The translations under genes were made by a program, and so were the position numbers. Below, in pieces: positions 1 through 64,000 of a DNA stretch of 64,000 nucleotides (position 1 is its first letter; each line of letters starts with the position of its first letter). Location of the stretch: the NCBI RefSeq assembly GCF_020711235.1, contig NZ_JAJFAV010000001.1, forward strand, positions 682,001 to 746,000, given 5' to 3'. The notes below the pieces were generated by a model. The model saw nothing but the letters and a program-made list of their open reading frames with translations. It was not told where the DNA came from and made no database searches. This DNA comes from Hymenobacter sp. 15J16-1T3B. GTDB taxonomy: Bacteria > Bacteroidota > Bacteroidia > Cytophagales > Hymenobacteraceae.

Positions 1-1869
1 AATAGCGAAGGTCTTCAGGTCAGTCACGGCCGCGCCCGTCACCACGTCGGTGCCCGTGCTGTAGCCCTGGGTGCGCTCCGCGAAGCGCGTGCCGTCCACC
101 GTCTTGGCTTCCTTATTGGTGTTCATCATCACCATCACCGTATTGCCTTGCTGGTCGTAGCGGAAGTAGGTGTACACGCCGTCCTGGGGGATGAACTGCA
201 TGAGCTTGCCGGTTTGCAGCACCGGGTGGGCCTTGCGGTACAGGCCTAGCTTGCTCACGTAGTCAAAGGCCTCGTTTTCCTGCGCCGTGCGGCCGGCGGC
301 GCTGAATTTGTTGGTTTTGTCGCCGGGCCAGCCGCCGGGGAAGTCCTCGCGCACCTTGCCGTCGGGGTTGGAGAAGTTCTTCATCAGGATTTCCGTGCCG
401 TAGTACAGCTGCGGAATGCCGCGCGTCGTCAGCAGCCAGGCGTAGCCCATCTTCATGCGGCCCAAATCCTCGCCGATAACGGAGTAGACGCGGCTCATGT
501 CGTGGTTGTCCATGAACACCACGTTGCGCGTCGCGTCCTCGTACATCCAGTCGCCCTGCAGCGCGTCGTAGAGCCGGGTGGCGTTGGGATTATCCTTCTT
601 CAGCGCGTCCTGAATGGCGCCCTGCGACTGAAAATCGAGCACGCCCGGCAGGTTGGACTTGAAGCCGTCGACCGGGGCGAAGATGTTGCGGGCAAAGAAG
701 GCCTGCTGGGCTGTGCTGCCCACCCAGGCCTCGCCGAACATGCCCAGCTTGGGGTACTCATCGAGCAGGGCCTGGCCCCAGTCCATCAGGAACTTGGTCT
801 CGGAGTACGGGTAGGTGTCGATGCGGTAGGCGTCGAGGCCGGTGTACTCCACCCACCAGATGAAATTCTGGATGATGTACTTGCTCACCAGCGGATTCGA
901 CTGGTTCACGTCGGGCATCGTGGTGTCGAACCAGCCGTCGTTGTAGCGCTTGGTGTCGTACTGGGCGCGGTAGGGGTCGTTGAGCGCCTGCGAGTTGTAG
1001 TTGCTGCGCGTGAACTGCGGCCACTGGTGCACCCAGTCCTTGGCCGGCGGGTCGAGCTGCAGCTGGCTGTAGCTGCCGATGTGGTTGAGCACCACGTCGT
1101 GAATCACCTTGAGGCCGTTCTGGTGGGCCTTCTGCACAAACTGCACGTACTCCTCGTTCGAGCCGTAGCGCGGGTCCACGGCGTAATAATCGGTGAGGGC
1201 GTAGCCGTGGTAGCTAGCCTTGGGCATGTCGTTCAGCGTCACCGGCGTGGGCCAAATGGCCGTGACGCCCATGCTCTTGAGGTAGTCAAAGTGGTTTTCG
1301 ATGCCCTTCAGGTCGCCGCCGTGGCGCGAATACATGGAGTCGCGGGCCACGGTATGCTCGCGCAGGCCCTTCACCACGTCGTTCTTGGGGTTGCCGTTGG
1401 AGAAACGGTCCGGCATCAGGAAGTATATGAAGTCGGCGCTGCTCACGCCCTGCACGCGGCTGGGGTCGGTATTGCGGGCCCGCAGCTCGTACGAGTAGCT
1501 GAGCTTTTTGCCGCTGCCCGCGAAGCTCAACGGTACTTTGCCAGCTTTGGCCGTGGCCTCCACCCGCAGGTTCACCACCAGGTAGTTGGGGTTGTCGAGC
1601 TTCTGCTGCCCGGTCAGCGTCACGCCCGGGTAGCTGCCCTCGATGCTGGCCGTGCGCTGCCCGATGCCGGGGCCGTACACCAGCAGCTGCAGCTCGGGGT
1701 TTTTCATGCCCACCCACCAGAACGTGGGGTCGATGCGCGTAACACCGCTTTTGGCGGCGGCCGGTGCCGCGGCGGCCGGCGGCTCGGAGGCGGCGCGGAC
1801 GGTGGTAGCGGCGCCGAGCGGCAACAGCAGCAAGGGCAGCCAGGTGGGAATGCGGGGCAGTTGGATCAT
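1..1869 (-). CDS. SusA/neopullulanase-like GH13 alpha-amylase, 3' end beyond window
   Basis: Exported glycoside hydrolase family 13 enzyme that should cleave alpha-1,4 bonds in maltodextrin, cyclodextrin or pullulan. 623 codons are visible from an ATG at 1869; the frame is open at base 1, so only the end is missing. An N-terminal signal peptide (MIQLPRIPTWLPLLLLPLG) is followed by a cyclomaltodextrinase N-terminal domain with the FWWVGMKNPELQ signature near residue 50. The (beta/alpha)8 barrel carries the expected catalytic set: nucleophile D351 in YRIDT, acid/base E380 in GEAW, and D457 closing DNHD. Length fits SusA (about 620 residues). No SusC/SusD pair lies in view, but the gene points out of the window, so neighbours there are unknown. 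Family assignment is firm; exact substrate is inference. Confidence 0.92.
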   Translation of the reverse strand, partial: MIQLPRIPTWLPLLLLPLGAATTVRAASEPPAAAAPAAAKSGVTRIDPTFWWVGMKNPELQLLVYGPGIGQRTASIEGSYPGVTLTGQQKLDNPNYLVVNLRVEATAKAGKVPLSFAGSGKKLSYSYELRARNTDPSRVQGVSSADFIYFLMPDRFSNGNPKNDVVKGLREHTVARDSMYSRHGGDLKGIENHFDYLKSMGVTAIWPTPVTLNDMPKASYHGYALTDYYAVDPRYGSNEEYVQFVQKAHQNGLKVIHDVVLNHIGSYSQLQLDPPAKDWVHQWPQFTRSNYNSQALNDPYRAQYDTKRYNDGWFDTTMPDVNQSNPLVSKYIIQNFIWWVEYTGLDAYRIDTYPYSETKFLMDWGQALLDEYPKLGMFGEAWVGSTAQQAFFARNIFAPVDGFKSNLPGVLDFQSQGAIQDALKKDNPNATRLYDALQGDWMYEDATRNVVFMDNHDMSRVYSVIGEDLGRMKMGYAWLLTTRGIPQLYYGTEILMKNFSNPDGKVREDFPGGWPGDKTNKFSAAGRTAQENEAFDYVSKLGLYRKAHPVLQTGKLMQFIPQDGVYTYFRYDQQGNTVMVMMNTNKEAKTVDGTRFAERTQGYSTGTDVVTGAAVTDLKTFAI

Positions 1870-1975
1870 AAATAAACGGCGCAAGAAATCAGCGCCGAAG
1901 CGGCGCTTGTGCAAAGTAGAAACATCCGCCGCGGGCAACAAAATCAGGATTCGTTTCGGCTTGAGCTACAGCTCA

Positions 1976-2019
1976 AAACAAAGCGCCGCCGCTCCCGATG
2001 GAGCGGCGGCGCTTTGTTT
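1976..2019. terminator. Strong hairpin terminator
   Basis: Perfect 19-bp stem (1976-1994 with 2001-2019), loop CCGATG, with A-run and T-run at the two ends. It lies downstream of the minus-strand lipoprotein gene at 2215 and upstream of the GH13 gene, so it most likely ends the lipoprotein transcript. Confidence 0.8.
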
Positions 2020-2082
2020 CGCCGGAACGCCTTGTCTCGACAAGCTCGACAGGACGTTTTTAATTGCGAAGCTGTGTAGGAA

Positions 2083-2169
2083 GTGTCATCCTGAGCTTGC
2101 GAAGGACCTTATCACGCCTGAACGACCCGCGTAGGCGTGATAAGGTCCTTCGCAAGCTCAGGATGACAC
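2083..2169. repeat. CATCCTGAG-family palindromic repeat, perfect copy
   Basis: A perfect 37-bp inverted repeat (2083-2119 and 2133-2169) around a 13-bp loop. The outer part reads GTCATCCTGAGC, then GCGAAGGACCTT. The same words recur at 27551, 45806 and 45963-45996, always between genes. With the terminator at 1976 it fills the 345-bp gap between the GH13 and lipoprotein genes; I see no gene in that gap. Confidence 0.9.
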
Positions 2170-2214
2170 ACCACTTCAACGAAATCTACTTCCTAAACCG
2201 CTTCTGCGGCGGCC

Positions 2215-3627
2215 TTAGTTTGTCACCTTGGCCAGCCAGAGCGAGGCGTTCAGATGGAAACGGGCGTGCGAGGCCAGCTCCGTCCAGCCCGGGTACACGG
2301 TGTTGCCGGGCGAGCCGGTGCCGTCATCGGCGGGCGAAGAGTCGCCGATGACCACCACGCGGCCGGTGCCGTAGGTGCTGCTGGCGCACATGATGTTGGT
2401 GTTGCCCTGGGCCGAGGTGCTGCGCCACACCAGCGGCACGGCGGCCGAGCCGGAGGTCTTGGTGATGGTGGCCCCGTTGCTGTACTTGATCTGGGTGACG
2501 GCGCCCTGCGGGCCGTTCAGAATCGGGTTGGTGCTGCTGGCCAGTACGTTGGAAGAGGTTTCGACGATGTTGTTCAAATCAATGCTGAAGCCGAAGGGGT
2601 TGCTTTGCACCGAGTTGTTGCTCATCAAGTCGTTCCAGATGGCAGGCGAGTCATACCCGTCGCTGTTGCGGTCCGACACGTCGTGGTCGGAAATCATGAA
2701 CAGGCCACCGCCGTTCTGCACGAAGCGCACCAGGGCGGTTTTCTCGGCGGCCGTAAACAGCGTGTTCGGCTCGTCAATAATAAACACATTGTAGTTCTGC
2801 AGGTCTTGGGCGCCGGTGGTGCCGTAGGTGATGGGCACGCCCGCGGGCAGGTGCTCCACCGAGTGACCCAGCTTCACCAGGCTCACCCCCCAGCTCGACA
2901 GCGCGCCGGTCCAGTACGTTTCGCTGGTGCTGCTGGTGATGCCCGAGGCGGCCGGCGTGGGGTAGCGCGCCACCACGCCCGCGTCCACGTCCATCACCCA
3001 GTCGGCGTTGCCGGCCGTTTCGGCGTGGCCCGCGTCGATGAGGAATTTCTTAGCCGTGCCGCCGGTGCTTCCGCCGCCGCTGTAGGTCTGAATGTCGAGG
3101 TTGTCGAAGTTGACGCGGTTGGCCGAGCCGTCGGTCTTGCGAATCTCGAAGCGCACCGAGCCGCTCTGGTTGACCGTGAACGTGGCCGTGCTGAGCGTAG
3201 CGCTGCTGGTCGTCACGGTCGAGCCAACCTTGGTGTAGCTCGCGCCGCTGTCCACCGATTTCCACAGCTCCCAGGTCGAGGCGCCGTCGGTGCCGTAGGT
3301 GGCGTGGCTGATGGTGACGGTGCCCGCGCCGCCCGTCGCGTTGAAATTCATGGTCAGCTTGCCCGCGTTGCGCACCCGCGCCGACTGCGCCCCGGTTTTG
3401 GGGTCGGAGGTGGTGGTGCCGAGCAGCGCGTCGTCGAGCGTCCAGGAGCCGGAGCCCAGCGTGACCGTGCCCACCGAGTAGGCTGTTTTGGTGCCCGACT
3501 CGAAGCCCTCGGGAAAACCCGTGTTGGATACGTCGTGGCTGGCTACCACGGGCAGCAGCGTGCCCTGGGGCGGCGGGGCGTCGGTTTTGGCGCAGCCGAA
3601 GGCCAGCACCAGCAGGGGGCAGCCCAC
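2215..3627 (-). CDS. Secreted lipoprotein with jelly-roll-like and amidotransferase-like regions
   Basis: Unrecognised extracytoplasmic protein of about 470 residues. The start has a lipobox-like stretch (LLVLAFGC) followed by a Pro-rich spacer. Residues roughly 35-180 look like a beta-sandwich carbohydrate-binding or adhesion domain (many T/S/V/G strands, ending VNFDNLDIQTYSGG). Residues about 190-470 look like a class I glutamine-amidotransferase-like fold: FLIDAGHAE, YNVFIIDEPN, FVQNGGGLFMISDHD and GRVVVIGDSS resemble ThuA/DUF4350-type domains, so it may bind or process a small ligand or nuclease-like substrate. The only in-frame start near the lipobox is GTG 3627, which gives an abnormally short leader without positive charge. 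An ATG at 3647 encodes a normal leader (MRISTRLW) but in another frame, so a 1-bp frameshift is suspected. Terminators follow at 1976. Confidence 0.7.
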   Translation of the reverse strand: MGCPLLVLAFGCAKTDAPPPQGTLLPVVASHDVSNTGFPEGFESGTKTAYSVGTVTLGSGSWTLDDALLGTTTSDPKTGAQSARVRNAGKLTMNFNATGGAGTVTISHATYGTDGASTWELWKSVDSGASYTKVGSTVTTSSATLSTATFTVNQSGSVRFEIRKTDGSANRVNFDNLDIQTYSGGGSTGGTAKKFLIDAGHAETAGNADWVMDVDAGVVARYPTPAASGITSSTSETYWTGALSSWGVSLVKLGHSVEHLPAGVPITYGTTGAQDLQNYNVFIIDEPNTLFTAAEKTALVRFVQNGGGLFMISDHDVSDRNSDGYDSPAIWNDLMSNNSVQSNPFGFSIDLNNIVETSSNVLASSTNPILNGPQGAVTQIKYSNGATITKTSGSAAVPLVWRSTSAQGNTNIMCASSTYGTGRVVVIGDSSPADDGTGSPGNTVYPGWTELASHARFHLNASLWLAKVTN

Positions 3628-3647
3628 AGGCGAGTAGAAATTCTCAT

Positions 3648-3942
3648 AAGGTGTGTGGAAGGTGGAAAAGGGGGAGAACTGTGCGGATTGGCAGAAAATA
3701 CTGTCCTATCGGGTCTTAAATTAAAATTTTATTAAAAAACATCACAGTATACTGACGTATTCTTTAAAATATATAGCGTTGAGCCTCCGAAAGCTCGTTT
3801 GCAGGCCCCTGCGTAGCTTAGCGGCCCTCTGCGCCACCCGCTTGGGCGGGGGCAAGGACGTTTTTGTTGCGTCATTTTTTTAGGTTTGTCAACTCGTGCG
3901 CCGGCCCCGGCCGGCCCGCGTCGTTCCACTCCCCTTCCTCTC
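3648..3942. promoter_or_regulatory. Divergent promoter region, lipoprotein / glgP
   Basis: Separates the minus-strand lipoprotein from the plus-strand phosphorylase. Bases about 3700-3780 are very AT-rich against a GC-rich background. A perfect Bacteroidota minus-7 element TAGGTTTG lies at 3881-3888, with TTTTTG at 3861-3866 upstream. The spacer is 14 bp rather than the usual 19-21, so the minus-33 assignment is weak. It would start transcription about 50 bases before the glgP ATG. This also argues against the longer TTG start at 3886, which overlaps the minus-7 box. Confidence 0.5.
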
Positions 3943-5601
3943 ATGGCTTTTACCTACTCTTCCTACACGCCCGCTCCCGAGTTCAGCAAGTCGGCGGCTT
4001 ACTTCTCCATGGAGTTTGCCATCGACCAAGCCCTCAAAACGTACTCCGGCGGCCTGGGCTTCCTGGCCGGCTCGCACATGCGCTCGGCCTACGAGCTCAA
4101 GCAAAACCTCATCGGCATCGGCATCCTGTGGAGCTACGGCTACTACGACCAGGGCCGGCAGCAGGACCAGACCATGCGCGCCGACTTCACCGAGAAGTAC
4201 TACAGCTTCCTGCAGGATACGGGCTTCACCTTCGACATCACCATTCACTCGGCCCCGGTGAAGGTGAAGGCCTTCTACCTCGCCCCCGAGGTGTTCGGCA
4301 CCTGCCCGATGTTTTTCCTGACCACCGACATTCCGGAAAACGACTACCTCTCGCGCACCATCTCCCACCACCTCTACGACGCTGACACGGCGGCGCGCGT
4401 GGCCCAGAGCATTCTGCTGGGCGTGGGCGGCGGCAAGCTGCTGGACTTGCTCAACCGCACCCCGGAGGTATACCACCTCAACGAGGGCCACGGCCTGCCG
4501 CTGGCGTTTTACCTGCACGAAAAGCACGGCCGCAAGCGCGAAGAAGTGCAGAAGCGCCTGGTATTTACCACGCACACGCCCGAACTGGCCGGCAACGAGG
4601 AGCACCCGATGAAGCTGCTCGAAGACATGACCTTCTTCTCGGGCCTCTCGGGCCAGGAAGTGCGCGAGCTGGGCTTGGTGGAGAATGAACGCCTCAACTA
4701 CACGCTCACGGCCCTGCGCATGGCGCGCATGGCCAACGGCGTATCGGAAGTGCACGGCCGCGTGGCCCGCGACATGTGGGGCCACTACCAGGGCATCTGC
4801 CCCATCATCCACATCACCAACTCGCAGAACGGCACCTACTGGCGCGACGCCCTGCTGCACAAGGCCCTGAACTCGGCCGCCAGCAGCGCCGCCAAGAACC
4901 TGAAGGCCCGCAAGCGCGAGCTGAAGCAGCAGCTGTTCAAGGTCGTGGCCGACCAGACCGGCAAGCTGTTCGACCCGGACGTGCTGACCGTGGTGTGGGC
5001 CCGCCGCTTTGCCGGCTACAAGCGCGCCAACCTAATTATGAACGACTTCGCCCGCTTCGAGGCGTTGGTGAACAATGCCGACCGCCCGGTGCAGGTCATC
5101 TGGGCCGGCAAGCCTTACCCCAAGGACTACGGCGCCATCGGCCTGTTCAACGAGCTGATTACCCGCAGCAAGCACCTGAAAAACTGCGCCGTGCTCGTCG
5201 GTTACGAACTGGGCCTGTCGGCCCTGCTCAAGAAGGGCTCCGACGTTTGGCTGAACACCCCGCGCTTCCCGCGCGAGGCCTCGGGCACCTCGGGCATGAC
5301 GGCCGCCATGAACGGCAGCCTGAGCCTGAGCATTCCCGACGGCTGGATTCCGGAGTTTGTGCGCCACGGCGAAAACGGCTTCCTCATTCCCCTGGCCGAC
5401 CTGGAACTGCCCGATGGCGAGAAGGACCGCATCGAAGCCGCCGGCACCCTCGACGTGCTCGAACAGGAAATCCTGCCGCTCTACTACAACAAGCCCGCCG
5501 ACTACTGGAAAGTGGTGCAGACCACCATGCGCGAAATCGAGCCGCAGTTCGAGTCGGGCCGCATGGCTACCGAATACTACGAGCTGATGTACAACGCGTA
5601 G
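3943..5601 (+). CDS. glgP: Short-type alpha-glucan phosphorylase (GT35)
   Basis: Cytoplasmic glycogen/maltodextrin phosphorylase family enzyme, expected to release glucose-1-phosphate from alpha-1,4-glucan. The 552-residue product is the short form lacking the long N-terminal regulatory region of E. coli GlgP. Conserved blocks seen: TYSGGLGFLAGSH near residue 35, HLNEGH near 180, VWARRFAGYKRANL near 355, and DVWLNTPRFPREASGTSGM near 440-452. In classical phosphorylases the last block continues with the lysine that binds PLP (SGTGNMKF); here Thr453 stands at that place (GTSGMTAAMNG). This may be a Bacteroidota subfamily trait or loss of PLP chemistry. ATG 3943 is preferred because homology begins right after it. 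Transcription likely ends at the hairpin at 5667. Confidence 0.88.
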   Translation: MAFTYSSYTPAPEFSKSAAYFSMEFAIDQALKTYSGGLGFLAGSHMRSAYELKQNLIGIGILWSYGYYDQGRQQDQTMRADFTEKYYSFLQDTGFTFDITIHSAPVKVKAFYLAPEVFGTCPMFFLTTDIPENDYLSRTISHHLYDADTAARVAQSILLGVGGGKLLDLLNRTPEVYHLNEGHGLPLAFYLHEKHGRKREEVQKRLVFTTHTPELAGNEEHPMKLLEDMTFFSGLSGQEVRELGLVENERLNYTLTALRMARMANGVSEVHGRVARDMWGHYQGICPIIHITNSQNGTYWRDALLHKALNSAASSAAKNLKARKRELKQQLFKVVADQTGKLFDPDVLTVVWARRFAGYKRANLIMNDFARFEALVNNADRPVQVIWAGKPYPKDYGAIGLFNELITRSKHLKNCAVLVGYELGLSALLKKGSDVWLNTPRFPREASGTSGMTAAMNGSLSLSIPDGWIPEFVRHGENGFLIPLADLELPDGEKDRIEAAGTLDVLEQEILPLYYNKPADYWKVVQTTMREIEPQFESGRMATEYYELMYNA

Positions 5602-5605
5602 ACAA

Positions 5606-5772
5606 AGGTGAAATTTTGAATTTGTGAAGTTGTAAGTTGACGTTCAACGGCATCGTTCACAAGCCGAAACGGCCCCGGTTGCGCTTGCAGCCGGGGCCGT
5701 TTCCGTTGAACGGATAAAAGCTTTGTAAGTCGGAATGACGCTTCACAACTTCACAAATTCAAAACTTCACCT
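5606..5772. repeat. GTGAA-type inverted-arm intergenic element, locus 1
   Basis: Two arms, 5606-5635 and 5740-5772, are inverted copies: 24 of 25 bases match over the core (AGGTGAAnTTTTGAATTTG and on). The left arm begins 4 bases after the glgP stop; the right arm contains the stop codon of the convergent esterase gene. Arms consist of a roughly 7-bp repeat of the type TTGTGAA. Similar elements lie at 25750-25869 and 56786-56896. Confidence 0.85.
5667..5702. terminator. Bidirectional terminator between glgP and esterase
   Basis: GC-rich hairpin, stem 5667-5678 with 5691-5702 (AAACGGCCCCGG), extended inward by further pairs, ending in T's on either strand. It sits between two convergent genes, inside the inverted-arm element. 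Confidence 0.8.
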
Positions 5773-6345
5773 CTGCAACACCGGCTGCAGCACCGTCCAC
5801 ACGTTGTCGGCCACGATGCGGTAGCCGGCGGCGTTGGGGTGGGCGCGGTCGGGCAGGTTCAGCTCGGGCCGGCCGAGCACGCCCTGCAGCAGGAAGGGCA
5901 CGAAGTCGAGGCCGTTTTTCTCGGCCAGGGGCCGGAACTGGGCCTTGAACTCCTGGGCGTAGCGCACGAACTGGTGCGCGCCGAAGGGACCGAGGTCGAA
6001 GGGAAACTCCATGCCCACGAGCACCACGCGGCACGCGGGGTACTGGCGCTGCACCTCGTCGATGATGCGCTGCAGGTTCTGGGTGGTTTCGCGCACCGGA
6101 ATGCCGCGCAAGCCGTCGTTGGCGCCCAGCTCCAGCACGAACACATCGGGCCGGCGGCGGCTGAGCACCGCGGGCAGGCGCTGCAGGCCGCCGGCGGTGG
6201 TTTCGCCGCTTACGCCCGCGTTGATGCACTGCCAAGCCAGGCCCAGCGCGTCGATTTTCTGCTGAATGAGGGCCGGAAATGCCTGCGGGGCGGGCAGGCC
6301 ATAGCCAGCCGTGAGGGAGTCGCCGAAGAAAATAATGTTGCGCAT
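5767..6345 (-). CDS. TesA-like SGNH/GDSL esterase (arylesterase/lysophospholipase)
   Basis: A 192-residue SGNH hydrolase predicted to cleave acyl esters or thioesters. Block I has the nucleophile Ser in FFGDSLTAGYG (residues 7-17). Block II has Gly in AGVSGET, block III Asn in LELGANDGLRG, and block V the Asp/His pair in DRAHPNAAGY near residue 172. This matches the E. coli TesA/arylesterase subfamily, also in length. Unlike E. coli TesA there is no signal peptide: the protein begins MRNIIFFGDS, so it should be cytoplasmic. The stop codon is embedded in the right arm of the intergenic repeat at 5740-5772. It is divergent from the secreted-protein operon at 6532. Confidence 0.9.
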   Translation of the reverse strand: MRNIIFFGDSLTAGYGLPAPQAFPALIQQKIDALGLAWQCINAGVSGETTAGGLQRLPAVLSRRRPDVFVLELGANDGLRGIPVRETTQNLQRIIDEVQRQYPACRVVLVGMEFPFDLGPFGAHQFVRYAQEFKAQFRPLAEKNGLDFVPFLLQGVLGRPELNLPDRAHPNAAGYRIVADNVWTVLQPVLQR

Positions 6346-6531
6346 GGGAAGAGCGGCCGCTGCCGGGTTGAAGTGCCCGCAACGGCCACGCTGGCTGTAC
6401 GGCCCGGGCGCGGGCTAGTTATGCGCAGCGGCCAGGGAAGCTCGGCTGTAAGGAGGGCCGCAGCAGTCTTCTGAACTTCATGCAAATGACATAGCTTATG
6501 CCATATATTGCGCCACTTTACGCTGCAGGCT

Positions 6532-7497
6532 ATGGACAAACACTACTCTTTTCTGGCCGGCTTGCTGCTGGCGGCTACGGGCGTTTCGGCGCAGAGCGTG
6601 GGCATCGGTACCGGCGCCGCCGCGCCAGCGGCCTCGGCCATGCTGGAAGTGGCCTCGACCACCAAGGGCATGCTGGTGCCGCGCATGACGCAGGCCCAGC
6701 GCACGGCCATCAGCAGCCCAGCCCAGGGCCTGCTGGTGTACCAGACCGACGGCACCGCGGGCTTCTACTACAACACCAGCGCCACCAGCACCGCCGCTTG
6801 GCTGTGGCTGCCGGACAAAGCCTCCGCCGGCGACAACCTGGGCAACGGTACGGCCACCTCGGCCGTGAAGCTCAACGGCAACAGCCTTTCCAACAACGGC
6901 ACCGGCGGCATCAGCATCGTCGACGCCGGGCACGTGACCATCACCGGCAACAACACGGTGACGGGCAACAGCACCATCGGCGGAACGGCCAGCGTGACGG
7001 GCAACGCCAGCGTGCTGGGCGTCGTGGGCGTTGGCACTGCTACCCCCGATTCCAAGGCGGTGCTGGATATCAGCAGCACCACCAAGGGCCTGCTGCCGCC
7101 GCGCATGAGCAAAACCCAGCGGGACGCCATGGGCACCCCCACCGTGGGCATGCTCATCGTGCAAACCGACAACACCCCCGGCTTGTACCAGTACACGGCC
7201 ACGGGCTGGGCCAGCGTCGGGGCCGGGGTGTACACCGCCGAAAGCTCCTCTAGCGGGGCCGCGCCGACGAGTGCCGTCACGGTGAACCCCTCGGTGACCA
7301 ACATCGTGTACACCGACAACGGCGTCGGCAACGGCACCGTGACGCTGGGCACGGGCACAGAAGGCCAGCGCTTGGTCATCGTCAACAACGACAACGGCTA
7401 CCTCACGGTGGTATCGGCCAGCGGCACGGGCAACATCCTGCCCAAGTACGCGGTCCGCTTCATCTACACCGCCGGGGCCTGGCGCCGCGAGTCCTGA
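6532..7497 (+). CDS. Secreted GIGT-type fibre-like surface protein
   Basis: A 321-residue exported protein of unknown role. Signal peptide MDKHYSFLAGLLLAATG ends near VSAQ. The mature part starts SVGIGTGAAAP and twice carries the Bacteroidota fibre signature 'LEVASTTKGMLVPRMTQAQR ... GLLVYQTD' (about residues 38-80) and 'LDISSTTKGLLPPRMSKTQR ... GMLIVQTD' (about 180-222), separated by a low-complexity N/G/T region. Such modules occur in tail-fibre-like and S74-type surface proteins. ATG 6532 is chosen over the upstream 6508 ATG because it starts the signal peptide. It heads an apparent operon with three tail-collar genes (gaps 37, 11 and 2 bases) and is probably part of the same surface structure. 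Confidence 0.75.
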   Translation: MDKHYSFLAGLLLAATGVSAQSVGIGTGAAAPAASAMLEVASTTKGMLVPRMTQAQRTAISSPAQGLLVYQTDGTAGFYYNTSATSTAAWLWLPDKASAGDNLGNGTATSAVKLNGNSLSNNGTGGISIVDAGHVTITGNNTVTGNSTIGGTASVTGNASVLGVVGVGTATPDSKAVLDISSTTKGLLPPRMSKTQRDAMGTPTVGMLIVQTDNTPGLYQYTATGWASVGAGVYTAESSSSGAAPTSAVTVNPSVTNIVYTDNGVGNGTVTLGTGTEGQRLVIVNNDNGYLTVVSASGTGNILPKYAVRFIYTAGAWRRES

Positions 7498-7534
7498 TGC
7501 GCCTTCTGTCTCTTCTTTCGGCTTCTGCTCTCTG

Positions 7535-8173
7535 ATGGCACACGCTTCTTCTTCCCGGACGACGCGCCGCACCTGGCTGCGCCGCGTGCAGGGCTGGCTG
7601 CGGCCGGCGGCTGCGGCCCCGGCCACCTATGCGCCCCGCCGAATGGCGGTGTTCGGCAGCGGCGGTACCGGCACGCCTTACATTGGTGAAATAGCCATTT
7701 TTGCGGGCAACTTCGCTCCGGCCGGCTGGGCCTTCTGCGACGGCAGCCTGCTGCCCATCAGCGAGTACGACACGCTGTTCAACCTCATCGGCACCACCTA
7801 CGGCGGCGACGGGGAGTCAACCTTTGCCCTACCCGACCTACGCGGCCGCGCCCCGCTGCACGCCGGCAGCGGCTTTATCATCGGGGAAACCGCGGGCGTG
7901 GAGGAAGTCACGCTGTCCGTGCAGCAGATACCCACGCACAACCACGGCTTGCCCGCCAGCACCCAGCCGGGCACCACGGATTCGCCGTCGGGCGCCGTGC
8001 CGGCCGACGGCGGCAACGGCTCGGCCCAGTACACCCAGGACACGGGCAGCCTCGTCAAGCAGCCGGTGCAAACCCTGACGCCCGTGGGCGGCTCGCAGCC
8101 GCACACCAACATGCAGCCCTACCTGGTGGTCAACTACATCATTTCGCTGTTCGGCGTCTACCCCCAACCATAG
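7535..8173 (+). CDS. Tail-collar (MdpB-like) protein 1 with twin-arginine leader
   Basis: A 212-residue member of the phage Tail Collar / microcystin-dependent protein family. After the leader, the domain runs PYIGEIAIFAGNFAPAGWAFCDGSLLPI (about 49-76), LIGTTYGGDGESTFALPDLRGRAP, QIPTHNHG and the ending NMQPYLVVNYIISLFGVYPQP. The first 20 residues contain TTRRTWLRR, a recognisable Tat motif (S/T-RR-x-F/W-L-K/R), though the hydrophobic stretch after it is weak and Ala/Pro-rich. Function of these proteins in free-living bacteria is not established; by fold they should form trimeric spike or collar parts. It is the least similar of the three paralogues at its N-terminus. Confidence 0.85.
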   Translation: MAHASSSRTTRRTWLRRVQGWLRPAAAAPATYAPRRMAVFGSGGTGTPYIGEIAIFAGNFAPAGWAFCDGSLLPISEYDTLFNLIGTTYGGDGESTFALPDLRGRAPLHAGSGFIIGETAGVEEVTLSVQQIPTHNHGLPASTQPGTTDSPSGAVPADGGNGSAQYTQDTGSLVKQPVQTLTPVGGSQPHTNMQPYLVVNYIISLFGVYPQP

Positions 8174-8184
8174 CCTCCTCGCAT

Positions 8185-8862
8185 ATGACTTCCCCTTCCG
8201 ATTTGTCGGGCCCTTCGTCGTCGCGGCGGGGCTGGCTGAAGAGCTTGGGCGGCCTGCTGGCCGGCGGGCTGCTGCTCGGCAGAAGCCGAGACGCCCAGGC
8301 CGAGCCGCTGGCGCCCCAGAATAACTTGGTGTACCTGGGCGAAATCATGATGATTTCCTTCAATTACGCCCCCCGCGGCTGGGCCCTTTGCAACGGACAG
8401 TTGCTGGCCATCAACCAGAACCAAGCGCTGTTTTCGCTACTGGGCAACATGTACGGCGGCAACGGGCAAACCAACTTTGCCCTGCCCGACCTGCGCGGCC
8501 GCATCCCGGTATCCGACGGCAATGGCTTTACGCTGGGCCAGCGCGGCGGCGCGCAAGCCCACACCCTCACGCTCAGCGAACTGGTGCCGCACCTGCACGG
8601 CATCAAGAGCAGCGTCGACATGGGTACCCTGCAGGTATCGGGCACGAGCAGCCCGGTGGCGCACCACTACTTGGCCAACAGCGGCGGGGGCGCCCCGCAA
8701 TACGGCTACGCGCCCGATGCCCAATTGGCCACCACGGCCGCTGGCAGTACAGTGAATACCACCAGCAGCGTGGGCGGCAGCCAGGCGCATACCAACATGC
8801 AGCCTTACCAGTGCATTAATTTCGTTATTGCCCTCCAGGGGGTGTTTCCCTCCGCTACCTAG
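8185..8862 (+). CDS. Tail-collar (MdpB-like) protein 2 with Tat signal
   Basis: A 225-residue paralogue of the preceding gene, 11 bases downstream. The leader SSRRGWLKSLGGLLAGGLLLG is a textbook twin-arginine signal: SRRxWLK, then a hydrophobic stretch and a charged/AQA end (RDAQAE) near residue 33. The collar domain follows: VYLGEIMMISFNYAPRGWALCNGQLL (about 48-73), YGGNGQTNFALPDLRGRIP, LVPHLHGI and the ending NMQPYQCINFVIALQGVFPSAT. Tat export implies that the domain folds in the cytoplasm before crossing the inner membrane. No phage structural genes lie nearby. Confidence 0.87.
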   Translation: MTSPSDLSGPSSSRRGWLKSLGGLLAGGLLLGRSRDAQAEPLAPQNNLVYLGEIMMISFNYAPRGWALCNGQLLAINQNQALFSLLGNMYGGNGQTNFALPDLRGRIPVSDGNGFTLGQRGGAQAHTLTLSELVPHLHGIKSSVDMGTLQVSGTSSPVAHHYLANSGGGAPQYGYAPDAQLATTAAGSTVNTTSSVGGSQAHTNMQPYQCINFVIALQGVFPSAT

Positions 8863-8864
8863 CC

Positions 8865-9533
8865 GTGCCGACGCCAACCTCCACCCCTACCGCGGTCCAA
8901 CCCACCCGGCGGAGCCTACTCAAGCGCCTCTCGGGCCTGGTGGCCGGCAGCTTTCTGGCCGGGCCGCTTCAGAGCCTGTTCGGGCGCGCCACGCCCGCGG
9001 CGGCCGGCACGCTCACCAGCAACGACCCCTACGTGGGCGAAATCATCCTGGCGGCCTTCAACTTTGCCCCGCGCGGCTACGCCCGCTGCGACGGGCAGCT
9101 GCTGCCTATCCAGCAGAACACGGCTCTGTTTGCGCTGCTGGGCACCACCTACGGCGGCGACGGGCGCAGCAACTTTGCCTTGCCCAACCTAAACGGCTGC
9201 GTGCCCATCGGGGCCGGGCAAGGCCCCGGGCTGTCGCTCCGCGGCTTGGGCGACAGCGGCGGGGTGGCAACCGTGACGCTGCTGGAATCGGAAATACCGG
9301 CCCACACCCACACCGTGGAGCTGACCTACAGCACCGCCCTGGGCACCACCGACTCGCCGGCCAATGCCTTTCTGGCCAGCAATGCCTCGGGCCTGCCGCA
9401 GTACGCGGCCACCGGCACTGGCAGTATGGGCGGCGGGGCCATCGGCGGGGCCCAGCCCCACAACAACCTGCAGCCCTACCAGACCTTGGCCTACTACATT
9501 GCGCTGCAAGGCGTATTCCCGCCGCGGTCTTAA
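8865..9533 (+). CDS. Tail-collar (MdpB-like) protein 3 with Tat signal
   Basis: A 222-residue third paralogue, starting with GTG two bases after the previous stop, so translational coupling is likely. The leader PTRRSLLKRLSGLVAGSFLAG fits the Tat consensus (TRRSLLK). The collar domain shows YVGEIILAAFNFAPRGYARCDGQLLPI, TTYGGDGRSNFALPNLNG, SEIPAHTHTV and the ending NLQPYQTLAYYIALQGVFPPRS. Histidines in the IPAHTH and AQPHNN segments are shared by all three paralogues and could bind metal, as in collar spikes. A hairpin terminator at 9562 closes the operon. Confidence 0.87.
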   Translation: MPTPTSTPTAVQPTRRSLLKRLSGLVAGSFLAGPLQSLFGRATPAAAGTLTSNDPYVGEIILAAFNFAPRGYARCDGQLLPIQQNTALFALLGTTYGGDGRSNFALPNLNGCVPIGAGQGPGLSLRGLGDSGGVATVTLLESEIPAHTHTVELTYSTALGTTDSPANAFLASNASGLPQYAATGTGSMGGGAIGGAQPHNNLQPYQTLAYYIALQGVFPPRS

Positions 9534-9561
9534 CTCGCCCGGCCTCGTTGCGTATGGTACT

Positions 9562-9593
9562 GGCCGCCGGAAGTCCGGCGGCCAAACTTTTTT
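9562..9593 (+). terminator. Intrinsic terminator of tail-collar operon
   Basis: 10-bp perfect stem GGCCGCCGGA (9562-9571) with 9574-9583, followed by AAAC and six T's. It directly follows the last tail-collar gene. Confidence 0.85.
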
Positions 9594-9623
9594 CTGCCCA
9601 AAACGCTTTAGGCTTGCGTGCTA

Positions 9624-9642
9624 GATAAGAATCGTTCTTATC
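9624..9642. promoter_or_regulatory. Fur-family-like 9-1-9 palindrome before thioredoxin operon
   Basis: GATAAGAATCGTTCTTATC is a 19-bp near-perfect 9-1-9 inverted repeat (8 of 9 pairs), flanked by one more pair on each side. Size and outer sequence (GATAA...TTATC) resemble Fur/PerR-type boxes. It lies 32 bases before the thioredoxin ATG, well placed to act as an operator. No regulator gene of that family is in the window. Confidence 0.5.
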
Positions 9643-9674
9643 TGCTGCGTTGCTTCTCATCAACCTAACCGATA

Positions 9675-9992
9675 ATGGCCGTTACCAAAGCCACCGACGC
9701 TGACTTCCAGCAACTTCTCCAGCAGCACGACAAAGTCGTGGTGAAATACTACGCCGATTGGTGCGGCAACTGCCGCCTGTTCTCGCCCAAGTTTAAGCGC
9801 ATGTCCGACGCGGAAAGCAACGCCGACGTGGCCTTCCTCGACGTGAATGCCGAAGTAAGCCCGGAGGCCCGCAAAGCCGCCAACGTGACCAACCTGCCCT
9901 TTTTCGCCGTGTTCAAGAACGGCGAGTTCGTCGACAGCGTGGCCGCCAGCAAGGAAGAAGCCGTGGCTTCGCTCATCGAGAAAATCCGCTAG
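9675..9992 (+). CDS. Thioredoxin-family protein with CGNC active site
   Basis: A 105-residue cytoplasmic thioredoxin-fold protein. The active site is YYADWCGNCRLFSPKF (Cys near residues 33 and 36), i.e. CGNC instead of the usual CGPC, which would change redox potential. The cis-proline is in VTNLPFFAVFKNGE. No signal peptide. Only 4 bases separate it from the DUF6952-like gene. In other Cytophagales this pair is typically linked to peroxide defence (my recollection of context, not shown here). The Fur-like palindrome upstream would fit metal- or peroxide-responsive control. Confidence 0.92.
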   Translation: MAVTKATDADFQQLLQQHDKVVVKYYADWCGNCRLFSPKFKRMSDAESNADVAFLDVNAEVSPEARKAANVTNLPFFAVFKNGEFVDSVAASKEEAVASLIEKIR

Positions 9993-9996
9993 TGCC

Positions 9997-10239
9997 ATGA
10001 AAATCCCGGCCATCAAGCGTCTGGTGGAAAACCAGACCCTGCAAGACCTGCTCGAAGCCGAGGAGGCCCTGCTCGACGAGCGTAAGCCCTCCTTCGAAGT
10101 AGAAGGTGCCGACGACGGCGAGCAGCTGACCCACGTCTTCGCCGCCATCTGGATTCTGAACCACATGAAGGACCACGGCGCCGACTTCACCACGTCGCTG
10201 CGCGAGTACACCAAGAAGGTGCGCGTATCCATCAGCTAA
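9997..10239 (+). CDS. Small conserved protein, DUF6952-like
   Basis: An 80-residue cytoplasmic protein of unknown function, acidic with a basic C-terminus (REYTKKVRVSIS). It begins MKIPAIKRLVENQTLQDLLEAEEALLDE and contains EVEGADDGEQLTHVFAAIWILNHMKDHG, which I recognise as the small Bacteroidota family annotated DUF6952, usually beside a thioredoxin. Predominantly helical, no cysteine. Strictly co-transcribed with the thioredoxin (4-base gap), suggesting a partner or substrate role, which is inference. Confidence 0.85.
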   Translation: MKIPAIKRLVENQTLQDLLEAEEALLDERKPSFEVEGADDGEQLTHVFAAIWILNHMKDHGADFTTSLREYTKKVRVSIS

Positions 10240-10299
10240 ACAGAGAACCGGCGAGTGCTGCCCTGACAGCCCCTACGCTTCAGGCGCAGCGAATTACGA

Positions 10300-10337
10300 C
10301 ACGCGGGCCCGGCAACACCAGTTGCCGGGCCCGCGTG
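10300..10337. terminator. Bidirectional hairpin terminator
   Basis: Perfect 17-bp stem (10300-10316 with 10321-10337), loop ACCA, between the convergent DUF6952-like gene and the NTF2-like gene at 10398. Confidence 0.8.
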
Positions 10338-10397
10338 CTGTTATCAGGCGTCGTGCGAGGGGCTGCAGGCCGCTTGCTGGCCCGCCAGCGTGCCCGG

Positions 10398-11057
10398 TCA
10401 GCGCTTGGTCGGCTCGGAGGCGTAGGTGTTTTTGAGCTTCTTTCGTTCTTTTTTGGCCTTTTTACCGGCATTAACCAGGGCCGTCAGTCGCGCGGGCACC
10501 ACGTAGGTGGTCGAGCTGGCGGCTACCAGCCACTTGCCGTTGCGCCGGATGAAGTAGCGCATGATGCGGTATTCGCCGGTGGTGCTGGTGCCGTCCAGCT
10601 CGCCGCGGAAGGAGGTGTTGTGCACCACCAGCCCCGTGGTGCCGTACACCCGCACCACGTAGTCGAAGCCTTTGTTGATGTCGCAGCGGCCTTCGTCGTT
10701 GGCAATGGCCGCCAGCCAGTCTTTCTTGCTCGTCACCAGGCCTTTGGAGTTGACGGCCAGGTACTCGTCGGCTAGCAAGTGGGTGATGGTTTCGGCGTCG
10801 CTGCGCAGGGTGGCGGCGGTCAGCGCCTCGTCGATGCGCAGGAGCTCTTCCGCGTCGGGCCCTTCCGACACGGCCGCGTTGGTAGCTAGGCGCACCGCTT
10901 CGGCGCGGCGGGCGGCCTCGGCCTTGGTGCGGGCCGCTGCGGCGGCGGCAATTTTGGCTTTGCGGGCCTTAGCCGATTGGGGTTTGTGCTGCGCGCCGGC
11001 GGGCGCGGTACTTAGGCAGATCAGCGCAAACAGGGACAAGAGTAGGCGTTTGGTCAT
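10398..11057 (-). CDS. Secreted NTF2-like (DUF4440/SnoaL-type) protein
   Basis: A 219-residue exported protein. Signal peptide MTKRLLLSLFALICLSTAPAG ends near AQ; start chosen at ATG 11057 for that reason. A Lys/Ala/Arg-rich helical linker (about residues 24-60) leads into an NTF2-like cone-fold domain: LLRIDEALTAATLRSDAETITHLLADEYLAVNSKG, then DYVVRVYGTTGLVVHN, GEYRIMRYFIRRNGKWLVAAS. This order matches DUF4440. No catalytic residues can be assigned. The C-terminus is strongly basic (KKAKKERKKLKN), which is unusual for a secreted protein and could bind polyanions. Function unknown. Confidence 0.75.
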   Translation of the reverse strand: MTKRLLLSLFALICLSTAPAGAQHKPQSAKARKAKIAAAAAARTKAEAARRAEAVRLATNAAVSEGPDAEELLRIDEALTAATLRSDAETITHLLADEYLAVNSKGLVTSKKDWLAAIANDEGRCDINKGFDYVVRVYGTTGLVVHNTSFRGELDGTSTTGEYRIMRYFIRRNGKWLVAASSTTYVVPARLTALVNAGKKAKKERKKLKNTYASEPTKR

Positions 11058-11162
11058 AGCGGCGGGTTTAGTTGCGCCGCAAACCTCCGCTATATCCAAT
11101 AAATTAAAAATAACATGATAATGTGGTGCCCGTCACCACGCCCCTACGCCAGCAGCCCGGCG

Positions 11163-11777
11163 CTACATGCGGGCAAAATACCCCGAGGCAGCCTGAATGC
11201 CCTCGTCGGTGCACAGGCCGCGGAAATAGTAGAGGTACACGCTGCGGAACACCTCGGCGATGTTGTAGCGGCTGGAGGGGAAAATCTGCTCGTTGAGCAT
11301 CATGTTGAGCTGCTCAATGATGATTTTGCTGACCAGGCCGATGTTGATGTCGCCGCGCAGCAGCTTTTGCACCACGCCGTCGTTGAGCAGGCCGTGCAGC
11401 TGCGGGTACGAGTAGTTCATCAGGTGCTGCTGGCCCACTTCCCAGGCTTCCGGGTAGAACTGAATCAGGTCCGAGAAATAGGTCGGCGCCGTTACTTTCT
11501 GCAGGTCGCGGATGCCCATTTCGAGCAGGCTCAGCAAACGCCCCACCGGATTGGGCACGCGGGCAAACAGCTCGGCGTGCTCCTGTTTCTGCCGCTCGAT
11601 GTCGTGCAACGTTACTTGCATGACCAGGTCCGCTTTGTCGCGGAACATCTCGCGGAAGGTGGCCGGCGAAATGTCCAGCGCGGCTACCAGTTGGTCCGGC
11701 GACTGAGTCTCGATGCCCGCGCGCATAAATAGGTCGCGGGCTTCGTCCAGAAGCGTGTCGCGTAAAGTTCGGGTCAT
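11163..11777 (-). CDS. TetR/AcrR-family transcriptional regulator
   Basis: A 204-residue one-component repressor. An N-terminal three-helix DNA-binding region covers residues about 5-50 (LLDEARDLFMRAGIETQSPDQLVAALDISPATFREMFRDKADLVMQV), with a helical ligand domain after it. It is rather degenerate around the turn but fits TetR length and order. ATG 11777 is preferred over the upstream frame extension. It starts 37 bases after the cruF stop, so it is probably co-transcribed with crtD-cruF and could control carotenoid synthesis; that link is inference. Confidence 0.85.
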   Translation of the reverse strand: MTRTLRDTLLDEARDLFMRAGIETQSPDQLVAALDISPATFREMFRDKADLVMQVTLHDIERQKQEHAELFARVPNPVGRLLSLLEMGIRDLQKVTAPTYFSDLIQFYPEAWEVGQQHLMNYSYPQLHGLLNDGVVQKLLRGDINIGLVSKIIIEQLNMMLNEQIFPSSRYNIAEVFRSVYLYYFRGLCTDEGIQAASGYFARM

Positions 11778-11814
11778 GCGGGGAAAGGGCGGGGAAGTGA
11801 AGCGGCCACGAAAA

Positions 11815-12510
11815 TTAGCCGATAACCCAGCCCAAACCAAAAAAGAAAAGCAGCTGCAACAGGTACAGGAAGGGCACCAGCGGATTGCGGCCAGGCTGTA
11901 CGTGGCTGCGGTTCAGGTACACCTGCAAGATTACCGACAGCGCAAACCACGCCTTAAAATTCTGCAGCGGAATCACGTCAGCAAACCATTTCCACCAGCC
12001 GAAGTGCACGGCCACCGGCTCGATGCACACGTCCATGCCCACCATGAGCAAGGCCGCCAGCAGCGCCCGTCCGAAGCCCGGCAGCGGCAGGCGCTGGGCC
12101 AAACCGCCGGCCAGGTAGGTCAGAATCAGCCAGTTCAGGCCGATGATAATGGGCACGTTCAACAGGCGCGGCCCCATGGTGGTGCCGTAGCTGTAGTTGC
12201 CGAAGATGACGCTGGTTTGCACGCCGGCCACCTCCACCCCGAAGCCCACCAACATGACCGTGAGGGCAAACCAGCCGAACATCGGCGCGGGGCTGTGGCG
12301 GTCGAAGCCAAGCAGCAGGGCCGCCGTGAGCAGCAGCGTGAGAGGCATGAACTGCAGGTAGAAGCCCGGGTCCTGCGAGAAGCCGAGGCCCACAAAACCC
12401 GTGGCGTAGAAGAGCAGCAGCACCAGTTGTGCCCCCAGCAGGCGGCGCGGCGCCGGGCCGGGCGCCGCCGGAGTCGCCACCGGCGAAGTCAGTTGATCAG
12501 GTTGGGGCAT
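11815..12510 (-). CDS. cruF: CruF-type carotenoid 1',2'-hydratase, membrane protein
   Basis: A 231-residue polytopic membrane protein of the carotenoid biosynthesis family (DUF422/PF04240), which hydrates the psi end of acyclic carotenes to give 1'-hydroxy groups. Six or seven hydrophobic segments are visible, including LLLFYATGFVGLGF, FALTVMLVGFGVEVAGV, the family stretch IFGNYSYG followed by GPRLLNVPIIIGLNWLIL, and a MDVCIEPVAVHFGWWKW segment with acidic/His residues typical of the family. The next gene upstream is a CrtD-like desaturase; in flexixanthin/saproxanthin/myxol pathways CruF and CrtD act one after the other. Confidence 0.85.
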   Translation of the reverse strand: MPQPDQLTSPVATPAAPGPAPRRLLGAQLVLLLFYATGFVGLGFSQDPGFYLQFMPLTLLLTAALLLGFDRHSPAPMFGWFALTVMLVGFGVEVAGVQTSVIFGNYSYGTTMGPRLLNVPIIIGLNWLILTYLAGGLAQRLPLPGFGRALLAALLMVGMDVCIEPVAVHFGWWKWFADVIPLQNFKAWFALSVILQVYLNRSHVQPGRNPLVPFLYLLQLLFFFGLGWVIG

Positions 12511-12514
12511 AGGG

Positions 12515-12645
12515 AGAAATTAAAAATGGAGAATTAAAAATCGAAAACGGGCTGGTCGGAGCCCCCGGTTCCGCACTGGCGGTGGCCGGGGCGGCCTTCG
12601 CAGGCAAGTTTCAATTTCTAACGGCTCATTTTTAATTGATTAAGT
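12515..12645. repeat. ATTAAAAAT-rich inverted intergenic element
   Basis: The left arm 12515-12542 carries two direct copies of AATTAAAAAT. The right arm (about 12609-12645) carries the same word inverted, plus TTTCAATTTC. The right arm overlaps the crtD stop (12632-12634) and the left arm begins 5 bases outside the cruF start. The GC-rich centre is 12543-12608. Layout parallels the GTGAA-type elements, but the arm sequence differs. Confidence 0.7.
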
Positions 12646-14146
12646 CAGCGACAATACGGGCGGAGAGCAGGCAGAGCGGGATGCCCCCGCCGGGGTGCAC
12701 CGAGCCGCCGCAAAAGTACAGTCCGTCGAGCCGGCGCGAAAAATTCGGGTGGCGCAAAAAGGCCGCCAGCATGGTGTTGGAGGAAGAACCGTAGAGCGCC
12801 CCGCCGAAGGAAGAGGTATCGGCGGCAATGCCCGGCGGCGTCCAGGCGCGCTCGGCCCGGATCAAGGGAGCAACGTCGAGGCCGAGGGCTTGGTTCAGGC
12901 GGCGCAGCACGGCGGCGCGGGCCTGGGCCAGCAGCGCGGGCCAGTCCTGGCCCTGGTCGTGGGGCACGTTCACCATCACAAACCAGTTTTCGTGGCCGGG
13001 CGGGGCGTCGGCGGGTGTTTTTTTGCTGGTGATGTTCACGTACACCGTCACGTCGTCGGCCACGGTCTGCCGCTGGAAAATGGCCTCGAACTCGCGGCGG
13101 TAGTCGTCGGAGAAGAAGATGTTGTGCACGCCCAGCTCGGGAAACTCGCGGGCCACGCCCCAATAGAAAATCAGGGCCGACGAGGAGCGGGGCTGGGCCA
13201 GGGTGCGCTCGGGGGCGGGCTCCTGGGGCAGCAGGCGGCGGTAGGTGGGCACCACGTCCATGTTGCTGACCACAAGGCCGAAGTCGTACACGTCCCGCGG
13301 AGTGCGCACGCCCGTCACGCGGCCGCCGGCGGTCAGGATTTCCTCCACGGGCTCGTGGTAGCGGAACTGCACGCCCAGCTCCTCGGCCAAGCGCACCAAG
13401 GAGCTGGCAATGCTGTAGATGCCGCCCTCGGGGTAGTAGGCGCCGAGGCCGTGCTCCAGGTGCGGAATCAACGAGAGGGTGGCCGGGGCCTGGTAGGGGT
13501 CGGAGCCGTTGTAGGTGGCAAACCGGTCGAAGAGCTGCACCAGCCGCGCATCCTGCGGAAAGGCCTGCTCGTGGCGCGCGTGCATGGTGCTGAGCAGGCC
13601 CAGGCGCGGCATTTCGGCCACGGCCCGTAGGGTGTCGCGGCTCCAGTAGCTCTGCGGGCGGTGCAAAGACTTGTGCAGGAAGGTGGGCGCGGTGGCCTCG
13701 TAGGCGCGCTTCGAGCGGTGCAAAAAGCCGCGTACTTCGGCGGCGGGCACTTGCAGCTTCTGCTCGACTTCGGCGGCAAACTTATCCTCGTCGGCCCAGG
13801 CCGTCAGCCGGGTGCCGTCGGCGAAAAAGTACTGGGTGATGGGGTCGAGCCGCTCGTAGCGGAAGTAGTCCTGCGGCTCGCGCTGGGCCAGCCGGAACAG
13901 TTCGTCGACGAGGCCGGGCAGGGTGAAGAGCGAGGGGCCCGCGTCGAAGCGGTAGCCGCCGGGCAGCTCGAACTGGTGCATCTTGCCCCCGAACGACTCG
14001 CGCCCCTCGAACACGGTGACGGCGTGGCCCTGGGCCGCCAGGCGCACGGCCGTGGCAATGCCACCGATGCCGGCGCCGATGACGGCTACGGGTTGCTTCA
14101 GGGACGAGGCTTGGCGCAGCTTGCGGCCGGCGGGCAAAACGGGCAT
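12632..14146 (-). CDS. crtD: CrtD-like carotenoid 3,4-desaturase (phytoene desaturase family)
   Basis: A 504-residue FAD-dependent amine-oxidase-fold enzyme. The dinucleotide-binding motif is VIGAGIGGIATAVRLAAQGHAVTVFEGRESFGGK near residue 22. The C-terminal carotenoid-desaturase signature LDGLYFCGGSVHPGGGIPLCLLSARIVADLI ends the protein. Both CrtI and CrtD share these. Placement upstream of cruF favours C-3',4' desaturation of 1'-hydroxycarotenoids (CrtD) over phytoene desaturation. No crtB or crtY lies in view, so the rest of the pathway must be elsewhere. About 120 bases, filled by the AT-rich element, separate it from cruF. Confidence 0.85.
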   Translation of the reverse strand: MPVLPAGRKLRQASSLKQPVAVIGAGIGGIATAVRLAAQGHAVTVFEGRESFGGKMHQFELPGGYRFDAGPSLFTLPGLVDELFRLAQREPQDYFRYERLDPITQYFFADGTRLTAWADEDKFAAEVEQKLQVPAAEVRGFLHRSKRAYEATAPTFLHKSLHRPQSYWSRDTLRAVAEMPRLGLLSTMHARHEQAFPQDARLVQLFDRFATYNGSDPYQAPATLSLIPHLEHGLGAYYPEGGIYSIASSLVRLAEELGVQFRYHEPVEEILTAGGRVTGVRTPRDVYDFGLVVSNMDVVPTYRRLLPQEPAPERTLAQPRSSSALIFYWGVAREFPELGVHNIFFSDDYRREFEAIFQRQTVADDVTVYVNITSKKTPADAPPGHENWFVMVNVPHDQGQDWPALLAQARAAVLRRLNQALGLDVAPLIRAERAWTPPGIAADTSSFGGALYGSSSNTMLAAFLRHPNFSRRLDGLYFCGGSVHPGGGIPLCLLSARIVADLIN

Positions 14147-14212
14147 GGTGTGGGGCGGCGGGAAAGTCAGTAGCTACAACCGGGCGGGGCCGCGGGCGGT
14201 TCAGGGCCCCTC

Positions 14213-15457
14213 CTAGTTGCGCGGTTCGATACGCTGATAGCGCAGCCGGGTTGGCTGGGCCGGGTCGACGTAGAAGGCCAGGGTGGCCGTTTCGGTGGTT
14301 ATGACAAAGCGGACTTCTTCGGGCCGCTGGGGCTGGCGGAAGCGTTGCATCTGCTGGAAGGGCACCGCCGCGACGCTGGCCGGGTTGTGCTTGTCGAGCA
14401 CGTGCAGGCCGCGTTCTTCGTCGAGCAGGTAGTATGAGTGCGTTTGCCAGACGTAGCGCCGCGGCACCAGATAGCCGAGCACGTCGAAGTAGCCCGCGTA
14501 GCGAAACTGCTGCCGGACCTGCCCGCGGGTGTTCAGCACGAAGGCGTTGGGCGCGTTGCGCCGGCGCCGGTCGACCACCCACTCGTAGTCCCGCGTGCTG
14601 TCGGCGTTGACGATTTCGCGGTACTGGCCGTAGCGGTAGATGGTGCAAAGCGTGGAGTCGGAGAGCAGCAGCGCAGCCACCAGCGTGGCCTGGGGCTTGA
14701 GCAGCTGCACCGTGCGGCCGTCGGGGCGGCGCAGCGCCTCGCAGTCCAGCAGCGTGCCGTCGGCCAGTAGCTTGGCCTGGCAGTCGGGCCCTTCCCCGCC
14801 CGACCACCGCCCGGCCGACAGGCTGCGCACGCGCCCGTCGAGGCCGAGGGTGAGCACGCAGGTGCGCCACACGTCGCTGTCGGGAATGCCGACCACGACG
14901 GTAAAGGCCAGCGTCTGGCTGGGCGCGTGGTAGCCGACGAAGAGCGGCCGCTCCGGGTTGCTGACCGTCGCAATGTCTTGGCCCGCCACCTGGTAGAAGT
15001 CGGCTTTGCGCAGCTGCCGCCGAAACACCTGCCGCCCGGCCGGGTCGAGCAGGGTGATGGTCTGGCCGCCCGCGTAGCCGCGCACCCGGTGGGTGCGGGC
15101 GAAGGTGGTGGTATCGTCGGCGTAATACGGCCCGACGATGCCCTCGGTCACCGCTACCAGCGGCTTGGTCGAGTCGGTTTCGGCGCGCAGCAGCAGGCGG
15201 TAGCGTTGCTGGCCGATGTAGAACGTAGTGTCGTGGCCGGGCTGGTAGCCGTGCTCCGTACGGCTGGCGTCCACGGTGTCGGGCGGGGGCGCCGCGGGCG
15301 CAGGTGCGGCCACTGTCGCCGCGCTGTCGGCCGCGGGCGGGGTGGTGTGCTCCGGCTGCCGCCGCGCTTCGCAGGCTACTAAAGCGGTCAGCCCAACGGC
15401 CCCCATCAGGGCCGGGCCGGTACGAAACAAAGAAAACACAGGGCGCATCGGCTGCAA
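14213..15457 (-). CDS. Lipoprotein of unknown function
   Basis: A 414-residue predicted lipoprotein. The leader ends in a lipobox (GLTALVAC, Cys near residue 29), then an Ala/Pro/Thr-rich linker to about residue 62. The body is all-beta in character with repeated strand-turn segments: TFYIGQQRYRLLLRAETD, QTITLLDPAGRQVFRR, VLTLGLDGRVRSLSAGRW, AFVLNTRGQVRQQFRYAGYFDV, YYLLDEERGLHVLDKHN. These recall propeller-like blades, but I do not recognise the family. ATG 15457 or 15448 (MRPVFSLF) are both possible. It follows the radical SAM gene on the same strand with a gap of about 60 bases. Confidence 0.7.
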   Translation of the reverse strand: MQPMRPVFSLFRTGPALMGAVGLTALVACEARRQPEHTTPPAADSAATVAAPAPAAPPPDTVDASRTEHGYQPGHDTTFYIGQQRYRLLLRAETDSTKPLVAVTEGIVGPYYADDTTTFARTHRVRGYAGGQTITLLDPAGRQVFRRQLRKADFYQVAGQDIATVSNPERPLFVGYHAPSQTLAFTVVVGIPDSDVWRTCVLTLGLDGRVRSLSAGRWSGGEGPDCQAKLLADGTLLDCEALRRPDGRTVQLLKPQATLVAALLLSDSTLCTIYRYGQYREIVNADSTRDYEWVVDRRRRNAPNAFVLNTRGQVRQQFRYAGYFDVLGYLVPRRYVWQTHSYYLLDEERGLHVLDKHNPASVAAVPFQQMQRFRQPQRPEEVRFVITTETATLAFYVDPAQPTRLRYQRIEPRN

Positions 15458-15520
15458 TAAACGCGGTAGCGGCTTAATGCAGCCGCTTATGCGGATTTCG
15501 CCGCCCCGGTTGGCCGCGGT

Positions 15521-16555
15521 TTAGCCCCACACTTTGGTGCCAGCCGTGCAGTTGCGGCACATTTCCACCTGGTCGCGCCCTTTCAGCAGGGCGCGGCGGA
15601 AACCCTGGTACTTGGGGCCGTGCCAGAGCTGCCGGAACGAGGTCTGCTGCACGTCGCCGAGGCGGTACTCGGCGTCCTTGTCGAAGCAGCAAGGCACCAC
15701 CAGCCCGTCCCAGGTGATGACGCAGGAGTGCCACATCTTCCAGCAGTGGTTGAGCAGGCGGTTCTTGATGCTCCACGAGCCGTCCTCGTTGTTCTGGTAG
15801 CGCGAGTAGTAGTCGATGGTGGGGATGAGCGGGCTGCCCTGCTCGTAGTCGTAGATCTGGGCAGTCTTGAACCACACGTCGTCGACGCCCAGCTCCCGGG
15901 CCAGCTCCTTGGCCTCGTCGATCTGGTGCTCGTTGGGGCGCACCACCAGAAACTGGAACACGATGCGCGGGGTCTGTGACTTCAGCTCCCGCTTGTACTT
16001 CACCACCCGCCGCACGCCTTCCAGCACCTTGTCGAGCCGGCCGCCCACGCGGTACTGCTGGTACACCTCCTGGGTGGTGCCGTCGAGCGAAACGATGAGG
16101 CGGTCCAGGCCGCTTTCCACGGTGCGCTTGGCGTTGGCTTCCGTGAGGTAGTGCCCGTTGGTGCTGGTGGCGGTGTAGATGCGCTTTTGGGTGGCGTAGC
16201 GCACCATGTCGAGGAAGCCGGGGTTCAGGTACGGCTCGCCCTGAAAGTAAAACGTGAGGTACCACAGCCGCGGCGCCAGCTCGTCGATGGTGCGGCGAAA
16301 CACCGCGTCGTCGAGCATGCCGGTGGGGCGGGTGAAGGAGCGCAGCCCGCTGGGGCACTCCGGGCAGCGCAGGTTGCAACTGGTGGTTGGCTCCAGGCTC
16401 ACGGCCAGCGGCAGGCCCCAGGCCCGCGACTTGTTGGTGAGCCGGCTGAGCACGTAGGAGCTGGTGACCTGGGCCGCGTTCAGGGCGCGCAGGGGCGTGA
16501 GCTTGGAGAGGAAGTTCAGCCCGTCCCGGACTGCGGAGGCTTTCAGCGTTGGCAT
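15521..16555 (-). CDS. Radical SAM/SPASM-domain protein
   Basis: A 344-residue radical S-adenosylmethionine enzyme. The 4Fe-4S cluster motif is CNLRCPECPSG (Cys near residues 60, 64, 67). A TIM-barrel follows with the FQGEPYLNPGF segment (GEP motif) and the STNGHYLT and SLDGTTQEVY strands. The C-terminal SPASM-like domain has CWKMWHSCVITWDGLVVPCCFDKD and the final CRNC, giving cysteines for auxiliary clusters. Such proteins modify peptides or act in cofactor, sugar or lipid pathways; the substrate cannot be deduced here as no precursor peptide gene is seen next to it. Confidence 0.9.
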   Translation of the reverse strand: MPTLKASAVRDGLNFLSKLTPLRALNAAQVTSSYVLSRLTNKSRAWGLPLAVSLEPTTSCNLRCPECPSGLRSFTRPTGMLDDAVFRRTIDELAPRLWYLTFYFQGEPYLNPGFLDMVRYATQKRIYTATSTNGHYLTEANAKRTVESGLDRLIVSLDGTTQEVYQQYRVGGRLDKVLEGVRRVVKYKRELKSQTPRIVFQFLVVRPNEHQIDEAKELARELGVDDVWFKTAQIYDYEQGSPLIPTIDYYSRYQNNEDGSWSIKNRLLNHCWKMWHSCVITWDGLVVPCCFDKDAEYRLGDVQQTSFRQLWHGPKYQGFRRALLKGRDQVEMCRNCTAGTKVWG

Positions 16556-16676
16556 AGGTAGCGGCGGACGGGCAAGGGGTGGATTCAGCCAGCTTAACCC
16601 CGGCGCGGGGCCGCCGGTTATTTGGCTAGGTAAAAATAGCAGCCCGCCCGCGAAGAACCGGCCGGCCCTAAATGCC

Positions 16677-16710
16677 GCGGGGCCCCGACCTTGGAAGGTC
16701 GGGGCCCCGC
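16677..16710 (-). terminator. Hairpin terminator after TlpA-like gene
   Basis: Perfect 16-bp GC-rich stem (16677-16692 with 16695-16710) with a 2-base loop, 24 bases beyond the stop of the minus-strand TlpA-like gene. Confidence 0.75.
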
Positions 16711-16733
16711 GCTGGTGCTGTGGTGCGGTGGGG

Positions 16734-18197
16734 TTATTTGCCCATCGGCAGCGTGCTGCTGTAGGTCGAGGCTTTGCCGAACGACTCCTTGATTTCGTCG
16801 ACGGCGGCGCGGCTGCTCAGGCGCTTGGGCTTGGTGTTGAGGAAGGTGCCGTCTTCGGCGATGAGGAAGTAGGCGGGCACTTCCTGCAGCATGTAAGCCT
16901 TGGCCAGCGGGCCGCGCTGCCCGCCGGGGGCGCGCAGGTGGGTGCCGCCCAGCTTCTTGCTCACCACCAGCTGCTTCCAGGCCGGCTCGTTTTCATCCAG
17001 GGCGATGTTGACGAAGGCAATGTTCTGGCCGTTGAATTTTTTGGCCAACTCCTGGGCGTAGGGCAGGTCGCGCAGCGAAAGGCCGCTGGTGGTGCGCCAG
17101 AAGTTCAGGTACACCAGCTTGCCGCGGAACGACTGCAGCGTCACCGTGTCGCCGGCGGCCGACACCAGCTTAAAATCGGGAGCCGGCGAGCCGATGGCGA
17201 AGTCCTTGTGAGCGTCGAAATCGGCCTTGAGCACCGGGTAGAGCTTGTTGCCCTTGTCCACCGTGTTGCGGAAGTCGTCGAGCATGGCCGCCGACTGCTT
17301 CACGTGGCCGAAGCGGAACGACTCCTGCAGCACGCGGCCCAGTACGATGGAGCGGGCCGGGCCCTGCAGCTTGTCCTTGGCCAGGTTGTAGCACACCTGG
17401 TAGAACTCCGGGTCGCCCTTCTTGTGGCCGGCCGCGGTGGCGGCGTAGTGCACGTAGTTGAGGAGGAATTCCTGGTAGTTGTCGTTCAGCAGCGCCGATT
17501 CGTTGTTGATCAGCTTCGCGTCGTTCAGGAAGTCGTAGTAGGTCGGCGTCATCTTCAGGCGGTTCTCGGTGGAAACCACCTGCTCGCGCAGGTCCTGGAA
17601 GGTGAGCCGGTCGTTGGCGTAGCTGTAGTCGACCTCCGCCTGCATGTAGCTGCGGAAGGCGGCCGACACGGCCTGGTCTTCCTGCACGTTCTTCAGGAAT
17701 TTGTCTTCCTCCTTGCGGCGGTAGTCGAGGAAGTGCAGGAAGGGCGCTTCGTAGAGGCTGATGTTGTCGGGCAGCACCTGAAAGCCGTCGTTTTCCACGA
17801 AATGCTCGTCGAAGTCGGCCAGGTAGGTGTTGGCTTCGGCGCCCTTGCCCTTGAATTTCACCGACTGGGCCAGGTTTTCGCCCTTGAAGCGCACGTCGAG
17901 CTGGGTGCCGGGCTCCAGCCAGAGGCCGGCCACGTCGTCGCCGTACACCAAGTCGGCCTTGGTGGGGCCGTCCACTTTCAGCGCCAGCCGGAACTCGCCC
18001 TTGTCGTTGACGGCGGCGTAGGTCAGCTGCTCCTTAGCGTCGAGCGGGTGCTCCCGCACCGACACGGCCACGGAATCCTCCGTCTTGCCGTTGATTTTGC
18101 CGGTGAGCACCACCGTGCTTTGGGCTTGCCCCGCCAGCGGCGCACACAGCGCGGCGGCGAGCAGGCTCAGGGCCGAGAAGCGGAGAAGTGAGGACAT
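16734..18197 (-). CDS. Secreted TlpA-like thioredoxin-fold protein lacking active cysteines
   Basis: A 487-residue periplasmic or surface protein. Signal peptide MSSLLRFSALSLLAAALCAP ends near GQAQ; ATG 18197 is chosen for it. Residues about 28-110 resemble a DUF4369-type beta domain (VVLTGKINGKTEDSVAVSV ... GEFRLALKVDGPTKADLVYG). A helical middle follows, and residues about 335-480 form a TlpA/ResA-like thioredoxin fold: FAIGSPAPDFKLVSAAGDTVTLQSFRGKLVYLNFWRTTSGLSLRDLPYAQEL. The CxxC of TlpA is replaced by S371-G-L-S374. The cis-Pro segment QEVPAYFLIAEDGTF is kept. It cannot do dithiol chemistry, so a binding or chaperone role is likely. Confidence 0.85.
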   Translation of the reverse strand: MSSLLRFSALSLLAAALCAPLAGQAQSTVVLTGKINGKTEDSVAVSVREHPLDAKEQLTYAAVNDKGEFRLALKVDGPTKADLVYGDDVAGLWLEPGTQLDVRFKGENLAQSVKFKGKGAEANTYLADFDEHFVENDGFQVLPDNISLYEAPFLHFLDYRRKEEDKFLKNVQEDQAVSAAFRSYMQAEVDYSYANDRLTFQDLREQVVSTENRLKMTPTYYDFLNDAKLINNESALLNDNYQEFLLNYVHYAATAAGHKKGDPEFYQVCYNLAKDKLQGPARSIVLGRVLQESFRFGHVKQSAAMLDDFRNTVDKGNKLYPVLKADFDAHKDFAIGSPAPDFKLVSAAGDTVTLQSFRGKLVYLNFWRTTSGLSLRDLPYAQELAKKFNGQNIAFVNIALDENEPAWKQLVVSKKLGGTHLRAPGGQRGPLAKAYMLQEVPAYFLIAEDGTFLNTKPKRLSSRAAVDEIKESFGKASTYSSTLPMGK

Positions 18198-18335
18198 CAG
18201 GCGGCTAGGTATCAGGGTGAGGCAAAGCAAACAACAACTCTCATACGCGACCGAAGCCGCCCCGTTGCAAGCTGGTCGACCAAGGGGCAAACCAAGCGTT
18301 TCGCGGGAAAAGACAATCGTTGGACCGAAGATAAG

Positions 18336-18362
18336 ACGATTGGATTTACAAAGTCCAATCGT
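18336..18362. other. Palindrome upstream of TlpA-like gene
   Basis: ACGATTGGA (18336-18344) and its exact complement (18354-18362) around a 9-base loop, with a related word ACAATCGTTGGA at 18313. It lies about 140 bases before the TlpA-like start, just past the radA stop, with no T-run, so it looks more like an operator or weak hairpin than a terminator. Confidence 0.4.
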
Positions 18363-18401
18363 CGTCCTCACATTTTCGGGGGATGCCTGATTTTTTTGGC
18401 C

Positions 18402-19787
18402 TTAGCCGAAGAGCCCGCTCAGTACTTCATCAAGACGTCCTACCGGGTGCACTTTTAGTCCAAAGCGTCCCAGGTCCAGACCGCGGCCGTTGAACTGCGA
18501 GATGTACATTTCCTGGAAGCCCAGCTTCTCGGCTTCGGACAGGCGCTGGTCGAGCCGGCTCACCGCCCGGATTTCCCCGCTCAGCCCGACCTCGGCCGCC
18601 AGGCACACGTTGCCGGGCACCGGAATGTCGTTCAGGGAGCTGACCACGGCGGCGCACACGGCCGCGTCGAGGGCCGGGTCTTCGAGGCGCAGGCCGCCGG
18701 CAATGTTGAGGAACACGTCGTGCTGGCCCAGGCGCAGGCCCGAGCGTTTCTCCAGCACGGCCAGCAGCATCTGCAGGCGCTTGGAATCGAAGCCGGTGCT
18801 GCTGCGCTGCGGGGTGCCGTAGGTGGAAGGCGTCACCAGCGCCTGCACTTCCACCAGCAGCGGGCGGTTGCCCTCCAGCGTGGCGCCGATGGCCACGCCG
18901 CTGAGCTGCTCGTCGCGCTGGCTGAGCAGAATCTCGGAGGGGTTCGACACCTGCCGCAGGCCCGAGCCCTGCATTTCGTAGATGCCCAGCTCGGAGGTCG
19001 AGCCGAAGCGGTTTTTGATGGTGCGCAGGATGCGGTAAGTGAGGTGCCGGTCGCCCTCGAACTGCAACACCGTATCCACCATGTGCTCCAGGATTTTGGG
19101 GCCGGCAATGGAGCCGTCCTTGGTGATGTGGCCGATGAGCAGCACCGGCACGCCCGTGTCCTTGGCGTACTTGAGCAGCTCGGTGGTGCACTCGCGCACC
19201 TGGCTCACCGAGCCCGCGCCCGACTCCACCAGCTGGCTGTGCAGGGTCTGAATCGAGTCGACCACCACCACGTTGGGCTGCAGCGCGTCGATTTGCTTGA
19301 AAATGTTCTGGGTACTCGTCTCGGTGAGGATGTAGAGGCCCGCGTGCTGCTGGCCCATGCGCTCGGCGCGCATCTTGATTTGCTGCTCGCTTTCCTCCCC
19401 CGACACATATAGAATGCGCAGGTTCTTGAGCTGCATGGCAATCTGCAGCATCAAGGTGCTTTTGCCGATGCCCGGCTCGCCGCCGATGAGCACCAGGGAA
19501 CCGGGCACCAGACCGCCGCCGAGCACGCGGTTCAGCTCCCCGTCGTGAGTGTTCAGGCGCGACTCTTCTTCGTAGAGGATTTCGCCCAGGGGCTTGGGCT
19601 TGGCTGCCTTGCTGGTGCCGCCCACCGAGGTGGAAGCCTTCCAGGCGTTGGCGGGCGTGAGTTCCTCCTTCTGCACCACTTCTTCCACGTAGGTATTCCA
19701 CTCGCCGCAGGAGGGGCAGCGGCCGATCCACTTGGCGCTCTGCGCGCCGCAGTTTTGGCAGAAATAAACGGTCTTGATCTTGGCCAT
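18402..19787 (-). CDS. radA: DNA repair protein RadA
   Basis: A 461-residue RadA/Sms, a RecA-like ATPase that drives branch migration in recombination. Domains in order: N-terminal C4 zinc finger (CQNCGAQSAKWIGRCPSCGEW, residues 10-30), RecA core with Walker A GGEPGIGKST (Lys109), Walker B-like VVVDSIQTL, the RadA-specific KNRFGSTSELGIYEM near 260, and the C-terminal Lon-protease-like domain (GGLRLEDPALDAAVCAAVVSS). Length matches E. coli RadA (460). ATG 19787 is the clear start. It is a housekeeping gene flanked by unrelated genes. Confidence 0.97.
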   Translation of the reverse strand: MAKIKTVYFCQNCGAQSAKWIGRCPSCGEWNTYVEEVVQKEELTPANAWKASTSVGGTSKAAKPKPLGEILYEEESRLNTHDGELNRVLGGGLVPGSLVLIGGEPGIGKSTLMLQIAMQLKNLRILYVSGEESEQQIKMRAERMGQQHAGLYILTETSTQNIFKQIDALQPNVVVVDSIQTLHSQLVESGAGSVSQVRECTTELLKYAKDTGVPVLLIGHITKDGSIAGPKILEHMVDTVLQFEGDRHLTYRILRTIKNRFGSTSELGIYEMQGSGLRQVSNPSEILLSQRDEQLSGVAIGATLEGNRPLLVEVQALVTPSTYGTPQRSSTGFDSKRLQMLLAVLEKRSGLRLGQHDVFLNIAGGLRLEDPALDAAVCAAVVSSLNDIPVPGNVCLAAEVGLSGEIRAVSRLDQRLSEAEKLGFQEMYISQFNGRGLDLGRFGLKVHPVGRLDEVLSGLFG

Positions 19788-20037
19788 AAGGGCGAGGTCG
19801 AGCTAAAAGAAGGTAATGCTTCGGGCTGCTAAAAAGTTTGGCAAGAACGGGGTTTTTGCCTGGATAAACGGCGCCTTTCCGGGCAGGACAATCAGCTGGC
19901 TGAAGGCTGGTGACGGACTGCCCGGCAGTAAGACGCGGGCGGGCTGTCCGGCGCCCCGTCTGGCGTTGTTGGCATACAAAACCGGGCAATGCAGGCGGTG
20001 GCGTGGTATCTTCGGGCTCAGCCCTGACTGCTCCCCT

Positions 20038-21903
20038 ATGACGCACCTTTCCTCCGCTTGCTTGTCCGCCGGTACGCTGCTGGCGCTGTTGCTGCTTGGC
20101 GCCGCCGACGCCGCCGCCCAGGCCACCCAGAACTACGGTTTCAACGATTACGACATCCTGCTGCGCTCCGCCACCGATACCAACCACGGCCTGGGTTGGT
20201 ACGGCGGCGGCAAGCTGTGGAACGGCACGAACGTGGACGGGCCGGTGCTCTTCGGCTACACGAGCGGCGCGCTGGGCATCAGCCAGCAGGGCGCCCGCAG
20301 CACGGTGCTGACGTGGACTGCCGCCGGCCAGGTAGGCATCGGCACCTCGACGCCGGGCCTGCTGCTGCACCTGCGCCACAGCAGTACGCCCGGTCTGCGC
20401 CTGGAGCGGCCGGTGAGCGGTGGCTCCCAGATCTGGGACCTGGCCAGCTCTGGCACCGACTTTTTCGTGCGCGACGTGACCGGGGGTAACCGCCTGCCCT
20501 TTCGCATCCAAGCTGGGGCGCCCGGCAACGTGCTCTATCTCAGCAACAGCGGCCGAGTGGGCCTCGGTACGGATACACCTGCCCTGCAGCTGCACCTAAC
20601 CAACAGTGATACGCCGGCGATGCGCATGGAGCAAACCAATGCTGGTGGCTTCACGGCCCAGACCTGGGACATCGGCGCCAATGAAGCCAACTTCTTTGTG
20701 CGCGACCTGACCGGCGGCTCCCGCCTGCCCTTCCGCATCCGGCCCGGCGCCCCTACCAGCTCCCTCGACATCAGCGCCAGCGGCAACGTGGGCATTGGCA
20801 CGACTAGCCCGCAGGCCCTACTACACGTGGCTGGCACCGCCAAAATCGACAGTGTCTACACCCTGGAGTTTGGGGCGGGCATGAGCCGCAAGGATGCCCT
20901 GGCCGGCACCATCGGGTACGGCAACATTACGACCGACGCGCTGAATATCGTGGGGGCCGGCACTGCGGCCTACAACCGCAAAATCGAGCTGCACACTGGC
21001 GGCGGAACTACCGTGCAGGGCGGCGCCGGCGCCGGCGGCACCACCCTACGCGTGGCCAACGGCAACACGCCCGGCGTTCGGCTGGACCAGCTGGCGGCCG
21101 GAGGTTGGGGCACCCAGGTCTGGGACCTGGCAGGCAACGAGGCCAACTTCTTCGTTCGTGACGTGACCAACGGCAGCCTGCTGCCCTTCCGCATCCGACC
21201 GGGCGCACCCACCAGTTCCCTGGACGTCAGCGCCAATGGCAACGTGGGCGTAGGTACCCCGAGCCCGCAGGCCAAGTTGGACGTGCGTGGCAACGTGAAG
21301 ATTTCGGGCGCCAACACCTTGGAATTCGGCTCCGGCGTAGCGGGCAAGCAGGCGGAAGCCGGCACCATCGGCTACGGCAACCTCGCGGCCGACGCCTTGA
21401 ACATCGTCGGCGCCGGCACCTCGACCACCGACCGCAAAGTGGCCATCTACTCGGAGGGCGGCATGACGATAACCGGCAACCTGACCCTGAACGGCGTGGT
21501 GGCCAGCAGCTCCGACGCCCGCCTGAAAACCGACGTGCGCCCGCTCGCCGGCGCCCTGCGTGGCGTGCAGGGCCTGCAGGGGCACCGCTACCGCTTCCAA
21601 GCGGGCAAAGGGCCGCAGGGCGAACAGCTGGGCTTTATTGCACAAGAGCTGGAGCAGGTGTACCCCGAGCTGGTCACGACCGGCGCCGACGGGCTCAAGG
21701 CCGTGAACTACGCCCAGCTCACCCCCGTGCTGGTGGAAGCCCTGAAGGAGCAGCAGCGGCAGATTGAGCAGTTGCGGGCCGAGGTGGCGGCCGGGCAGGC
21801 GCAGCTGCGGCAGCAGCAAACGCAGGCCGCGGCCGGCACGGCCGCGCTGGAAGCCCGCCTCACCCGATTGGAAAGCCTGCTGGGCGCACGTGCCGGCAAG
21901 TAA
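20038..21903 (+). CDS. Secreted tail-fibre-like protein with S74 self-cleaving chaperone domain
   Basis: A 621-residue exported fibre-like protein. ATG 20038 gives a signal peptide (leader ends GAADAAAQ). The body has three related modules of about 70-90 residues, each with TPGxRLE ... TWDLASNEANFFVRDxTxGxLPFRIRPGAPTSSLDISANGNVGIGTxSP, and two copies of a GTIGYGN(I/L)xxDALNIVGAGT module. The C-terminus is an intramolecular chaperone domain (Peptidase S74): Ser492-Asp-Ala-Arg-Leu-Lys497 gives the Ser/Lys dyad with the same +5 spacing as in endosialidase tailspikes. The domain then runs GFIAQELEQVYPELV, AVNYAQLTPVLVEAL and a coiled-coil (QQRQIEQLRAEV). The domain should trimerise the fibre and cut itself off. 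No prophage lies around it. Confidence 0.88.
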   Translation: MTHLSSACLSAGTLLALLLLGAADAAAQATQNYGFNDYDILLRSATDTNHGLGWYGGGKLWNGTNVDGPVLFGYTSGALGISQQGARSTVLTWTAAGQVGIGTSTPGLLLHLRHSSTPGLRLERPVSGGSQIWDLASSGTDFFVRDVTGGNRLPFRIQAGAPGNVLYLSNSGRVGLGTDTPALQLHLTNSDTPAMRMEQTNAGGFTAQTWDIGANEANFFVRDLTGGSRLPFRIRPGAPTSSLDISASGNVGIGTTSPQALLHVAGTAKIDSVYTLEFGAGMSRKDALAGTIGYGNITTDALNIVGAGTAAYNRKIELHTGGGTTVQGGAGAGGTTLRVANGNTPGVRLDQLAAGGWGTQVWDLAGNEANFFVRDVTNGSLLPFRIRPGAPTSSLDVSANGNVGVGTPSPQAKLDVRGNVKISGANTLEFGSGVAGKQAEAGTIGYGNLAADALNIVGAGTSTTDRKVAIYSEGGMTITGNLTLNGVVASSSDARLKTDVRPLAGALRGVQGLQGHRYRFQAGKGPQGEQLGFIAQELEQVYPELVTTGADGLKAVNYAQLTPVLVEALKEQQRQIEQLRAEVAAGQAQLRQQQTQAAAGTAALEARLTRLESLLGARAGK

Positions 21904-22041
21904 GGCCGCGGGGTCCGTCGGGGTATTGCTGCTGGATCAATCCCATATTAAATTGACGGGAAAAGGCACCGAGGGCACCGCCCATAGCCCCGGAAGGCCC
22001 TATATTTAACCGCTTAAAACTCTTCCCTCTCTCAACCGCAT

Positions 22042-22491
22042 ATGCGTTACCTCTTCTGCACCGGCTTGTTGCTGGCCGCGGCCGCTGGCACTTGCCACGC
22101 CCAGGGCCCCGTGCCCACCCCCACTCCCGACATGGCCACCGTGGTGTTTTACCGCCCGCCCATGCTGGCCCAGGCCGCTACCAACTTCACCGTGCGCGCC
22201 AACGGCGCCGAGCTGTGCCGCCTCAGCAACAAGCGCTACTTCGTGACCAAGCTCAAGCCGGGCGAAACCTCGTTTACCTCGGTGGCCGGCGGCCTGAACC
22301 TGCCCGACCAAGACAAGTTCGACCTGAACCTGGAAGCCGGCAAGGTGTACTACATTCAGGGCGACGTGAAAACCCGCCTGATGACCGTGAAAATGGTCTT
22401 CACGGAAGTCACCGAGTCGACCTACAAAAAGAAAAACGCCGACCTGAAGCCCGACAACTGCGGCGAGGCGGCCCCTGCTTCGGGCCAGTAG
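22042..22491 (+). CDS. Secreted DUF2846-like protein
   Basis: A 149-residue exported protein. Signal peptide MRYLFCTGLLLAAAAGTCHA, then ATVVFYRPPMLAQAATNFTVRANGAELCRLSNKRYFVTKLKPGETSFTS, which fits the DUF2846 pattern of a small beta-rich domain (residues about 30-125). It ends in a Lys-rich, Cys-containing tail. Function unknown. Mature cysteines (near 55 and 138) could form a disulfide. A TATATTTA element at 22001, close to the Bacteroidota minus-7 consensus, lies 40 bases before the start. Confidence 0.75.
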   Translation: MRYLFCTGLLLAAAAGTCHAQGPVPTPTPDMATVVFYRPPMLAQAATNFTVRANGAELCRLSNKRYFVTKLKPGETSFTSVAGGLNLPDQDKFDLNLEAGKVYYIQGDVKTRLMTVKMVFTEVTESTYKKKNADLKPDNCGEAAPASGQ

Positions 22492-22509
22492 CCCACTGGG
22501 TATTCCGAG

Positions 22510-22571
22510 ACGCAAGTCGGCCCCGCCCGGCCCGCCAGCAACTGGCGCGGCCGGGCGGGGCCGACTTGCGT
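22510..22571. terminator. Bidirectional hairpin terminator
   Basis: 21-bp perfect outer stem (22510-22530 with 22551-22571) between the convergent DUF2846-like gene and the carboxylesterase gene. Confidence 0.8.
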
Positions 22572-22617
22572 GTGCTCCTAGCGGCCGGCCGCCGGTGCCG
22601 CGGGCAGCCGCGAGGCC

Positions 22618-24189
22618 TCAGCGGCGGTACGCCTGGGTTGGAAACGTGGGGTCTTGATAAGCGTCGGAGGCCGGGGCTGGGCCAATAGCAGGCCCAAAAA
22701 TCATAGCCTGCTGATTGGCTGGGGTGTAAGCGGGCCAGTCGGGGCCGGGTTGGCCGGTTTTGATGAAGCGCGCCCAGCGGGCGTGCATGGCCGCGGCCAA
22801 CGTGGCATCGGCGGTTTTGCGCGGGGCGCCGGGCGCGGCTGCGGCGGGGGCCGCTGCCGAGGCGCCGGCCGGGGCATTCCACACGTAGGCCAGCTCCTGG
22901 GCGTGCACGGGCCGTTGCGCGCCGCCGGGCCCGTCGAAGCGGTACAGCCACACCGGGGCGCCCGCGGCGGCCAGCGAATCGGCCAAGCGGTACGTGGCCA
23001 AGCGGTAGAGGTAGTCGGTGAGGGTGCGGTTCCAGGCATCGGGCACGGCCTGCTGCTGGGCCCGTTGGTAGGCCTGCCACACCCGGGCGCCGTTCTGGCC
23101 GAACACCAGCTGCAGGGCCGCCTCGTTGGGCTCGGCAATGGCGGAGCCCGGGCCGGTGAAGAGGCCGGCTTCCTCCCGGTTGGTGCCCAGCAGCACCGGC
23201 CGCGGGCGGGCCCGACGCAGGTAGCGCAGCGGCGGCTGCGGCAGGGTGCGCCCGTCGAGCACCGGCCCGAACACCTGCAGGCCACCCGCCCCGCTGGCAA
23301 ACGTGAGCTGCGCCCGCACCAGCGCTTCGGCGGGCGCGGTGCGCAGATCGGTACCCGCGGGCAGGGCCCGCCGCAGCTGCCGGCTTACCGCCCCGGCCGT
23401 GGCCGTGTCGCGGATGGCCTGCACGGCGCCGCTTTCCAGTATCACCCGCTGAAACAGGCCCTCGGCTGCCGGCGCGGCCAGCAGCGCCCCCACCAGCTTG
23501 GCCCCGGCCGACTCGCCCATCACCGTCACGCGGCGCGGGTCGCCGCCAAAGGCGCGGATGTTGGCCTGCACCCAGCGCAGGGCCGCCACCGCGTCGAGCA
23601 GGCCGCAGTTGCCGGCCTGGGCGTAGGCCGGGCCCCAGGCGGCGGGCGCCTGCAGAAAGCCCAGGCTGCCCAGGCGGTAATTCAAACTCACGGCCACGAT
23701 GCTGTCTTGGGCGGCGAAGGTCCAGGTGTCGTTTTCCTCGCCCGAGCCGCCGGTAAAGGCCCCGCCGTGCACCCACACCACCACCGGCCGGGCCGGCGGG
23801 CGCTTGGCAGTGGCGGACCAGGCCGGAGCCCACACGTTCAGGTATAGGCAATCTTCTTGGCCCTGCACGCCGGCCGGGCCGCCCGCCTGGGTCGCTTTCG
23901 GGCCGAAGCCGGTGGCCGCCCGCGGGCCTTGCCAACGGGGCAGCGGCTGCGGCGGCCGGAAGCGCCGGCCGCCCACCGGGGCCTGGGCGTAGGGAATGCC
24001 GCGAAACACGCATAGGTTGGCCTCGCGGATGCCTTGCAGCCGGCCCTGGTGGGTTTTTACCTCGATAACGGCCGACTGGGCCGTCGGCGTCTGGGCCGCC
24101 GACGGCTGGCGGAAGCCGGCGGCCAGCAGCAGGGCGCCGGCCAGCAGGCCGGGCTGCAAGGGGCGCAAGGCGGGAAACGGACGGTACAT
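22618..24189 (-). CDS. Type B carboxylesterase (secreted)
   Basis: A 523-residue alpha/beta-hydrolase of the carboxylesterase type B family (PF00135). A leader MYRPFPALRPLQPGLLAGALLLAAG precedes the mature part; ATG 24189 is chosen for it. Hallmarks: FRGIPYAQAPVGGRRFRPPQP near 65, EDCLYLNVW near 110, oxyanion-hole VHGGAFTGGSGE near 140, nucleophile Ser in VMGESAGAKLVG near 218, acidic member in LGTNREEAGLF, and His in VHAQELAYVW near 420. Leu/Val replaces the more usual GGxS neighbours but all three triad members are present. It hydrolyses carboxyl esters; the natural substrate is unknown. Confidence 0.92.
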   Translation of the reverse strand: MYRPFPALRPLQPGLLAGALLLAAGFRQPSAAQTPTAQSAVIEVKTHQGRLQGIREANLCVFRGIPYAQAPVGGRRFRPPQPLPRWQGPRAATGFGPKATQAGGPAGVQGQEDCLYLNVWAPAWSATAKRPPARPVVVWVHGGAFTGGSGEENDTWTFAAQDSIVAVSLNYRLGSLGFLQAPAAWGPAYAQAGNCGLLDAVAALRWVQANIRAFGGDPRRVTVMGESAGAKLVGALLAAPAAEGLFQRVILESGAVQAIRDTATAGAVSRQLRRALPAGTDLRTAPAEALVRAQLTFASGAGGLQVFGPVLDGRTLPQPPLRYLRRARPRPVLLGTNREEAGLFTGPGSAIAEPNEAALQLVFGQNGARVWQAYQRAQQQAVPDAWNRTLTDYLYRLATYRLADSLAAAGAPVWLYRFDGPGGAQRPVHAQELAYVWNAPAGASAAAPAAAAPGAPRKTADATLAAAMHARWARFIKTGQPGPDWPAYTPANQQAMIFGPAIGPAPASDAYQDPTFPTQAYRR

Positions 24190-24348
24190 GAGCGGCAAGA
24201 TAAGGGCGCGAACAAAGCGCCGGCGCCTCGGGGCGCGGTCGGTGATGACGCACAGGAAGCCAAAGCCTGCCGGTTCGCTTACCTTTAGTCCCAAACCCCG
24301 CCGCCGCGGGGCGGTTGCTTTGTTGTGGACCCTTTAGCCCCCGTTGCT

Positions 24349-25749
24349 ATGCCAACTACCGCCACGCTTACCGCCGACGACCTGACCGTGGTGCCCGCCC
24401 TGCAGGGCCTGCCCGACGAGGTCCTCACTTGGCTGCTCACCCACGGCGAACCGCTCGACGCCCCGGTGGGCACCGAGCTGTTCCGTCCCGGCGACCCGGT
24501 CGACTACCTGCTGATCCTGCTGCGCGGCGCCGTGCAGATGTGGCGCGAGCAAAATGGCCACCGCGAACCGTTCTTGCGCGTCGAGGCCCCGCAGATAACC
24601 GGCCTGCTGCCCTACTCCCGCCTGCGCCAAACCACCGCGCTGGGCATGATCGTGGCCGATGCGCAGCTGCTGCGCCTGCACCGCGACCAGTTTCCGGAGC
24701 TGGAGCGCATCAGCCCCGAGCTGGTGCAGCGCCTCGTGGGCCTGATGAGCGACCGGGTGCGCGAAGAAGCCCGCACCCAGGAGCGCGACGACAAGCTGCG
24801 GGCCCTGGGCAAGCTCTCGGCCGGCCTGGCCCACGAGCTCAACAACCCCGCCGCCGCCATCAGCCGCTCGGCCGCCGAGCTTTCCAGCCGCACCGGGGCC
24901 GGGCCCATGCTGCTGCAAGAAGTGCTGGCCGCCGGCACGCCCGCCGAGCAGCTGCCGGCGCTGCTGCAGCTGGCCAGCCACTCCATGCTGCCCGGCGCCT
25001 CGCTGTCGGCCCTAGAGCAGGCCGACTGCGAAGAGGAGCTGGAAGACTGGCTGCTGCAGCAGGGCATCAGCGACGTGCACGGCCTGGCCACCGGCCTGCT
25101 CAGCGGCGGCCTTGATGCCGACGTGCTCGGGCCGGTGCTCAGCGCCCTGCCCGCCGCCGCCCGGCCGCCCGCCCTGCGCTGGCTGGAAGGCCAGCTCACC
25201 AGCCACCAGCTCGTGCGCGACGTGCAGGAGGCCTCGCGCCGCATTTCCGAGCTGGTGCACAACGTGAAGGACTACTCCCACATGGACCGCGCGGGCGGCT
25301 TTGTGCCCACCGACCTGCACGGGGGGCTCGACAGCACCCTGGCCCTGCTCAGCTACCCGCTGCGCCAGCACCGCATCCGCGTGGTGCGCGACTACGCCCA
25401 GGGCCTGCTCAGCATCCAGGGCCAGCCCGGCGCCTTGAACCAGGTGTGGACCAACTTGCTCGACAACGCCATCGACGCCCTGCCCGCCACCGGCGGCACC
25501 ATCACCCTGCGCACCCGCCGCAGCGGCGAGTACGCCCAGGTGTGCGTGGAGGACGACGGCCCCGGTATCCCGGCCGACGTGCTGCCGCATATCTTCGAGC
25601 CGTTTTTCACCACCAAGCCCATGGGCGAGGGCACCGGTATGGGGCTCGACATTGCCCGCCGCATCGTGCTCAGCCACGGCGGGCGCGTCAACGTTTCCTC
25701 CCAGCCCGGCCGCACCGAGTTCTGCGTGTGGCTGCCGATGGAGGACTAG
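24349..25749 (+). CDS. Histidine kinase with N-terminal cyclic-nucleotide-binding-type domain
   Basis: A 466-residue soluble sensor kinase, no membrane segment. Residues about 15-125 are a cNMP-binding (Crp/cyclic-NMP) type beta-roll: LFRPGDPVDYLLILLRGAVQMWRE. The dimerisation helix has the phospho-acceptor His162 in LSAGLAHELNNPAAAI. The ATPase part has the N box NLLDNAIDAL (Asn373), G1 VEDDGPGIP, F box FEPFFTTK and G2 GTGMGLDIA, as in NtrB-like kinases. About 200 residues lie between His and Asn, longer than usual, with a helical insertion. The partner gene starts 120 bases downstream and carries a receiver domain. I cannot tell from sequence if cAMP, c-di-GMP or another ligand binds; the canonical phosphate-binding RxA arginine is not evident. 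Confidence 0.92.
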   Translation: MPTTATLTADDLTVVPALQGLPDEVLTWLLTHGEPLDAPVGTELFRPGDPVDYLLILLRGAVQMWREQNGHREPFLRVEAPQITGLLPYSRLRQTTALGMIVADAQLLRLHRDQFPELERISPELVQRLVGLMSDRVREEARTQERDDKLRALGKLSAGLAHELNNPAAAISRSAAELSSRTGAGPMLLQEVLAAGTPAEQLPALLQLASHSMLPGASLSALEQADCEEELEDWLLQQGISDVHGLATGLLSGGLDADVLGPVLSALPAAARPPALRWLEGQLTSHQLVRDVQEASRRISELVHNVKDYSHMDRAGGFVPTDLHGGLDSTLALLSYPLRQHRIRVVRDYAQGLLSIQGQPGALNQVWTNLLDNAIDALPATGGTITLRTRRSGEYAQVCVEDDGPGIPADVLPHIFEPFFTTKPMGEGTGMGLDIARRIVLSHGGRVNVSSQPGRTEFCVWLPMED

Positions 25750-25869
25750 GTGGTGAAAGGGTGAAGTTGTGAATTTGTGAGTGCTGTTCTGACGGCGCAA
25801 CAGGTGCCGTACCCGCCTCCCAAACCCCAACTCGCCACTTCGCAATTTCACAAGTTCACAAGTTCACCC
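25750..25869. repeat. GTGAA-type inverted-arm intergenic element, locus 2
   Basis: Arms at about 25750-25782 (GGGTGAAGTTGTGAATTTG) and 25839-25868, inverted with two mismatches over 22 bases. The left arm starts right after the kinase stop codon and the right arm ends one base before the next ATG, so the element makes up the whole intergenic space. Confidence 0.85.
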
Positions 25870-27531
25870 ATGGATAAGAAACCCGTCCTGCTCGTGGTCG
25901 ACGACGACCCGCAGGTGCTATCGGCCATCGACCGCGACCTGCGCCAGGAATTTCGGCCCGAGTACCGCATTGTGCGGGCCGGCTCGGGGCAGGAAGGGCT
26001 GGAGGTGATTCGCCAGCTCAAAGCCCGCGCCGAGCCCTTGGCCCTGGTCCTTTCCGACCAGCGCATGCCTGACATGGAGGGCGTGCAGCTGCTGGAGCAA
26101 GCCCGCACCTTGTTTCCGGAGGCCAAGCGCGTGCTGCTCACCGCCTACGCCGACACCGAGGCCGCCATCCGCGCCATCAACGACGCCCGCCTCGATTACT
26201 ACCTGATGAAGCCCTGGGACCCGCCCCAGCAGCTGCTCTACCCCACCCTGCACGACCTGCTGGCGGCCTGGCAGGTGCAGTACCAGCCGCAGTTTCGCGG
26301 GGTGCGCCTGATCGGGTTTCAATGGTCGCCGCTCTCGCACGAGCTCAAGGATTTTCTGGCCGGCTACATGGTGGCTTTTCAGTGGCTCGACTTCGAAACC
26401 AACCCCGAAGCCGCGCTGCTGCTCGATTCGCTGGGCCTGAAATCCGAAGACCTGCCCGTGGTGCTGACCCAGGACGGCACCGTGCTGCCCCACCCCACCC
26501 GCGCCGAGCTGGCCACCCAGCTGGGTTTGGCCCGGCAGGCCTCGCAGCAGCTCTACGACGTGGTCGTGGTGGGCGCCGGACCCTCGGGGCTGGCGGCGGC
26601 GGTGTACGGCGCTTCCGAAGGGCTTAAGACCCTGCTCATCGAGCGGCAAAACCCCGGCGGGCAAGCCGGCACCTCCTCGCGCATCGAAAACTACCTGGGC
26701 TTCCCCACGGGCCTGAGCGGCTCGGAGCTGGCCCACCGCGCCTGGGCCCAGGCCGTGCGCCTCGGCGCCGAAATCCTCAACGCCCAGGAAGTCACCAAGC
26801 TCTGCGTGCAGGACGAGTATAAGGTGCTGACCCTGGCCGACGGCAGCGAGGTGCGCAGCCGGGCCGTGGTGCTCACCACCGGCGTGAGCTACCGGCAGCT
26901 GGCCGTGCCGGGCATGGACCGCCTCACCGGCGCGGGTGTGTACTACGGCGCGGCCCGCACCGAAGCCCGTTCCTGCCACGACCAGCCGGTGTACGTGGTG
27001 GGCGGCGGCAACTCGGCCGGCCAAGCGGCCATGTACCTGGCCGGCTACGCCAGCAAGGTCTACATCGTCATCCGCGGCGCTTCCCTGGCCGCGTCCATGT
27101 CGGCCTACCTGATCGAGCAGATCGGGCGGACCGCCAATATCGAGCTGCTGCCCTTCACCGAAATCCAGGAAGTGAAGGGCCAGGACCACCTCGAAGCCGT
27201 GGTGCTGCGCCAGAACCAGACCGGTCAGACCCAGGAGTGCCCGGCCCGCGCCGTGTTCGTGTTCATCGGCGCCAAGCCCAGCACCGAGTGGGTGTGCGAC
27301 GTGCTGCTCTGCGACGGCAAAGGCTTCGTGCTCACCGGCCGCGACCTGGTGGCCGACCCACGTTTTGCCACGCGATGGAAAAAGCAGCGCGAGCCGTACG
27401 CGCTGGAAACCTGCGTGCCCGGCATCTTCTCCGCCGGCGACTCCCGCGCCGGCGCCATGGCCCGGGTTGCCTCGGCCGTGGGCGAGGGTTCCATGGCCAT
27501 CAAGTTCGTGCACCAGTATTTGGACGAGTAG
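25870..27531 (+). CDS. Receiver / glutaredoxin-like / thioredoxin-reductase-like fusion flavoprotein
   Basis: A 553-residue three-part protein. Residues 1-125 are a CheY-like receiver: acidic pocket D11-D13, phospho-acceptor Asp63 in LSDQRMPD, Thr91, Lys114. Residues about 145-215 look like a glutaredoxin/thioredoxin fold (LIGFQWSPLSHELKDFL, VVLTQDGTVLPHPT), but the CPxC site reads SPLS. Residues 230-553 are a thioredoxin-reductase-like FAD/NAD(P) module: VVVVGAGPSGLAAAVYGASEG, NPGGQAGTSSRIENYLGFP, VVGGGNSAGQAAMYLAG, and the closing GIFSAGDSRAGAMARVASAVGEGSMA. The CATC redox pair of true thioredoxin reductase is GAAR. It therefore should move electrons from NAD(P)H through FAD under control of receiver phosphorylation, without thiol relay. 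The start at 25870 follows the kinase directly. Confidence 0.9.
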   Translation: MDKKPVLLVVDDDPQVLSAIDRDLRQEFRPEYRIVRAGSGQEGLEVIRQLKARAEPLALVLSDQRMPDMEGVQLLEQARTLFPEAKRVLLTAYADTEAAIRAINDARLDYYLMKPWDPPQQLLYPTLHDLLAAWQVQYQPQFRGVRLIGFQWSPLSHELKDFLAGYMVAFQWLDFETNPEAALLLDSLGLKSEDLPVVLTQDGTVLPHPTRAELATQLGLARQASQQLYDVVVVGAGPSGLAAAVYGASEGLKTLLIERQNPGGQAGTSSRIENYLGFPTGLSGSELAHRAWAQAVRLGAEILNAQEVTKLCVQDEYKVLTLADGSEVRSRAVVLTTGVSYRQLAVPGMDRLTGAGVYYGAARTEARSCHDQPVYVVGGGNSAGQAAMYLAGYASKVYIVIRGASLAASMSAYLIEQIGRTANIELLPFTEIQEVKGQDHLEAVVLRQNQTGQTQECPARAVFVFIGAKPSTEWVCDVLLCDGKGFVLTGRDLVADPRFATRWKKQREPYALETCVPGIFSAGDSRAGAMARVASAVGEGSMAIKFVHQYLDE

Positions 27532-27550
27532 GTGTGGGTGGATAATCGGA

Positions 27551-27681
27551 CCGTCATCCTGAGGGCCACGAGCTGCAGGAAGGCGCAGCCCAGGGCCTGC
27601 CTCGCGCCCCGTACCAAGTAGAAAGCGCAGTCGCCAACGCCCCATCATCCGGGCTGCGGTGGCTGCGCTTTCTACTTGGTT
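27551..27681. repeat. CATCCTGAG-family composite hairpin element
   Basis: Starts with CGTCATCCTGAG and contains a perfect 18-bp stem (27613-27630 with 27663-27680, AAGTAGAAAGCGCAG type). About 110 bases are clearly homologous to the reverse complement of 45880-45996: shared words include CCTCGC, CCCCG, ACCAA, GCGCAG, CCAACGCC and CTGCGCTT. It occupies most of the 369-base gap before the subtilase gene, in which I see no gene. Confidence 0.85.
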
Positions 27682-27900
27682 AGGTTGAACGCAGCAAGGC
27701 CTGACAGCACCAGTCGGTGTCGGCACTTCGGCAGTGGCGGAGGTGCAGGGCTTGAAAAAAGTCCTGGGCTACGCTTTGCCTCGGGTCGTGGCGCTCGAGA
27801 CGACCGGCCGAAGAGGCGGATAAAAATGAAGAAACGGTGAAGCTTTTTGGTATTTTGCTGCCAATCAACGCTTCATCTCTTCCGTTTATCCGTTCCCCGC

Positions 27901-30900
27901 ATGAAACACCTTAACGCGCTGCTGCTGGCGGCGCTGGCCCTGAGTAGCTCCGCGCTGCAGGCCCAGCCGACGCCCGCGCCCACCAAGCTGCTGCTGGCCA
28001 GCGGCACGCCGGCGGTGCCGGCCAACTTCGCCACCTGGGCCGCGGCCGGCCGCGCCGAGTCGGTAGCGGCGGCCGACGTCTGGCAAGGGAAGTACTACCG
28101 CGTCCTTCAGTTCAGCCAGCTGCCCACGGCCGAACAGCACCGCGCCCTCAAAGCCCTGGGCGTGCAGCTGCTCGACTACCTGCCCCAGAACGCCTACGTG
28201 GCCGCCCTGCCCACCACGCTCGACCGCGCCCGCCTGCAGGGCTTTGGCATCCGCGGCGTGGTGCCGGTGCAGGCCAGCTGGAAGTACACCGGCCTCCTCG
28301 CCCAAGGCGGTGGCACGCCCGCCTACGCCCTGCGCGGCGCCGGCCGGGTGGCCGTGGTCGTGGGCTTTCACCCCACCATTCAGCCCGCCGAGGCCGCTGC
28401 CGCCCTCACGGCTGCCGGCTACGCGGTGACCGAGCGCCAGGACTTCTCGCGCCAGCTTACGCTGACCGTGCCCAGCAGTGACCTCGCGGCCTTGGCCGCC
28501 CGGCCCTGGGTGGCCAGCGTGGAGTACGTGGCGCCCGACCCCGTGCACGACAACAACCGCGGCCGCACCGACCACCGCGCCAACGCCCTGGCTGCCGACT
28601 ACGGCGCCGGCCGCCACTACGACGGCACCGGCGTGAACGTGGCCCACGGCGACGACGGCATCATCGGTCCGCACATCGACTTCCAGGGCCGCCTCGACCA
28701 GACCAGCGCCGGCCCCGACGGCGGCACCCACGGGGACCACGTGGCGGGCATCATCATGGGCGCCGGCAACCTGGACCCGCGCTACCGCGGGCAGGCCGTG
28801 GGGGCCTTTAACTACTATTACTCTTACCCCAACAACATCAACAGCGCGCCCACGCACTACACCTCGCGCAGCATCCGCATCACCAGCAACTCCTACAGCA
28901 ACGGCTGCAACGCGGGCTACACGTCCTTTGCCCGGCAGATGGACCAGATGAGCCGGCAAATGCCCCTGATGCTGCACGTCTTTTCCTCCGGCAACGAGGG
29001 CGCCTCCAACTGCAACTACGGCGCCGGCGCCACCTGGGGCAACATCACCGGCGGGCACAAGGTGGCCAAGAACGTGATGACCGTGGGCAACCTGAGCTAC
29101 ATCGACGCGCTGAACTCGTCTTCCTCCCGCGGGCCGTCCACCGACGGGCGCATCAAGCCAGAGGTGTGCGCCGTGGGCACCAGCGTGTGGTCGACGCAGC
29201 CGAACAACACCTACGCGGCCCTGACCGGCACGTCCATGTCGTGCCCGGCGGTGAGCGGGGTGGTGGCCCAACTGATGCACGCCCACAAGGCCATCAACAA
29301 CGGCGCCGAAGCCCCGGCGGCCCTCGTCAAGGCGGCGCTGATGAACACGGCCGAGGACCTGGGCAACGCCGGCCCCGACTTCCGCTTCGGCTACGGCCGC
29401 ATCGACGCGCTGCGCGCCGTGCGCGTGCTCGAAGACCACAGCTATAAGCTCGACAGCCTCACGCAGGGCGTCACGCGCACGCACACCATCACGGTGCCCG
29501 CCGGCCAGCGCCAGCTGCGCGTGATGCTGTACTGGCCCGACTACGAAGCCGCCGCCAGCTCGCGCAAAAACCTCGTCAACGACCTGGACCTGACCCTGAC
29601 CGCGCCGGGCGGCACCGCCTACCAGCCCTGGGTGCTCGACCCGCGCCCCACGGTGACCAACCTGAACGCGGTGGCCGTGCGCGCCCGCGACTCGCTCAAC
29701 AACGCCGAGCAGGTGACGCTGGATCTGCCCGCCGCCGGCACCTACACCCTCACCGTGAACGGCACCGCCGTGCCCCAGGGCCCGCAGCGCTACTACCTGC
29801 TCTACACCTGGCTCGACGACCGGGTGGAAATGACCTACCCGCTGGGTGGGGAGGGCTTCGTGCCCGGCGAAACCGAGGCCGTGCGCTGGAACGCCGCGCC
29901 CGGCACCGACCCGTTTACGCTGGAGTACACCCTGAACAACGGCACCACCTGGACGACCATTGCCTCGAACATCAGCGCCGCGGACCGCTACTTCAACTGG
30001 GCCATTCCGGCCTCCATCACGCCCTCGGGCCAGGCCCGTCTGCGCGTGCGCCGCGGCACCCAGCAGGATGAGTCGGACGCCAACATCACCATTGCCGGCG
30101 TGCCGGCCAACCTGCGCGCCACCGCCGTGTGCCGCGCCAGCACCACCCTGGCCTGGGACGCCGTGGCTGGTGCCACCAGCTACGACGTGATGCGCCTCGG
30201 CGCCATGTACATGGACTCGGTCACCACCGTGACGGGCACCACCATCAGCCTGCCGGTGGTGGGCACCGGGGAGCAGTGGTTTGCCATCCGGGCCCGCGGG
30301 GCCAACGGCATGGTGGGCCGCCGCACCCGCGCCCTGCTGCGCCCCGGCGTGCTGAGCAACTGCAACGAAGCCCCGGCGGCCGCCATTGGGGTGCTGAACG
30401 GGCAGGCCTGCGTGGGCACCCCGGTGCAGCTGCAGGACCTCTCGCAGCTCGCGCCCACCAGCTGGCAGTGGAGCGTGACGCCCAGCGCGGGCGTGAGCTT
30501 TGCGGGCGGCACGTCGGCCGCTTCGCAGAACCCGCAGTTGCTCTTCAGCCAAGCCGGCACCTACAGCGTGACGCTGACCGCCACCAACCAGTACGGCCCC
30601 AACACCCGCACCGAAACCAACCTGCTCACGGTAATCACGGCGGCGAACGGGCCCTACGTGGAGGAGTTCCGCACGGCCGTATTCCCGCCCGCCAACTGGC
30701 GCGTGGTCGACCCGAACGGGGGCTACACCTGGCAGCTGAGCCCCGGCACCGTGACGGGCCCGGATAACACCAGCCGCCGCGTGCCCTACGTGAACGACTA
30801 CGAATTCACCAACCGCACCGCCGAGGAATACCTGCTGGCCCGGCCCGCGCAGGCCGGCGGCGGCAACCCCGTAGCCGTGCGGTTTGCCGTGGCGTACGCG

Positions 30901-31467
30901 CCCTACAGCACCGGCTACAACGACGGCCTGCGGGTCGACATCAGCACCGACTGCGGCCAGACCTTCCAGCCCACCGGCTACCTCAAGCGCGGCGCGACGC
31001 TGGCCACCGTGGCGGGCTACGTGACGACGCCCTGGGCGCCCACGGCCGCCAGCCAGTGGCGCAGCGAAACAGTGGCGCTGCAGCCCCTGCTGCCCGCGGG
31101 CTTCAACGGCAACATCGTGGTGCGCTTCGCCAACCTCAACGACAACGGCAACAACCTCTACCTGACCGACGTGCGCATGGAGTACATCGTCACCGGGACC
31201 AAGGGCTCGGCCGCGCTGGCGCAGTTTTCGGCCTACCCGGTGCCCTTTGGCGGGCGCCTGACGGTGAACGTGCAGGCCGCCAAAGCCAGCGCCGGCACGC
31301 TGCTGCTCACCGACGCCCTCGGCCGCGAGCTGCTGGGCCAGCCCGTGCAGCTCAGCGGGCTGGCCCAGCAGCTGGAGCTGGACACCGAAGCGCTGGCGGC
31401 CGGCGTGTACTCGCTGCGCCTGCTGCTGCCCGACGGCCAGAGTCAAGCCTTGCAAGTGCTGAAGTAA
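27901..31467 (+). CDS. T9SS-exported S8 family serine peptidase (subtilase)
   Basis: A 1188-residue secreted protease. Signal peptide MKHLNALLLAALALSSSALQ, then a propeptide region to about residue 230. The catalytic domain has Asp251 (NVAHGDDGI), His280 (HGDHVAGI), the oxyanion Asn segment SSGNEGASN, and Ser445 (GTSMSCPAVSG). After it come a jelly-roll/P-type domain (about 500-650), a fibronectin-type beta domain, a PKD-like domain (NEAPAAAIGVLNGQ ... YSVTLTATNQYG) and a further beta-sandwich. The last ~80 residues are a type A sorting domain (FSAYPVPFGGRLTV ... GVYSLRLLLPDG), so the type IX system carries it over the outer membrane. The hairpin at 31501 ends the transcript. Confidence 0.93.
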   Translation: MKHLNALLLAALALSSSALQAQPTPAPTKLLLASGTPAVPANFATWAAAGRAESVAAADVWQGKYYRVLQFSQLPTAEQHRALKALGVQLLDYLPQNAYVAALPTTLDRARLQGFGIRGVVPVQASWKYTGLLAQGGGTPAYALRGAGRVAVVVGFHPTIQPAEAAAALTAAGYAVTERQDFSRQLTLTVPSSDLAALAARPWVASVEYVAPDPVHDNNRGRTDHRANALAADYGAGRHYDGTGVNVAHGDDGIIGPHIDFQGRLDQTSAGPDGGTHGDHVAGIIMGAGNLDPRYRGQAVGAFNYYYSYPNNINSAPTHYTSRSIRITSNSYSNGCNAGYTSFARQMDQMSRQMPLMLHVFSSGNEGASNCNYGAGATWGNITGGHKVAKNVMTVGNLSYIDALNSSSSRGPSTDGRIKPEVCAVGTSVWSTQPNNTYAALTGTSMSCPAVSGVVAQLMHAHKAINNGAEAPAALVKAALMNTAEDLGNAGPDFRFGYGRIDALRAVRVLEDHSYKLDSLTQGVTRTHTITVPAGQRQLRVMLYWPDYEAAASSRKNLVNDLDLTLTAPGGTAYQPWVLDPRPTVTNLNAVAVRARDSLNNAEQVTLDLPAAGTYTLTVNGTAVPQGPQRYYLLYTWLDDRVEMTYPLGGEGFVPGETEAVRWNAAPGTDPFTLEYTLNNGTTWTTIASNISAADRYFNWAIPASITPSGQARLRVRRGTQQDESDANITIAGVPANLRATAVCRASTTLAWDAVAGATSYDVMRLGAMYMDSVTTVTGTTISLPVVGTGEQWFAIRARGANGMVGRRTRALLRPGVLSNCNEAPAAAIGVLNGQACVGTPVQLQDLSQLAPTSWQWSVTPSAGVSFAGGTSAASQNPQLLFSQAGTYSVTLTATNQYGPNTRTETNLLTVITAANGPYVEEFRTAVFPPANWRVVDPNGGYTWQLSPGTVTGPDNTSRRVPYVNDYEFTNRTAEEYLLARPAQAGGGNPVAVRFAVAYAPYSTGYNDGLRVDISTDCGQTFQPTGYLKRGATLATVAGYVTTPWAPTAASQWRSETVALQPLLPAGFNGNIVVRFANLNDNGNNLYLTDVRMEYIVTGTKGSAALAQFSAYPVPFGGRLTVNVQAAKASAGTLLLTDALGRELLGQPVQLSGLAQQLELDTEALAAGVYSLRLLLPDGQSQALQVLK

Positions 31468-31500
31468 CCGCCCCGGCGCCAGCTGGCCCGCAATGAAACC

Positions 31501-31538
31501 CGACGGCCCGCTTTTCCATCCGGAAAGGCGGGCCGTCG
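31501..31538 (+). terminator. Terminator of subtilase gene
   Basis: 17-bp stem (31501-31517 with 31522-31538, one G-T pair), 33 bases after the stop codon. The following 31560-31660 is AT-rich and probably holds the promoter of the phosphoesterase gene; no clear TAnnTTTG box. Confidence 0.75.
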
Positions 31539-31729
31539 TGCGTAGGGATGGATTAGCCGGGTTGTGCTGGCTTGAATGCTAAAACGTAAATCAGGCAATT
31601 AAATAATTATTTTCGGTTCGTAGCAATACATTAAAGATTTTTAATTAACCAAACCGAATGCCCGGCGGTATATGCACCCGACGCCGCAACGGCCACCACC
31701 CACCTGAACCTGGCCCGGCGTCTGTTTTT

Positions 31730-32590
31730 ATGCCGCAACTTTTCTCTGCCTTCCACTCTTTTCTGCGCCGACGCCGCGGGCTGTTGCCCGGCGTGGCGCT
31801 GCTCCTGAGTAGCCTGCTCGCGGGCTGCGACCTGATTGAGTTCAGCCCCAACGAAACCCGCACGCCCGAAGCGTACCACGACCTGACGCGTAAGAGCCTG
31901 GAGCGCCTGCAGCAGCAGCCCAAGCCCCTGGGCGGCGACACGGTGCGCTTCGTGTTCATCGGCGATTCGCAGCGCTTTTACGAAGAAGCCGAGGCCTTTA
32001 CCCAAAGCGTAAACCAGCTGCCGGGCGTGTCCTTCGTGGCCATTGCCGGCGACATTTCCGATTTCGGCCTGATCCGGGAAATGCGCTGGGTGCACGACCG
32101 GCTTAAGCACCTGAACGTGCCGTACCTGACCGTCATCGGCAACCACGACCTAGTGGCCAACGGGCGCGAGGCCTACCAGCAGGTGTACGGCCCGCTCAAC
32201 TACAGCTTCGAGTACGGCAGCACGCGCTTCGTCTTCGTCGACACCAATGGGCGCGAATACGGCTTCAACGGCCGCGTGCCCAACGTGCCCTGGGTGCAGC
32301 AGGCCCTGGCCAACCCCGGCCCGGGCATCCGCCGGCAGGTGGTGATGAGCCACGTGCCGCCCCACGACGCCGACTTCGACCCGCAGCTGGTGGCGCCCTA
32401 CGTGCAGGCCCTGAGCTCGGCCCCGCGCGTGGCCTTTGAGCTGAACGGCCACAAGCACGACTTCAGCGTCGGGCAGCCTTACGAAAACGGCCTGACGTTC
32501 ATCAACTCGTACAGCTTCGAAAAGCGCCAGTACCTGGTGCTCACGCTCTGGGGCGAAAAGGAGTTCAAGCTCGATACCGTACAGTACTAA
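31730..32590 (+). CDS. Calcineurin-like metallophosphoesterase lipoprotein
   Basis: A 286-residue lipoprotein; ATG 31730 gives an Arg-rich leader ending in the lipobox SSLLAGC (Cys about residue 28). Metal-binding motifs in order: FIGDSQRFY (GDxx; the usual His is Gln), IAGDISDFG, IGNHDLV, MSHVPPHD and GHKHDF. This is the calcineurin-like phosphoesterase order, so it should hydrolyse phosphodiesters or monoesters, probably outside the inner membrane. The stop overlaps the ATG of the next gene (TAATG), so the two are translationally coupled. Confidence 0.88.
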   Translation: MPQLFSAFHSFLRRRRGLLPGVALLLSSLLAGCDLIEFSPNETRTPEAYHDLTRKSLERLQQQPKPLGGDTVRFVFIGDSQRFYEEAEAFTQSVNQLPGVSFVAIAGDISDFGLIREMRWVHDRLKHLNVPYLTVIGNHDLVANGREAYQQVYGPLNYSFEYGSTRFVFVDTNGREYGFNGRVPNVPWVQQALANPGPGIRRQVVMSHVPPHDADFDPQLVAPYVQALSSAPRVAFELNGHKHDFSVGQPYENGLTFINSYSFEKRQYLVLTLWGEKEFKLDTVQY

Positions 32591-33288
32591 TGAGCCGCGC
32601 TTTCCTGCTTCCGCTCCTGCTGCTGGTGCCCCTGCTGCCCGCCGCCGCGCAGTCTGATTCTGCCACGGCCGCCCCTGCTCCGCTACCTGCCGCGCTGGCG
32701 CTGGCGGCCGCGGAGCCGGCCCCAGCCGAACCCGCCGCCGTGGCCCCCACCGGCCTGACGGCCCAACCCTGGTACCGCCCGCACCATCTGCTGCTGCAAA
32801 CCGCCGCCGGCCAGGGCCTGATTACGGCCGGCGTGGGCTATACCACCCTGCGCGGCCGCGTCGACCTCGACGTGCTGGCCGGCTACGTGCCGAGCAAGTA
32901 CAGCATCACGCCCATGGGCATTTTTACCGCCAAGGCCGGCTACTCGCCCTGGACGCTGCACTTGGGCCAGAGCCGCTGGCAGGTGCGCCCCTTCACGGTG
33001 GGCGCCTTGGTCAGCCACACGGCCAGCCGCGGCCTCAACGACTCCCGCGACGGGAAGTATGAGCCGGGCTATTACTGGTGGTCGTCGCGCACCCGCGTTG
33101 GGGGCTTCGTGGGCGGCAAAGTCAGCCGCGTCATCGGCCACAACCGCTACGGGCACCCGCGCACCCTGGGCGCCTACTACGAGCTGGGCACCAACGACCT
33201 GTACCTTTCGAGCATCTTCACTAACCTCGGCGCCCTGGGCGTACACGAAATCCTGACCCTGGGCTTCGGGGTGAAATACGACCTGTAG
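32590..33288 (+). CDS. Secreted, probably outer-membrane protein of unknown function
   Basis: A 232-residue exported protein. Signal peptide MSRAFLLPLLLLVPLLPAAA, an Ala/Pro-rich linker to about residue 55, then alternating aromatic/polar strands typical of a small outer-membrane barrel: GLITAGVGYTTLRGRVDLDVLAGYVP, IFTAKAGYSPWTLHLG, RTRVGGFVGGKVSR, and the ending ILTLGFGVKYDL with a near-terminal Tyr-Asp-Leu. Overlaps the phosphoesterase stop by one base, so it is likely its membrane partner. No recognised family. Confidence 0.72.
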   Translation: MSRAFLLPLLLLVPLLPAAAQSDSATAAPAPLPAALALAAAEPAPAEPAAVAPTGLTAQPWYRPHHLLLQTAAGQGLITAGVGYTTLRGRVDLDVLAGYVPSKYSITPMGIFTAKAGYSPWTLHLGQSRWQVRPFTVGALVSHTASRGLNDSRDGKYEPGYYWWSSRTRVGGFVGGKVSRVIGHNRYGHPRTLGAYYELGTNDLYLSSIFTNLGALGVHEILTLGFGVKYDL

Positions 33289-33312
33289 GCCGCGGATTCG
33301 CCCACGCCTGCA

Positions 33313-33357
33313 AACAAGCGGCCGCCATGCTCCGACGAAGCATGGCGGCCGCTTGTT
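33313..33357. terminator. Bidirectional hairpin terminator
   Basis: Perfect 18-bp stem (33313-33330 with 33340-33357), loop of 9, between the convergent outer-membrane protein gene and galK. Confidence 0.85.
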
Positions 33358-33369
33358 GGTGGTGCCTCG

Positions 33370-34575
33370 TTAGCAGTTGTCGGGCAGTGGGGCCGGGTGG
33401 TTGACGCTCGGCAGCGCCTCCGCGCGCGTTTCCGATACGCCGTTGACGATGCTGGTCTGATACGTTTCCAGCTCCCGCCCGAAGCGCTGCTGGTACGCGC
33501 GGCCGACCTCGCGGATGAAGGGCTCGACCTGCTCGGGGGCCACCAGGTTGATGGTGCAGCCGCCGAAGCCACCGCCCATCATGCGGGCGCCGTACACGCC
33601 GGGCAGGCCGCGGGCGGCTTCCTCCAGCACGTCCAGCTCCAGGCAGCTTACTTCGTAATCGTCGCGCAGGCCGGCGTGCGAGGCGTGCATGAGCTGGCCA
33701 AAGCCCGCCAAGTCGTGGCGCTGCAGGGCCGCGCAGGCGTCGAGCACGCGCTGGTTTTCCTCCACCACGTAGCGGCAGCGGCGGTAGGTCACCTCGTCGA
33801 ACTCGGCGCGGTGCTGCTCCAGCTGCGCCAAGGTGGCGTCGCGCAGGCTTTTGACTTCGGGGTGGTGCTGCTGCAGCAGGTGCACGCCCCGCTCGCACTC
33901 CTCGCGGCGCTTGTTGTACTCCGAGCTGGCCAAGCTGTGCTTCACGCCGGAGTTGCAGAGCACGATGCGGCAAGCGTCGGTATCGAAGGGGAAGTACTCG
34001 TAGTCGAGGGAGCGGCAGTCGAGGCGCACCACCTGGCTGGGCCGGCCAAACAGGCTGGCAAACTGGTCCATGAGCCCGCACATCACGCCGGCGTACTCGT
34101 GCTCGGCCTTCTGCGCCACGTGGGCCAGGGTCATCTTGTCGAGGCGGGTGCCCAGCAGCTGGTCCAGCGCAAAGGCCAGCCCGCACTCCACCGCCGCCGA
34201 CGAAGACATGCCCGCGCCCACCGGCACGTTGCCGCCAAATACGCAGTCGAAGCCGGCCAGCACGACGCCGCGCTTCTGCAGCTGCGCCGCCACCCCGAGC
34301 AGGTAGTTGGCCCACTGGGTGTCGGTACGGTGCAGCTGGTCCACGGCTATGGTGCAGCAGTCGTTCAAATCGTGCGAAACCAGGCGGATTTCGCTGCCGC
34401 TGTTCAGGCCCACCGCGAAGTAGATTTCCTTATCGATGGCGGCCGGCAGCACGTAGCCGAGGTTGTAGTCGGTGTGCTCCCCGATGAGGTTGACGCGGCC
34501 GGGGGCGCGCACCAGCAGCGGCGCCGTGTACCCGAAATGGCGTTGGAAAGCAGTGGCAACGGTTTGAGCAGGCAT
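33370..34575 (-). CDS. galK: Galactokinase
   Basis: A 401-residue GHMP kinase that phosphorylates alpha-D-galactose at C1, the first committed Leloir step. Seen: galactokinase signature GRVNLIGEHTDYNLGYVLP near residues 26-45, ATP loop PVGAGMSSSAAVE near 118, MDQFASLFG (catalytic Asp region) near 170, and the C-terminal MMGGGFGGCTINL near 335. Length is close to typical (380-400). It is divergent from a GH43 gene and galM, with a 498-base regulatory gap between, so a galactose regulon is likely. Confidence 0.97.
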   Translation of the reverse strand: MPAQTVATAFQRHFGYTAPLLVRAPGRVNLIGEHTDYNLGYVLPAAIDKEIYFAVGLNSGSEIRLVSHDLNDCCTIAVDQLHRTDTQWANYLLGVAAQLQKRGVVLAGFDCVFGGNVPVGAGMSSSAAVECGLAFALDQLLGTRLDKMTLAHVAQKAEHEYAGVMCGLMDQFASLFGRPSQVVRLDCRSLDYEYFPFDTDACRIVLCNSGVKHSLASSEYNKRREECERGVHLLQQHHPEVKSLRDATLAQLEQHRAEFDEVTYRRCRYVVEENQRVLDACAALQRHDLAGFGQLMHASHAGLRDDYEVSCLELDVLEEAARGLPGVYGARMMGGGFGGCTINLVAPEQVEPFIREVGRAYQQRFGRELETYQTSIVNGVSETRAEALPSVNHPAPLPDNC

Positions 34576-35073
34576 AGCAACGAGGAGTAAGGACGGGCGG
34601 CAACTAGCCTGTGAAGTACGCAGATTCGGCGCCCGCGGTCATGGTTCGGCGCCGCTGGCACGGTAGCGGCCAGCGCAACGCCCGGGCGAAAATGCGGCGA
34701 CGACGGCGGACATCCCACCGCGGGCGCAAAAGATTAAGCGGCCGGTTGGGGCTTTTCGGCGGCAAAATACCCGCGTTGAGCAAAAAAATGGCGCAATACT
34801 GAGACGGAGTGCAGCGAGTTTCGCTAACTTCGAAAAATAGAATACGCCGAACTAATGGAAATACGTCCGCGTTCGGCGTTTTTCATTGCCCCAGAAAGCT
34901 TTTTCGGGTCGAAGACAAGTTGTACGGCAGGTACAAACTTTCGTCGGTAAGTCCTAAAAAATTCCTAAGTCTGGCGCGCAATTTGTCCGAACTTTCACCG
35001 TTCGGGGTGCGCGGCGGCCGGAGTTGGCAGGCTTGCCGGGTTGACCCCTTTTCCCACGTAACCTTTCCCTGCT
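34576..35073. promoter_or_regulatory. Divergent galK/GH43 intergenic region with internal terminator
   Basis: 498 bases without a gene. It must hold the promoters of galK (minus) and GH43 (plus). It has an intrinsic plus-strand terminator at 34844-34883 with no gene before it, and a HindIII-type AAAGCTTT hairpin near 34900. I found no TAnnTTTG box and no long palindromic operator. The rest shows nothing I recognise. Confidence 0.5.
34844..34883 (+). terminator. Orphan intrinsic terminator, possible sRNA or leader
   Basis: Stem ACGCCGAAC (34844-34852) with 34871-34879, loop of 18, followed by TTTTT. It points toward GH43 but lies about 190 bases before it. With no plus-strand gene upstream this would end a short RNA or a premature leader transcript. 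Confidence 0.6.
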
Positions 35074-36672
35074 GTGTCTTTCGACTTCGAATCGGGCGCC
35101 CTCGCTCCTTCCCTGAGCCCCGAGTGGCTGACCGAACGTCCGGAATCCTTTTTCGCGGAAGTAGCCGGCGTGGTGACGGCGGCCCCGGCGGCGCCGGCCC
35201 GCATCAGCTACGACCGGCTGGTGCTGCCCGGTGACTTTCCGGACCCGACCATCTGCAAAATCGGCGACACCTACTACGCCTCGGCCACCACGGCCGAGTG
35301 GGGCGCCGTGTTTCCCATCTTCAAGTCCGACGACCTGATCAATTGGCAGCTGGTGAGCCACGTGTTTCCCGGCCGCCTGCCCGAGTGGTGCGACTCGAAC
35401 TTCTGGGCCCCCGAGTTCTTCTATGAGGGCGGCAAGGTGTATATGTATTACACCGCCCGCAAGAAGGGCGGAGTGCTCAGCGTGGCCGTGGCCAGCGCCG
35501 ACCACCCCGAAGGCCCCTACACCGACCACGGCCCGCTGGTGGGTGAGGCGGCTGGCTCCATCGACGGCTTCCCCATCCGCGACGAGCACGGCGTGCTGCA
35601 CCTGGTCTGGAAAAACGACGGCAACAGCCGCAACCGCGCCACCCCGATCTGGGCCCAGCGCATCGACGAGAAAAAGCTGAAGCTGGTGGGCAAGCGCCAC
35701 GAGCTGTTCCGCAACGACGCGCCCTGGGAAGGGCCGCTGGTGGAAGGCTCGGCCATGGTGCGCCACAACGGCTACTTCTACATGTTCTACGCCGGCAACG
35801 CCTGCTGCGGCAAGTACTGCACCTACGCCGAGGGCGTGGCCCGCTCGCGTACCTTGCTCGGCCCCTGGGAAAAGTGTCCGCAAAACCCCATCCTGACCGA
35901 CAACAGCACTTGGAAGTGCCCCGGCCACGGCACCGTCGCTGAAAAGGACGGCCGCTGGTTTTTGATGCACCACGCCTACGCCGCCAACAGCCACGAGTTT
36001 GTGGGCCGGCAGGGCCTGCTGAGCGAGTTTACCTGGAACGAGCAGGATTGGCCCGAATTCGTGAACAACAGCCCGCAGGCCGCCCCGCTGGCCGACGTGA
36101 GCGTGCTGAACGTGACCGACCACTTCGAGGGCGACGCCCTGGGCCTGGCCTGGCAGTGGCCCGTGGCCCTGCTGCCGCGCACCACCGTGCTCGACAACCG
36201 GCTGCACCTCGGTGCCAGCGCGCTGCGCCTCGGGGCCATGCTCGGGCAGCGCACCTACGCCGCTACCTACACGGCCAGCGTGGTGGTGGATGCCGCCGCG
36301 CTGACCGACGGCACCTTCGCCGGCCTCGGCGCCGTGGGCGACCCGTACAACGCCCTCGTGCTGGCTTTCGGCGACAACCACCTGCAGCTCTGGCACGTGA
36401 AGTCGGGCAAGAAAAACCTGCTGGCCGACCTGCTGCTGGAGCCCTGCGAGTCGCTGGGCCTGCGCCTGGAGTGCTGGGGCGGCAGCCGCTACCGCTTCGC
36501 CTACAGCCCCGACGGCGGCACCCACTGGGAGCCGCTGCGCACCGAGGGCTTCGCCATCAACGGCACCTACCTGCCGCCCTGGGACCGGGGCGTGCGCGTG
36601 GGCCTGCTGGCCCAGGGCGAGGAAACCGAAACGGTCATCTTCGAGCAGTTTACGCTGCGTAACCAGCGCTAA
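35074..36672 (+). CDS. Glycoside hydrolase family 43 protein with C-terminal beta-sandwich
   Basis: A 532-residue two-domain GH43-like enzyme. Residues 45-330 are the five-bladed propeller: base Asp in LVLPGDFPDPTICKIGDTYYA, pKa modulator Asp in AGSIDGFPIRDE, and acid Glu in LVEGSAMVRHNGYFYMFYAGN. Residues about 340-532 form a DUF1349/concanavalin-like sandwich (DHFEGDALGLAWQWP ... ETETVIFEQFTLRN), common in this family. No signal peptide, so cytoplasmic unless the start is misplaced; it begins GTG at 35074. The galK/galM neighbours suggest galactose or arabinose from beta-galactan or arabinogalactan fragments. Substrate not determinable from sequence. Confidence 0.88.
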   Translation: MSFDFESGALAPSLSPEWLTERPESFFAEVAGVVTAAPAAPARISYDRLVLPGDFPDPTICKIGDTYYASATTAEWGAVFPIFKSDDLINWQLVSHVFPGRLPEWCDSNFWAPEFFYEGGKVYMYYTARKKGGVLSVAVASADHPEGPYTDHGPLVGEAAGSIDGFPIRDEHGVLHLVWKNDGNSRNRATPIWAQRIDEKKLKLVGKRHELFRNDAPWEGPLVEGSAMVRHNGYFYMFYAGNACCGKYCTYAEGVARSRTLLGPWEKCPQNPILTDNSTWKCPGHGTVAEKDGRWFLMHHAYAANSHEFVGRQGLLSEFTWNEQDWPEFVNNSPQAAPLADVSVLNVTDHFEGDALGLAWQWPVALLPRTTVLDNRLHLGASALRLGAMLGQRTYAATYTASVVVDAAALTDGTFAGLGAVGDPYNALVLAFGDNHLQLWHVKSGKKNLLADLLLEPCESLGLRLECWGGSRYRFAYSPDGGTHWEPLRTEGFAINGTYLPPWDRGVRVGLLAQGEETETVIFEQFTLRNQR

Positions 36673-36695
36673 CGCCCGCGCGACACGCGCCCTGC

Positions 36696-36733
36696 CCACC
36701 GCCCCGGTCGTCGGCTGACGACCGGGGCGGTGG
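36696..36733 (+). terminator. Terminator between GH43 and galM
   Basis: Perfect 17-bp stem (36696-36712 with 36717-36733), GGCT loop, 23 bases after the GH43 stop. It suggests galM has its own promoter or is partly uncoupled from GH43. Confidence 0.75.
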
Positions 36734-36798
36734 CGTCTGGGGGCAGCCCGTTTGCTGTTTCGTGCGTAGACTTCGGCCGGAAACCAGCCCGACCCGCT

Positions 36799-37860
36799 AT
36801 GCAAGAGCCGCTCATCTCCACCGCCGACTTCGGCCCGCTGCCCGACGGGCAAACCGCCCAGCTGTTTACCCTGCGCAACGGCCGCGGCCTCGAAGCGCGC
36901 ATCACCAACTACGGCGGCACGCTCACCCACTTGCTCGCGCCCGACAAGGACGGGCAGCCCGGCGACGTGGTGCTCGGCTTCGATGCCGTCGGCGGCTACC
37001 TGAGCGAGACTTACCGGCAGGCCGGGCCCTACTTCGGCGCGCTGATTGGCCGCTACGGCAACCGCATCAAGCAGGGCCGCTTCCGCCTCGACGGGCACGA
37101 CTACACGCTGGCCACCAACAACGGGCCCAACCACCTGCACGGCGGCCTGCGGGGCTTCGACAAGGTGCTGTGGCAAGCCGAGGTGCTGGTGGAGCCCACG
37201 CCCGCCCTGCGCCTGACCTACATCAGCCCCGACGGCGAGGAAGGCTACCCCGGCACGCTGACCGTATCGGTGGTGTACGCCCTCACGCCCGACAACGCGC
37301 TGCGCATCAGCTACGCGGCCACCACCGACCGGGCCACGGTGCTGAACCTGACCAACCACGCCTACTTCAACCTCAGCGCCGGCGCTCAGCCCGACGTGCT
37401 CGGCCACGAGCTGCAGCTGCACGCAGAGCGCTACACCGTGGTCGACGACACGCTGATTCCGACCGGGGAGCTGCGCCTGGTGCAGGGCACGCCCTTCGAC
37501 TTCACCCGGTCCCACGCCATCGGGGCGCGCATCGGGCAGGTGCCCGGCGGGTACGACCACAACTGGGTGCTGGCCGGTGGCGAACATTTTCGGCTGGTGG
37601 CCACGGCGCACGAGCCCGGCTCGGGCCGCACCCTGGAAGTACGCACCGACCAGCCCGGCGTGCAGTTTTATTCCGGCAACTTTCTCGACGGCTCGCTGAC
37701 GGGCAAAAACGGCCGGCCCTACGGCCGGCACGCGGGCTTTTGCCTCGAAACCCAGCACTTTCCCGACTCGCCCAACCAGCCCGCGTTTCCCTCAACGGTG
37801 CTGCGTCCGGGCGAGCTGTTCAGCTCCGCCACGGAATACCGGTTCGGGGTTCAACGCTAG
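36799..37860 (+). CDS. galM: Aldose 1-epimerase (galactose mutarotase)
   Basis: A 353-residue mutarotase that interconverts alpha and beta anomers of galactose, feeding galK. Seen: NYGGTLTHLLAPDKDGQPGDVVLGFD near residues 35-60, YFGALIGRYGNRIKQGRF, catalytic acid His in NGPNHLHGGLRGFDKVLW, second His in LTNHAYFNLS, and catalytic base Glu in GFCLETQHFPDSPNQP near the C-terminus. ATG 36799 is chosen over an upstream start because homology begins there. No signal peptide. Confidence 0.95.
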   Translation: MQEPLISTADFGPLPDGQTAQLFTLRNGRGLEARITNYGGTLTHLLAPDKDGQPGDVVLGFDAVGGYLSETYRQAGPYFGALIGRYGNRIKQGRFRLDGHDYTLATNNGPNHLHGGLRGFDKVLWQAEVLVEPTPALRLTYISPDGEEGYPGTLTVSVVYALTPDNALRISYAATTDRATVLNLTNHAYFNLSAGAQPDVLGHELQLHAERYTVVDDTLIPTGELRLVQGTPFDFTRSHAIGARIGQVPGGYDHNWVLAGGEHFRLVATAHEPGSGRTLEVRTDQPGVQFYSGNFLDGSLTGKNGRPYGRHAGFCLETQHFPDSPNQPAFPSTVLRPGELFSSATEYRFGVQR

Positions 37861-37958
37861 CGGCCCCGGAGGATGCTTGGCCGCGGTGGGTGGTGGGCGC
37901 GGCGAAACCGGCCAAAGTAGGCGCAACCCCGTAGTATAGGTGCAGAACCATCCCCTGA

Positions 37959-40154
<2,196 letters not shown>

Positions 40155-40194
40155 CTGCCGCTGCACTGGAAGCCAGAAAAAGTACGCCCGCTAA

Positions 40195-40385
40195 CCCCGT
40201 AGTCATTGCGAGCGAAGCGCGGCAATCCTTCCTCCAGTAGCACCGCCGCTACATTGCTTACTGACCGAAAACGGCCCCGCCCGAAACCCAGTGACTCTAG
40301 TTTCGGGCGGGCCCGTTTTTGGAGGGTGCTTGTTGGGTCGTTGTGCCGCGAGAGGAAGGATTGCCGCGCTTCGCTCGCAATGACT
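40195..40385. repeat. REPIN-like inverted repeat, copy A
   Basis: Perfect 34-bp inverted repeat (40201-40234 with 40352-40385), core CATTGCGAGCGAAGCGCGGC. The interior has another hairpin (40268-40287 with 40300-40319, one mismatch, ending GTTTTT) that can act as the terminator of the trehalose gene. The left 54 bases match copy B at 55395-55448 with one difference. Total about 190 bases. Confidence 0.9.
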
Positions 40386-40434
40386 ACCGGTGCGGCCGTT
40401 GGTTGTCATGGCCACCACCTGGAGTGAGCCGCTA

Positions 40435-42222
40435 CTACAAAAACACCGGCCGGTCCAGGCGCTTGCTGATGCGGTAGGCGGCATTCACCAAACCCACGTG
40501 GCTGTAGGCCTGCGGGAAGTTGCCCCACTGCGAGCCGGTGCGCGCGTCCACGTCCTCGGAGAGCAGGCCGAGGTGGTTGGTGTACTGCATGATGCGCTGC
40601 AGGGCGGCCACGGCGTCGTCGGTGCGGCCCACGCAGGCCAGCGCCTCGATGTACCAGAAGGTGCAGATGAGGAAAGTGGTTTCGGGCGTGCCGAAGTCGT
40701 CGGCGTGGCGGTAGCGGTAAAACAGGCCCTCGGGCGTCATCAGCTCGGCTTCCAGGGCCGCGAGGTGGGTGCGGGCCCGCTCGGAGTTGGGGTCGAGGTA
40801 GCCCATCAGGATGAGCTGCAGGCCGCTAGCGTCGAGGTGGGGCGAGCCGATGGCGTTGGTGTAGCAGCCGCGCTGCGGGTCGTAGCAGGCCTCGATTTTT
40901 TCGCGGGCCTCGCGGGTGAGGCGGCCGGCCAGCTCACCCATGTCGGCGTTGCCCAGGCGGGTGGCCACCTTACAGGCGGCGCTGGCCCCGGCCCAGTGAA
41001 ACAGGTAGGTGTAGCAGTGGTACTGGGCCAGGTTGCGGAACTCCCACAGGCCCGCGTCGGGCTGCTCCATGGTGCGGTCGATGAAGTTCAGCGCCTCGTA
41101 CATCAGCTGCTCGGAGTGGGCCCGTTCCAGCGCCGTGAAGCGCTTGTCCACGTAGAGCGGCAGCAGAGCCACCAGCACCTGCCCGTACACGTCGTTCTGG
41201 ATGTGGGTGTAGGCGTCGTTACCGATGCGCACGGGCTGGTTGCCGAGGTAGCCGCGTAGGTGCGTGAGCTCCTGTTCCACCAGCTCCGAGGCCCCGCTGA
41301 TGGAGTACAGCGGCTGGTATTTGTCGCGCACCTTGGTGGAAATGTTGGTGATGAAGTGGAAGTACTGCTCCATCTCCTCGAAGTGGCCGATGTTGTTGAA
41401 GGCCGTGAGGATGTAATAGGTGTCGCGCATCCAGCAGAAGCGGTAGTCCCAGTTGCGCGTGCTGCCGGGCGCCTCGGGCAGGGAGGTGGTGCTGGCCGCA
41501 ATGATGGCGCCGGTGTCCTCGTACTGGTGCACTTTCAGGGCCAGCGCCGAGCGGATAACCTCCGTCTGGAACAGGTTGCCGATGCTGGTGCTCTTCACCC
41601 ACTGCCGCCAGTACTGCACGGTATTGCGCAAAAACTGCTCGCAGGTGCTTTCCAGCGCGGCTTCCAGCGGGGCGCCGTAGGTCAGCACCAGGTACTTGGT
41701 TTCCGACAAGGCGAAGTCCTCGCCGTCGAGGATGTAGCTCAGCGGCACGTTGGTGGTCAGCCGGATTTCTTCGGGCAGGCCCAGAAAAGCAATGTGGTTG
41801 GAGGAGCGCCGCGGCGTGAGCGGCTGGCGGCCGTAGTCGCCGGTGGGGCGGCACACGGCGCGCACCCGGGGCGTGCCCGCCAGCGGCTCCAGTTTTCGGA
41901 TGAGCATCAGGGGCTTGTAGTACCGGTCGTACTGCCGGAAGCGCGGGGCGAAGTCCGTCACGCGGTAGCGGCCCTGCGCGGTTTCCACCTCGGTGCAGAG
42001 CACGTTGGTGTTGTCGAGGTAGTACTGCCGGGTGCGAAACTCGCCCGCGGGCGGCAAGAGGCTGAACTCGCCGCCCTGCTCGTCGTCCAGCAGCCCGCCG
42101 AACACGAAGCCGCTGTCGAAGCGGGGCCAGCACAGCCACTGTACGCGGGTGTCTTGCCGAATTAGGCCTAAGTAGGCGCAGTTGCCGATAACGCCGAGGT
42201 CGTAGGTGTGGCGGGTGCTCAT
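40435..42222 (-). CDS. GH15 glucoamylase/trehalase-like enzyme
   Basis: A 595-residue glycoside hydrolase family 15 protein. It begins GVIGNCAYLGLIRQDTRVQWLCWPRFDSGFVFGGLLDD, typical of the cytosolic bacterial GH15/trehalase subfamily. The (alpha/alpha)6 barrel shows SLPEAPGSTRNWDYRFCWMRDTYYIL near residue 260, acid Glu in DAGLWEFRN near 390, and the base Glu in LSEDVDARTGSQWGNFPQAYSHVGLVNAAYRI near the end. No signal peptide. Convergent with the trehalose-6-P synthase fusion, so a trehalose or glycogen salvage role is plausible. Confidence 0.9.
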   Translation of the reverse strand: MSTRHTYDLGVIGNCAYLGLIRQDTRVQWLCWPRFDSGFVFGGLLDDEQGGEFSLLPPAGEFRTRQYYLDNTNVLCTEVETAQGRYRVTDFAPRFRQYDRYYKPLMLIRKLEPLAGTPRVRAVCRPTGDYGRQPLTPRRSSNHIAFLGLPEEIRLTTNVPLSYILDGEDFALSETKYLVLTYGAPLEAALESTCEQFLRNTVQYWRQWVKSTSIGNLFQTEVIRSALALKVHQYEDTGAIIAASTTSLPEAPGSTRNWDYRFCWMRDTYYILTAFNNIGHFEEMEQYFHFITNISTKVRDKYQPLYSISGASELVEQELTHLRGYLGNQPVRIGNDAYTHIQNDVYGQVLVALLPLYVDKRFTALERAHSEQLMYEALNFIDRTMEQPDAGLWEFRNLAQYHCYTYLFHWAGASAACKVATRLGNADMGELAGRLTREAREKIEACYDPQRGCYTNAIGSPHLDASGLQLILMGYLDPNSERARTHLAALEAELMTPEGLFYRYRHADDFGTPETTFLICTFWYIEALACVGRTDDAVAALQRIMQYTNHLGLLSEDVDARTGSQWGNFPQAYSHVGLVNAAYRISKRLDRPVFL

Positions 42223-42321
42223 AGGGGCCGGGGGCGCCCGCGTATGGTTGGGCGCCGTGCCGATGATGTACCCCGAACCCGCGCCTGGGGTTACCTCGGG
42301 CGCGGGTTAGGAGCCCGCCGG

Positions 42322-42561
42322 CTAGCCCAGTAGGGCGTCGGCCACGGCCAGGGCGCTGACGCCGCCCACGACCAGACCCGAGGCCAGCCAGAACAGGCGG
42401 GTGGCCCACTGGGCCTGCCGGTGCAGGGCCGCGTAGCGCTGCGAACAGGCCGGCTCGTCGCTGGGCCGGGGCTCCAGGCTATGCTTGAGTTCGAGCAGCA
42501 ATCGGCCCGCTAAAGAGTTTGCAATAAGGGGTTTGACGGAAAGCTGAAACGGTGCGTGCAT
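42322..42561 (-). CDS. Small one-helix membrane protein
   Basis: A 79-residue protein from ATG 42561. An N-terminal amphipathic part (VKPLIANSLAGRLLLELKHSLE) leads to ALHRQAQWATRLFWLASGLVVGGVSALAVADALLG, a single hydrophobic helix near the C-terminus. The helix resembles that of the 41-residue protein at 43926 (both have QxxxxxRLxWxxxxxxxGxxxxAVA). It is divergent from the first AraC gene, as the cupin is from the second, and may be its target. Function unknown. Confidence 0.65.
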   Translation of the reverse strand: MHAPFQLSVKPLIANSLAGRLLLELKHSLEPRPSDEPACSQRYAALHRQAQWATRLFWLASGLVVGGVSALAVADALLG

Positions 42562-42725
42562 GGGAGTAGGGCGTTTGAGCAAAGATGCCGCCTGCGCGGC
42601 GCCGGCGCCTTGATGGGGCTCAAGGTTTTCCGGGTTTTGCCCGGTTGGCGGCGCCCCGACTGAGCGCGCTACCAAACCGACGTTGCAAAGGTGAAGGTCA
42701 GGTCGTTACTGTTACCTTCGCCAAA

Positions 42726-42752
42726 CGGAGTTTTGCTTTTCTCTGCCGGAGT
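42726..42752 (+). promoter_or_regulatory. CGGAGT direct repeat upstream of AraC 1
   Basis: CGGAGT at 42726-42731 and 42747-42752, about two helical turns apart, with a TTTTGCTTTTC block between. The same layout precedes the second AraC gene at 44692-44719 (spacing 22). Tandem direct repeats are the usual form of AraC-family sites. Confidence 0.55.
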
Positions 42753-42829
42753 TTTTGGCGGGGGCAACCTTCCGGAGCCGCTGCTGCCCTTGGTCTTGTT
42801 CGCTTACGCGTGCCTTGCCTACCGCCGTT

Positions 42830-43861
42830 ATGGATACCTTCTTCGACATTTCCACCGCCGAAATAGCCGACCACTGCCGCACCGAAATGCAGCAGGAAAC
42901 CGGGTTGCTGCAGGCCCGCACGCACTGGCAGGGCCCCCGCGGCGGGCAGCTTACCTTCACCGATTACTTTCTCGACGGCTTCCAGCTCGGCCACATGAGC
43001 GGGCGCCTCACCGAGCCGCTGCGGGCCGAGCTGAACGTGCACCAGCCCTGGGTGGGCATGCTCTACCAGCTGGAGGGCGACCTGCACTCCAAGTCCTGCG
43101 CCCGGCGGCCGCTGCGTCTGGGGGCAAACCGCCAGAACGTCGTCGGCGACGAAACCACACGCAACCACTACACCTTCCAGCCGCAGCAGGAGGCGTACCA
43201 GCTGTTTTCGGTGCACCTCACCCACGAGTGTTTCCACAAGCTCATCGGCAGCAACGCCGAGTGGCTGGGCGTGCACGAGCGGTGGCTCAGCCGCCCCGAC
43301 CCCTTCGTGATGCTGCCCGACGGCCTGCTGGCCACGCCCGCGGCCCAGATTGCCATTCAGCAGATTCTGAACTGCCCGTATTCCGGGCCGCTGAAAAAGA
43401 TGTTTCTGGAGGCCCGCTTCCTCGACCTGTTCATTGCTCAGCAAGAGGAATTTACCCGCGCCGTCACCCGCCTGTCCTCGCCCGAGCGCGACCTGTTTTA
43501 CGGCATCCGCCACTACCTCGACGAGCACTACGCCAACCCGCCCAGCCTGCTGGAGCTGGCCCGGCTGTTCGGCACCAACGACTTTAAGCTGAAAAAGGGC
43601 TTCCGCCAGCTGTTCGGCACCACCGTCTTCGGCTACGTGGCCGAGCGCCGCCTCACCGTGGCCCAGCAGCTGCTCAGCCTCACCGACCAGCCCGTGCAGG
43701 AAATTGCCGAGTCGGTGGGCTTCGCCAACCCGGCCCATTTCGCCACGGCCTTCCGCAAAAAGTTCGGCGTGGCGCCCTCGCAGGTGCGCCGCGACCCGGC
43801 CCTGATCAAGGCCGCCGCCGAAAACGTGGAGCTGAAAGCCGCCAGCATGCTGGTGGCCTAA
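42830..43861 (+). CDS. AraC-family transcriptional regulator 1
   Basis: A 343-residue regulator of the PchR type. The N-terminal ligand-binding half is beta-rich (GPRGGQLTFTDYFLDGFQLGHMSG ... LHSKSCARRPLRLGANRQNVVGD) and the C-terminal ~100 residues are two helix-turn-helix motifs: SLLELARLFGTNDFKLKKGFRQLFGTTVFGYV and IAESVGFANPAHFATAFRKKFGVAPSQVRRDPAL. ATG 42830 is chosen where similarity to the paralogue begins. It is paired with the divergent small membrane protein. The C-terminal DNA of the two paralogues is nearly identical over 83 bases. Confidence 0.93.
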   Translation: MDTFFDISTAEIADHCRTEMQQETGLLQARTHWQGPRGGQLTFTDYFLDGFQLGHMSGRLTEPLRAELNVHQPWVGMLYQLEGDLHSKSCARRPLRLGANRQNVVGDETTRNHYTFQPQQEAYQLFSVHLTHECFHKLIGSNAEWLGVHERWLSRPDPFVMLPDGLLATPAAQIAIQQILNCPYSGPLKKMFLEARFLDLFIAQQEEFTRAVTRLSSPERDLFYGIRHYLDEHYANPPSLLELARLFGTNDFKLKKGFRQLFGTTVFGYVAERRLTVAQQLLSLTDQPVQEIAESVGFANPAHFATAFRKKFGVAPSQVRRDPALIKAAAENVELKAASMLVA

Positions 43862-43925
43862 GCACCGGATGCCGGCAGCTGGGCCGCCCGCCCCAGCACG
43901 CGCGGGCGGGGCGGGCGGCTCGTTG

Positions 43926-44051
43926 TCAGTAGCTTAGCGCAGCCACGGCCAGCGCGCCGCCGGCTGCGGCCCAGGCCCAGAGCAGGCGGTTGAGCAGGCG
44001 GCATTGGGCTTCAAGCGACACGGAACGGGGCACGGACGAAGGGTGAGGCAT
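43926..44051 (-). CDS. 41-residue membrane peptide in cupin operon
   Basis: A very short open frame from ATG 44051 encoding MPHPSSVPRSVSLEAQCRL and a single hydrophobic helix LLNRLLWAWAAAGGALAVAALSY. It starts 27 bases after the cupin stop on the same strand, so it is probably the second gene of that operon. Support comes from similarity of its helix to the 79-residue protein beside AraC 1. Function unknown; it could also be spurious. Confidence 0.5.
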   Translation of the reverse strand: MPHPSSVPRSVSLEAQCRLLNRLLWAWAAAGGALAVAALSY

Positions 44052-44078
44052 GGCGCAAACAAGGGCAGTGAGTGGGGG

Positions 44079-44621
44079 CTAGGCGAGGGTGTAGGGGGCC
44101 ATTTCCCGCTCGTAGCGGCCGTCGGCCATGGCGCGGCGGGCGGCGCGGCGCAGCAGGGGCATCAGCAGGCCGAGCACCCCGGGCACGTTGGTGTCGGAGA
44201 GGTGCACGGCCACGCCCATCTGCCAGAACTTCTTCGGAGTGCTGCGCTGGTCGGTGAGCCCGTCGGCGGCCATGCCGTAGGCAATTTTGAGCATGTTCTC
44301 GAAGCCCGCGTGGCCGGGGCTGATGGTAACGCGGAAGCGCGTGGGCGCGCTGCTGGTGCTGAAAAAGCGGTGGTGCACCCCGCGCGGTACGGTGGCCGTG
44401 TCGCCGGGGCGCAGCGTGCGCACCTGCCGGCCCACCTGCACCTGCAGCTCGCCCGCGAGGCACTCAAAATGCTCGTCGAAGCTGCGGTGGTAGTGCAGGG
44501 CGTTGCCGCCGCCGGGCTTCAGGTCGACGTCGAGGACGGTGTCGGGGCCGCCGGGCTCCTGGGCGTACTTCACGAAGTGCACCACGTCGCCGATGATGGG
44601 GTTTTCAAAAGTCCGTTTCAT
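44079..44621 (-). CDS. Cupin-domain protein
   Basis: A 180-residue small beta-barrel protein. Cupin motif 1 is LHYHRSFDEHFECLAGELQV (metal-binding His/His/Glu), motif 2 is PRGVHHRFFSTSSAPTRF. The C-terminal helices (VLGLLMPLLRRAARRAM) may associate with membrane. ATG 44621 is chosen as the start of homology. It is divergent from AraC 2 and followed by the tiny membrane gene. It may bind a small ligand or metal; reaction unknown. Confidence 0.88.
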   Translation of the reverse strand: MKRTFENPIIGDVVHFVKYAQEPGGPDTVLDVDLKPGGGNALHYHRSFDEHFECLAGELQVQVGRQVRTLRPGDTATVPRGVHHRFFSTSSAPTRFRVTISPGHAGFENMLKIAYGMAADGLTDQRSTPKKFWQMGVAVHLSDTNVPGVLGLLMPLLRRAARRAMADGRYEREMAPYTLA

Positions 44622-44691
44622 AGGGGTTGTGTGGGGTTGGGGTTGACGGTTCAAAGGTCCGGCCGCCGCCGGCATTGGGACTTTTCCCCGA

Positions 44692-44719
44692 CGGAGTTTG
44701 CGCTTTTCAAAAGCGGAGT
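44692..44719 (+). promoter_or_regulatory. CGGAGT direct repeat upstream of AraC 2
   Basis: CGGAGT at 44692-44697 and 44714-44719, spacing 22, with TTTGCGCTTTTC between, as at AraC 1. It lies 13-40 bases before the AraC 2 ATG and between the divergent cupin promoter and the regulator, which fits auto-regulation plus control of the cupin operon. Confidence 0.55.
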
Positions 44720-44731
44720 ATTTTTACCCCA

Positions 44732-45787
44732 ATGAGCAGCTGGGAATCCTATCAAGTGCACGGCGACGACCTGGGCGAGCTGGTGCGGGTGCAGGCGGAG
44801 CCCACCCCGGGCTTGCTGACGCTGCACACGCACGCCGCCCTGCGCCCGGAAGTGGGGCAGCTGGAAACCCACGACTACCTGCTGCCCGGCGGCTTGCTGC
44901 TCTCCGAAATATCCGGGCACCTGCACCGGCCCCTGACCTTCGTGCAGGACGTGGCCGAGCCGTGGGTGGGCCTGCTCTACCAGTTTCGGGGCCACGCCGA
45001 CTCGTGGATGGACGGCACCCGGCAGTCGTTGGTGCCCACCGGCCAGCACAACCTGCTCTGGGAAGACGCCCAGCGGCTGACTCACACCCTGTACCCCGAC
45101 GCGCAGGGCCAGTACCGCGCTTTTCACCTCAAGCTCGGCGTGGGCTTGTTTGCCGATCTGGTGGAAAACAACGCCGAGTGGCTTACGCTGTACCGCGCGC
45201 GCCTGCCCCGGCAGGAGCCCTTTTTGCTGCTGCGCGAGGCCGCGGCCGTGGCGCCGCCGGTTACGCAGCTCATCGGCCAGATTCTGCAGTGCCCCTACGC
45301 CGGCGTGCTCAAGCGGGTGTTTTTGGAGGCGCGTTTCATGGATATGTTCGTGGAGCAGCAGAGCTATTTCCTGCGCCACGTAGCCGAGCCGCGCCCCCGC
45401 CGCTCCGACCGCGACCTGTTCCACGCCATACGCCACCACCTCGACGCGCACTACGCCGCGCCGCCCAGCCTGCTCGAGCTGGCCCGGCTGTTCGGCCTGA
45501 ACGACTTCAAGCTCAAACGCGGCTTCAAGGCGGAATTTGGCACCACCGTCTTCGGCTACGTGGCCAACAAGCGCCTAAGCGAAGCCCGCGCCCTGCTCGA
45601 AACCACCGCCCGGCCCGTGCAGGAAATCGGCGAGGATGTGGGCTTCGCCAACCCGGCCCACTTCGCCACGGCCTTCCGCAAGAAGTTCGGCGTGGCGCCC
45701 TCGCAGGTGCGCCGCGACCCCGCCCTGCTCAAAGCCGCCGGGCAGGCTGCTCAATCAATAGCAAAGGAAACCAGCCCGTCATCCTGA
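44732..45787 (+). CDS. AraC-family transcriptional regulator 2
   Basis: A 351-residue paralogue of the regulator at 42830. N-terminal ligand-binding half (YLLPGGLLLSEISGHLHRPLTF ... DSWMDGTRQSLVPTGQHN), then C-terminal double HTH (SLLELARLFGLNDFKLKRGFKAEFGTTVFGYV; IGEDVGFANPAHFATAFRKKFGVAPSQVRRDPALL). ATG 44732 lies just past the CGGAGT repeats. The last residues (about IAKETSPSS) and the stop codon come from the CATCCTGAG repeat that begins at 45778, so the repeat has trimmed or extended this tail. Confidence 0.92.
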   Translation: MSSWESYQVHGDDLGELVRVQAEPTPGLLTLHTHAALRPEVGQLETHDYLLPGGLLLSEISGHLHRPLTFVQDVAEPWVGLLYQFRGHADSWMDGTRQSLVPTGQHNLLWEDAQRLTHTLYPDAQGQYRAFHLKLGVGLFADLVENNAEWLTLYRARLPRQEPFLLLREAAAVAPPVTQLIGQILQCPYAGVLKRVFLEARFMDMFVEQQSYFLRHVAEPRPRRSDRDLFHAIRHHLDAHYAAPPSLLELARLFGLNDFKLKRGFKAEFGTTVFGYVANKRLSEARALLETTARPVQEIGEDVGFANPAHFATAFRKKFGVAPSQVRRDPALLKAAGQAAQSIAKETSPSS

Positions 45788-45998
45788 GGAATAGGAGGAA
45801 TAGAACGTCATCCTGAGCAGAGCGAAGGACCTTCCTCCAACTCCGCACCGCCGTTGCCGACGGAGTGCGGCCGCTTTTCACTCTTATAGCAAAGAAGCGC
45901 AGCTACCGCGGCCCGTACGAATTGGGCGTTGGTGGCTGCGCTTCTCAGTTGGTGCGGGGTGCGAGGAAGATCCTTCGCCTAGGGCTCAGGATGACGAG
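45778..45998. repeat. CATCCTGAG-family composite element, large copy
   Basis: Contains GTCATCCTGAG at 45778 and again at 45807, an inverted partner at 45963-45996 (GAGGAAGATCCTTCG to CAGGATGACG), an inner hairpin 45843-45870, and a stem AGAAGCGCAG (45893-45902) with 45936-45945. Its right half is homologous to the element at 27551 in reverse orientation. It fills the gap between AraC 2 and the Gfo/Idh/MocA gene; no gene is seen inside. Confidence 0.85.
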
Positions 45999-46032
45999 CG
46001 GATTATGCTCTTGCCCCCATTGCTGACTACGG

Positions 46033-47481
46033 CTACGCCTGCTTCGGCTCCGGTCCGCGGAACACATCCGTGCCTTGCACGGCCGGCAGCTTCACCGGCC
46101 GGCCCTCGCGTGCCGATTGGTACAGCGCTTCCATAATGCGGTGGTCCTGCAGGCCTTCTTCGCCGGGCGTGTGCGGGGGCTGGTTTTTCAGGATGCACTC
46201 CGAAAAGTGGTCCATTTCGGCCGCAAACTGATTTTTCTCGCTGAGCGTAATCTGGTTCTGCATCTTAGCCGGCCCTTCGGCGTGCGAGGTTTGCAGCTTC
46301 TGGCCAGTATAAGCGTAGGCGTTGTCGACGTGGATCCAACCCCGCTCGGCACTCACGCGGTAGAAGCGCGAGTCGTGGGTGTTGTAGTCGGTCACGCAGT
46401 TGACGACGACGCCCTCCGGGAAGCGCAGCTGAAACGACATCATTTCCTCGATTTCCTTGAACAGCGGGTTGCCGGGCGAGCTGTAGGTGTAGGCAAATAC
46501 CTCGGTGGGCTCAGTGCCGAGCACGAAGCGGGAGGTGTTGAGGCAGTACAGGCCGATGTCGGGCAGGGCGCCGCCGCCGGCCAGGGCTTTTTTGTGGCGC
46601 CAGTGCTCGGGGTTGGCCGAGCTTTGGCTGTTCTGCGCCTCGATGTACTTGGGCTTGCCAAACTTGCTGTTGCGCACCATGTCGCGCACCTGCCGGTTGT
46701 AGGGCTCGTACTGAATGCGGTAGGCTATCATCAGCTTCACGCCCGCCTTCTTGCAGGCGTCTATCATCAATTCGCACTCCCGGGCCGAGGTGGCCATGGG
46801 CTTTTCGCAGAGAATGTGCTTGCCGGTGCTGGCCCCGCGGATGACGTACTCCGCGTGCAGGGAGTTGGGCAGCACGATATAGATGGCCTTGACCTCGGGG
46901 TTGTCCTTGAGCTTTTCGTAGTCTTGGTAACTGTAGCAGCTCTCGGGCGTGATGCCGTACTGCGCGGCCACTTTTTTGAGCTTTTCGGGCGAGCCGCTGA
47001 CCAAGGCCACCGGCTTGGACTTCTTGCACTCCCCGAACGCCGGCAGGATTTCCTCCAAGGACAAATGCCCCAGCCCGACGATGGCGTAGCCCACGCGCTG
47101 CTCGGGCGGCAGCGGCGTGGGCACCGGCCCCGACTGCGGGTCCACGTCCGATTTCCAGGCCTCCAGCTCGATGGGCTGGTCGACGCCCGCGGGCACCTTG
47201 GCCGGCGGCGACACCGCTTCGGACGAAGGCACCGTCTGGCCCCCGGGCGCGGTGTAGGTAGTCGACGCATCCACCTCCGCGGCCGGCGTGCCGGTGGTGG
47301 GCGTGCCGGGTTTGGCTTCGGCCGCCGAGCCGCTGCCCCCGCCGGAATTGCAGCTGGCCAGCGTGGTAGCGGCCACGCCCACGGCCAAGCCGCGGCCCGC
47401 CAGGCTCAGAAATTCCTTGCGCGACACCTCCTGGCCGGCGTGGCGCAGCACAGTGTTCAATAGTTCGTTGGTGATGGACAT
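46033..47481 (-). CDS. Gfo/Idh/MocA-family oxidoreductase, exported lipoprotein
   Basis: A 482-residue NAD(P)-dependent oxidoreductase like glucose-fructose oxidoreductase. Leader SRKEFLSLAGRGLAVGVAATTLASC looks like a Tat-type signal with a lipobox Cys near residue 44. A low-complexity linker runs to about residue 105. Rossmann fold: YAIVGLGHLSLEEILPAF, VSGSPEKLKKVAAQYGI, catalytic HILCEKPMATSARE (Lys in EKP). The C-terminal alpha/beta domain has GGGALPDIGLYCLNTSRF. Exported members usually keep a tightly bound cofactor. The sugar substrate is unknown. ATG 47481 is chosen over a longer frame. Confidence 0.9.
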   Translation of the reverse strand: MSITNELLNTVLRHAGQEVSRKEFLSLAGRGLAVGVAATTLASCNSGGGSGSAAEAKPGTPTTGTPAAEVDASTTYTAPGGQTVPSSEAVSPPAKVPAGVDQPIELEAWKSDVDPQSGPVPTPLPPEQRVGYAIVGLGHLSLEEILPAFGECKKSKPVALVSGSPEKLKKVAAQYGITPESCYSYQDYEKLKDNPEVKAIYIVLPNSLHAEYVIRGASTGKHILCEKPMATSARECELMIDACKKAGVKLMIAYRIQYEPYNRQVRDMVRNSKFGKPKYIEAQNSQSSANPEHWRHKKALAGGGALPDIGLYCLNTSRFVLGTEPTEVFAYTYSSPGNPLFKEIEEMMSFQLRFPEGVVVNCVTDYNTHDSRFYRVSAERGWIHVDNAYAYTGQKLQTSHAEGPAKMQNQITLSEKNQFAAEMDHFSECILKNQPPHTPGEEGLQDHRIMEALYQSAREGRPVKLPAVQGTDVFRGPEPKQA

Positions 47482-47608
47482 CAGCGTGATTGGTTGTGGT
47501 AAGGACGGGGCGCCCGGCGCGGCGGCAGGGCACGCGCCGGCGGCGGACAGGATTAAATCATACCTAGCCCGGCAAGAAAAGGTTGGTAGCATAGTAGTTG
47601 CCGCTGGG

Positions 47609-48442
47609 CTAGTCGGCGCCGTCCGGGTCCGGGAACTGCGGCGGCTCGGTGGCGTACGGGCCGTGCTCGGGCTTGGTGGCGGAGCCCGCCAGCACGGCGC
47701 AGGCCAGCGGCGCTCCTTGATATATGCGCTGAAACAGCACCGCCGCCAGCCACATGGCCGGAATCGGGGCCAGCCAATAGATCCAGAGGTGCTCGTAGCG
47801 GCCGGCACCTACGGCCGCGCCCAGGCTGCGCGCTGGGTTTAGGCTCATGCCCGACAGCGGCGCCTCGAACGCCACGTACACGGCTAGCAGCGCGCCCACC
47901 AGCCAGCCCGTAAACCGGCGCAGCCGCTCGGCGTGCAGGGCGTAGAGCAGCACCCACATCAGCACGCCGGATATGACCACCTCGGCCAGCACGGCCACCC
48001 ACACGCCGGCCGGGCCCGGCTCGGTCAGGTTGAAGTTGACGTCGGGATGGGCATACCAGCGCTGCAGGGCGTAGCTCAGCAGCTTGCCCGCCGCCGCGCC
48101 GCCGGCGCACTGAAACACGATGTACCAAAACGCATCGGCGCCGCGCAGGCTGCCCAGGTGCCAGAACGCTAGCGTCACGGCCGGGTTGATGTGGGCTCCG
48201 GAGCGTTGGCCCCAGGGGCTATAGGTGATGCCCACCACCACCAACCCCACCACCACCGCCAGCACGCTGCGGCGCAGCAGCTCGTTTTCGCCCAGCCAAG
48301 CCCGCAGCGGCAGATCGGGGTGGTTCAGGAGCACGCTGCTCACGCTGGTAACCGCGAGGAAAGCCGCCACGCCGGCGGCTTCGGTGAGGTAGTACGACCA
48401 GTGCCGGCGCAGCGCCGCGGTCAGGGATGCTACTAGTGCCAT
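47609..48442 (-). CDS. MIP-family channel (aquaporin/glycerol facilitator-like)
   Basis: A 277-residue membrane channel with six hydrophobic helices and the two hallmark half-helices GAHINPAVTLAFWH (near residue 85) and GMSLNPARSLGAAV (near 200). These NPA boxes line a pore for water, glycerol or small solutes. The Arg after the second NPA is present (NPAR). The position-5-type residues after it look aquaporin-like rather than clear glycerol type, but I would not decide. The C-terminal tail (PEHGPYATEPPQFPDPDGAD) is hydrophilic. ATG 48442 is preferred. Confidence 0.9.
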   Translation of the reverse strand: MALVASLTAALRRHWSYYLTEAAGVAAFLAVTSVSSVLLNHPDLPLRAWLGENELLRRSVLAVVVGLVVVGITYSPWGQRSGAHINPAVTLAFWHLGSLRGADAFWYIVFQCAGGAAAGKLLSYALQRWYAHPDVNFNLTEPGPAGVWVAVLAEVVISGVLMWVLLYALHAERLRRFTGWLVGALLAVYVAFEAPLSGMSLNPARSLGAAVGAGRYEHLWIYWLAPIPAMWLAAVLFQRIYQGAPLACAVLAGSATKPEHGPYATEPPQFPDPDGAD

Positions 48443-48460
48443 GGGCCACAAAACAGAAGC

Positions 48461-48494
48461 GCGCCGCGTCGCCCCCGGAAGGGCAGCGCGGCGC
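48461..48494 (-). terminator. Possible terminator after DUF5686 gene
   Basis: GC-rich stem (48461-48474 with 48481-48494, two mismatches), CCGGAA loop, between the DUF5686 stop and the channel start. No clear T-run, so uncertain. Confidence 0.4.
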
Positions 48495-48548
48495 GGCAAA
48501 GCTCGTGGTATGTAACGGCCCGCGGGCGGCGGGGTTCGAAACGCTGCT

Positions 48549-51074
48549 TTACAGCTTAAACTGAGCGCACACTTTCACCCCAAAATTCTTGACGCCCGGC
48601 AGGTCGCGGTAGGTCAGGCGGTGCAGAAAATCGACGCGCACAAACTTGAAGATGTTCTCCACGCCGTAGCCCAGCTCGGCGTAGGGCGTGCCCGGCGTCA
48701 GGGCCCGGAACGTGGGCTGCGGCACGCCGGTGGCGTCGACGGGTGGCGTGGTGTTCTGGTTGGCCTTGCTCACCGTGCCGTAGAGCAGGTTGCCAGAGGC
48801 CACCAGGCGCCAGTCGAGCTTCTTGAGCAGCGGCACCGAGTTGATGAACAGCCCTTCGAAGTAGTGTTCGGCGTGCAGGGAGGCGTACCGGTCGCTCACG
48901 AACTCCGAGTAGCGCATCAGGTTGTAGGCGTTCGAAGTGTAGATGGGCGACTCGTTGCCGAGGTGGTTTTTGAGCACCGGGTAAGGCACCGTGCTCGGAA
49001 TGTAGCCCGCGTCGAAGATGTACTCGGTGCGGCCCAGCTGCCCGAGCTGCACGCTCTGCTGCACCGACACGTTGAACTTCTGGTACTCAAAGTCGCTGCC
49101 GAGCACGCCGGGCAGGCCTAGGGTGTAGCGCAGCGTAAACACCGGCCACTTCATCGAGCCCACGGCGTAGCGGCGGTTCTGGTTCTGAATCAGCACCTCG
49201 CCCGGGGCGTAGCGCGACTCCAGAATCAGCTCCGAGAGGTTGAAGTTCTGCGCCGTCGGGGCGCCCTGCTCGTGGTTGTCGGTGGTGTAGTAGGTGAAGT
49301 TGTAGAGCGGGTCGAAGCGCTGGTGGCGCAGCGTAAGCTTCTGGGTGAAGTTGTGGAACAGGTCCGACTGCGCCGTCATCGAGGTCATGTCGCGCCACAG
49401 CGGCAGGCCGGGCTTGATGTTGCCGAAGCGGGCGGCGGCTTCAAACAGCGGGCTTTCCAGGGCCAGCTCGTTGTCGAGCAGGGCCACCAGGTCGATGTCG
49501 TGGCTGTACTTGGCGCTGAATACCGTCCAGTTTGGGCGGTTCAGAATGCGGTCCACCGAGAGGCCGTACTTAAATTCCCCGTCGCGGGTGCCGTAGGCGG
49601 TGTAGCCTTTCAGCAGCCAGTTCGGACTCAGCTCCGGGGTGCTGCGGAAGCCCACGCGCAGGCGGTGGCCCTCCACGTTGTTCCAGGTGTAGGTGCTCAG
49701 GATGGGGCCCAGCTCGAAGCGGCCGCGCGGGCCCAGCTCCTCGTAGCCGTTCACCACCAAGTCGGCCACTTCCAGGAAGGTGCGCACCGAGGGCAGCTTG
49801 CCCACCGAGTCGAGCACCGTGAGCGTGCGCGTTTCCTGCGCCGACAGCGTATCGGGGCGGTTCTGGGCGAAGAAGGAGGCCGGCGTCTTCAGCGCGTTCG
49901 GGTCGGCGGCGAAGGGCTGGTCGTAGAACGGCAGGTCGTGCGGCTGCCCGGCCTGGAAGTTGGAGTTGACGGTGTTGAAGCGCACCAGCAGGCCGGTTTG
50001 CTTGGGCGTGGGCTTCATGCCCACCACCACGCGGGTGCGCTGCGGCAGCCAGGGCCCGGCCGCCGAGGGCGTCAGGTCCTGGTACACCCGGATCTGATCC
50101 ACGAAGTTGATGTTGGCCTTCGGGTCCACGCTCAGGTCCACCCGGCGCAGGGCATAGGAGTCGGTGGTAATCCAGATGCGGCCAGTGAAGGCCAAATCCT
50201 GGGCCCGGCGCGGAAACACCTTGAGCTGGTAGCAGCGGTTCGCACCAATCTGCACCGTGTCCTCCAGGTCGTAGTCGTAGGTGATGCGCCAGCCGTCGGC
50301 AATGGGCGAGATGAAATCCTTGCCCATCACCACCTGCCAGTTCGGGTAGAAGTCGTAATCCTGAAACGAGGAGCCGAGCACCTGCGAGAGCAGCGTGCCG
50401 TCGCGCGGGGCCACGCCGTGCAGCTGGCTGTGTTTGATTTCCTCCCGCTCGCGGTTGGGCCGGTGACGCACGAAGTAGCGCGACATTACCTCCGAGGCAA
50501 ACAGGGGCACGGTGGGCTTGCCGTTGGCGTTGCGCTCCATTTCCCCCACCGACGAGGCCACCGAGGCCATGTCGCGAATTACTTTACGCTTGGCCAGCCG
50601 GTCGGTAATGTCCGACAACGACACCTCGATGCGGTTGTAGCTGTCGAATTCAAAGGCGTCGAGCCGACTTTTGTCGTTCTGCTTTTTGTGCTGCTGCACC
50701 TTGCGCAGAATGGCGTAGGCCGGGTTTTCGGTGGAGCGAATGACCACTTCGCCCAGCTGCTGGGCCGCCGAGGCCAGGGCGAAGTTCACCGCCTGGGGCG
50801 TCTGGGTGCGGCTCACCTTGCGGGTGCGCGGCTTGTAGCCCACCGCCGAAGCCGACAGCGAATCGGCCGGCTGGGTCAGAATGAGTTCGTACCGGCCGTT
50901 CTCGTCGGCCGTGGCGCCGGCGCTGGTGCCCTTCACGTACACCGAGGCAAACGGCACGGGTTGCCCGTTGCCGGCTTCGGTGACTTGTCCAGAAAATACA
51001 ATTCGTTGGGCCACGGCGGGCTGCACGCCCAATGCCAGGAGCAGTACTCCCAGCCACGCATACGCGTACTTCAT
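48549..51074 (-). CDS. DUF5686 outer-membrane protein with carboxypeptidase-regulatory-like domain
   Basis: An 841-residue exported Bacteroidota protein. Signal peptide MKYAYAWLGVLLLALGV to VAQ, then a carboxypeptidase-D regulatory-like plug (FSGQVTEAGNGQPVPFASVYVKGTSAGATADENGRYEL, about residues 27-105). The long DUF5686 part has beta-strand-rich barrel-like segments ending in KNFGVKVCAQFKL, where the terminal aromatic-x-Leu is typical of outer-membrane barrels. Function unknown; the plug domain is shared with TonB-dependent receptors. ATG 51074 is chosen for the signal peptide. Confidence 0.88.
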   Translation of the reverse strand: MKYAYAWLGVLLLALGVQPAVAQRIVFSGQVTEAGNGQPVPFASVYVKGTSAGATADENGRYELILTQPADSLSASAVGYKPRTRKVSRTQTPQAVNFALASAAQQLGEVVIRSTENPAYAILRKVQQHKKQNDKSRLDAFEFDSYNRIEVSLSDITDRLAKRKVIRDMASVASSVGEMERNANGKPTVPLFASEVMSRYFVRHRPNREREEIKHSQLHGVAPRDGTLLSQVLGSSFQDYDFYPNWQVVMGKDFISPIADGWRITYDYDLEDTVQIGANRCYQLKVFPRRAQDLAFTGRIWITTDSYALRRVDLSVDPKANINFVDQIRVYQDLTPSAAGPWLPQRTRVVVGMKPTPKQTGLLVRFNTVNSNFQAGQPHDLPFYDQPFAADPNALKTPASFFAQNRPDTLSAQETRTLTVLDSVGKLPSVRTFLEVADLVVNGYEELGPRGRFELGPILSTYTWNNVEGHRLRVGFRSTPELSPNWLLKGYTAYGTRDGEFKYGLSVDRILNRPNWTVFSAKYSHDIDLVALLDNELALESPLFEAAARFGNIKPGLPLWRDMTSMTAQSDLFHNFTQKLTLRHQRFDPLYNFTYYTTDNHEQGAPTAQNFNLSELILESRYAPGEVLIQNQNRRYAVGSMKWPVFTLRYTLGLPGVLGSDFEYQKFNVSVQQSVQLGQLGRTEYIFDAGYIPSTVPYPVLKNHLGNESPIYTSNAYNLMRYSEFVSDRYASLHAEHYFEGLFINSVPLLKKLDWRLVASGNLLYGTVSKANQNTTPPVDATGVPQPTFRALTPGTPYAELGYGVENIFKFVRVDFLHRLTYRDLPGVKNFGVKVCAQFKL

Positions 51075-51561
51075 AACACGCTTCTCTCGGTCGACACCTC
51101 CTGGTGAGACGACGCTAGGCAACAAATACTTTGACGATAAGTCGCCCAAATCATTTCGGTTCTTAATAACGTGCTGACTGCCAATCATATATTTTCAACC
51201 TTTCTTGCTGGCGAACCGGTAGTCGGGTGGGAGGGGCAGCGGCGTATTAGGGGGAGGTACAGCTAGGAGGCGGGAACCCGCCGGTTGGTTGCCTGCCGGC
51301 TCTCACATAAACTGGGGAGGTCGGCGGGCGGGTAAGCAGATGAGTAAGCAGCAAGGGCACGCGGCGAGGCCGTCACCGGAACCTACCACGAGTCTAAATC
51401 CAGTACAAATATCGGTACTAACGCGTTAGAAATGAAGGTCTAAAGCGAAAAGCTTTTGGCAAAGGGCCCTGCGGCCTCTGCGGCGCCTTTTTACCCGTTG
51501 GTCGGCCTCACTACGTCCGGCGAAGCGGGTGGCCCGACTGAGGTACAGACGGGCCAAATGC
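51075..51561. other. Intergenic stretch without recognised gene
   Basis: About 490 bases between the DUF5686 gene and the tRNA terminator. AT-rich spots near 51120-51200 and 51395-51430 may hold the DUF5686 promoter. Short open frames here start without any leader or homology, so I list none. Confidence 0.5.
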
Positions 51562-51600
51562 AAAACGACCCGGCCGCCGCAATGGCAACCGGGTCGTTTT
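51562..51600 (-). terminator. Terminator of tRNA-fMet
   Basis: 12-bp stem AAAACGACCCGG (51562-51573) with 51589-51600, T-run on the minus strand, immediately beyond the tRNA 3' end. Confidence 0.8.
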
Positions 51601-51607
51601 ATCGAGG

Positions 51608-51680
<73 letters not shown>

Positions 51681-51757
51681 CTGTTTGGTAATGCAAAAGT
51701 AATAGTCTTTTTCGGATTCGCCACTCTTGGGGTTGCACAAAGCGGAAATGATGGGCC

Positions 51758-51788
51758 TTTAGGCTGATAATCAGTGCAAATAATTTTG
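51758..51788 (+). promoter_or_regulatory. Candidate Bacteroidota promoter
   Basis: TAATTTTG at 51781-51788 is a perfect TAnnTTTG minus-7 element; CTTTA at about 51757-51761 fits minus-33, with a spacer of 19-20 bases. It would drive the small lipoprotein gene at 51848. Confidence 0.6.
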
Positions 51789-51847
51789 CCGGCATCCCGG
51801 CTGCCGCGGGCCGTACGAGCAAGCAGCACCATCTTTTGTCACCCGTT

Positions 51848-52030
51848 ATGCGTCTTTTGCTCCACCGCGCCGCGCTATTACTACTAGCTGCCGGCCTGCT
51901 TACCGCCTGCAATGCCAACCACGACACCGACCAGCTGTCCATCGAGTCGCCCACGACGCGCCACAGCACCGCGCCCGAACCCGACAGCAGCGGCTATTCG
52001 GTGGACAGCTCCACGACGGTGCAGGAATAA
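51848..52030 (+). CDS. Small lipoprotein of unknown function
   Basis: A 60-residue predicted lipoprotein. MRLLLHRAALLLLAAGLLTAC ends in the lipobox LTAC (Cys21). The short mature part is hydrophilic, Ser/Thr/Asp-rich (STAPEPDSSGYSVDSSTTVQE) with no domain. ATG 51848 follows a good TAnnTTTG promoter. Such minimal lipoproteins are common in Bacteroidota; no function can be stated. Confidence 0.65.
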   Translation: MRLLLHRAALLLLAAGLLTACNANHDTDQLSIESPTTRHSTAPEPDSSGYSVDSSTTVQE

Positions 52031-52102
52031 GGGAAGAGACTGGGCGTTTGGAAGTTGGCAGCCTGGCCTTCTAGCTCCTAACCGCCTGTTCCCCTTGCCC
52101 TA

Positions 52103-53980
52103 TCAGAACCGGCTGGTGATGCCGAAGTGGATTTTGGAGGCATTGAAGGCAAAGGGCTGGCTGTTGGTGCGGCCCAACGAGTACACGAACTGGAACAGGC
52201 CCGCGCCGGTGCGGAAGCTCAGGCCCGCGCCCAGGCCGGTGGGGGCGTCTTCGCCGGGGGCGCCGGATAGGCCCTGGCGCAAGTACGCCTGATCGGCGAA
52301 GAGAAACACGTAGGCTTCCGGCCCGGTGAACTGCCGCAGCTCCACGGTGCCCACGCCGTATTGGGCGGCGTAAAACTGCAGCTCGTTGAAGCCGCGCAGG
52401 GTGGCCAGGCCGCCGAGGCGGAACAGGTCGTTCTGAAACAGCCGCTGGTTGACCAGCGCCTCGCCGCGCAGGCGGGCGAGCAGCACGCCCTGCCGGCCCA
52501 CCCGGAAGTAGTGCTCGGCCCGCCCGCTGAAGCTCACTTGGGTGCTGCGCAGGGGCAGCCCGTCGTAGAGCTCGGGCTTGATGTCGGCGTTTTTGCTGAT
52601 GACCTTGGTGCCCACCGCGCCCTGGGCCACGAGCAGCGTGCCCCGGCGCGGAAACAGTGGGTCGTCGAGCGAGGAGCGGGTCACGTCGAGGCCGTAGGCG
52701 GTGTAGCGCGAGTCGATGTTGTCGGGCAGCGCCTGCAGAGTGCGCAGGCGCTGCTGGGCCAGCAGGCGGGAGTTGCGCTGCTCCACAAACACGCTGATGC
52801 GCCCGGCGCGGGCGTTGACGTGGCTGAGCTGCAGGCGCGGGCGCAGGGTCAGAAAGGTGCTGTCCTGCTTGAATAAGTTGAAGGTGCCGGCCACGTCGAT
52901 GGGCGTGCCGAAAAAGTTGGGGTGCTGGTAAGCCGCGTCGAGCAGCTGCGAAGCCGCGTCCACCTTGCGCCACTGCAGGCCCAGCTGCTTGCCCCCGCCA
53001 CCGATGTTGCGCAGGTTCAGCGTCACGTCGCCGGTTACCTGCACGCGCTTCTGGCCGGTGGTGGTAGTGGCGTTCGGCAGCACGCCCACAATGGCGTCGA
53101 ACTGGTTGGCGTTGCGGTCATCGAGCAAGAGGTACAGGCGGGCCCGGCCGCGGGCGAAACGCACCTGCGGCTCCTCGCGCAGCTGCACGTAGGGCAGCAG
53201 GCGCAGCAGCCGGGCCGCGTCGTCGATGCGCTGCTGGCTATAGGGCTGCCCGGGCACGATCTGCAGGTACTTCATCAGGAAGCGCGCCTTGGTTTTGGTT
53301 TTGCCGAGCACCCGTACCGAGTCGAACACCACCACCGGGCCGCGGTCGAGCAGCAGGCGGGCGGAAATGTCGGCGCCGTGCAGCTGCACCGAGTCGAGGC
53401 GCACCTGGGCGAAGGGGTAGCCCTCGTTTTCGGCCCCGTCGAGCACGCGCTGCTGCAGGCGGGCCAGTTCGGCGGGTTGCAGCGGCTGGCCGGCGTAGAG
53501 CCGCTCCCGAAAGCCCGAGCGGCTGAGCACGTCCTCGGTCACGTTGCCGCGCTGCAGCCGCGCCCAGCGAAACCGCTCGCCTACGTAGAGGCGCACGGCC
53601 AGCGTATCACCGTGCCAGCGCAGCTCGTCGGCCGAGGCGGTGAGGTAGGAGTCGGTTTGCAGGGCCAGCACCAGCTCGCGCACCTGCTCCAGGGCCGCCA
53701 GCGTGTCGGGGGCCAGCAGGCGCGGGCGGTAGCGGCCCACAAGGGCTTGGTCGGCCGCTTCCACGTCGAGGCGAATGACCTTGGGCCGGGCCGCCGGCAG
53801 CCGGTGGGCGGCGCGGGCCGAGTCGCGCGGGGTGCGGGGGCGCGGGGGCAGCGGCGGGGCCTGGGTGCCGGGCAGGTTGGGCGAGGTAACCGGCGAGGTG
53901 GTGACCTGCGCGGCCGCCGGACCCGCGACCAGGCCAAGCACGAGGAGCAGCAGACGCCAGACGCGGGTATACCTTTGCAT
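52103..53980 (-). CDS. Omp85/BamA-TamA-family outer-membrane protein
   Basis: A 625-residue outer-membrane protein. Signal peptide MQRYTRVWRLLLLVLGLVAG to AAAQ; ATG 53980 is chosen for it. Residues about 45-270 hold POTRA-like segments (RLDVEAADQALVGRYRP, FDSVRVLGKTKTKARFLMKYLQIVPGQPYSQQRIDDAARLLRLLPYVQ). The rest is a 16-strand-type barrel with the conserved loop-6 motif LRGF (GGLATLRGFNELQF) and a C-terminal Phe (GITSRF). It inserts or exports a client at the outer membrane. Client unknown. Confidence 0.9.
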   Translation of the reverse strand: MQRYTRVWRLLLLVLGLVAGPAAAQVTTSPVTSPNLPGTQAPPLPPRPRTPRDSARAAHRLPAARPKVIRLDVEAADQALVGRYRPRLLAPDTLAALEQVRELVLALQTDSYLTASADELRWHGDTLAVRLYVGERFRWARLQRGNVTEDVLSRSGFRERLYAGQPLQPAELARLQQRVLDGAENEGYPFAQVRLDSVQLHGADISARLLLDRGPVVVFDSVRVLGKTKTKARFLMKYLQIVPGQPYSQQRIDDAARLLRLLPYVQLREEPQVRFARGRARLYLLLDDRNANQFDAIVGVLPNATTTTGQKRVQVTGDVTLNLRNIGGGGKQLGLQWRKVDAASQLLDAAYQHPNFFGTPIDVAGTFNLFKQDSTFLTLRPRLQLSHVNARAGRISVFVEQRNSRLLAQQRLRTLQALPDNIDSRYTAYGLDVTRSSLDDPLFPRRGTLLVAQGAVGTKVISKNADIKPELYDGLPLRSTQVSFSGRAEHYFRVGRQGVLLARLRGEALVNQRLFQNDLFRLGGLATLRGFNELQFYAAQYGVGTVELRQFTGPEAYVFLFADQAYLRQGLSGAPGEDAPTGLGAGLSFRTGAGLFQFVYSLGRTNSQPFAFNASKIHFGITSRF

Positions 53981-54227
53981 GTGGGGCTCAACGCCGCGGC
54001 GGGCGTTTTCATTTCGCCCGGCGGCGGGCGGCGAAAATTTTCGACCGGATAAGCGGGGCGGCGCGCCAAACGAACCAGACGCGGCGCCGGGCGGTTTCAC
54101 AATCTTACTGCTGATTTGGCGTCGTGCCCGCCGACCGTTCCGCGAAGCTACGCGCCGCTGCGCGTTTCGCCGGACGAGGAGCGGGCCGCCGTCGGCACCG
54201 ATACGCGAAGCGGAGCTTCGCGCCACT

Positions 54228-55379
54228 ATGCGCCTCATGGCCGGACTTTACCTCCACATTCCCTTCTGCAAGCAGGCCTGCCACTACTGCGACTTTCACT
54301 TCAGCACCGCGCTGGGGCGCAAGCCGCAGGTGGTAGCGGCGCTGCTGCGCGAAATGGAGCTGCGCCAGGACTACCTCGGCGGCGCTCCGCTGAGCACGAT
54401 TTATTTTGGCGGCGGCACGCCCTCCCTGCTGTCGGAAGCCGAGCTGCTGACCTTGTTCGAGGCCATCTATAAGCGCTTCGACGTGGCCGCGGATGCGGAA
54501 ATTACCCTGGAAGCCAACCCCGACGACCTGTCGCGGGAGAAATTGCGCGAGCTGGCGGCCTCGCCCGTCAACCGCCTGAGCATCGGGCTGCAGAGCTTCC
54601 ACGAGCCCCACCTGCGCCTGATGAACCGCGCCCACTCGGCCGAAGAGTCGCGTCGCTCGGTGCTGGCCGCCCAGGACGCGGGCTTCGCCAACCTCAGCAT
54701 CGACCTGATTTACGGCGTGCCCGCGCCGGAGCCCGGGCACGGCATCTGGCAGCACGATTTGCGCGAGGCCCTGGCCCTGCAGGTGCCGCACCTCTCCTGC
54801 TACGCCCTCACCATCGAGCCGCAGACGGTGTTTGGCCGCCGCCTGCAGAAGGGGCAGTTCCGCGGGGCGCCCGAGGAGTTTGTGGCCCGCGAGTTTGAGC
54901 TGTTGCTCGAAGCCAGCCGCGCCGCCGGCTACGAGCAGTACGAAATCAGCAACTTCGCCCTGCCCGGCTGCCACTCCCGCCACAACAGCAGCTACTGGCA
55001 GGGCACGCCCTACCTCGGCCTCGGGCCCAGCGCCCACTCCTTCGACGGGCAGAGCCGGCAGTACACCGTGCCCAGCAACGCGCAGTACGTGCAGGGCCTG
55101 CTAGAGCGCGGCGAGCTGCCCGCCACCCGCGAGGACCTCTCGCCCACCGACCGCGCCAACGAGTACCTGATGACCAGCCTGCGCACCTCCCAGGGCTGCA
55201 GCCTGGCCTACCTGCGCCAGCTGGGCGTGGACCTGGCCACCGCGCGCGCCGCCTACCTGCAGCAGCTGCAGCACGACGGCTGGGCCGACGTCAGCGCCGA
55301 CCGGCTGCGCCTCACCGACCGCGGCAAGCTGCTGGCCGACCAGATTACGCTGGAGCTGTTTCTGGAGGCGCCGGAGTAA
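54228..55379 (+). CDS. hemW: Radical SAM heme chaperone HemW
   Basis: A 383-residue HemW/HemN-like radical SAM protein. It starts MRLMAGLYLHIPFCKQACHYCDF with the CxxxCxxC cluster site (Cys near 16, 20, 23); the GGGTPSLLSEAEL and SIGLQSF segments are family hallmarks, as are the NPDDL and YEQYEISNFALPG strands and the C-terminal LTDRGKLLADQITLELFL winged-helix part. Unlike true HemN the extra N-terminal catalytic residues are missing, so a heme-delivery role to heme proteins is more likely than coproporphyrinogen oxidation. ATG 54237 is an alternative start. Confidence 0.92.
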   Translation: MRLMAGLYLHIPFCKQACHYCDFHFSTALGRKPQVVAALLREMELRQDYLGGAPLSTIYFGGGTPSLLSEAELLTLFEAIYKRFDVAADAEITLEANPDDLSREKLRELAASPVNRLSIGLQSFHEPHLRLMNRAHSAEESRRSVLAAQDAGFANLSIDLIYGVPAPEPGHGIWQHDLREALALQVPHLSCYALTIEPQTVFGRRLQKGQFRGAPEEFVAREFELLLEASRAAGYEQYEISNFALPGCHSRHNSSYWQGTPYLGLGPSAHSFDGQSRQYTVPSNAQYVQGLLERGELPATREDLSPTDRANEYLMTSLRTSQGCSLAYLRQLGVDLATARAAYLQQLQHDGWADVSADRLRLTDRGKLLADQITLELFLEAPE

Positions 55380-55394
55380 GATGGCGGCGGTTCA

Positions 55395-55566
55395 CCCCGT
55401 AGTCATTGCGAGCGAAGCGCGGCAACCCTTCCTCCAGTAGCACCGCCGACGCAATACCTGCTGCCCGAAAACCGACCCGCTCGAACTCCGCGGCCCCCAG
55501 TTTGCGGGGTTTGGTGTGCCGTTTCTACCACGAGAAGAACGATTGCCGCGCTTCGCTCGCCATGAC
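55395..55566. repeat. REPIN-like inverted repeat, copy B
   Basis: Left arm 55401-55434 and right arm about 55533-55565, an imperfect inverted repeat of the CATTGCGAGCGAAGCG type. The left 54 bases match copy A (40195) with one change; the interior differs. Both copies sit directly downstream of a plus-strand gene. Confidence 0.85.
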
Positions 55567-55652
55567 GGCCGGGCGTTCCGTTGGCTGGGCTACCCTTCCG
55601 CGCGGCATCTGCGTAGCTTGCCCTGTTTCCCTTCCCCGCGTACCTTCCCCGC

Positions 55653-56096
55653 ATGCAACGCCTCATTGACGCCGTCGAATACGGAGCCGACTTTTTCGTG
55701 GAGGAAATCCACATTCGCGCCATCGTGTTTGATAATTCCGACGACGTGACCCTCTGGGCCACCACCGTCTACGACGACCAGACGTACTTTTTCCACCTAG
55801 GCCTGCCCTTCGCGCAGCTCGATATCCTGCTGCGCCACGCCGGGGCCCGCGCCGGCGAGTTGCAGGAAGAGGTGGCCGACGCCCTGGCCCACGCCCCGCG
55901 GCCCTGCTTGCTGGAGTACACCAACGCCGAAGTCGAGCCCATCGTGCTGCCCGGCATTGCCCTGAAGCTCTCGTTTACCTACCCCGCCGACGAGGACGAG
56001 TTCATCGACGAGGACGACGAGGAAGCCAGCGAGGAGCGCTCCGCCGCCGACAACGTGTTTTACCTCGAAGGCATTTACCGTCGCCTCGATGCCTGA
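55653..56096 (+). CDS. Acidic protein of unknown function
   Basis: A 147-residue cytoplasmic protein with no signal peptide. The first 95 residues are alpha/beta in character (ADFFVEEIHIRAIVFDNSDDVTLWATTVYDDQTYFFHLG). The last 40 are very acidic (PADEDEFIDEDDEEASEERS). No family recognised. Its last 8 bases overlap the ATG of the alpha/beta hydrolase, so the two are translationally coupled. Confidence 0.7.
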   Translation: MQRLIDAVEYGADFFVEEIHIRAIVFDNSDDVTLWATTVYDDQTYFFHLGLPFAQLDILLRHAGARAGELQEEVADALAHAPRPCLLEYTNAEVEPIVLPGIALKLSFTYPADEDEFIDEDDEEASEERSAADNVFYLEGIYRRLDA

Positions 56097-56784
56097 TTCC
56101 GCGGACCACCAGCCGGTTTTTTACCTGATTTCCGGCCTCGGCGCCGACGAACGGGTGTTTCAGCGCCTGATTCCGCAGCTGCGCGGCACGGTGCACTACC
56201 TGCCCTGGCTTGCCCCCGCCGACCCCGACGAGCCCCTGCCCGCCTACGCCGAGCGCATGGCCACCGCTATTCCGCTGGACCGACGCTGCTGGCTGGTGGG
56301 CGTGTCGTTTGGCGGCACGGTGGCCCTGGAAATAGCCCGTCTGCGGCCCCTGGCCTTGGTCGCGCTGATATCGAGCATTCCCGGCGCCGACCAACTGCCG
56401 CCCCTGCTCAAGCTCATTCGCGCTACCGGCGTGCAGCACTGGCTGCCTCCGCAAATTCTTAAATTCACGCCCCGCCTGGGCCAGTGGTATTTTGGCGTCA
56501 GCAACGGGCCGGAGTATCAGCTGTTTCGGCAGATTCTCTGGGACCAGGAGCCGCGCTACACCCGCTGGGCCATTCGCAGCCTGTTCCGCTGGGACAGTCG
56601 CGACATCGGCCCCGCCGTGCAAATCCGCGGGACGCACGACCGGGTGTTCCCGCCCGGCCCGGCCAAGGTCGAGTACCTCATCCAGGGGGGCACGCACTTC
56701 ATGGTCTACAGCCGCGCCGACGAAGTAGCCCGCATCCTCAACCAACTCGCCGGCGAGTTCCGCTCCGAGCCGCCGGTTGTCTGA
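56089..56784 (+). CDS. Alpha/beta-hydrolase fold protein
   Basis: A 231-residue serine hydrolase. Oxyanion region FYLISGLGADERVFQRL near residue 12, nucleophile Ser in LVGVSFGGTVALE near 70, and catalytic His in IQGGTHFMVYSR near 205. The acidic member is probably Asp in RGTHDRVFP. Lengths and order fit small lipase/epoxide-hydrolase-like enzymes. Substrate unknown. Overlaps the preceding acidic protein by 8 bases; followed by a GTGAA-type repeat. Confidence 0.88.
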   Translation: MPDSADHQPVFYLISGLGADERVFQRLIPQLRGTVHYLPWLAPADPDEPLPAYAERMATAIPLDRRCWLVGVSFGGTVALEIARLRPLALVALISSIPGADQLPPLLKLIRATGVQHWLPPQILKFTPRLGQWYFGVSNGPEYQLFRQILWDQEPRYTRWAIRSLFRWDSRDIGPAVQIRGTHDRVFPPGPAKVEYLIQGGTHFMVYSRADEVARILNQLAGEFRSEPPVV

Positions 56785-56785
56785 C

Positions 56786-56896
56786 GGTGAATAAGCGAGG
56801 TAGTGAAATGGTGAGTGGCGTTTCATGTGCGCAAGCGGCGCAGCCCCGGCCTCCTGACCATCCACTCCCCCATTCACCACCTCCCCATCTCACTAT
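56786..56896. repeat. GTGAA-type inverted-arm intergenic element, locus 3
   Basis: Left arm 56786-56818 and right arm 56863-56895, inverted with about 23 of 32 matching bases (GTGAA, GAGGT, GTGA, GTGG words). It begins right after the hydrolase stop and ends 1-2 bases before the next ATG, as at loci 1 and 2. Confidence 0.65.
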
Positions 56897-57676
56897 ATGT
56901 TCACTCTCCAGCACCACGGCCGCACGTTCCGGTTCGATGTCACGGCGCCGCTCGACATTGCCCTGCCGCTGGCGCCCGGGCCCGATCAAGTCAACTGCTT
57001 CTGGGCCGAGCCGGTCGACATCGACGTGATTCGCGTCGGGGATTTTGTGGGCTCGGTGGCCGAGGGCGGCAGCACCAACTACAAGCGCGTGCACCTGACG
57101 CCCCACGGCAACGGCACCCACACCGAGTGCTACGGCCACATCAGCCCCGACCCGGCCGCCACGCTGCCCAACTGCCTGGAGCGGTTCCTGTTCGTAGCCT
57201 GGCTGCTGTCCGTGGAGCCCCGCCGCCGGATCGACGGCGACTTAGTAGTAGAGCTGGCCGACGTGCTCCCGCTGCTGCAGGCTGCGCCGGTACCGCCCGA
57301 GGCGCTGGTGCTGCGCACCCTGCCCAACGACGAGGCCAAGCGTCGCCGCCAGTACTCGGGGCAGAATCCGCCTTACATCAGCGCCGAACTGGCGCAGTAC
57401 CTCGTCGAGCAGGGCATTGAGCACCTGCTGCTGGATCTGCCCAGCGTCGACCGGGAGCTAGACGCGGGCGTGCTGGCTGCCCACCACGCCTTCTGGCAAT
57501 ACCCCGACCGCATCCGGCGCGGCGCCACCATCACCGAGCTCGTCTTCGTGCCCGACGCGGTGCCCGACGGCCTGTACCTGCTCAACCTGCAAGTGACCAT
57601 GCTGGCCCTCGACGCCAGCCCGAGCCGCCCCGTGCTCTACGCGTTGACCGAAGCCGGCGGCTGGGCTGGGCACTAA
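56897..57676 (+). CDS. Cyclase/kynurenine-formamidase-like metal hydrolase
   Basis: A 259-residue member of the cyclase family (PF04199). The metal motif HGNGTHTECYGH (HxGTHxDxxxH type; here Glu replaces the usual Asp) lies near residues 75-86, with the later HH pair in LAAHHAFWQYPD near 195. Such enzymes hydrolyse formamides or lactone-like amides; several are called formamidases. No tryptophan-degradation gene is adjacent, so substrate is unproven. Confidence 0.85.
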   Translation: MFTLQHHGRTFRFDVTAPLDIALPLAPGPDQVNCFWAEPVDIDVIRVGDFVGSVAEGGSTNYKRVHLTPHGNGTHTECYGHISPDPAATLPNCLERFLFVAWLLSVEPRRRIDGDLVVELADVLPLLQAAPVPPEALVLRTLPNDEAKRRRQYSGQNPPYISAELAQYLVEQGIEHLLLDLPSVDRELDAGVLAAHHAFWQYPDRIRRGATITELVFVPDAVPDGLYLLNLQVTMLALDASPSRPVLYALTEAGGWAGH

Positions 57677-57802
57677 ATACTGCCTGAAGTCGAGAATTAC
57701 AATTTTGGGAGCTCGACCTTAGTTAATTGCAAATAGAGACGCTCGAAGGATAATATAACTAAGAAAAAATATAGGACTAGCTGCGTAGCTACCAGCCAGT
57801 TG

Positions 57803-57810
57803 TACCTTTG
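57803..57810 (+). promoter_or_regulatory. TACCTTTG minus-7 element of giant adhesin gene
   Basis: Perfect TAnnTTTG. No good minus-33 TTTG is visible at 19-21 bases upstream. It would start an about 65-base leader containing a hairpin GAAGACCC/GGGTCTTC (about 57832-57853) before the ATG at 57881. Confidence 0.6.
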
Positions 57811-57880
57811 CCGGGATGTAAAGTCGGCTGCAGAAGACCCAGTGGGGGTCTTCGGGTCGTTTCGGGTCCAAGGTACTATT

Positions 57881-60800
57881 ATGGGAAAAACAGTACGCAT
57901 TGCAAGCCTAGCCCTTTTGTTGCTAGGCGGATTGTCTCTTCGTGCACAGGCGCAAGCTGACGTTGCTACCAACGTCAGCGGCGCCACCAGCGCACCGGCT
58001 GGCAGCACGGTTACTTACACCTTATCGGTGACGAACAATACCAGCGGCAGCGCGGCCACCGGGGTGATACCCCAGTTGCGCTTCACTGGCACGGTGCCCG
58101 CCAACGTGAGCATCTCCAACCAAGGCACCATTGATGGAAGCGGGGTGGTGACGTTCCCGGGCCGGGACATCGGCGGGGGCGGTACCTTCCAGCCGACGGT
58201 GCGCTTTACCATGCCGGCCAGCGGCTCGGTCAGCGCCACCGCGTCGAGCACCAGTACCAGCACCGATGCCAACGCGGCTAACAACAACGGCACGGCCGCG
58301 TCGGCCGGCGTGACCACGACGGCTACGCAGGTAGCCGACGTGGTTACCAGCATCGGCGGGCCGAACGTAGCGTCGGCCGGCCGCTCGGTGACTTACCAGG
58401 TGGTGGTGACCAACTACGGCCCTTCCTCGGCTACCGGGGTGACGGCCCAACTCACGCTCACCGGCGGGGCCACGGGCATTACGGTGAGCAGCGGTTCGGT
58501 TAGCGGCAACATCGTCACCCTGACGGCCCCCGGTACCCTGGCCAGCGGTGCATCGGCTGCCTACACCGTACGCTTCACCATGCCCGCCTCCGGCAACGTG
58601 ACGGGCAAGGTTACGGCCTCCTCGACCACGGCCAACGGCGACCCGGCCGTCGACAACAACAACGGCAACGCCCCGGGCTCCAACATTCAGACCACGCTCG
58701 TAACTCAGACGGCCAGTGAGCTGTGTGCCGCCCCCGGCAGCGACGGGAGCATTACGACCACGGCCAACCAGCTGCTGAATACCTACTACCCCGGCCAGGG
58801 CAGCCCGGCTGCCGGCACCAGCTCCCTCTCCGTCGGCTCGCCCTCGGGCAGCAACGTGCTGCTGCGGGCCGGTGACCTGGTGCTCATCATGCAGATGCAG
58901 GGCGCCGACATCAGCACCACCAACTCCACCGCCTACGGCAGCGGTTCGACCAGTGGCTACGGACGCGGCACGCTCGGCACCAACCTCTCGGCTGGGCAAT
59001 ATGAATACCGGATTGTGCAGAGCATTTCGGGCAGCACCGTCACGCTCACCACGCCCCTGACCTACTCGTACCAGGACGCCGACGCCACCGGCACGGCCGG
59101 CCAGCGGCGTTACCAGGTTATTCGGGTGCCACAGTACCAGGCCCTGACCCTCGGCGCCACCCTGACGGCGCCGTACTGGAACGGCCGCACCGGCGGCGTG
59201 TTGGCCCTCGACGTGGCCGGTACCCTCAACCTCAACGGCAATACTATTGACTTGAGCCGCCGCGGCTTCCGCGGCGGTGCCGGGCGCGGGCTCACCGGCT
59301 CGAACACGGCCGGCCTTTCGGCCAGTGACTTCCTGACCTCGGCTACGCTGAACACCAACGGCTCCAAGGGCGAGGGCATTGCGGGTACGCCGCGCTACGT
59401 CAACAACAACGGCGTGCTCTTCGATACGGGTGTGGAAGGTTACCCCGGCGGCAGCTACGGCCGCGGCGCACCCGGCAACGCTGGCGGCGGCGGCACCGAT
59501 GGCAACCCCACGGCCAACGACCAAAACACCGGCGGCGGCGGCGGCGCCAACGCGGGCATTGGCGGCTTCGGCGGCAATGCCTGGGACTCGAACCTGCCTA
59601 CGGGCGGCGTGGGCGGCGCCCCCTTCACCCAAGCTTCGCCCAGCCGCCTCGTAATGGGCGGCGGCGGCGGCGCTGGCACGACCAACAACTCCACCGGTAC
59701 GCCGGGTTCGGGCTTTGCCAGCTCCGGCGGCGCCGGGGGCGGCATCGTGATTCTGCGCGCGACGACCGTCAGCAGCTCGGGCACCATCAACGTCGACGGT
59801 GAGAGCATGGGCTACGTACCGGCCAACGACGGTTCGGGCGGCGGCGGCGCCGGGGGCAGCGTGCTGATCCTGGCCAACAACTCGCTGAGCAACGTGCGCA
59901 TCACGGTGCGCGGCGGCACAGGCGGCTCCAATACCGGGAGCGGCGCCCCGCACGGCCCCGGCGGCGGCGGTTCGGCCGGCATCATCTACGTGTCGTCGTC
60001 GGCCGCCGGCGGCTCGTCGGAACTGCCCGGCAACAACGGCGCCACCGCGGGCAACATCGCCTACGGCGCCACGGCCGGGGGAATCAGCATCGCGGCCACG
60101 AAAATCGACGTGACGCCCAGCGAAACCACCAACACGCCCTCTGGCGCCAATTGCGTGGCCGACGTCACCACTACGCTCATCGGCTTTACCAACCTCGCGG
60201 CCGGTCAGCCCGTCACGGCGTTTGAGGTAACCTTCAGCAACAACGGCCCGAACGTAGCCCAGCAGGTCACGCGCCGCGTGTTGCTGCCCACCGGCGCCAC
60301 AATGACGGCGGCTCAGCAGGCTGCGCTGCCCGCCGGGGCCACCTACGCCAACGGCGTTATCGACTTTGGTACGCTCATCACCCTGGCCAGCGGCGCTAGC
60401 AACACCTACCAGTTCACCTTCACGGCCCCGACTGCCCCCGGCACCGGTACGATTAGCAGCTTGGTGTCGACGAGCACCAACCAGGGCAGCGACAGCGCAC
60501 CCAACCAAGCGACCCTGAACGTAACCATCTCGACGGCCGCCGATGTATTTACGACCGTTGCGGCCCCGGCCAATGCTACGGCCGGGAGCACCGTCAGCGT
60601 GACGGCCACGTTCGGCAACAACGGCCCGCAACAGGCCACCGGCGTTACCCAGCAACTGCTGCTGCAGGCCGGGGTGAGCGACGTGGTGGCCCCGGGCGGC
60701 ACGATTTCGGGTACCCCGGGCGGGCTGTACACGATTACTTACCTCTCGAACGGCACGCTGCCGCCCAATACCAGCGCCCAGTACAACGTGACCTACACGG

Positions 60801-63800
60801 CTCCCGGGTCGGGCTCGATTCAGGCGCTGTCGCAAATCAACACGTCTTCCAACGAAGGCAGCAGCACGGCCAACAACTCCGCCTCGGCCACGACGACTTT
60901 CGCCGAGCTAGCCGACGTGGCGGTGGCCATTACCTCGGCCCCGGTTGCGCTGAACCAAAACTCCAACTCCAGCGCCACGGTCGTATTTACGAACAACGGG
61001 CCTTCCACCGCCAGTGGCATTACCCGCTCGGTGGTGCTCACAACGGCTACTCTGAGCAACGTCACGGCTACGAACGGCGGCACCGTGGTGCGCAGCACGG
61101 GCACCAACCGGTACACCATTACCTGGACCTCGCCCACCACGCTGGCCAGCGGGGAAAGCGTGACGGAAACCGTGAACTTCCGCACCGGCAACCCCGCCGT
61201 GGAGTTTTCGATTATTGCCACCATCGGCACGACCACCGACGAGAACGGTGCCACCGCTAACAACACGACCACTGACATCGTCAACGACAACCAGCGGGCC
61301 GACGTAACGACCAGCTTCCCGTCGGGCGGCACCACGATTAGCGCCGGCCAGGCCACGGGCAACTACACCGTGCGCTACCTGAACAATGGCCCCGACCCGG
61401 CCGTGAACGTGACGCGCCGCGTGACGCTGCCCACCGGGGCCACGCTGTCGGCCGCCCAGGAAGCGGCCTTGCCCAGCGGGGCGTCGTTCAACAACGGCGT
61501 TATCGACTTCGGCACGCTCGCCTCGCTCAACGCCGGCAGCTCGACCGATTTGACGTTCAGCTTCACGGCGCCGACCACGGCGGGCACGGGTTCCTTGGTG
61601 AGCAACACCAGCATGAGCACCCGGCAGTCTACCACCACTAACCAGACGGATCAAGCTACGCTGAACCTCACCATCGGCGCCGTTGCCGACGCATACGTGA
61701 CGCTCAGCGGTCCGACCACCGTTACCGCCGGGGGCACGGTCAGCCTGACGGCTACCTTTGGCAACAACGGCCCCTCCAATGCGGCGGTAACTACCCGGAC
61801 GGTAACGCTGCCGGCGGGGGTAAGCAACGTCTCGGCGCCCAACGGCACGGTCAGCGGCTCGACGGCAGCCGGCTACACCATCACGTACGGTGCGGCTACG
61901 GTCAACAGCGGCACCTCGACGGGCTTCGGTATCAGCTACACGGCGCCGACTACCGGCACGGTGGCCGCCCAAGGCACTATTGCGACCAGCACCAACCAAG
62001 CCGGCCAGACCAGCAACGACACCTACACCCTCGGCACCAGCGTGTCGGAAATTGCCGACGTAACCACCACGCTCAGCGGCCCGGCTTCCGGGGTGCAAGG
62101 GCAGGCCGTTGGGCCGTACACGGTTACGTTTACCAACAACGGCCCCTCGGCCGCCAGCTCCGTTACGCGCCGCGTGACGCTGCCCGCCGGGGCTACCGTC
62201 ACGGCCGCGCAATTGCCCGCCGGGGCCACCACCTCCACCTCGGGCAGCGGCAGCAGCGCCGTCACCACTGTTGATTTTGGTACGCTGACTTCGCTGCTAA
62301 CGGGCGCGGCCAACCAAAGCCAAGTGCAGTTCAGCTTCACGGCGCCGGACTACGCCAGCACCAACGCCACGTTGACCAGCACCGTGGGCACCAGTACCAG
62401 CCAGGGCACCGACGTTGCCGCCAACCAAGCCAGCCTGACCCTGACGCTGGAAGCCGCCGCCGATGTGGTACTGACCATCACGGCGCCGACTTCGGTACAG
62501 GCTTCGCTGAACCCCACCAGCCCGGCGACGTTTGCGTACCAGTTTGCGCTGACCAACAACGGTCCGGCCTTCGCCACCAACGTGGCCACCTCGGTGCAAC
62601 TGGCCCGCGGCCTGCGCACCTCGGGTTCCTTGCCGGAAGGCGCGGCTTATAACGCTGAAACCGGCGTGCTGACGCTGCCCACGGTGAACACGGTGTACGC
62701 CAACGCGGCTGCCTTCACCTACACCGTAAACTTTCTGGTGCCGAGCAGCAACTACGCGTTTTCGGCTCCCACCAACGCCAGCGGCACGCCTACGGTGCTG
62801 CCCCTGCCCGCCACTGGCAACGCTACCTCGCAAACCACCGACCCGACGAGCAGCAACAACACCAACCGGGTAGCCAACGTGGCCGTAACGCTGCCGGCGG
62901 GCTCCTGCGGCGGGTCCACGTTCAACGGCACGGCCTCCACGCAGGGCCTGTATGCGGAGTACTACAACACGGACTTCTCCGGCAGCAACGACCCGAACTT
63001 CTTCACCAGCAACACGCCCCGCTTCGCCCGGACCGAAAGCACCGTCAGCTTCTCGGATAACCTGCGCAGCGGCTACAACGTGTGGGGCGAAACCGGGGCC
63101 AATGCTTCCACCACGAGCCCGCAATACCTCAGCGCCCGCTACCGCGGCTACATCACCATTCAGACGGCGGGCAACTACGTCTTCACGCTGGGTAGCGACG
63201 ACGCCTCGTTCCTGTGGGTGGGCAACCGCGCCCAGGACAACCCGCTGAACACGAGCCGCGCCCAGGTGTCCAACGGCGGCGCGCACGGCGTTGTGACCAT
63301 CAACAGCGCCCCGCTCTACCTGAATGCCGGCTCTTACCCCATCGTCATTCTCTACGGCCAAGGCAACGGCGGTACCGAACTGCGCTTCGAGTACTCGGGG
63401 CCCGATACCAACGGCAGCAGCGTGCTGGTGCCGGCCTCGGCCCTCTGCTCCCGCTCGTTTATCGGGGCGCCGCTGCCGGTTGAGCTTACGGCCTTCACCG
63501 CCCGCCCGCAGGAGCGCGACGCCCTGCTGAACTGGACCACTGCCCAAGAGAAGAACAACGCCCGGTTTGAGGTGGAACGCTCCCTCGATGGCCACCGCTT
63601 CGAAAAAGTAGCCGAGGTGGCTGGTTTCGGCAACAGTACCTCGGTGCGGCAATACAGCCACACCGACGCCGGCGCGGCCCGTTTGGGCAACCTGGTGTAC
63701 TACCGCCTCAAGCAGGTAGACTTCGACGGCACTTATTCCTACAGCGACGTGCGGGCCGTGACCTTTAAAGCTGGAGTGGCGCAGGCGGCTTTGGTACCGA

Positions 63801-64000
63801 ACCCGAGCACGGAAGCCACTACGCTCGACCTGAGTGCCTTGCCGGCCGGTACCTACCACGTCAGCCTGTACGACGTGCGCAGCCGCCTGCTGCAGGGCTT
63901 CGAGCAAGCCGGGGGCACTACCAAAGTCCTTGACGTGCACACGCTGCCCGCGGGCGTCTACGTGGTGCGCGTGCGCAACGGCGCGTTCCTGACCACGCTG
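57881..64000 (+). CDS. Giant secreted repeat protein with PA14 and T9SS sorting domains, 3' end beyond window
   Basis: At least 2040 codons are open from ATG 57881 and still open at base 64000, so only a few residues may be missing. Signal peptide MGKTVRIASLALLLLGGLSLRAQAQ. Then about ten DUF11-type beta repeats with the signature xxNNGPxxATxVT (for example TNYGPSSATGV, FGNNGPQQATG, FTNNGPSAASS). Residues about 510-680 are a Gly-rich region (GGGGGAN, GGGGGAGTT). A PA14-like domain (GLYAEYYNTDFSG ... FTLGSDDASFLWVG) is near 1690-1830, and a C-terminal type A sorting domain (LVPNPSTEATTLDLSALPAGTYHV) ends the visible part. It should be exported by T9SS and act as adhesin or surface fibre. Confidence 0.9.
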   Translation, partial: MGKTVRIASLALLLLGGLSLRAQAQADVATNVSGATSAPAGSTVTYTLSVTNNTSGSAATGVIPQLRFTGTVPANVSISNQGTIDGSGVVTFPGRDIGGGGTFQPTVRFTMPASGSVSATASSTSTSTDANAANNNGTAASAGVTTTATQVADVVTSIGGPNVASAGRSVTYQVVVTNYGPSSATGVTAQLTLTGGATGITVSSGSVSGNIVTLTAPGTLASGASAAYTVRFTMPASGNVTGKVTASSTTANGDPAVDNNNGNAPGSNIQTTLVTQTASELCAAPGSDGSITTTANQLLNTYYPGQGSPAAGTSSLSVGSPSGSNVLLRAGDLVLIMQMQGADISTTNSTAYGSGSTSGYGRGTLGTNLSAGQYEYRIVQSISGSTVTLTTPLTYSYQDADATGTAGQRRYQVIRVPQYQALTLGATLTAPYWNGRTGGVLALDVAGTLNLNGNTIDLSRRGFRGGAGRGLTGSNTAGLSASDFLTSATLNTNGSKGEGIAGTPRYVNNNGVLFDTGVEGYPGGSYGRGAPGNAGGGGTDGNPTANDQNTGGGGGANAGIGGFGGNAWDSNLPTGGVGGAPFTQASPSRLVMGGGGGAGTTNNSTGTPGSGFASSGGAGGGIVILRATTVSSSGTINVDGESMGYVPANDGSGGGGAGGSVLILANNSLSNVRITVRGGTGGSNTGSGAPHGPGGGGSAGIIYVSSSAAGGSSELPGNNGATAGNIAYGATAGGISIAATKIDVTPSETTNTPSGANCVADVTTTLIGFTNLAAGQPVTAFEVTFSNNGPNVAQQVTRRVLLPTGATMTAAQQAALPAGATYANGVIDFGTLITLASGASNTYQFTFTAPTAPGTGTISSLVSTSTNQGSDSAPNQATLNVTISTAADVFTTVAAPANATAGSTVSVTATFGNNGPQQATGVTQQLLLQAGVSDVVAPGGTISGTPGGLYTITYLSNGTLPPNTSAQYNVTYTAPGSGSIQALSQINTSSNEGSSTANNSASATTTFAELADVAVAITSAPVALNQNSNSSATVVFTNNGPSTASGITRSVVLTTATLSNVTATNGGTVVRSTGTNRYTITWTSPTTLASGESVTETVNFRTGNPAVEFSIIATIGTTTDENGATANNTTTDIVNDNQRADVTTSFPSGGTTISAGQATGNYTVRYLNNGPDPAVNVTRRVTLPTGATLSAAQEAALPSGASFNNGVIDFGTLASLNAGSSTDLTFSFTAPTTAGTGSLVSNTSMSTRQSTTTNQTDQATLNLTIGAVADAYVTLSGPTTVTAGGTVSLTATFGNNGPSNAAVTTRTVTLPAGVSNVSAPNGTVSGSTAAGYTITYGAATVNSGTSTGFGISYTAPTTGTVAAQGTIATSTNQAGQTSNDTYTLGTSVSEIADVTTTLSGPASGVQGQAVGPYTVTFTNNGPSAASSVTRRVTLPAGATVTAAQLPAGATTSTSGSGSSAVTTVDFGTLTSLLTGAANQSQVQFSFTAPDYASTNATLTSTVGTSTSQGTDVAANQASLTLTLEAAADVVLTITAPTSVQASLNPTSPATFAYQFALTNNGPAFATNVATSVQLARGLRTSGSLPEGAAYNAETGVLTLPTVNTVYANAAAFTYTVNFLVPSSNYAFSAPTNASGTPTVLPLPATGNATSQTTDPTSSNNTNRVANVAVTLPAGSCGGSTFNGTASTQGLYAEYYNTDFSGSNDPNFFTSNTPRFARTESTVSFSDNLRSGYNVWGETGANASTTSPQYLSARYRGYITIQTAGNYVFTLGSDDASFLWVGNRAQDNPLNTSRAQVSNGGAHGVVTINSAPLYLNAGSYPIVILYGQGNGGTELRFEYSGPDTNGSSVLVPASALCSRSFIGAPLPVELTAFTARPQERDALLNWTTAQEKNNARFEVERSLDGHRFEKVAEVAGFGNSTSVRQYSHTDAGAARLGNLVYYRLKQVDFDGTYSYSDVRAVTFKAGVAQAALVPNPSTEATTLDLSALPAGTYHVSLYDVRSRLLQGFEQAGGTTKVLDVHTLPAGVYVVRVRNGAFLTTL

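Follow-up and report, generated by a model that had tools for sequence, protein, structure and literature searches.

A pair of adjacent genes in Hymenobacter sp. 15J16-1T3B encodes what is, on balance, probably a two-component system in which a histidine kinase gates an NAD(P)H–FAD oxidoreductase output, acting in redox or proteotoxic stress. In the window (the whole 64,000-nucleotide stretch of DNA analysed here), both genes run in the same direction on the + strand: the gene for a soluble kinase of 466 amino acids (positions 24349..25749) is followed after 120 bases by the gene for a regulator of 553 amino acids (25870..27531); both open reading frames are present where the first-pass annotation had placed them. 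Because the genes are paired, the receiver of the regulator looks active and its FAD and NAD(P)H motifs are intact, a two-component-gated NAD(P)H–FAD output is the most economical reading. It also draws support from a single joint loss of two thiol pairs and from a natural exchange of the receiver (REC) for a cyclic-nucleotide-type (cNMP) domain on one and the same core. DNA is the usual target of response regulators, and those with an enzyme as output mostly carry cyclic-di-GMP or methylation enzymes; in the present system, which is widespread, the flow of electrons from NAD(P)H would be under the control of a phosphorelay.

The kinase is composed of a cNMP-fold sensor, a DHp domain and a HATPase_c domain (PF02518, residues 360–465; 25426..25743, + strand). 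No segment hydrophobic enough to span the membrane was found in it, which bears out its earlier description as soluble. The predicted phospho-accepting histidine, H162, lies in an HELNNP box (24832..24834, + strand) and is a histidine in 67/67 kinases of the family; the HisKA match of the window kinase is sub-threshold. The sensor domain (PF00027, residues 41–118; 24469..24702, + strand) scores 28.2 bits, barely above the 27.5-bit cut-off, and the same Pfam family is matched by 66 of the 67 kinase family members. The proposed cyclic-nucleotide-type sensor is therefore upheld as a fold, but its cassette residues differ from those that mark a cAMP-binding protein: the Glu and Arg of the phosphate-binding cassette are missing, and Bacteroidota kinases read G-x-L-P-[YF]-S-R instead. 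Direct control of the kinase by cAMP was rejected because these residues are not kept, and the ligand of the sensor, as judged from its residues, is probably not cAMP.

The regulator joins a receiver, a glutaredoxin-like domain and a thioredoxin-reductase (TrxR)-like part in the order first described, as indicated by PF00072, PF07992 and the predicted fold of the middle domain. Its receiver (PF00072, residues 8–119; 25891..26226, + strand) has conserved D11, D12, D63, T91 and K114, so that the acidic triad, the phospho-Asp, the Thr/Ser and the Lys expected of a receiver are all in place. Across about 98 close homologues, the three residues on which the first-pass annotation had relied are kept almost without exception (D63 in 96/98, T91 in 95/98 and K114 in 96/98), and the predicted phospho-acceptor D63 (26056..26058, + strand) is also Asp in 165 of 175 wider homologues; by its residues, the receiver looks active. 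The middle domain (approximately residues 144–220; 26299..26529, + strand) has lost the glutaredoxin cysteines and matched no Pfam family directly, but can be aligned to the stretch that Pfam assigns to Glutaredoxin in unfused relatives. Structure prediction, which had been suggested as a check, returned a glutaredoxin-like beta-alpha-beta-alpha-beta-beta-alpha arrangement with the invariant Pro196 at the cis-Pro position of the model, and the domain is accordingly predicted to be a thioredoxin fold. The AlphaFold2 model of the whole regulator has a mean pLDDT of 89 and a pTM of 0.71; the domains are therefore well predicted and their mutual arrangement less so.

The TrxR-like FAD and NAD(P)H domains (approximately residues 228–553; 26551..27528, + strand; PF07992 match at residues 229–540) retain both nucleotide-binding motifs, with GAGPSG (235–240; 26572..26589, + strand) for the FAD motif GxGxxG and GGGNSA (378–383; 27001..27018, + strand) for the NAD(P)H motif GGxxSA. 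R402 is invariant in the family, yet the HRRxxxR signature is absent. Both thiol sites are gone. SPLS (153–156; 26326..26337, + strand) stands at the start of the first helix, where glutaredoxin has CPxC, such that WCPDC of the unfused homologues is replaced by WSPxS in this family, and GAAR (360–363; 26947..26958, + strand) stands by the flavin, where TrxR has CATC. Right after the lost disulfide comes a family-specific EAxxC motif (26962..26976, + strand), part of a wider Y-Y-G-[AS]-x-x-T-E-A-x-x-C kept at the old TrxR site; E365 is found in 98/98 close and 169/176 REC-fused homologues, and C369 in 85/98 and 124/176, respectively. The regulator scores 227 bits against the model for low-Mr thioredoxin-disulfide reductase (TIGR01292), below its curated 343-bit cut-off, and at another place this genome encodes a TrxR-like protein that does have CxxC (reading CAVC); both observations led us to reject a housekeeping thioredoxin reductase. 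A single-cysteine mechanism through C369 was likewise rejected as a general answer, because this residue is missing in about a third of the REC-fused homologues.

The absence of both thiol sites, first noted for the window protein, proved to be a family-wide rule, with CxxC absent from every REC-fused and every cNMP-fused homologue. Neither site carries CxxC in any of the 98 close homologues, and an intact cysteine pair occurs in 0/176 REC-fused homologues (a set in which some are near-identical or were reached twice), 0/14 cNMP-fused homologues and 0/6 unfused thiol-less homologues. Two of these six labels are artefacts of the domain-extent rule, which mis-scored L099, a near relative of the window gene, and L056, a gene with an in-frame split. 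The first-pass annotation had named homologues that keep the cysteines as evidence against its proposal. Such homologues exist, but they form an outgroup without any regulatory domain, so the objection holds only by half: in 246 Actinomycetota genomes, the search returned unfused glutaredoxin–TrxR proteins of 410–450 amino acids (for example, L189–L197), 36–38% identical to the regulator over both core domains, which unlike the regulator carry both cysteine sites in nearly all cases, with WCPDC and CATC intact in most (one reads CPDS). A maximum-likelihood tree of 90 sequences groups all 77 thiol-less rows into one clade (SH-aLRT 100), with a single change of thiol state. Within it, the cNMP fusions make up a clade of their own (100) nested among the REC-fused forms, and regulatory domains occur on the thiol-less side only. 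Because all thiol-less forms fall in one clade with one change of state, this phylogeny indicates that both thiol pairs were lost once, jointly, in one ancestor, and that the TrxR core then acquired its regulatory domains. A local pseudogene or degeneration was rejected, as the loss is common to several phyla within one clade.

The REC-fused family spans at least nine phyla, sampled unevenly in the case of Pseudomonadota and Cyanobacteriota, and occurs in 41 of the 296 Bacteroidota genomes of an evenly drawn sample; the domain order, earlier called rare, is thus rare only against the total of all response regulators. A check of co-occurrence, also suggested at first pass, found regulator and kinase in an identical set of 41/296 Bacteroidota genomes, including cases in which the genes are not adjacent, and neither gene alone in any genome (Fisher p ~3e-51, which ignores relatedness and is inflated by kinship; kinase presence was called at E <= 1e-60, a cut set after the score gap had been seen). 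At 70 of 96 loci a kinase of this type adjoins the regulator on the same strand, upstream in 44 and downstream in 26, the upstream order being that of Bacteroidota and the downstream order prevailing elsewhere; in a further 11/96 it is nearby, and in 15/96, mainly cyanobacteria, it is missing from the stretch. Taken together, these patterns of occurrence support the view that the kinase and regulator genes form one system.

A sister form of the regulator carries a cNMP domain in place of the receiver, thereby joining a sensor directly to the flavoenzyme, and is named cyclic nucleotide-binding domain-containing thioredoxin-disulfide reductase in RefSeq. No kinase of this type was found beside it in the loci examined. 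A profile of its cNMP domain scores 66–105 bits against the sensors of four kinases at REC-type loci (from cyanobacteria, Deinococcus and Rubrobacteraceae), against at most 43 bits for generic cNMP domains of the window's genome; the window kinase scores 23.8 bits, no closer than the generic domains. For the four kinases with the high scores, a group to which the window kinase does not belong, the comparison is suggestive of one sensor module having reached the flavoenzyme by two wirings, fusion or phosphorelay. The natural swap of receiver and cNMP domain on the same core offers a direct handle for finding both signal and output.

One cNMP-fused relative has been studied biochemically. This protein, ATII-TrxR, is a TrxR with a Crp domain that came from the metagenome of a Red Sea brine and is reported as 87% identical to a cNMP-TrxR of Cupriavidus metallidurans. 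It reportedly accepts NADPH as well as NADH and reduces both DTNB and thioredoxin (kcat for thioredoxin, 28 per s), with redox centres named as Cys206–Cys223 and Cys376–Cys467 rather than CxxC (PMC6544261). The C. metallidurans megaplasmid member that we take to be the homologue cited in that paper lacks both CxxC sites and has cysteines at 3/4 of the named positions at a constant offset of 21, Cys376 corresponding to the EAxxC cysteine. Since reduction of DTNB and thioredoxin has been reported for a cNMP-fused relative that has no CxxC, an inability to act on disulfides should not be assumed, nor can electron transfer without thiols be taken as the sole role. The first-pass view that the known route of thioredoxin reduction is closed to this protein stands as worded, but its wider extension, that disulfides are out altogether, is unjustified given this report.

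The flavoenzyme also keeps characteristic company. A small UBP-type zinc-finger protein (PF02148) is encoded within 25 of about 96 loci, from Bacteroidota, Balneolota, Cyanobacteriota, Chloroflexota, Acidobacteriota and Actinomycetota. Across the 296 genomes, a REC-fused, cNMP-fused or unfused thiol-less TrxR is present in 28 of the 31 with a UBP finger, compared with 17 of the 265 without (Fisher p ~3e-24, ignoring relatedness). As the finger accompanies REC, cNMP and unfused forms alike, it tracks the flavoenzyme core. In three genomes of the Bacteroidota phylum (L128–L130), it is carried at the C terminus of a Kef-type cation:proton antiporter whose gene adjoins those of the kinase and regulator; in three actinobacterial plasmids, the order dnaJ–cbpM–clpB–trxA–UBP finger is followed by the cNMP form, which trxA adjoins in 3/3 of the plasmid loci viewed; and in Gloeocapsa an unfused form adjoins thioredoxin and DsbA genes. 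By association, the TrxA, DsbA-like, ClpB/DnaJ and UBP-finger neighbours point to redox and proteotoxic stress as the setting in which the system may act. The window genome has one UBP finger, on another contig, beside an OsmC-like gene.

In the mechanism that we propose, the soluble kinase would sense a cytoplasmic signal through its cNMP-fold domain and phosphorylate D63 of the receiver, which in turn would alter either the catalytic cycle of the attached flavoenzyme or its docking to a partner. The ancestral protein would have been a glutaredoxin–thioredoxin-reductase fusion passing electrons from NADPH to FAD, then to CATC and on to CPxC. Because both disulfides were lost in one ancestor, we propose that electrons in the present enzyme pass from NAD(P)H to FAD and straight to an outside acceptor. 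This acceptor could be a thioredoxin or DsbA-like partner whose disulfide fills the vacated site in trans; a small molecule resembling a quinone or an electrophile is the other candidate.

Other readings of the flavoprotein were weighed against this gated output enzyme. TrxR-like proteins can also act as sensors rather than enzymes, which counts against the output reading, and the retention of the FAD and NAD(P)H motifs after loss of both thiol relays would suit a redox sensor whose FAD or bound NAD(P)H reports how reduced the cell is and thereby sets receiver phosphorylation, kinase activity or the activity of another protein. The UBP finger would be an example of the latter, as it tracks the flavoprotein in the REC, cNMP and unfused architectures. 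We regard such a sensor as unlikely, given that the receiver and cNMP domains occupy the position of input modules and that substrate turnover in vitro is reported for the sister enzyme (PMC6544261). That activity also speaks against the TrxR part being a dead scaffold in a protein that works by binding only, for example by sequestering a partner when phosphorylated. The loss of two catalytic motifs would fit a scaffold, but the FAD and NAD(P)H motifs and the new EA motif, needless in a scaffold, are nearly invariant across phyla, and we consider this reading very improbable.

The reported activity of ATII-TrxR on thioredoxin and DTNB speaks for a true disulfide reductase working by an unusual route, in which reduced flavin acts on a thioredoxin or DsbA-like protein directly or via the EAxxC cysteine. 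The C. metallidurans protein, which keeps that cysteine among its three although both CxxC are gone, and trxA beside the cNMP form in all three plasmid loci viewed point the same way. Against it, C369 is not universal, and the report is a single paper without cysteine mutants on a protein known here by its reported identity rather than by alignment, and purified through its His-tag alone from E. coli, a host with a TrxB of its own (PMC6544261); the heat stability of ATII-TrxR and its use of NADH argue against carry-over of E. coli TrxB. We give this route a minor chance. These assessments are not exclusive, as a disulfide route in trans is a sub-case of the gated output enzyme and becomes its rival when the protein uses a cysteine of its own. 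A more specific version of the gated enzyme, which we hold to be rather doubtful, is a two-component switch on a flavoprotein reductase, with the disulfide supplied in trans by a thioredoxin or DsbA-like partner and the UBP finger serving as adaptor; the Kef-like antiporter that bears the same finger would be the target in some lineages, and the flavoprotein an ancillary oxidoreductase like KefF or KefG.

The REC and thioredoxin reductase combination was already recorded in a 2018 census as a 'Mycobacterium-like combination' (PMC5847659), and REC–TrxR response regulators, named 'FAD-dependent oxidoreductase' in RefSeq, have the same architecture as the window regulator. The mentions of this combination that we found are silent on the lost cysteines, the co-occurring kinase and the cNMP-fused sister; no characterised REC–TrxR protein was found in the open literature, most subscription journals lying outside the search. 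Annotated plasmid relatives of the REC–TrxR type are 50–55% identical over nearly the full length and have an adjoining kinase annotated as 'ATP-binding protein'. The cNMP–TrxR proteins of the ATII-TrxR type (PMC6544261) share the glutaredoxin-fold and TrxR core without CxxC, at 42–50% core identity, but take their input from a fused cNMP domain rather than from a receiver. AhpF, a thioredoxin-fold domain joined to a TrxR, is the best whole-length PDB fold match to the regulator (4o5q, 1hyu), but keeps both disulfides and has no receiver, and the regulator scores 157 bits against TIGR03140, for which the cut-off is 503. Low-Mr thioredoxin reductase has the fold and the FAD and NAD(P)H motifs in common with the regulator, which differs in lacking CATC. 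Many proteins annotated as 'thioredoxin reductase', both REC- and cNMP-fused, lack the chemistry that defines the name.

PADLOC matched neither the kinase nor the regulator, and an anti-phage defence role was rejected on this ground. The pair is flanked in the window by a carboxylesterase gene (22618–24294, − strand) and a gene for a subtilase with a C-terminal sorting tail (27847–31467, + strand), neighbours that are uninformative on redox; the related loci examined gave no sign of a conserved operon of kinase and regulator with either. The nearest named relatives are from Hymenobacter, at 76% identity (L018).

UBP-type zinc-finger proteins (PF02148), whose fold is best known for binding free ubiquitin C-termini, repeatedly adjoin the bacterial TrxR-like flavoenzymes that have lost their cysteine pairs, as seen in the relatives' loci L013, L015, L017, L022, L028–L032, L034, L035, L037, L038, L040, L043, L048, L049, L054, L059, L072, L081, L086, L087 and L090. 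On actinobacterial plasmids (L015, L222 and L223), the finger lies in an operon of the order dnaJ–cbpM–clpB–trxA–UBP zinc finger–cNMP-TrxR, the last gene encoding a cNMP-fused thiol-less TrxR; L015 additionally carries dnaK and grpE. This plasmid operon is a mobile cassette for protein quality control. The genome of the window contains a single UBP zinc-finger gene (L127, contig C2), which adjoins an OsmC-like gene and is distant from the kinase–regulator pair.

The finger also forms the C terminus of Kef-like CPA2 antiporters with a TrkA_N domain (L128:2267-4315, L131:1971-4100, and further examples in L129 and L130). In L132 and L133, antiporter and finger are separate neighbouring genes; the L132 pair flanks a DsbA-like gene.

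Among regulator copies elsewhere (L011–L014), those on plasmids of the cyanobacteria Nostoc and Gloeothece are preceded by glgX and an AGE-family epimerase gene, and that of Deinococcus aetherius has two kinases of the window-kinase type close by. The copy in an uncultured Halomicronema MAG (L056:4553-6220) is interrupted by a stop or frameshift, possibly an assembly error.
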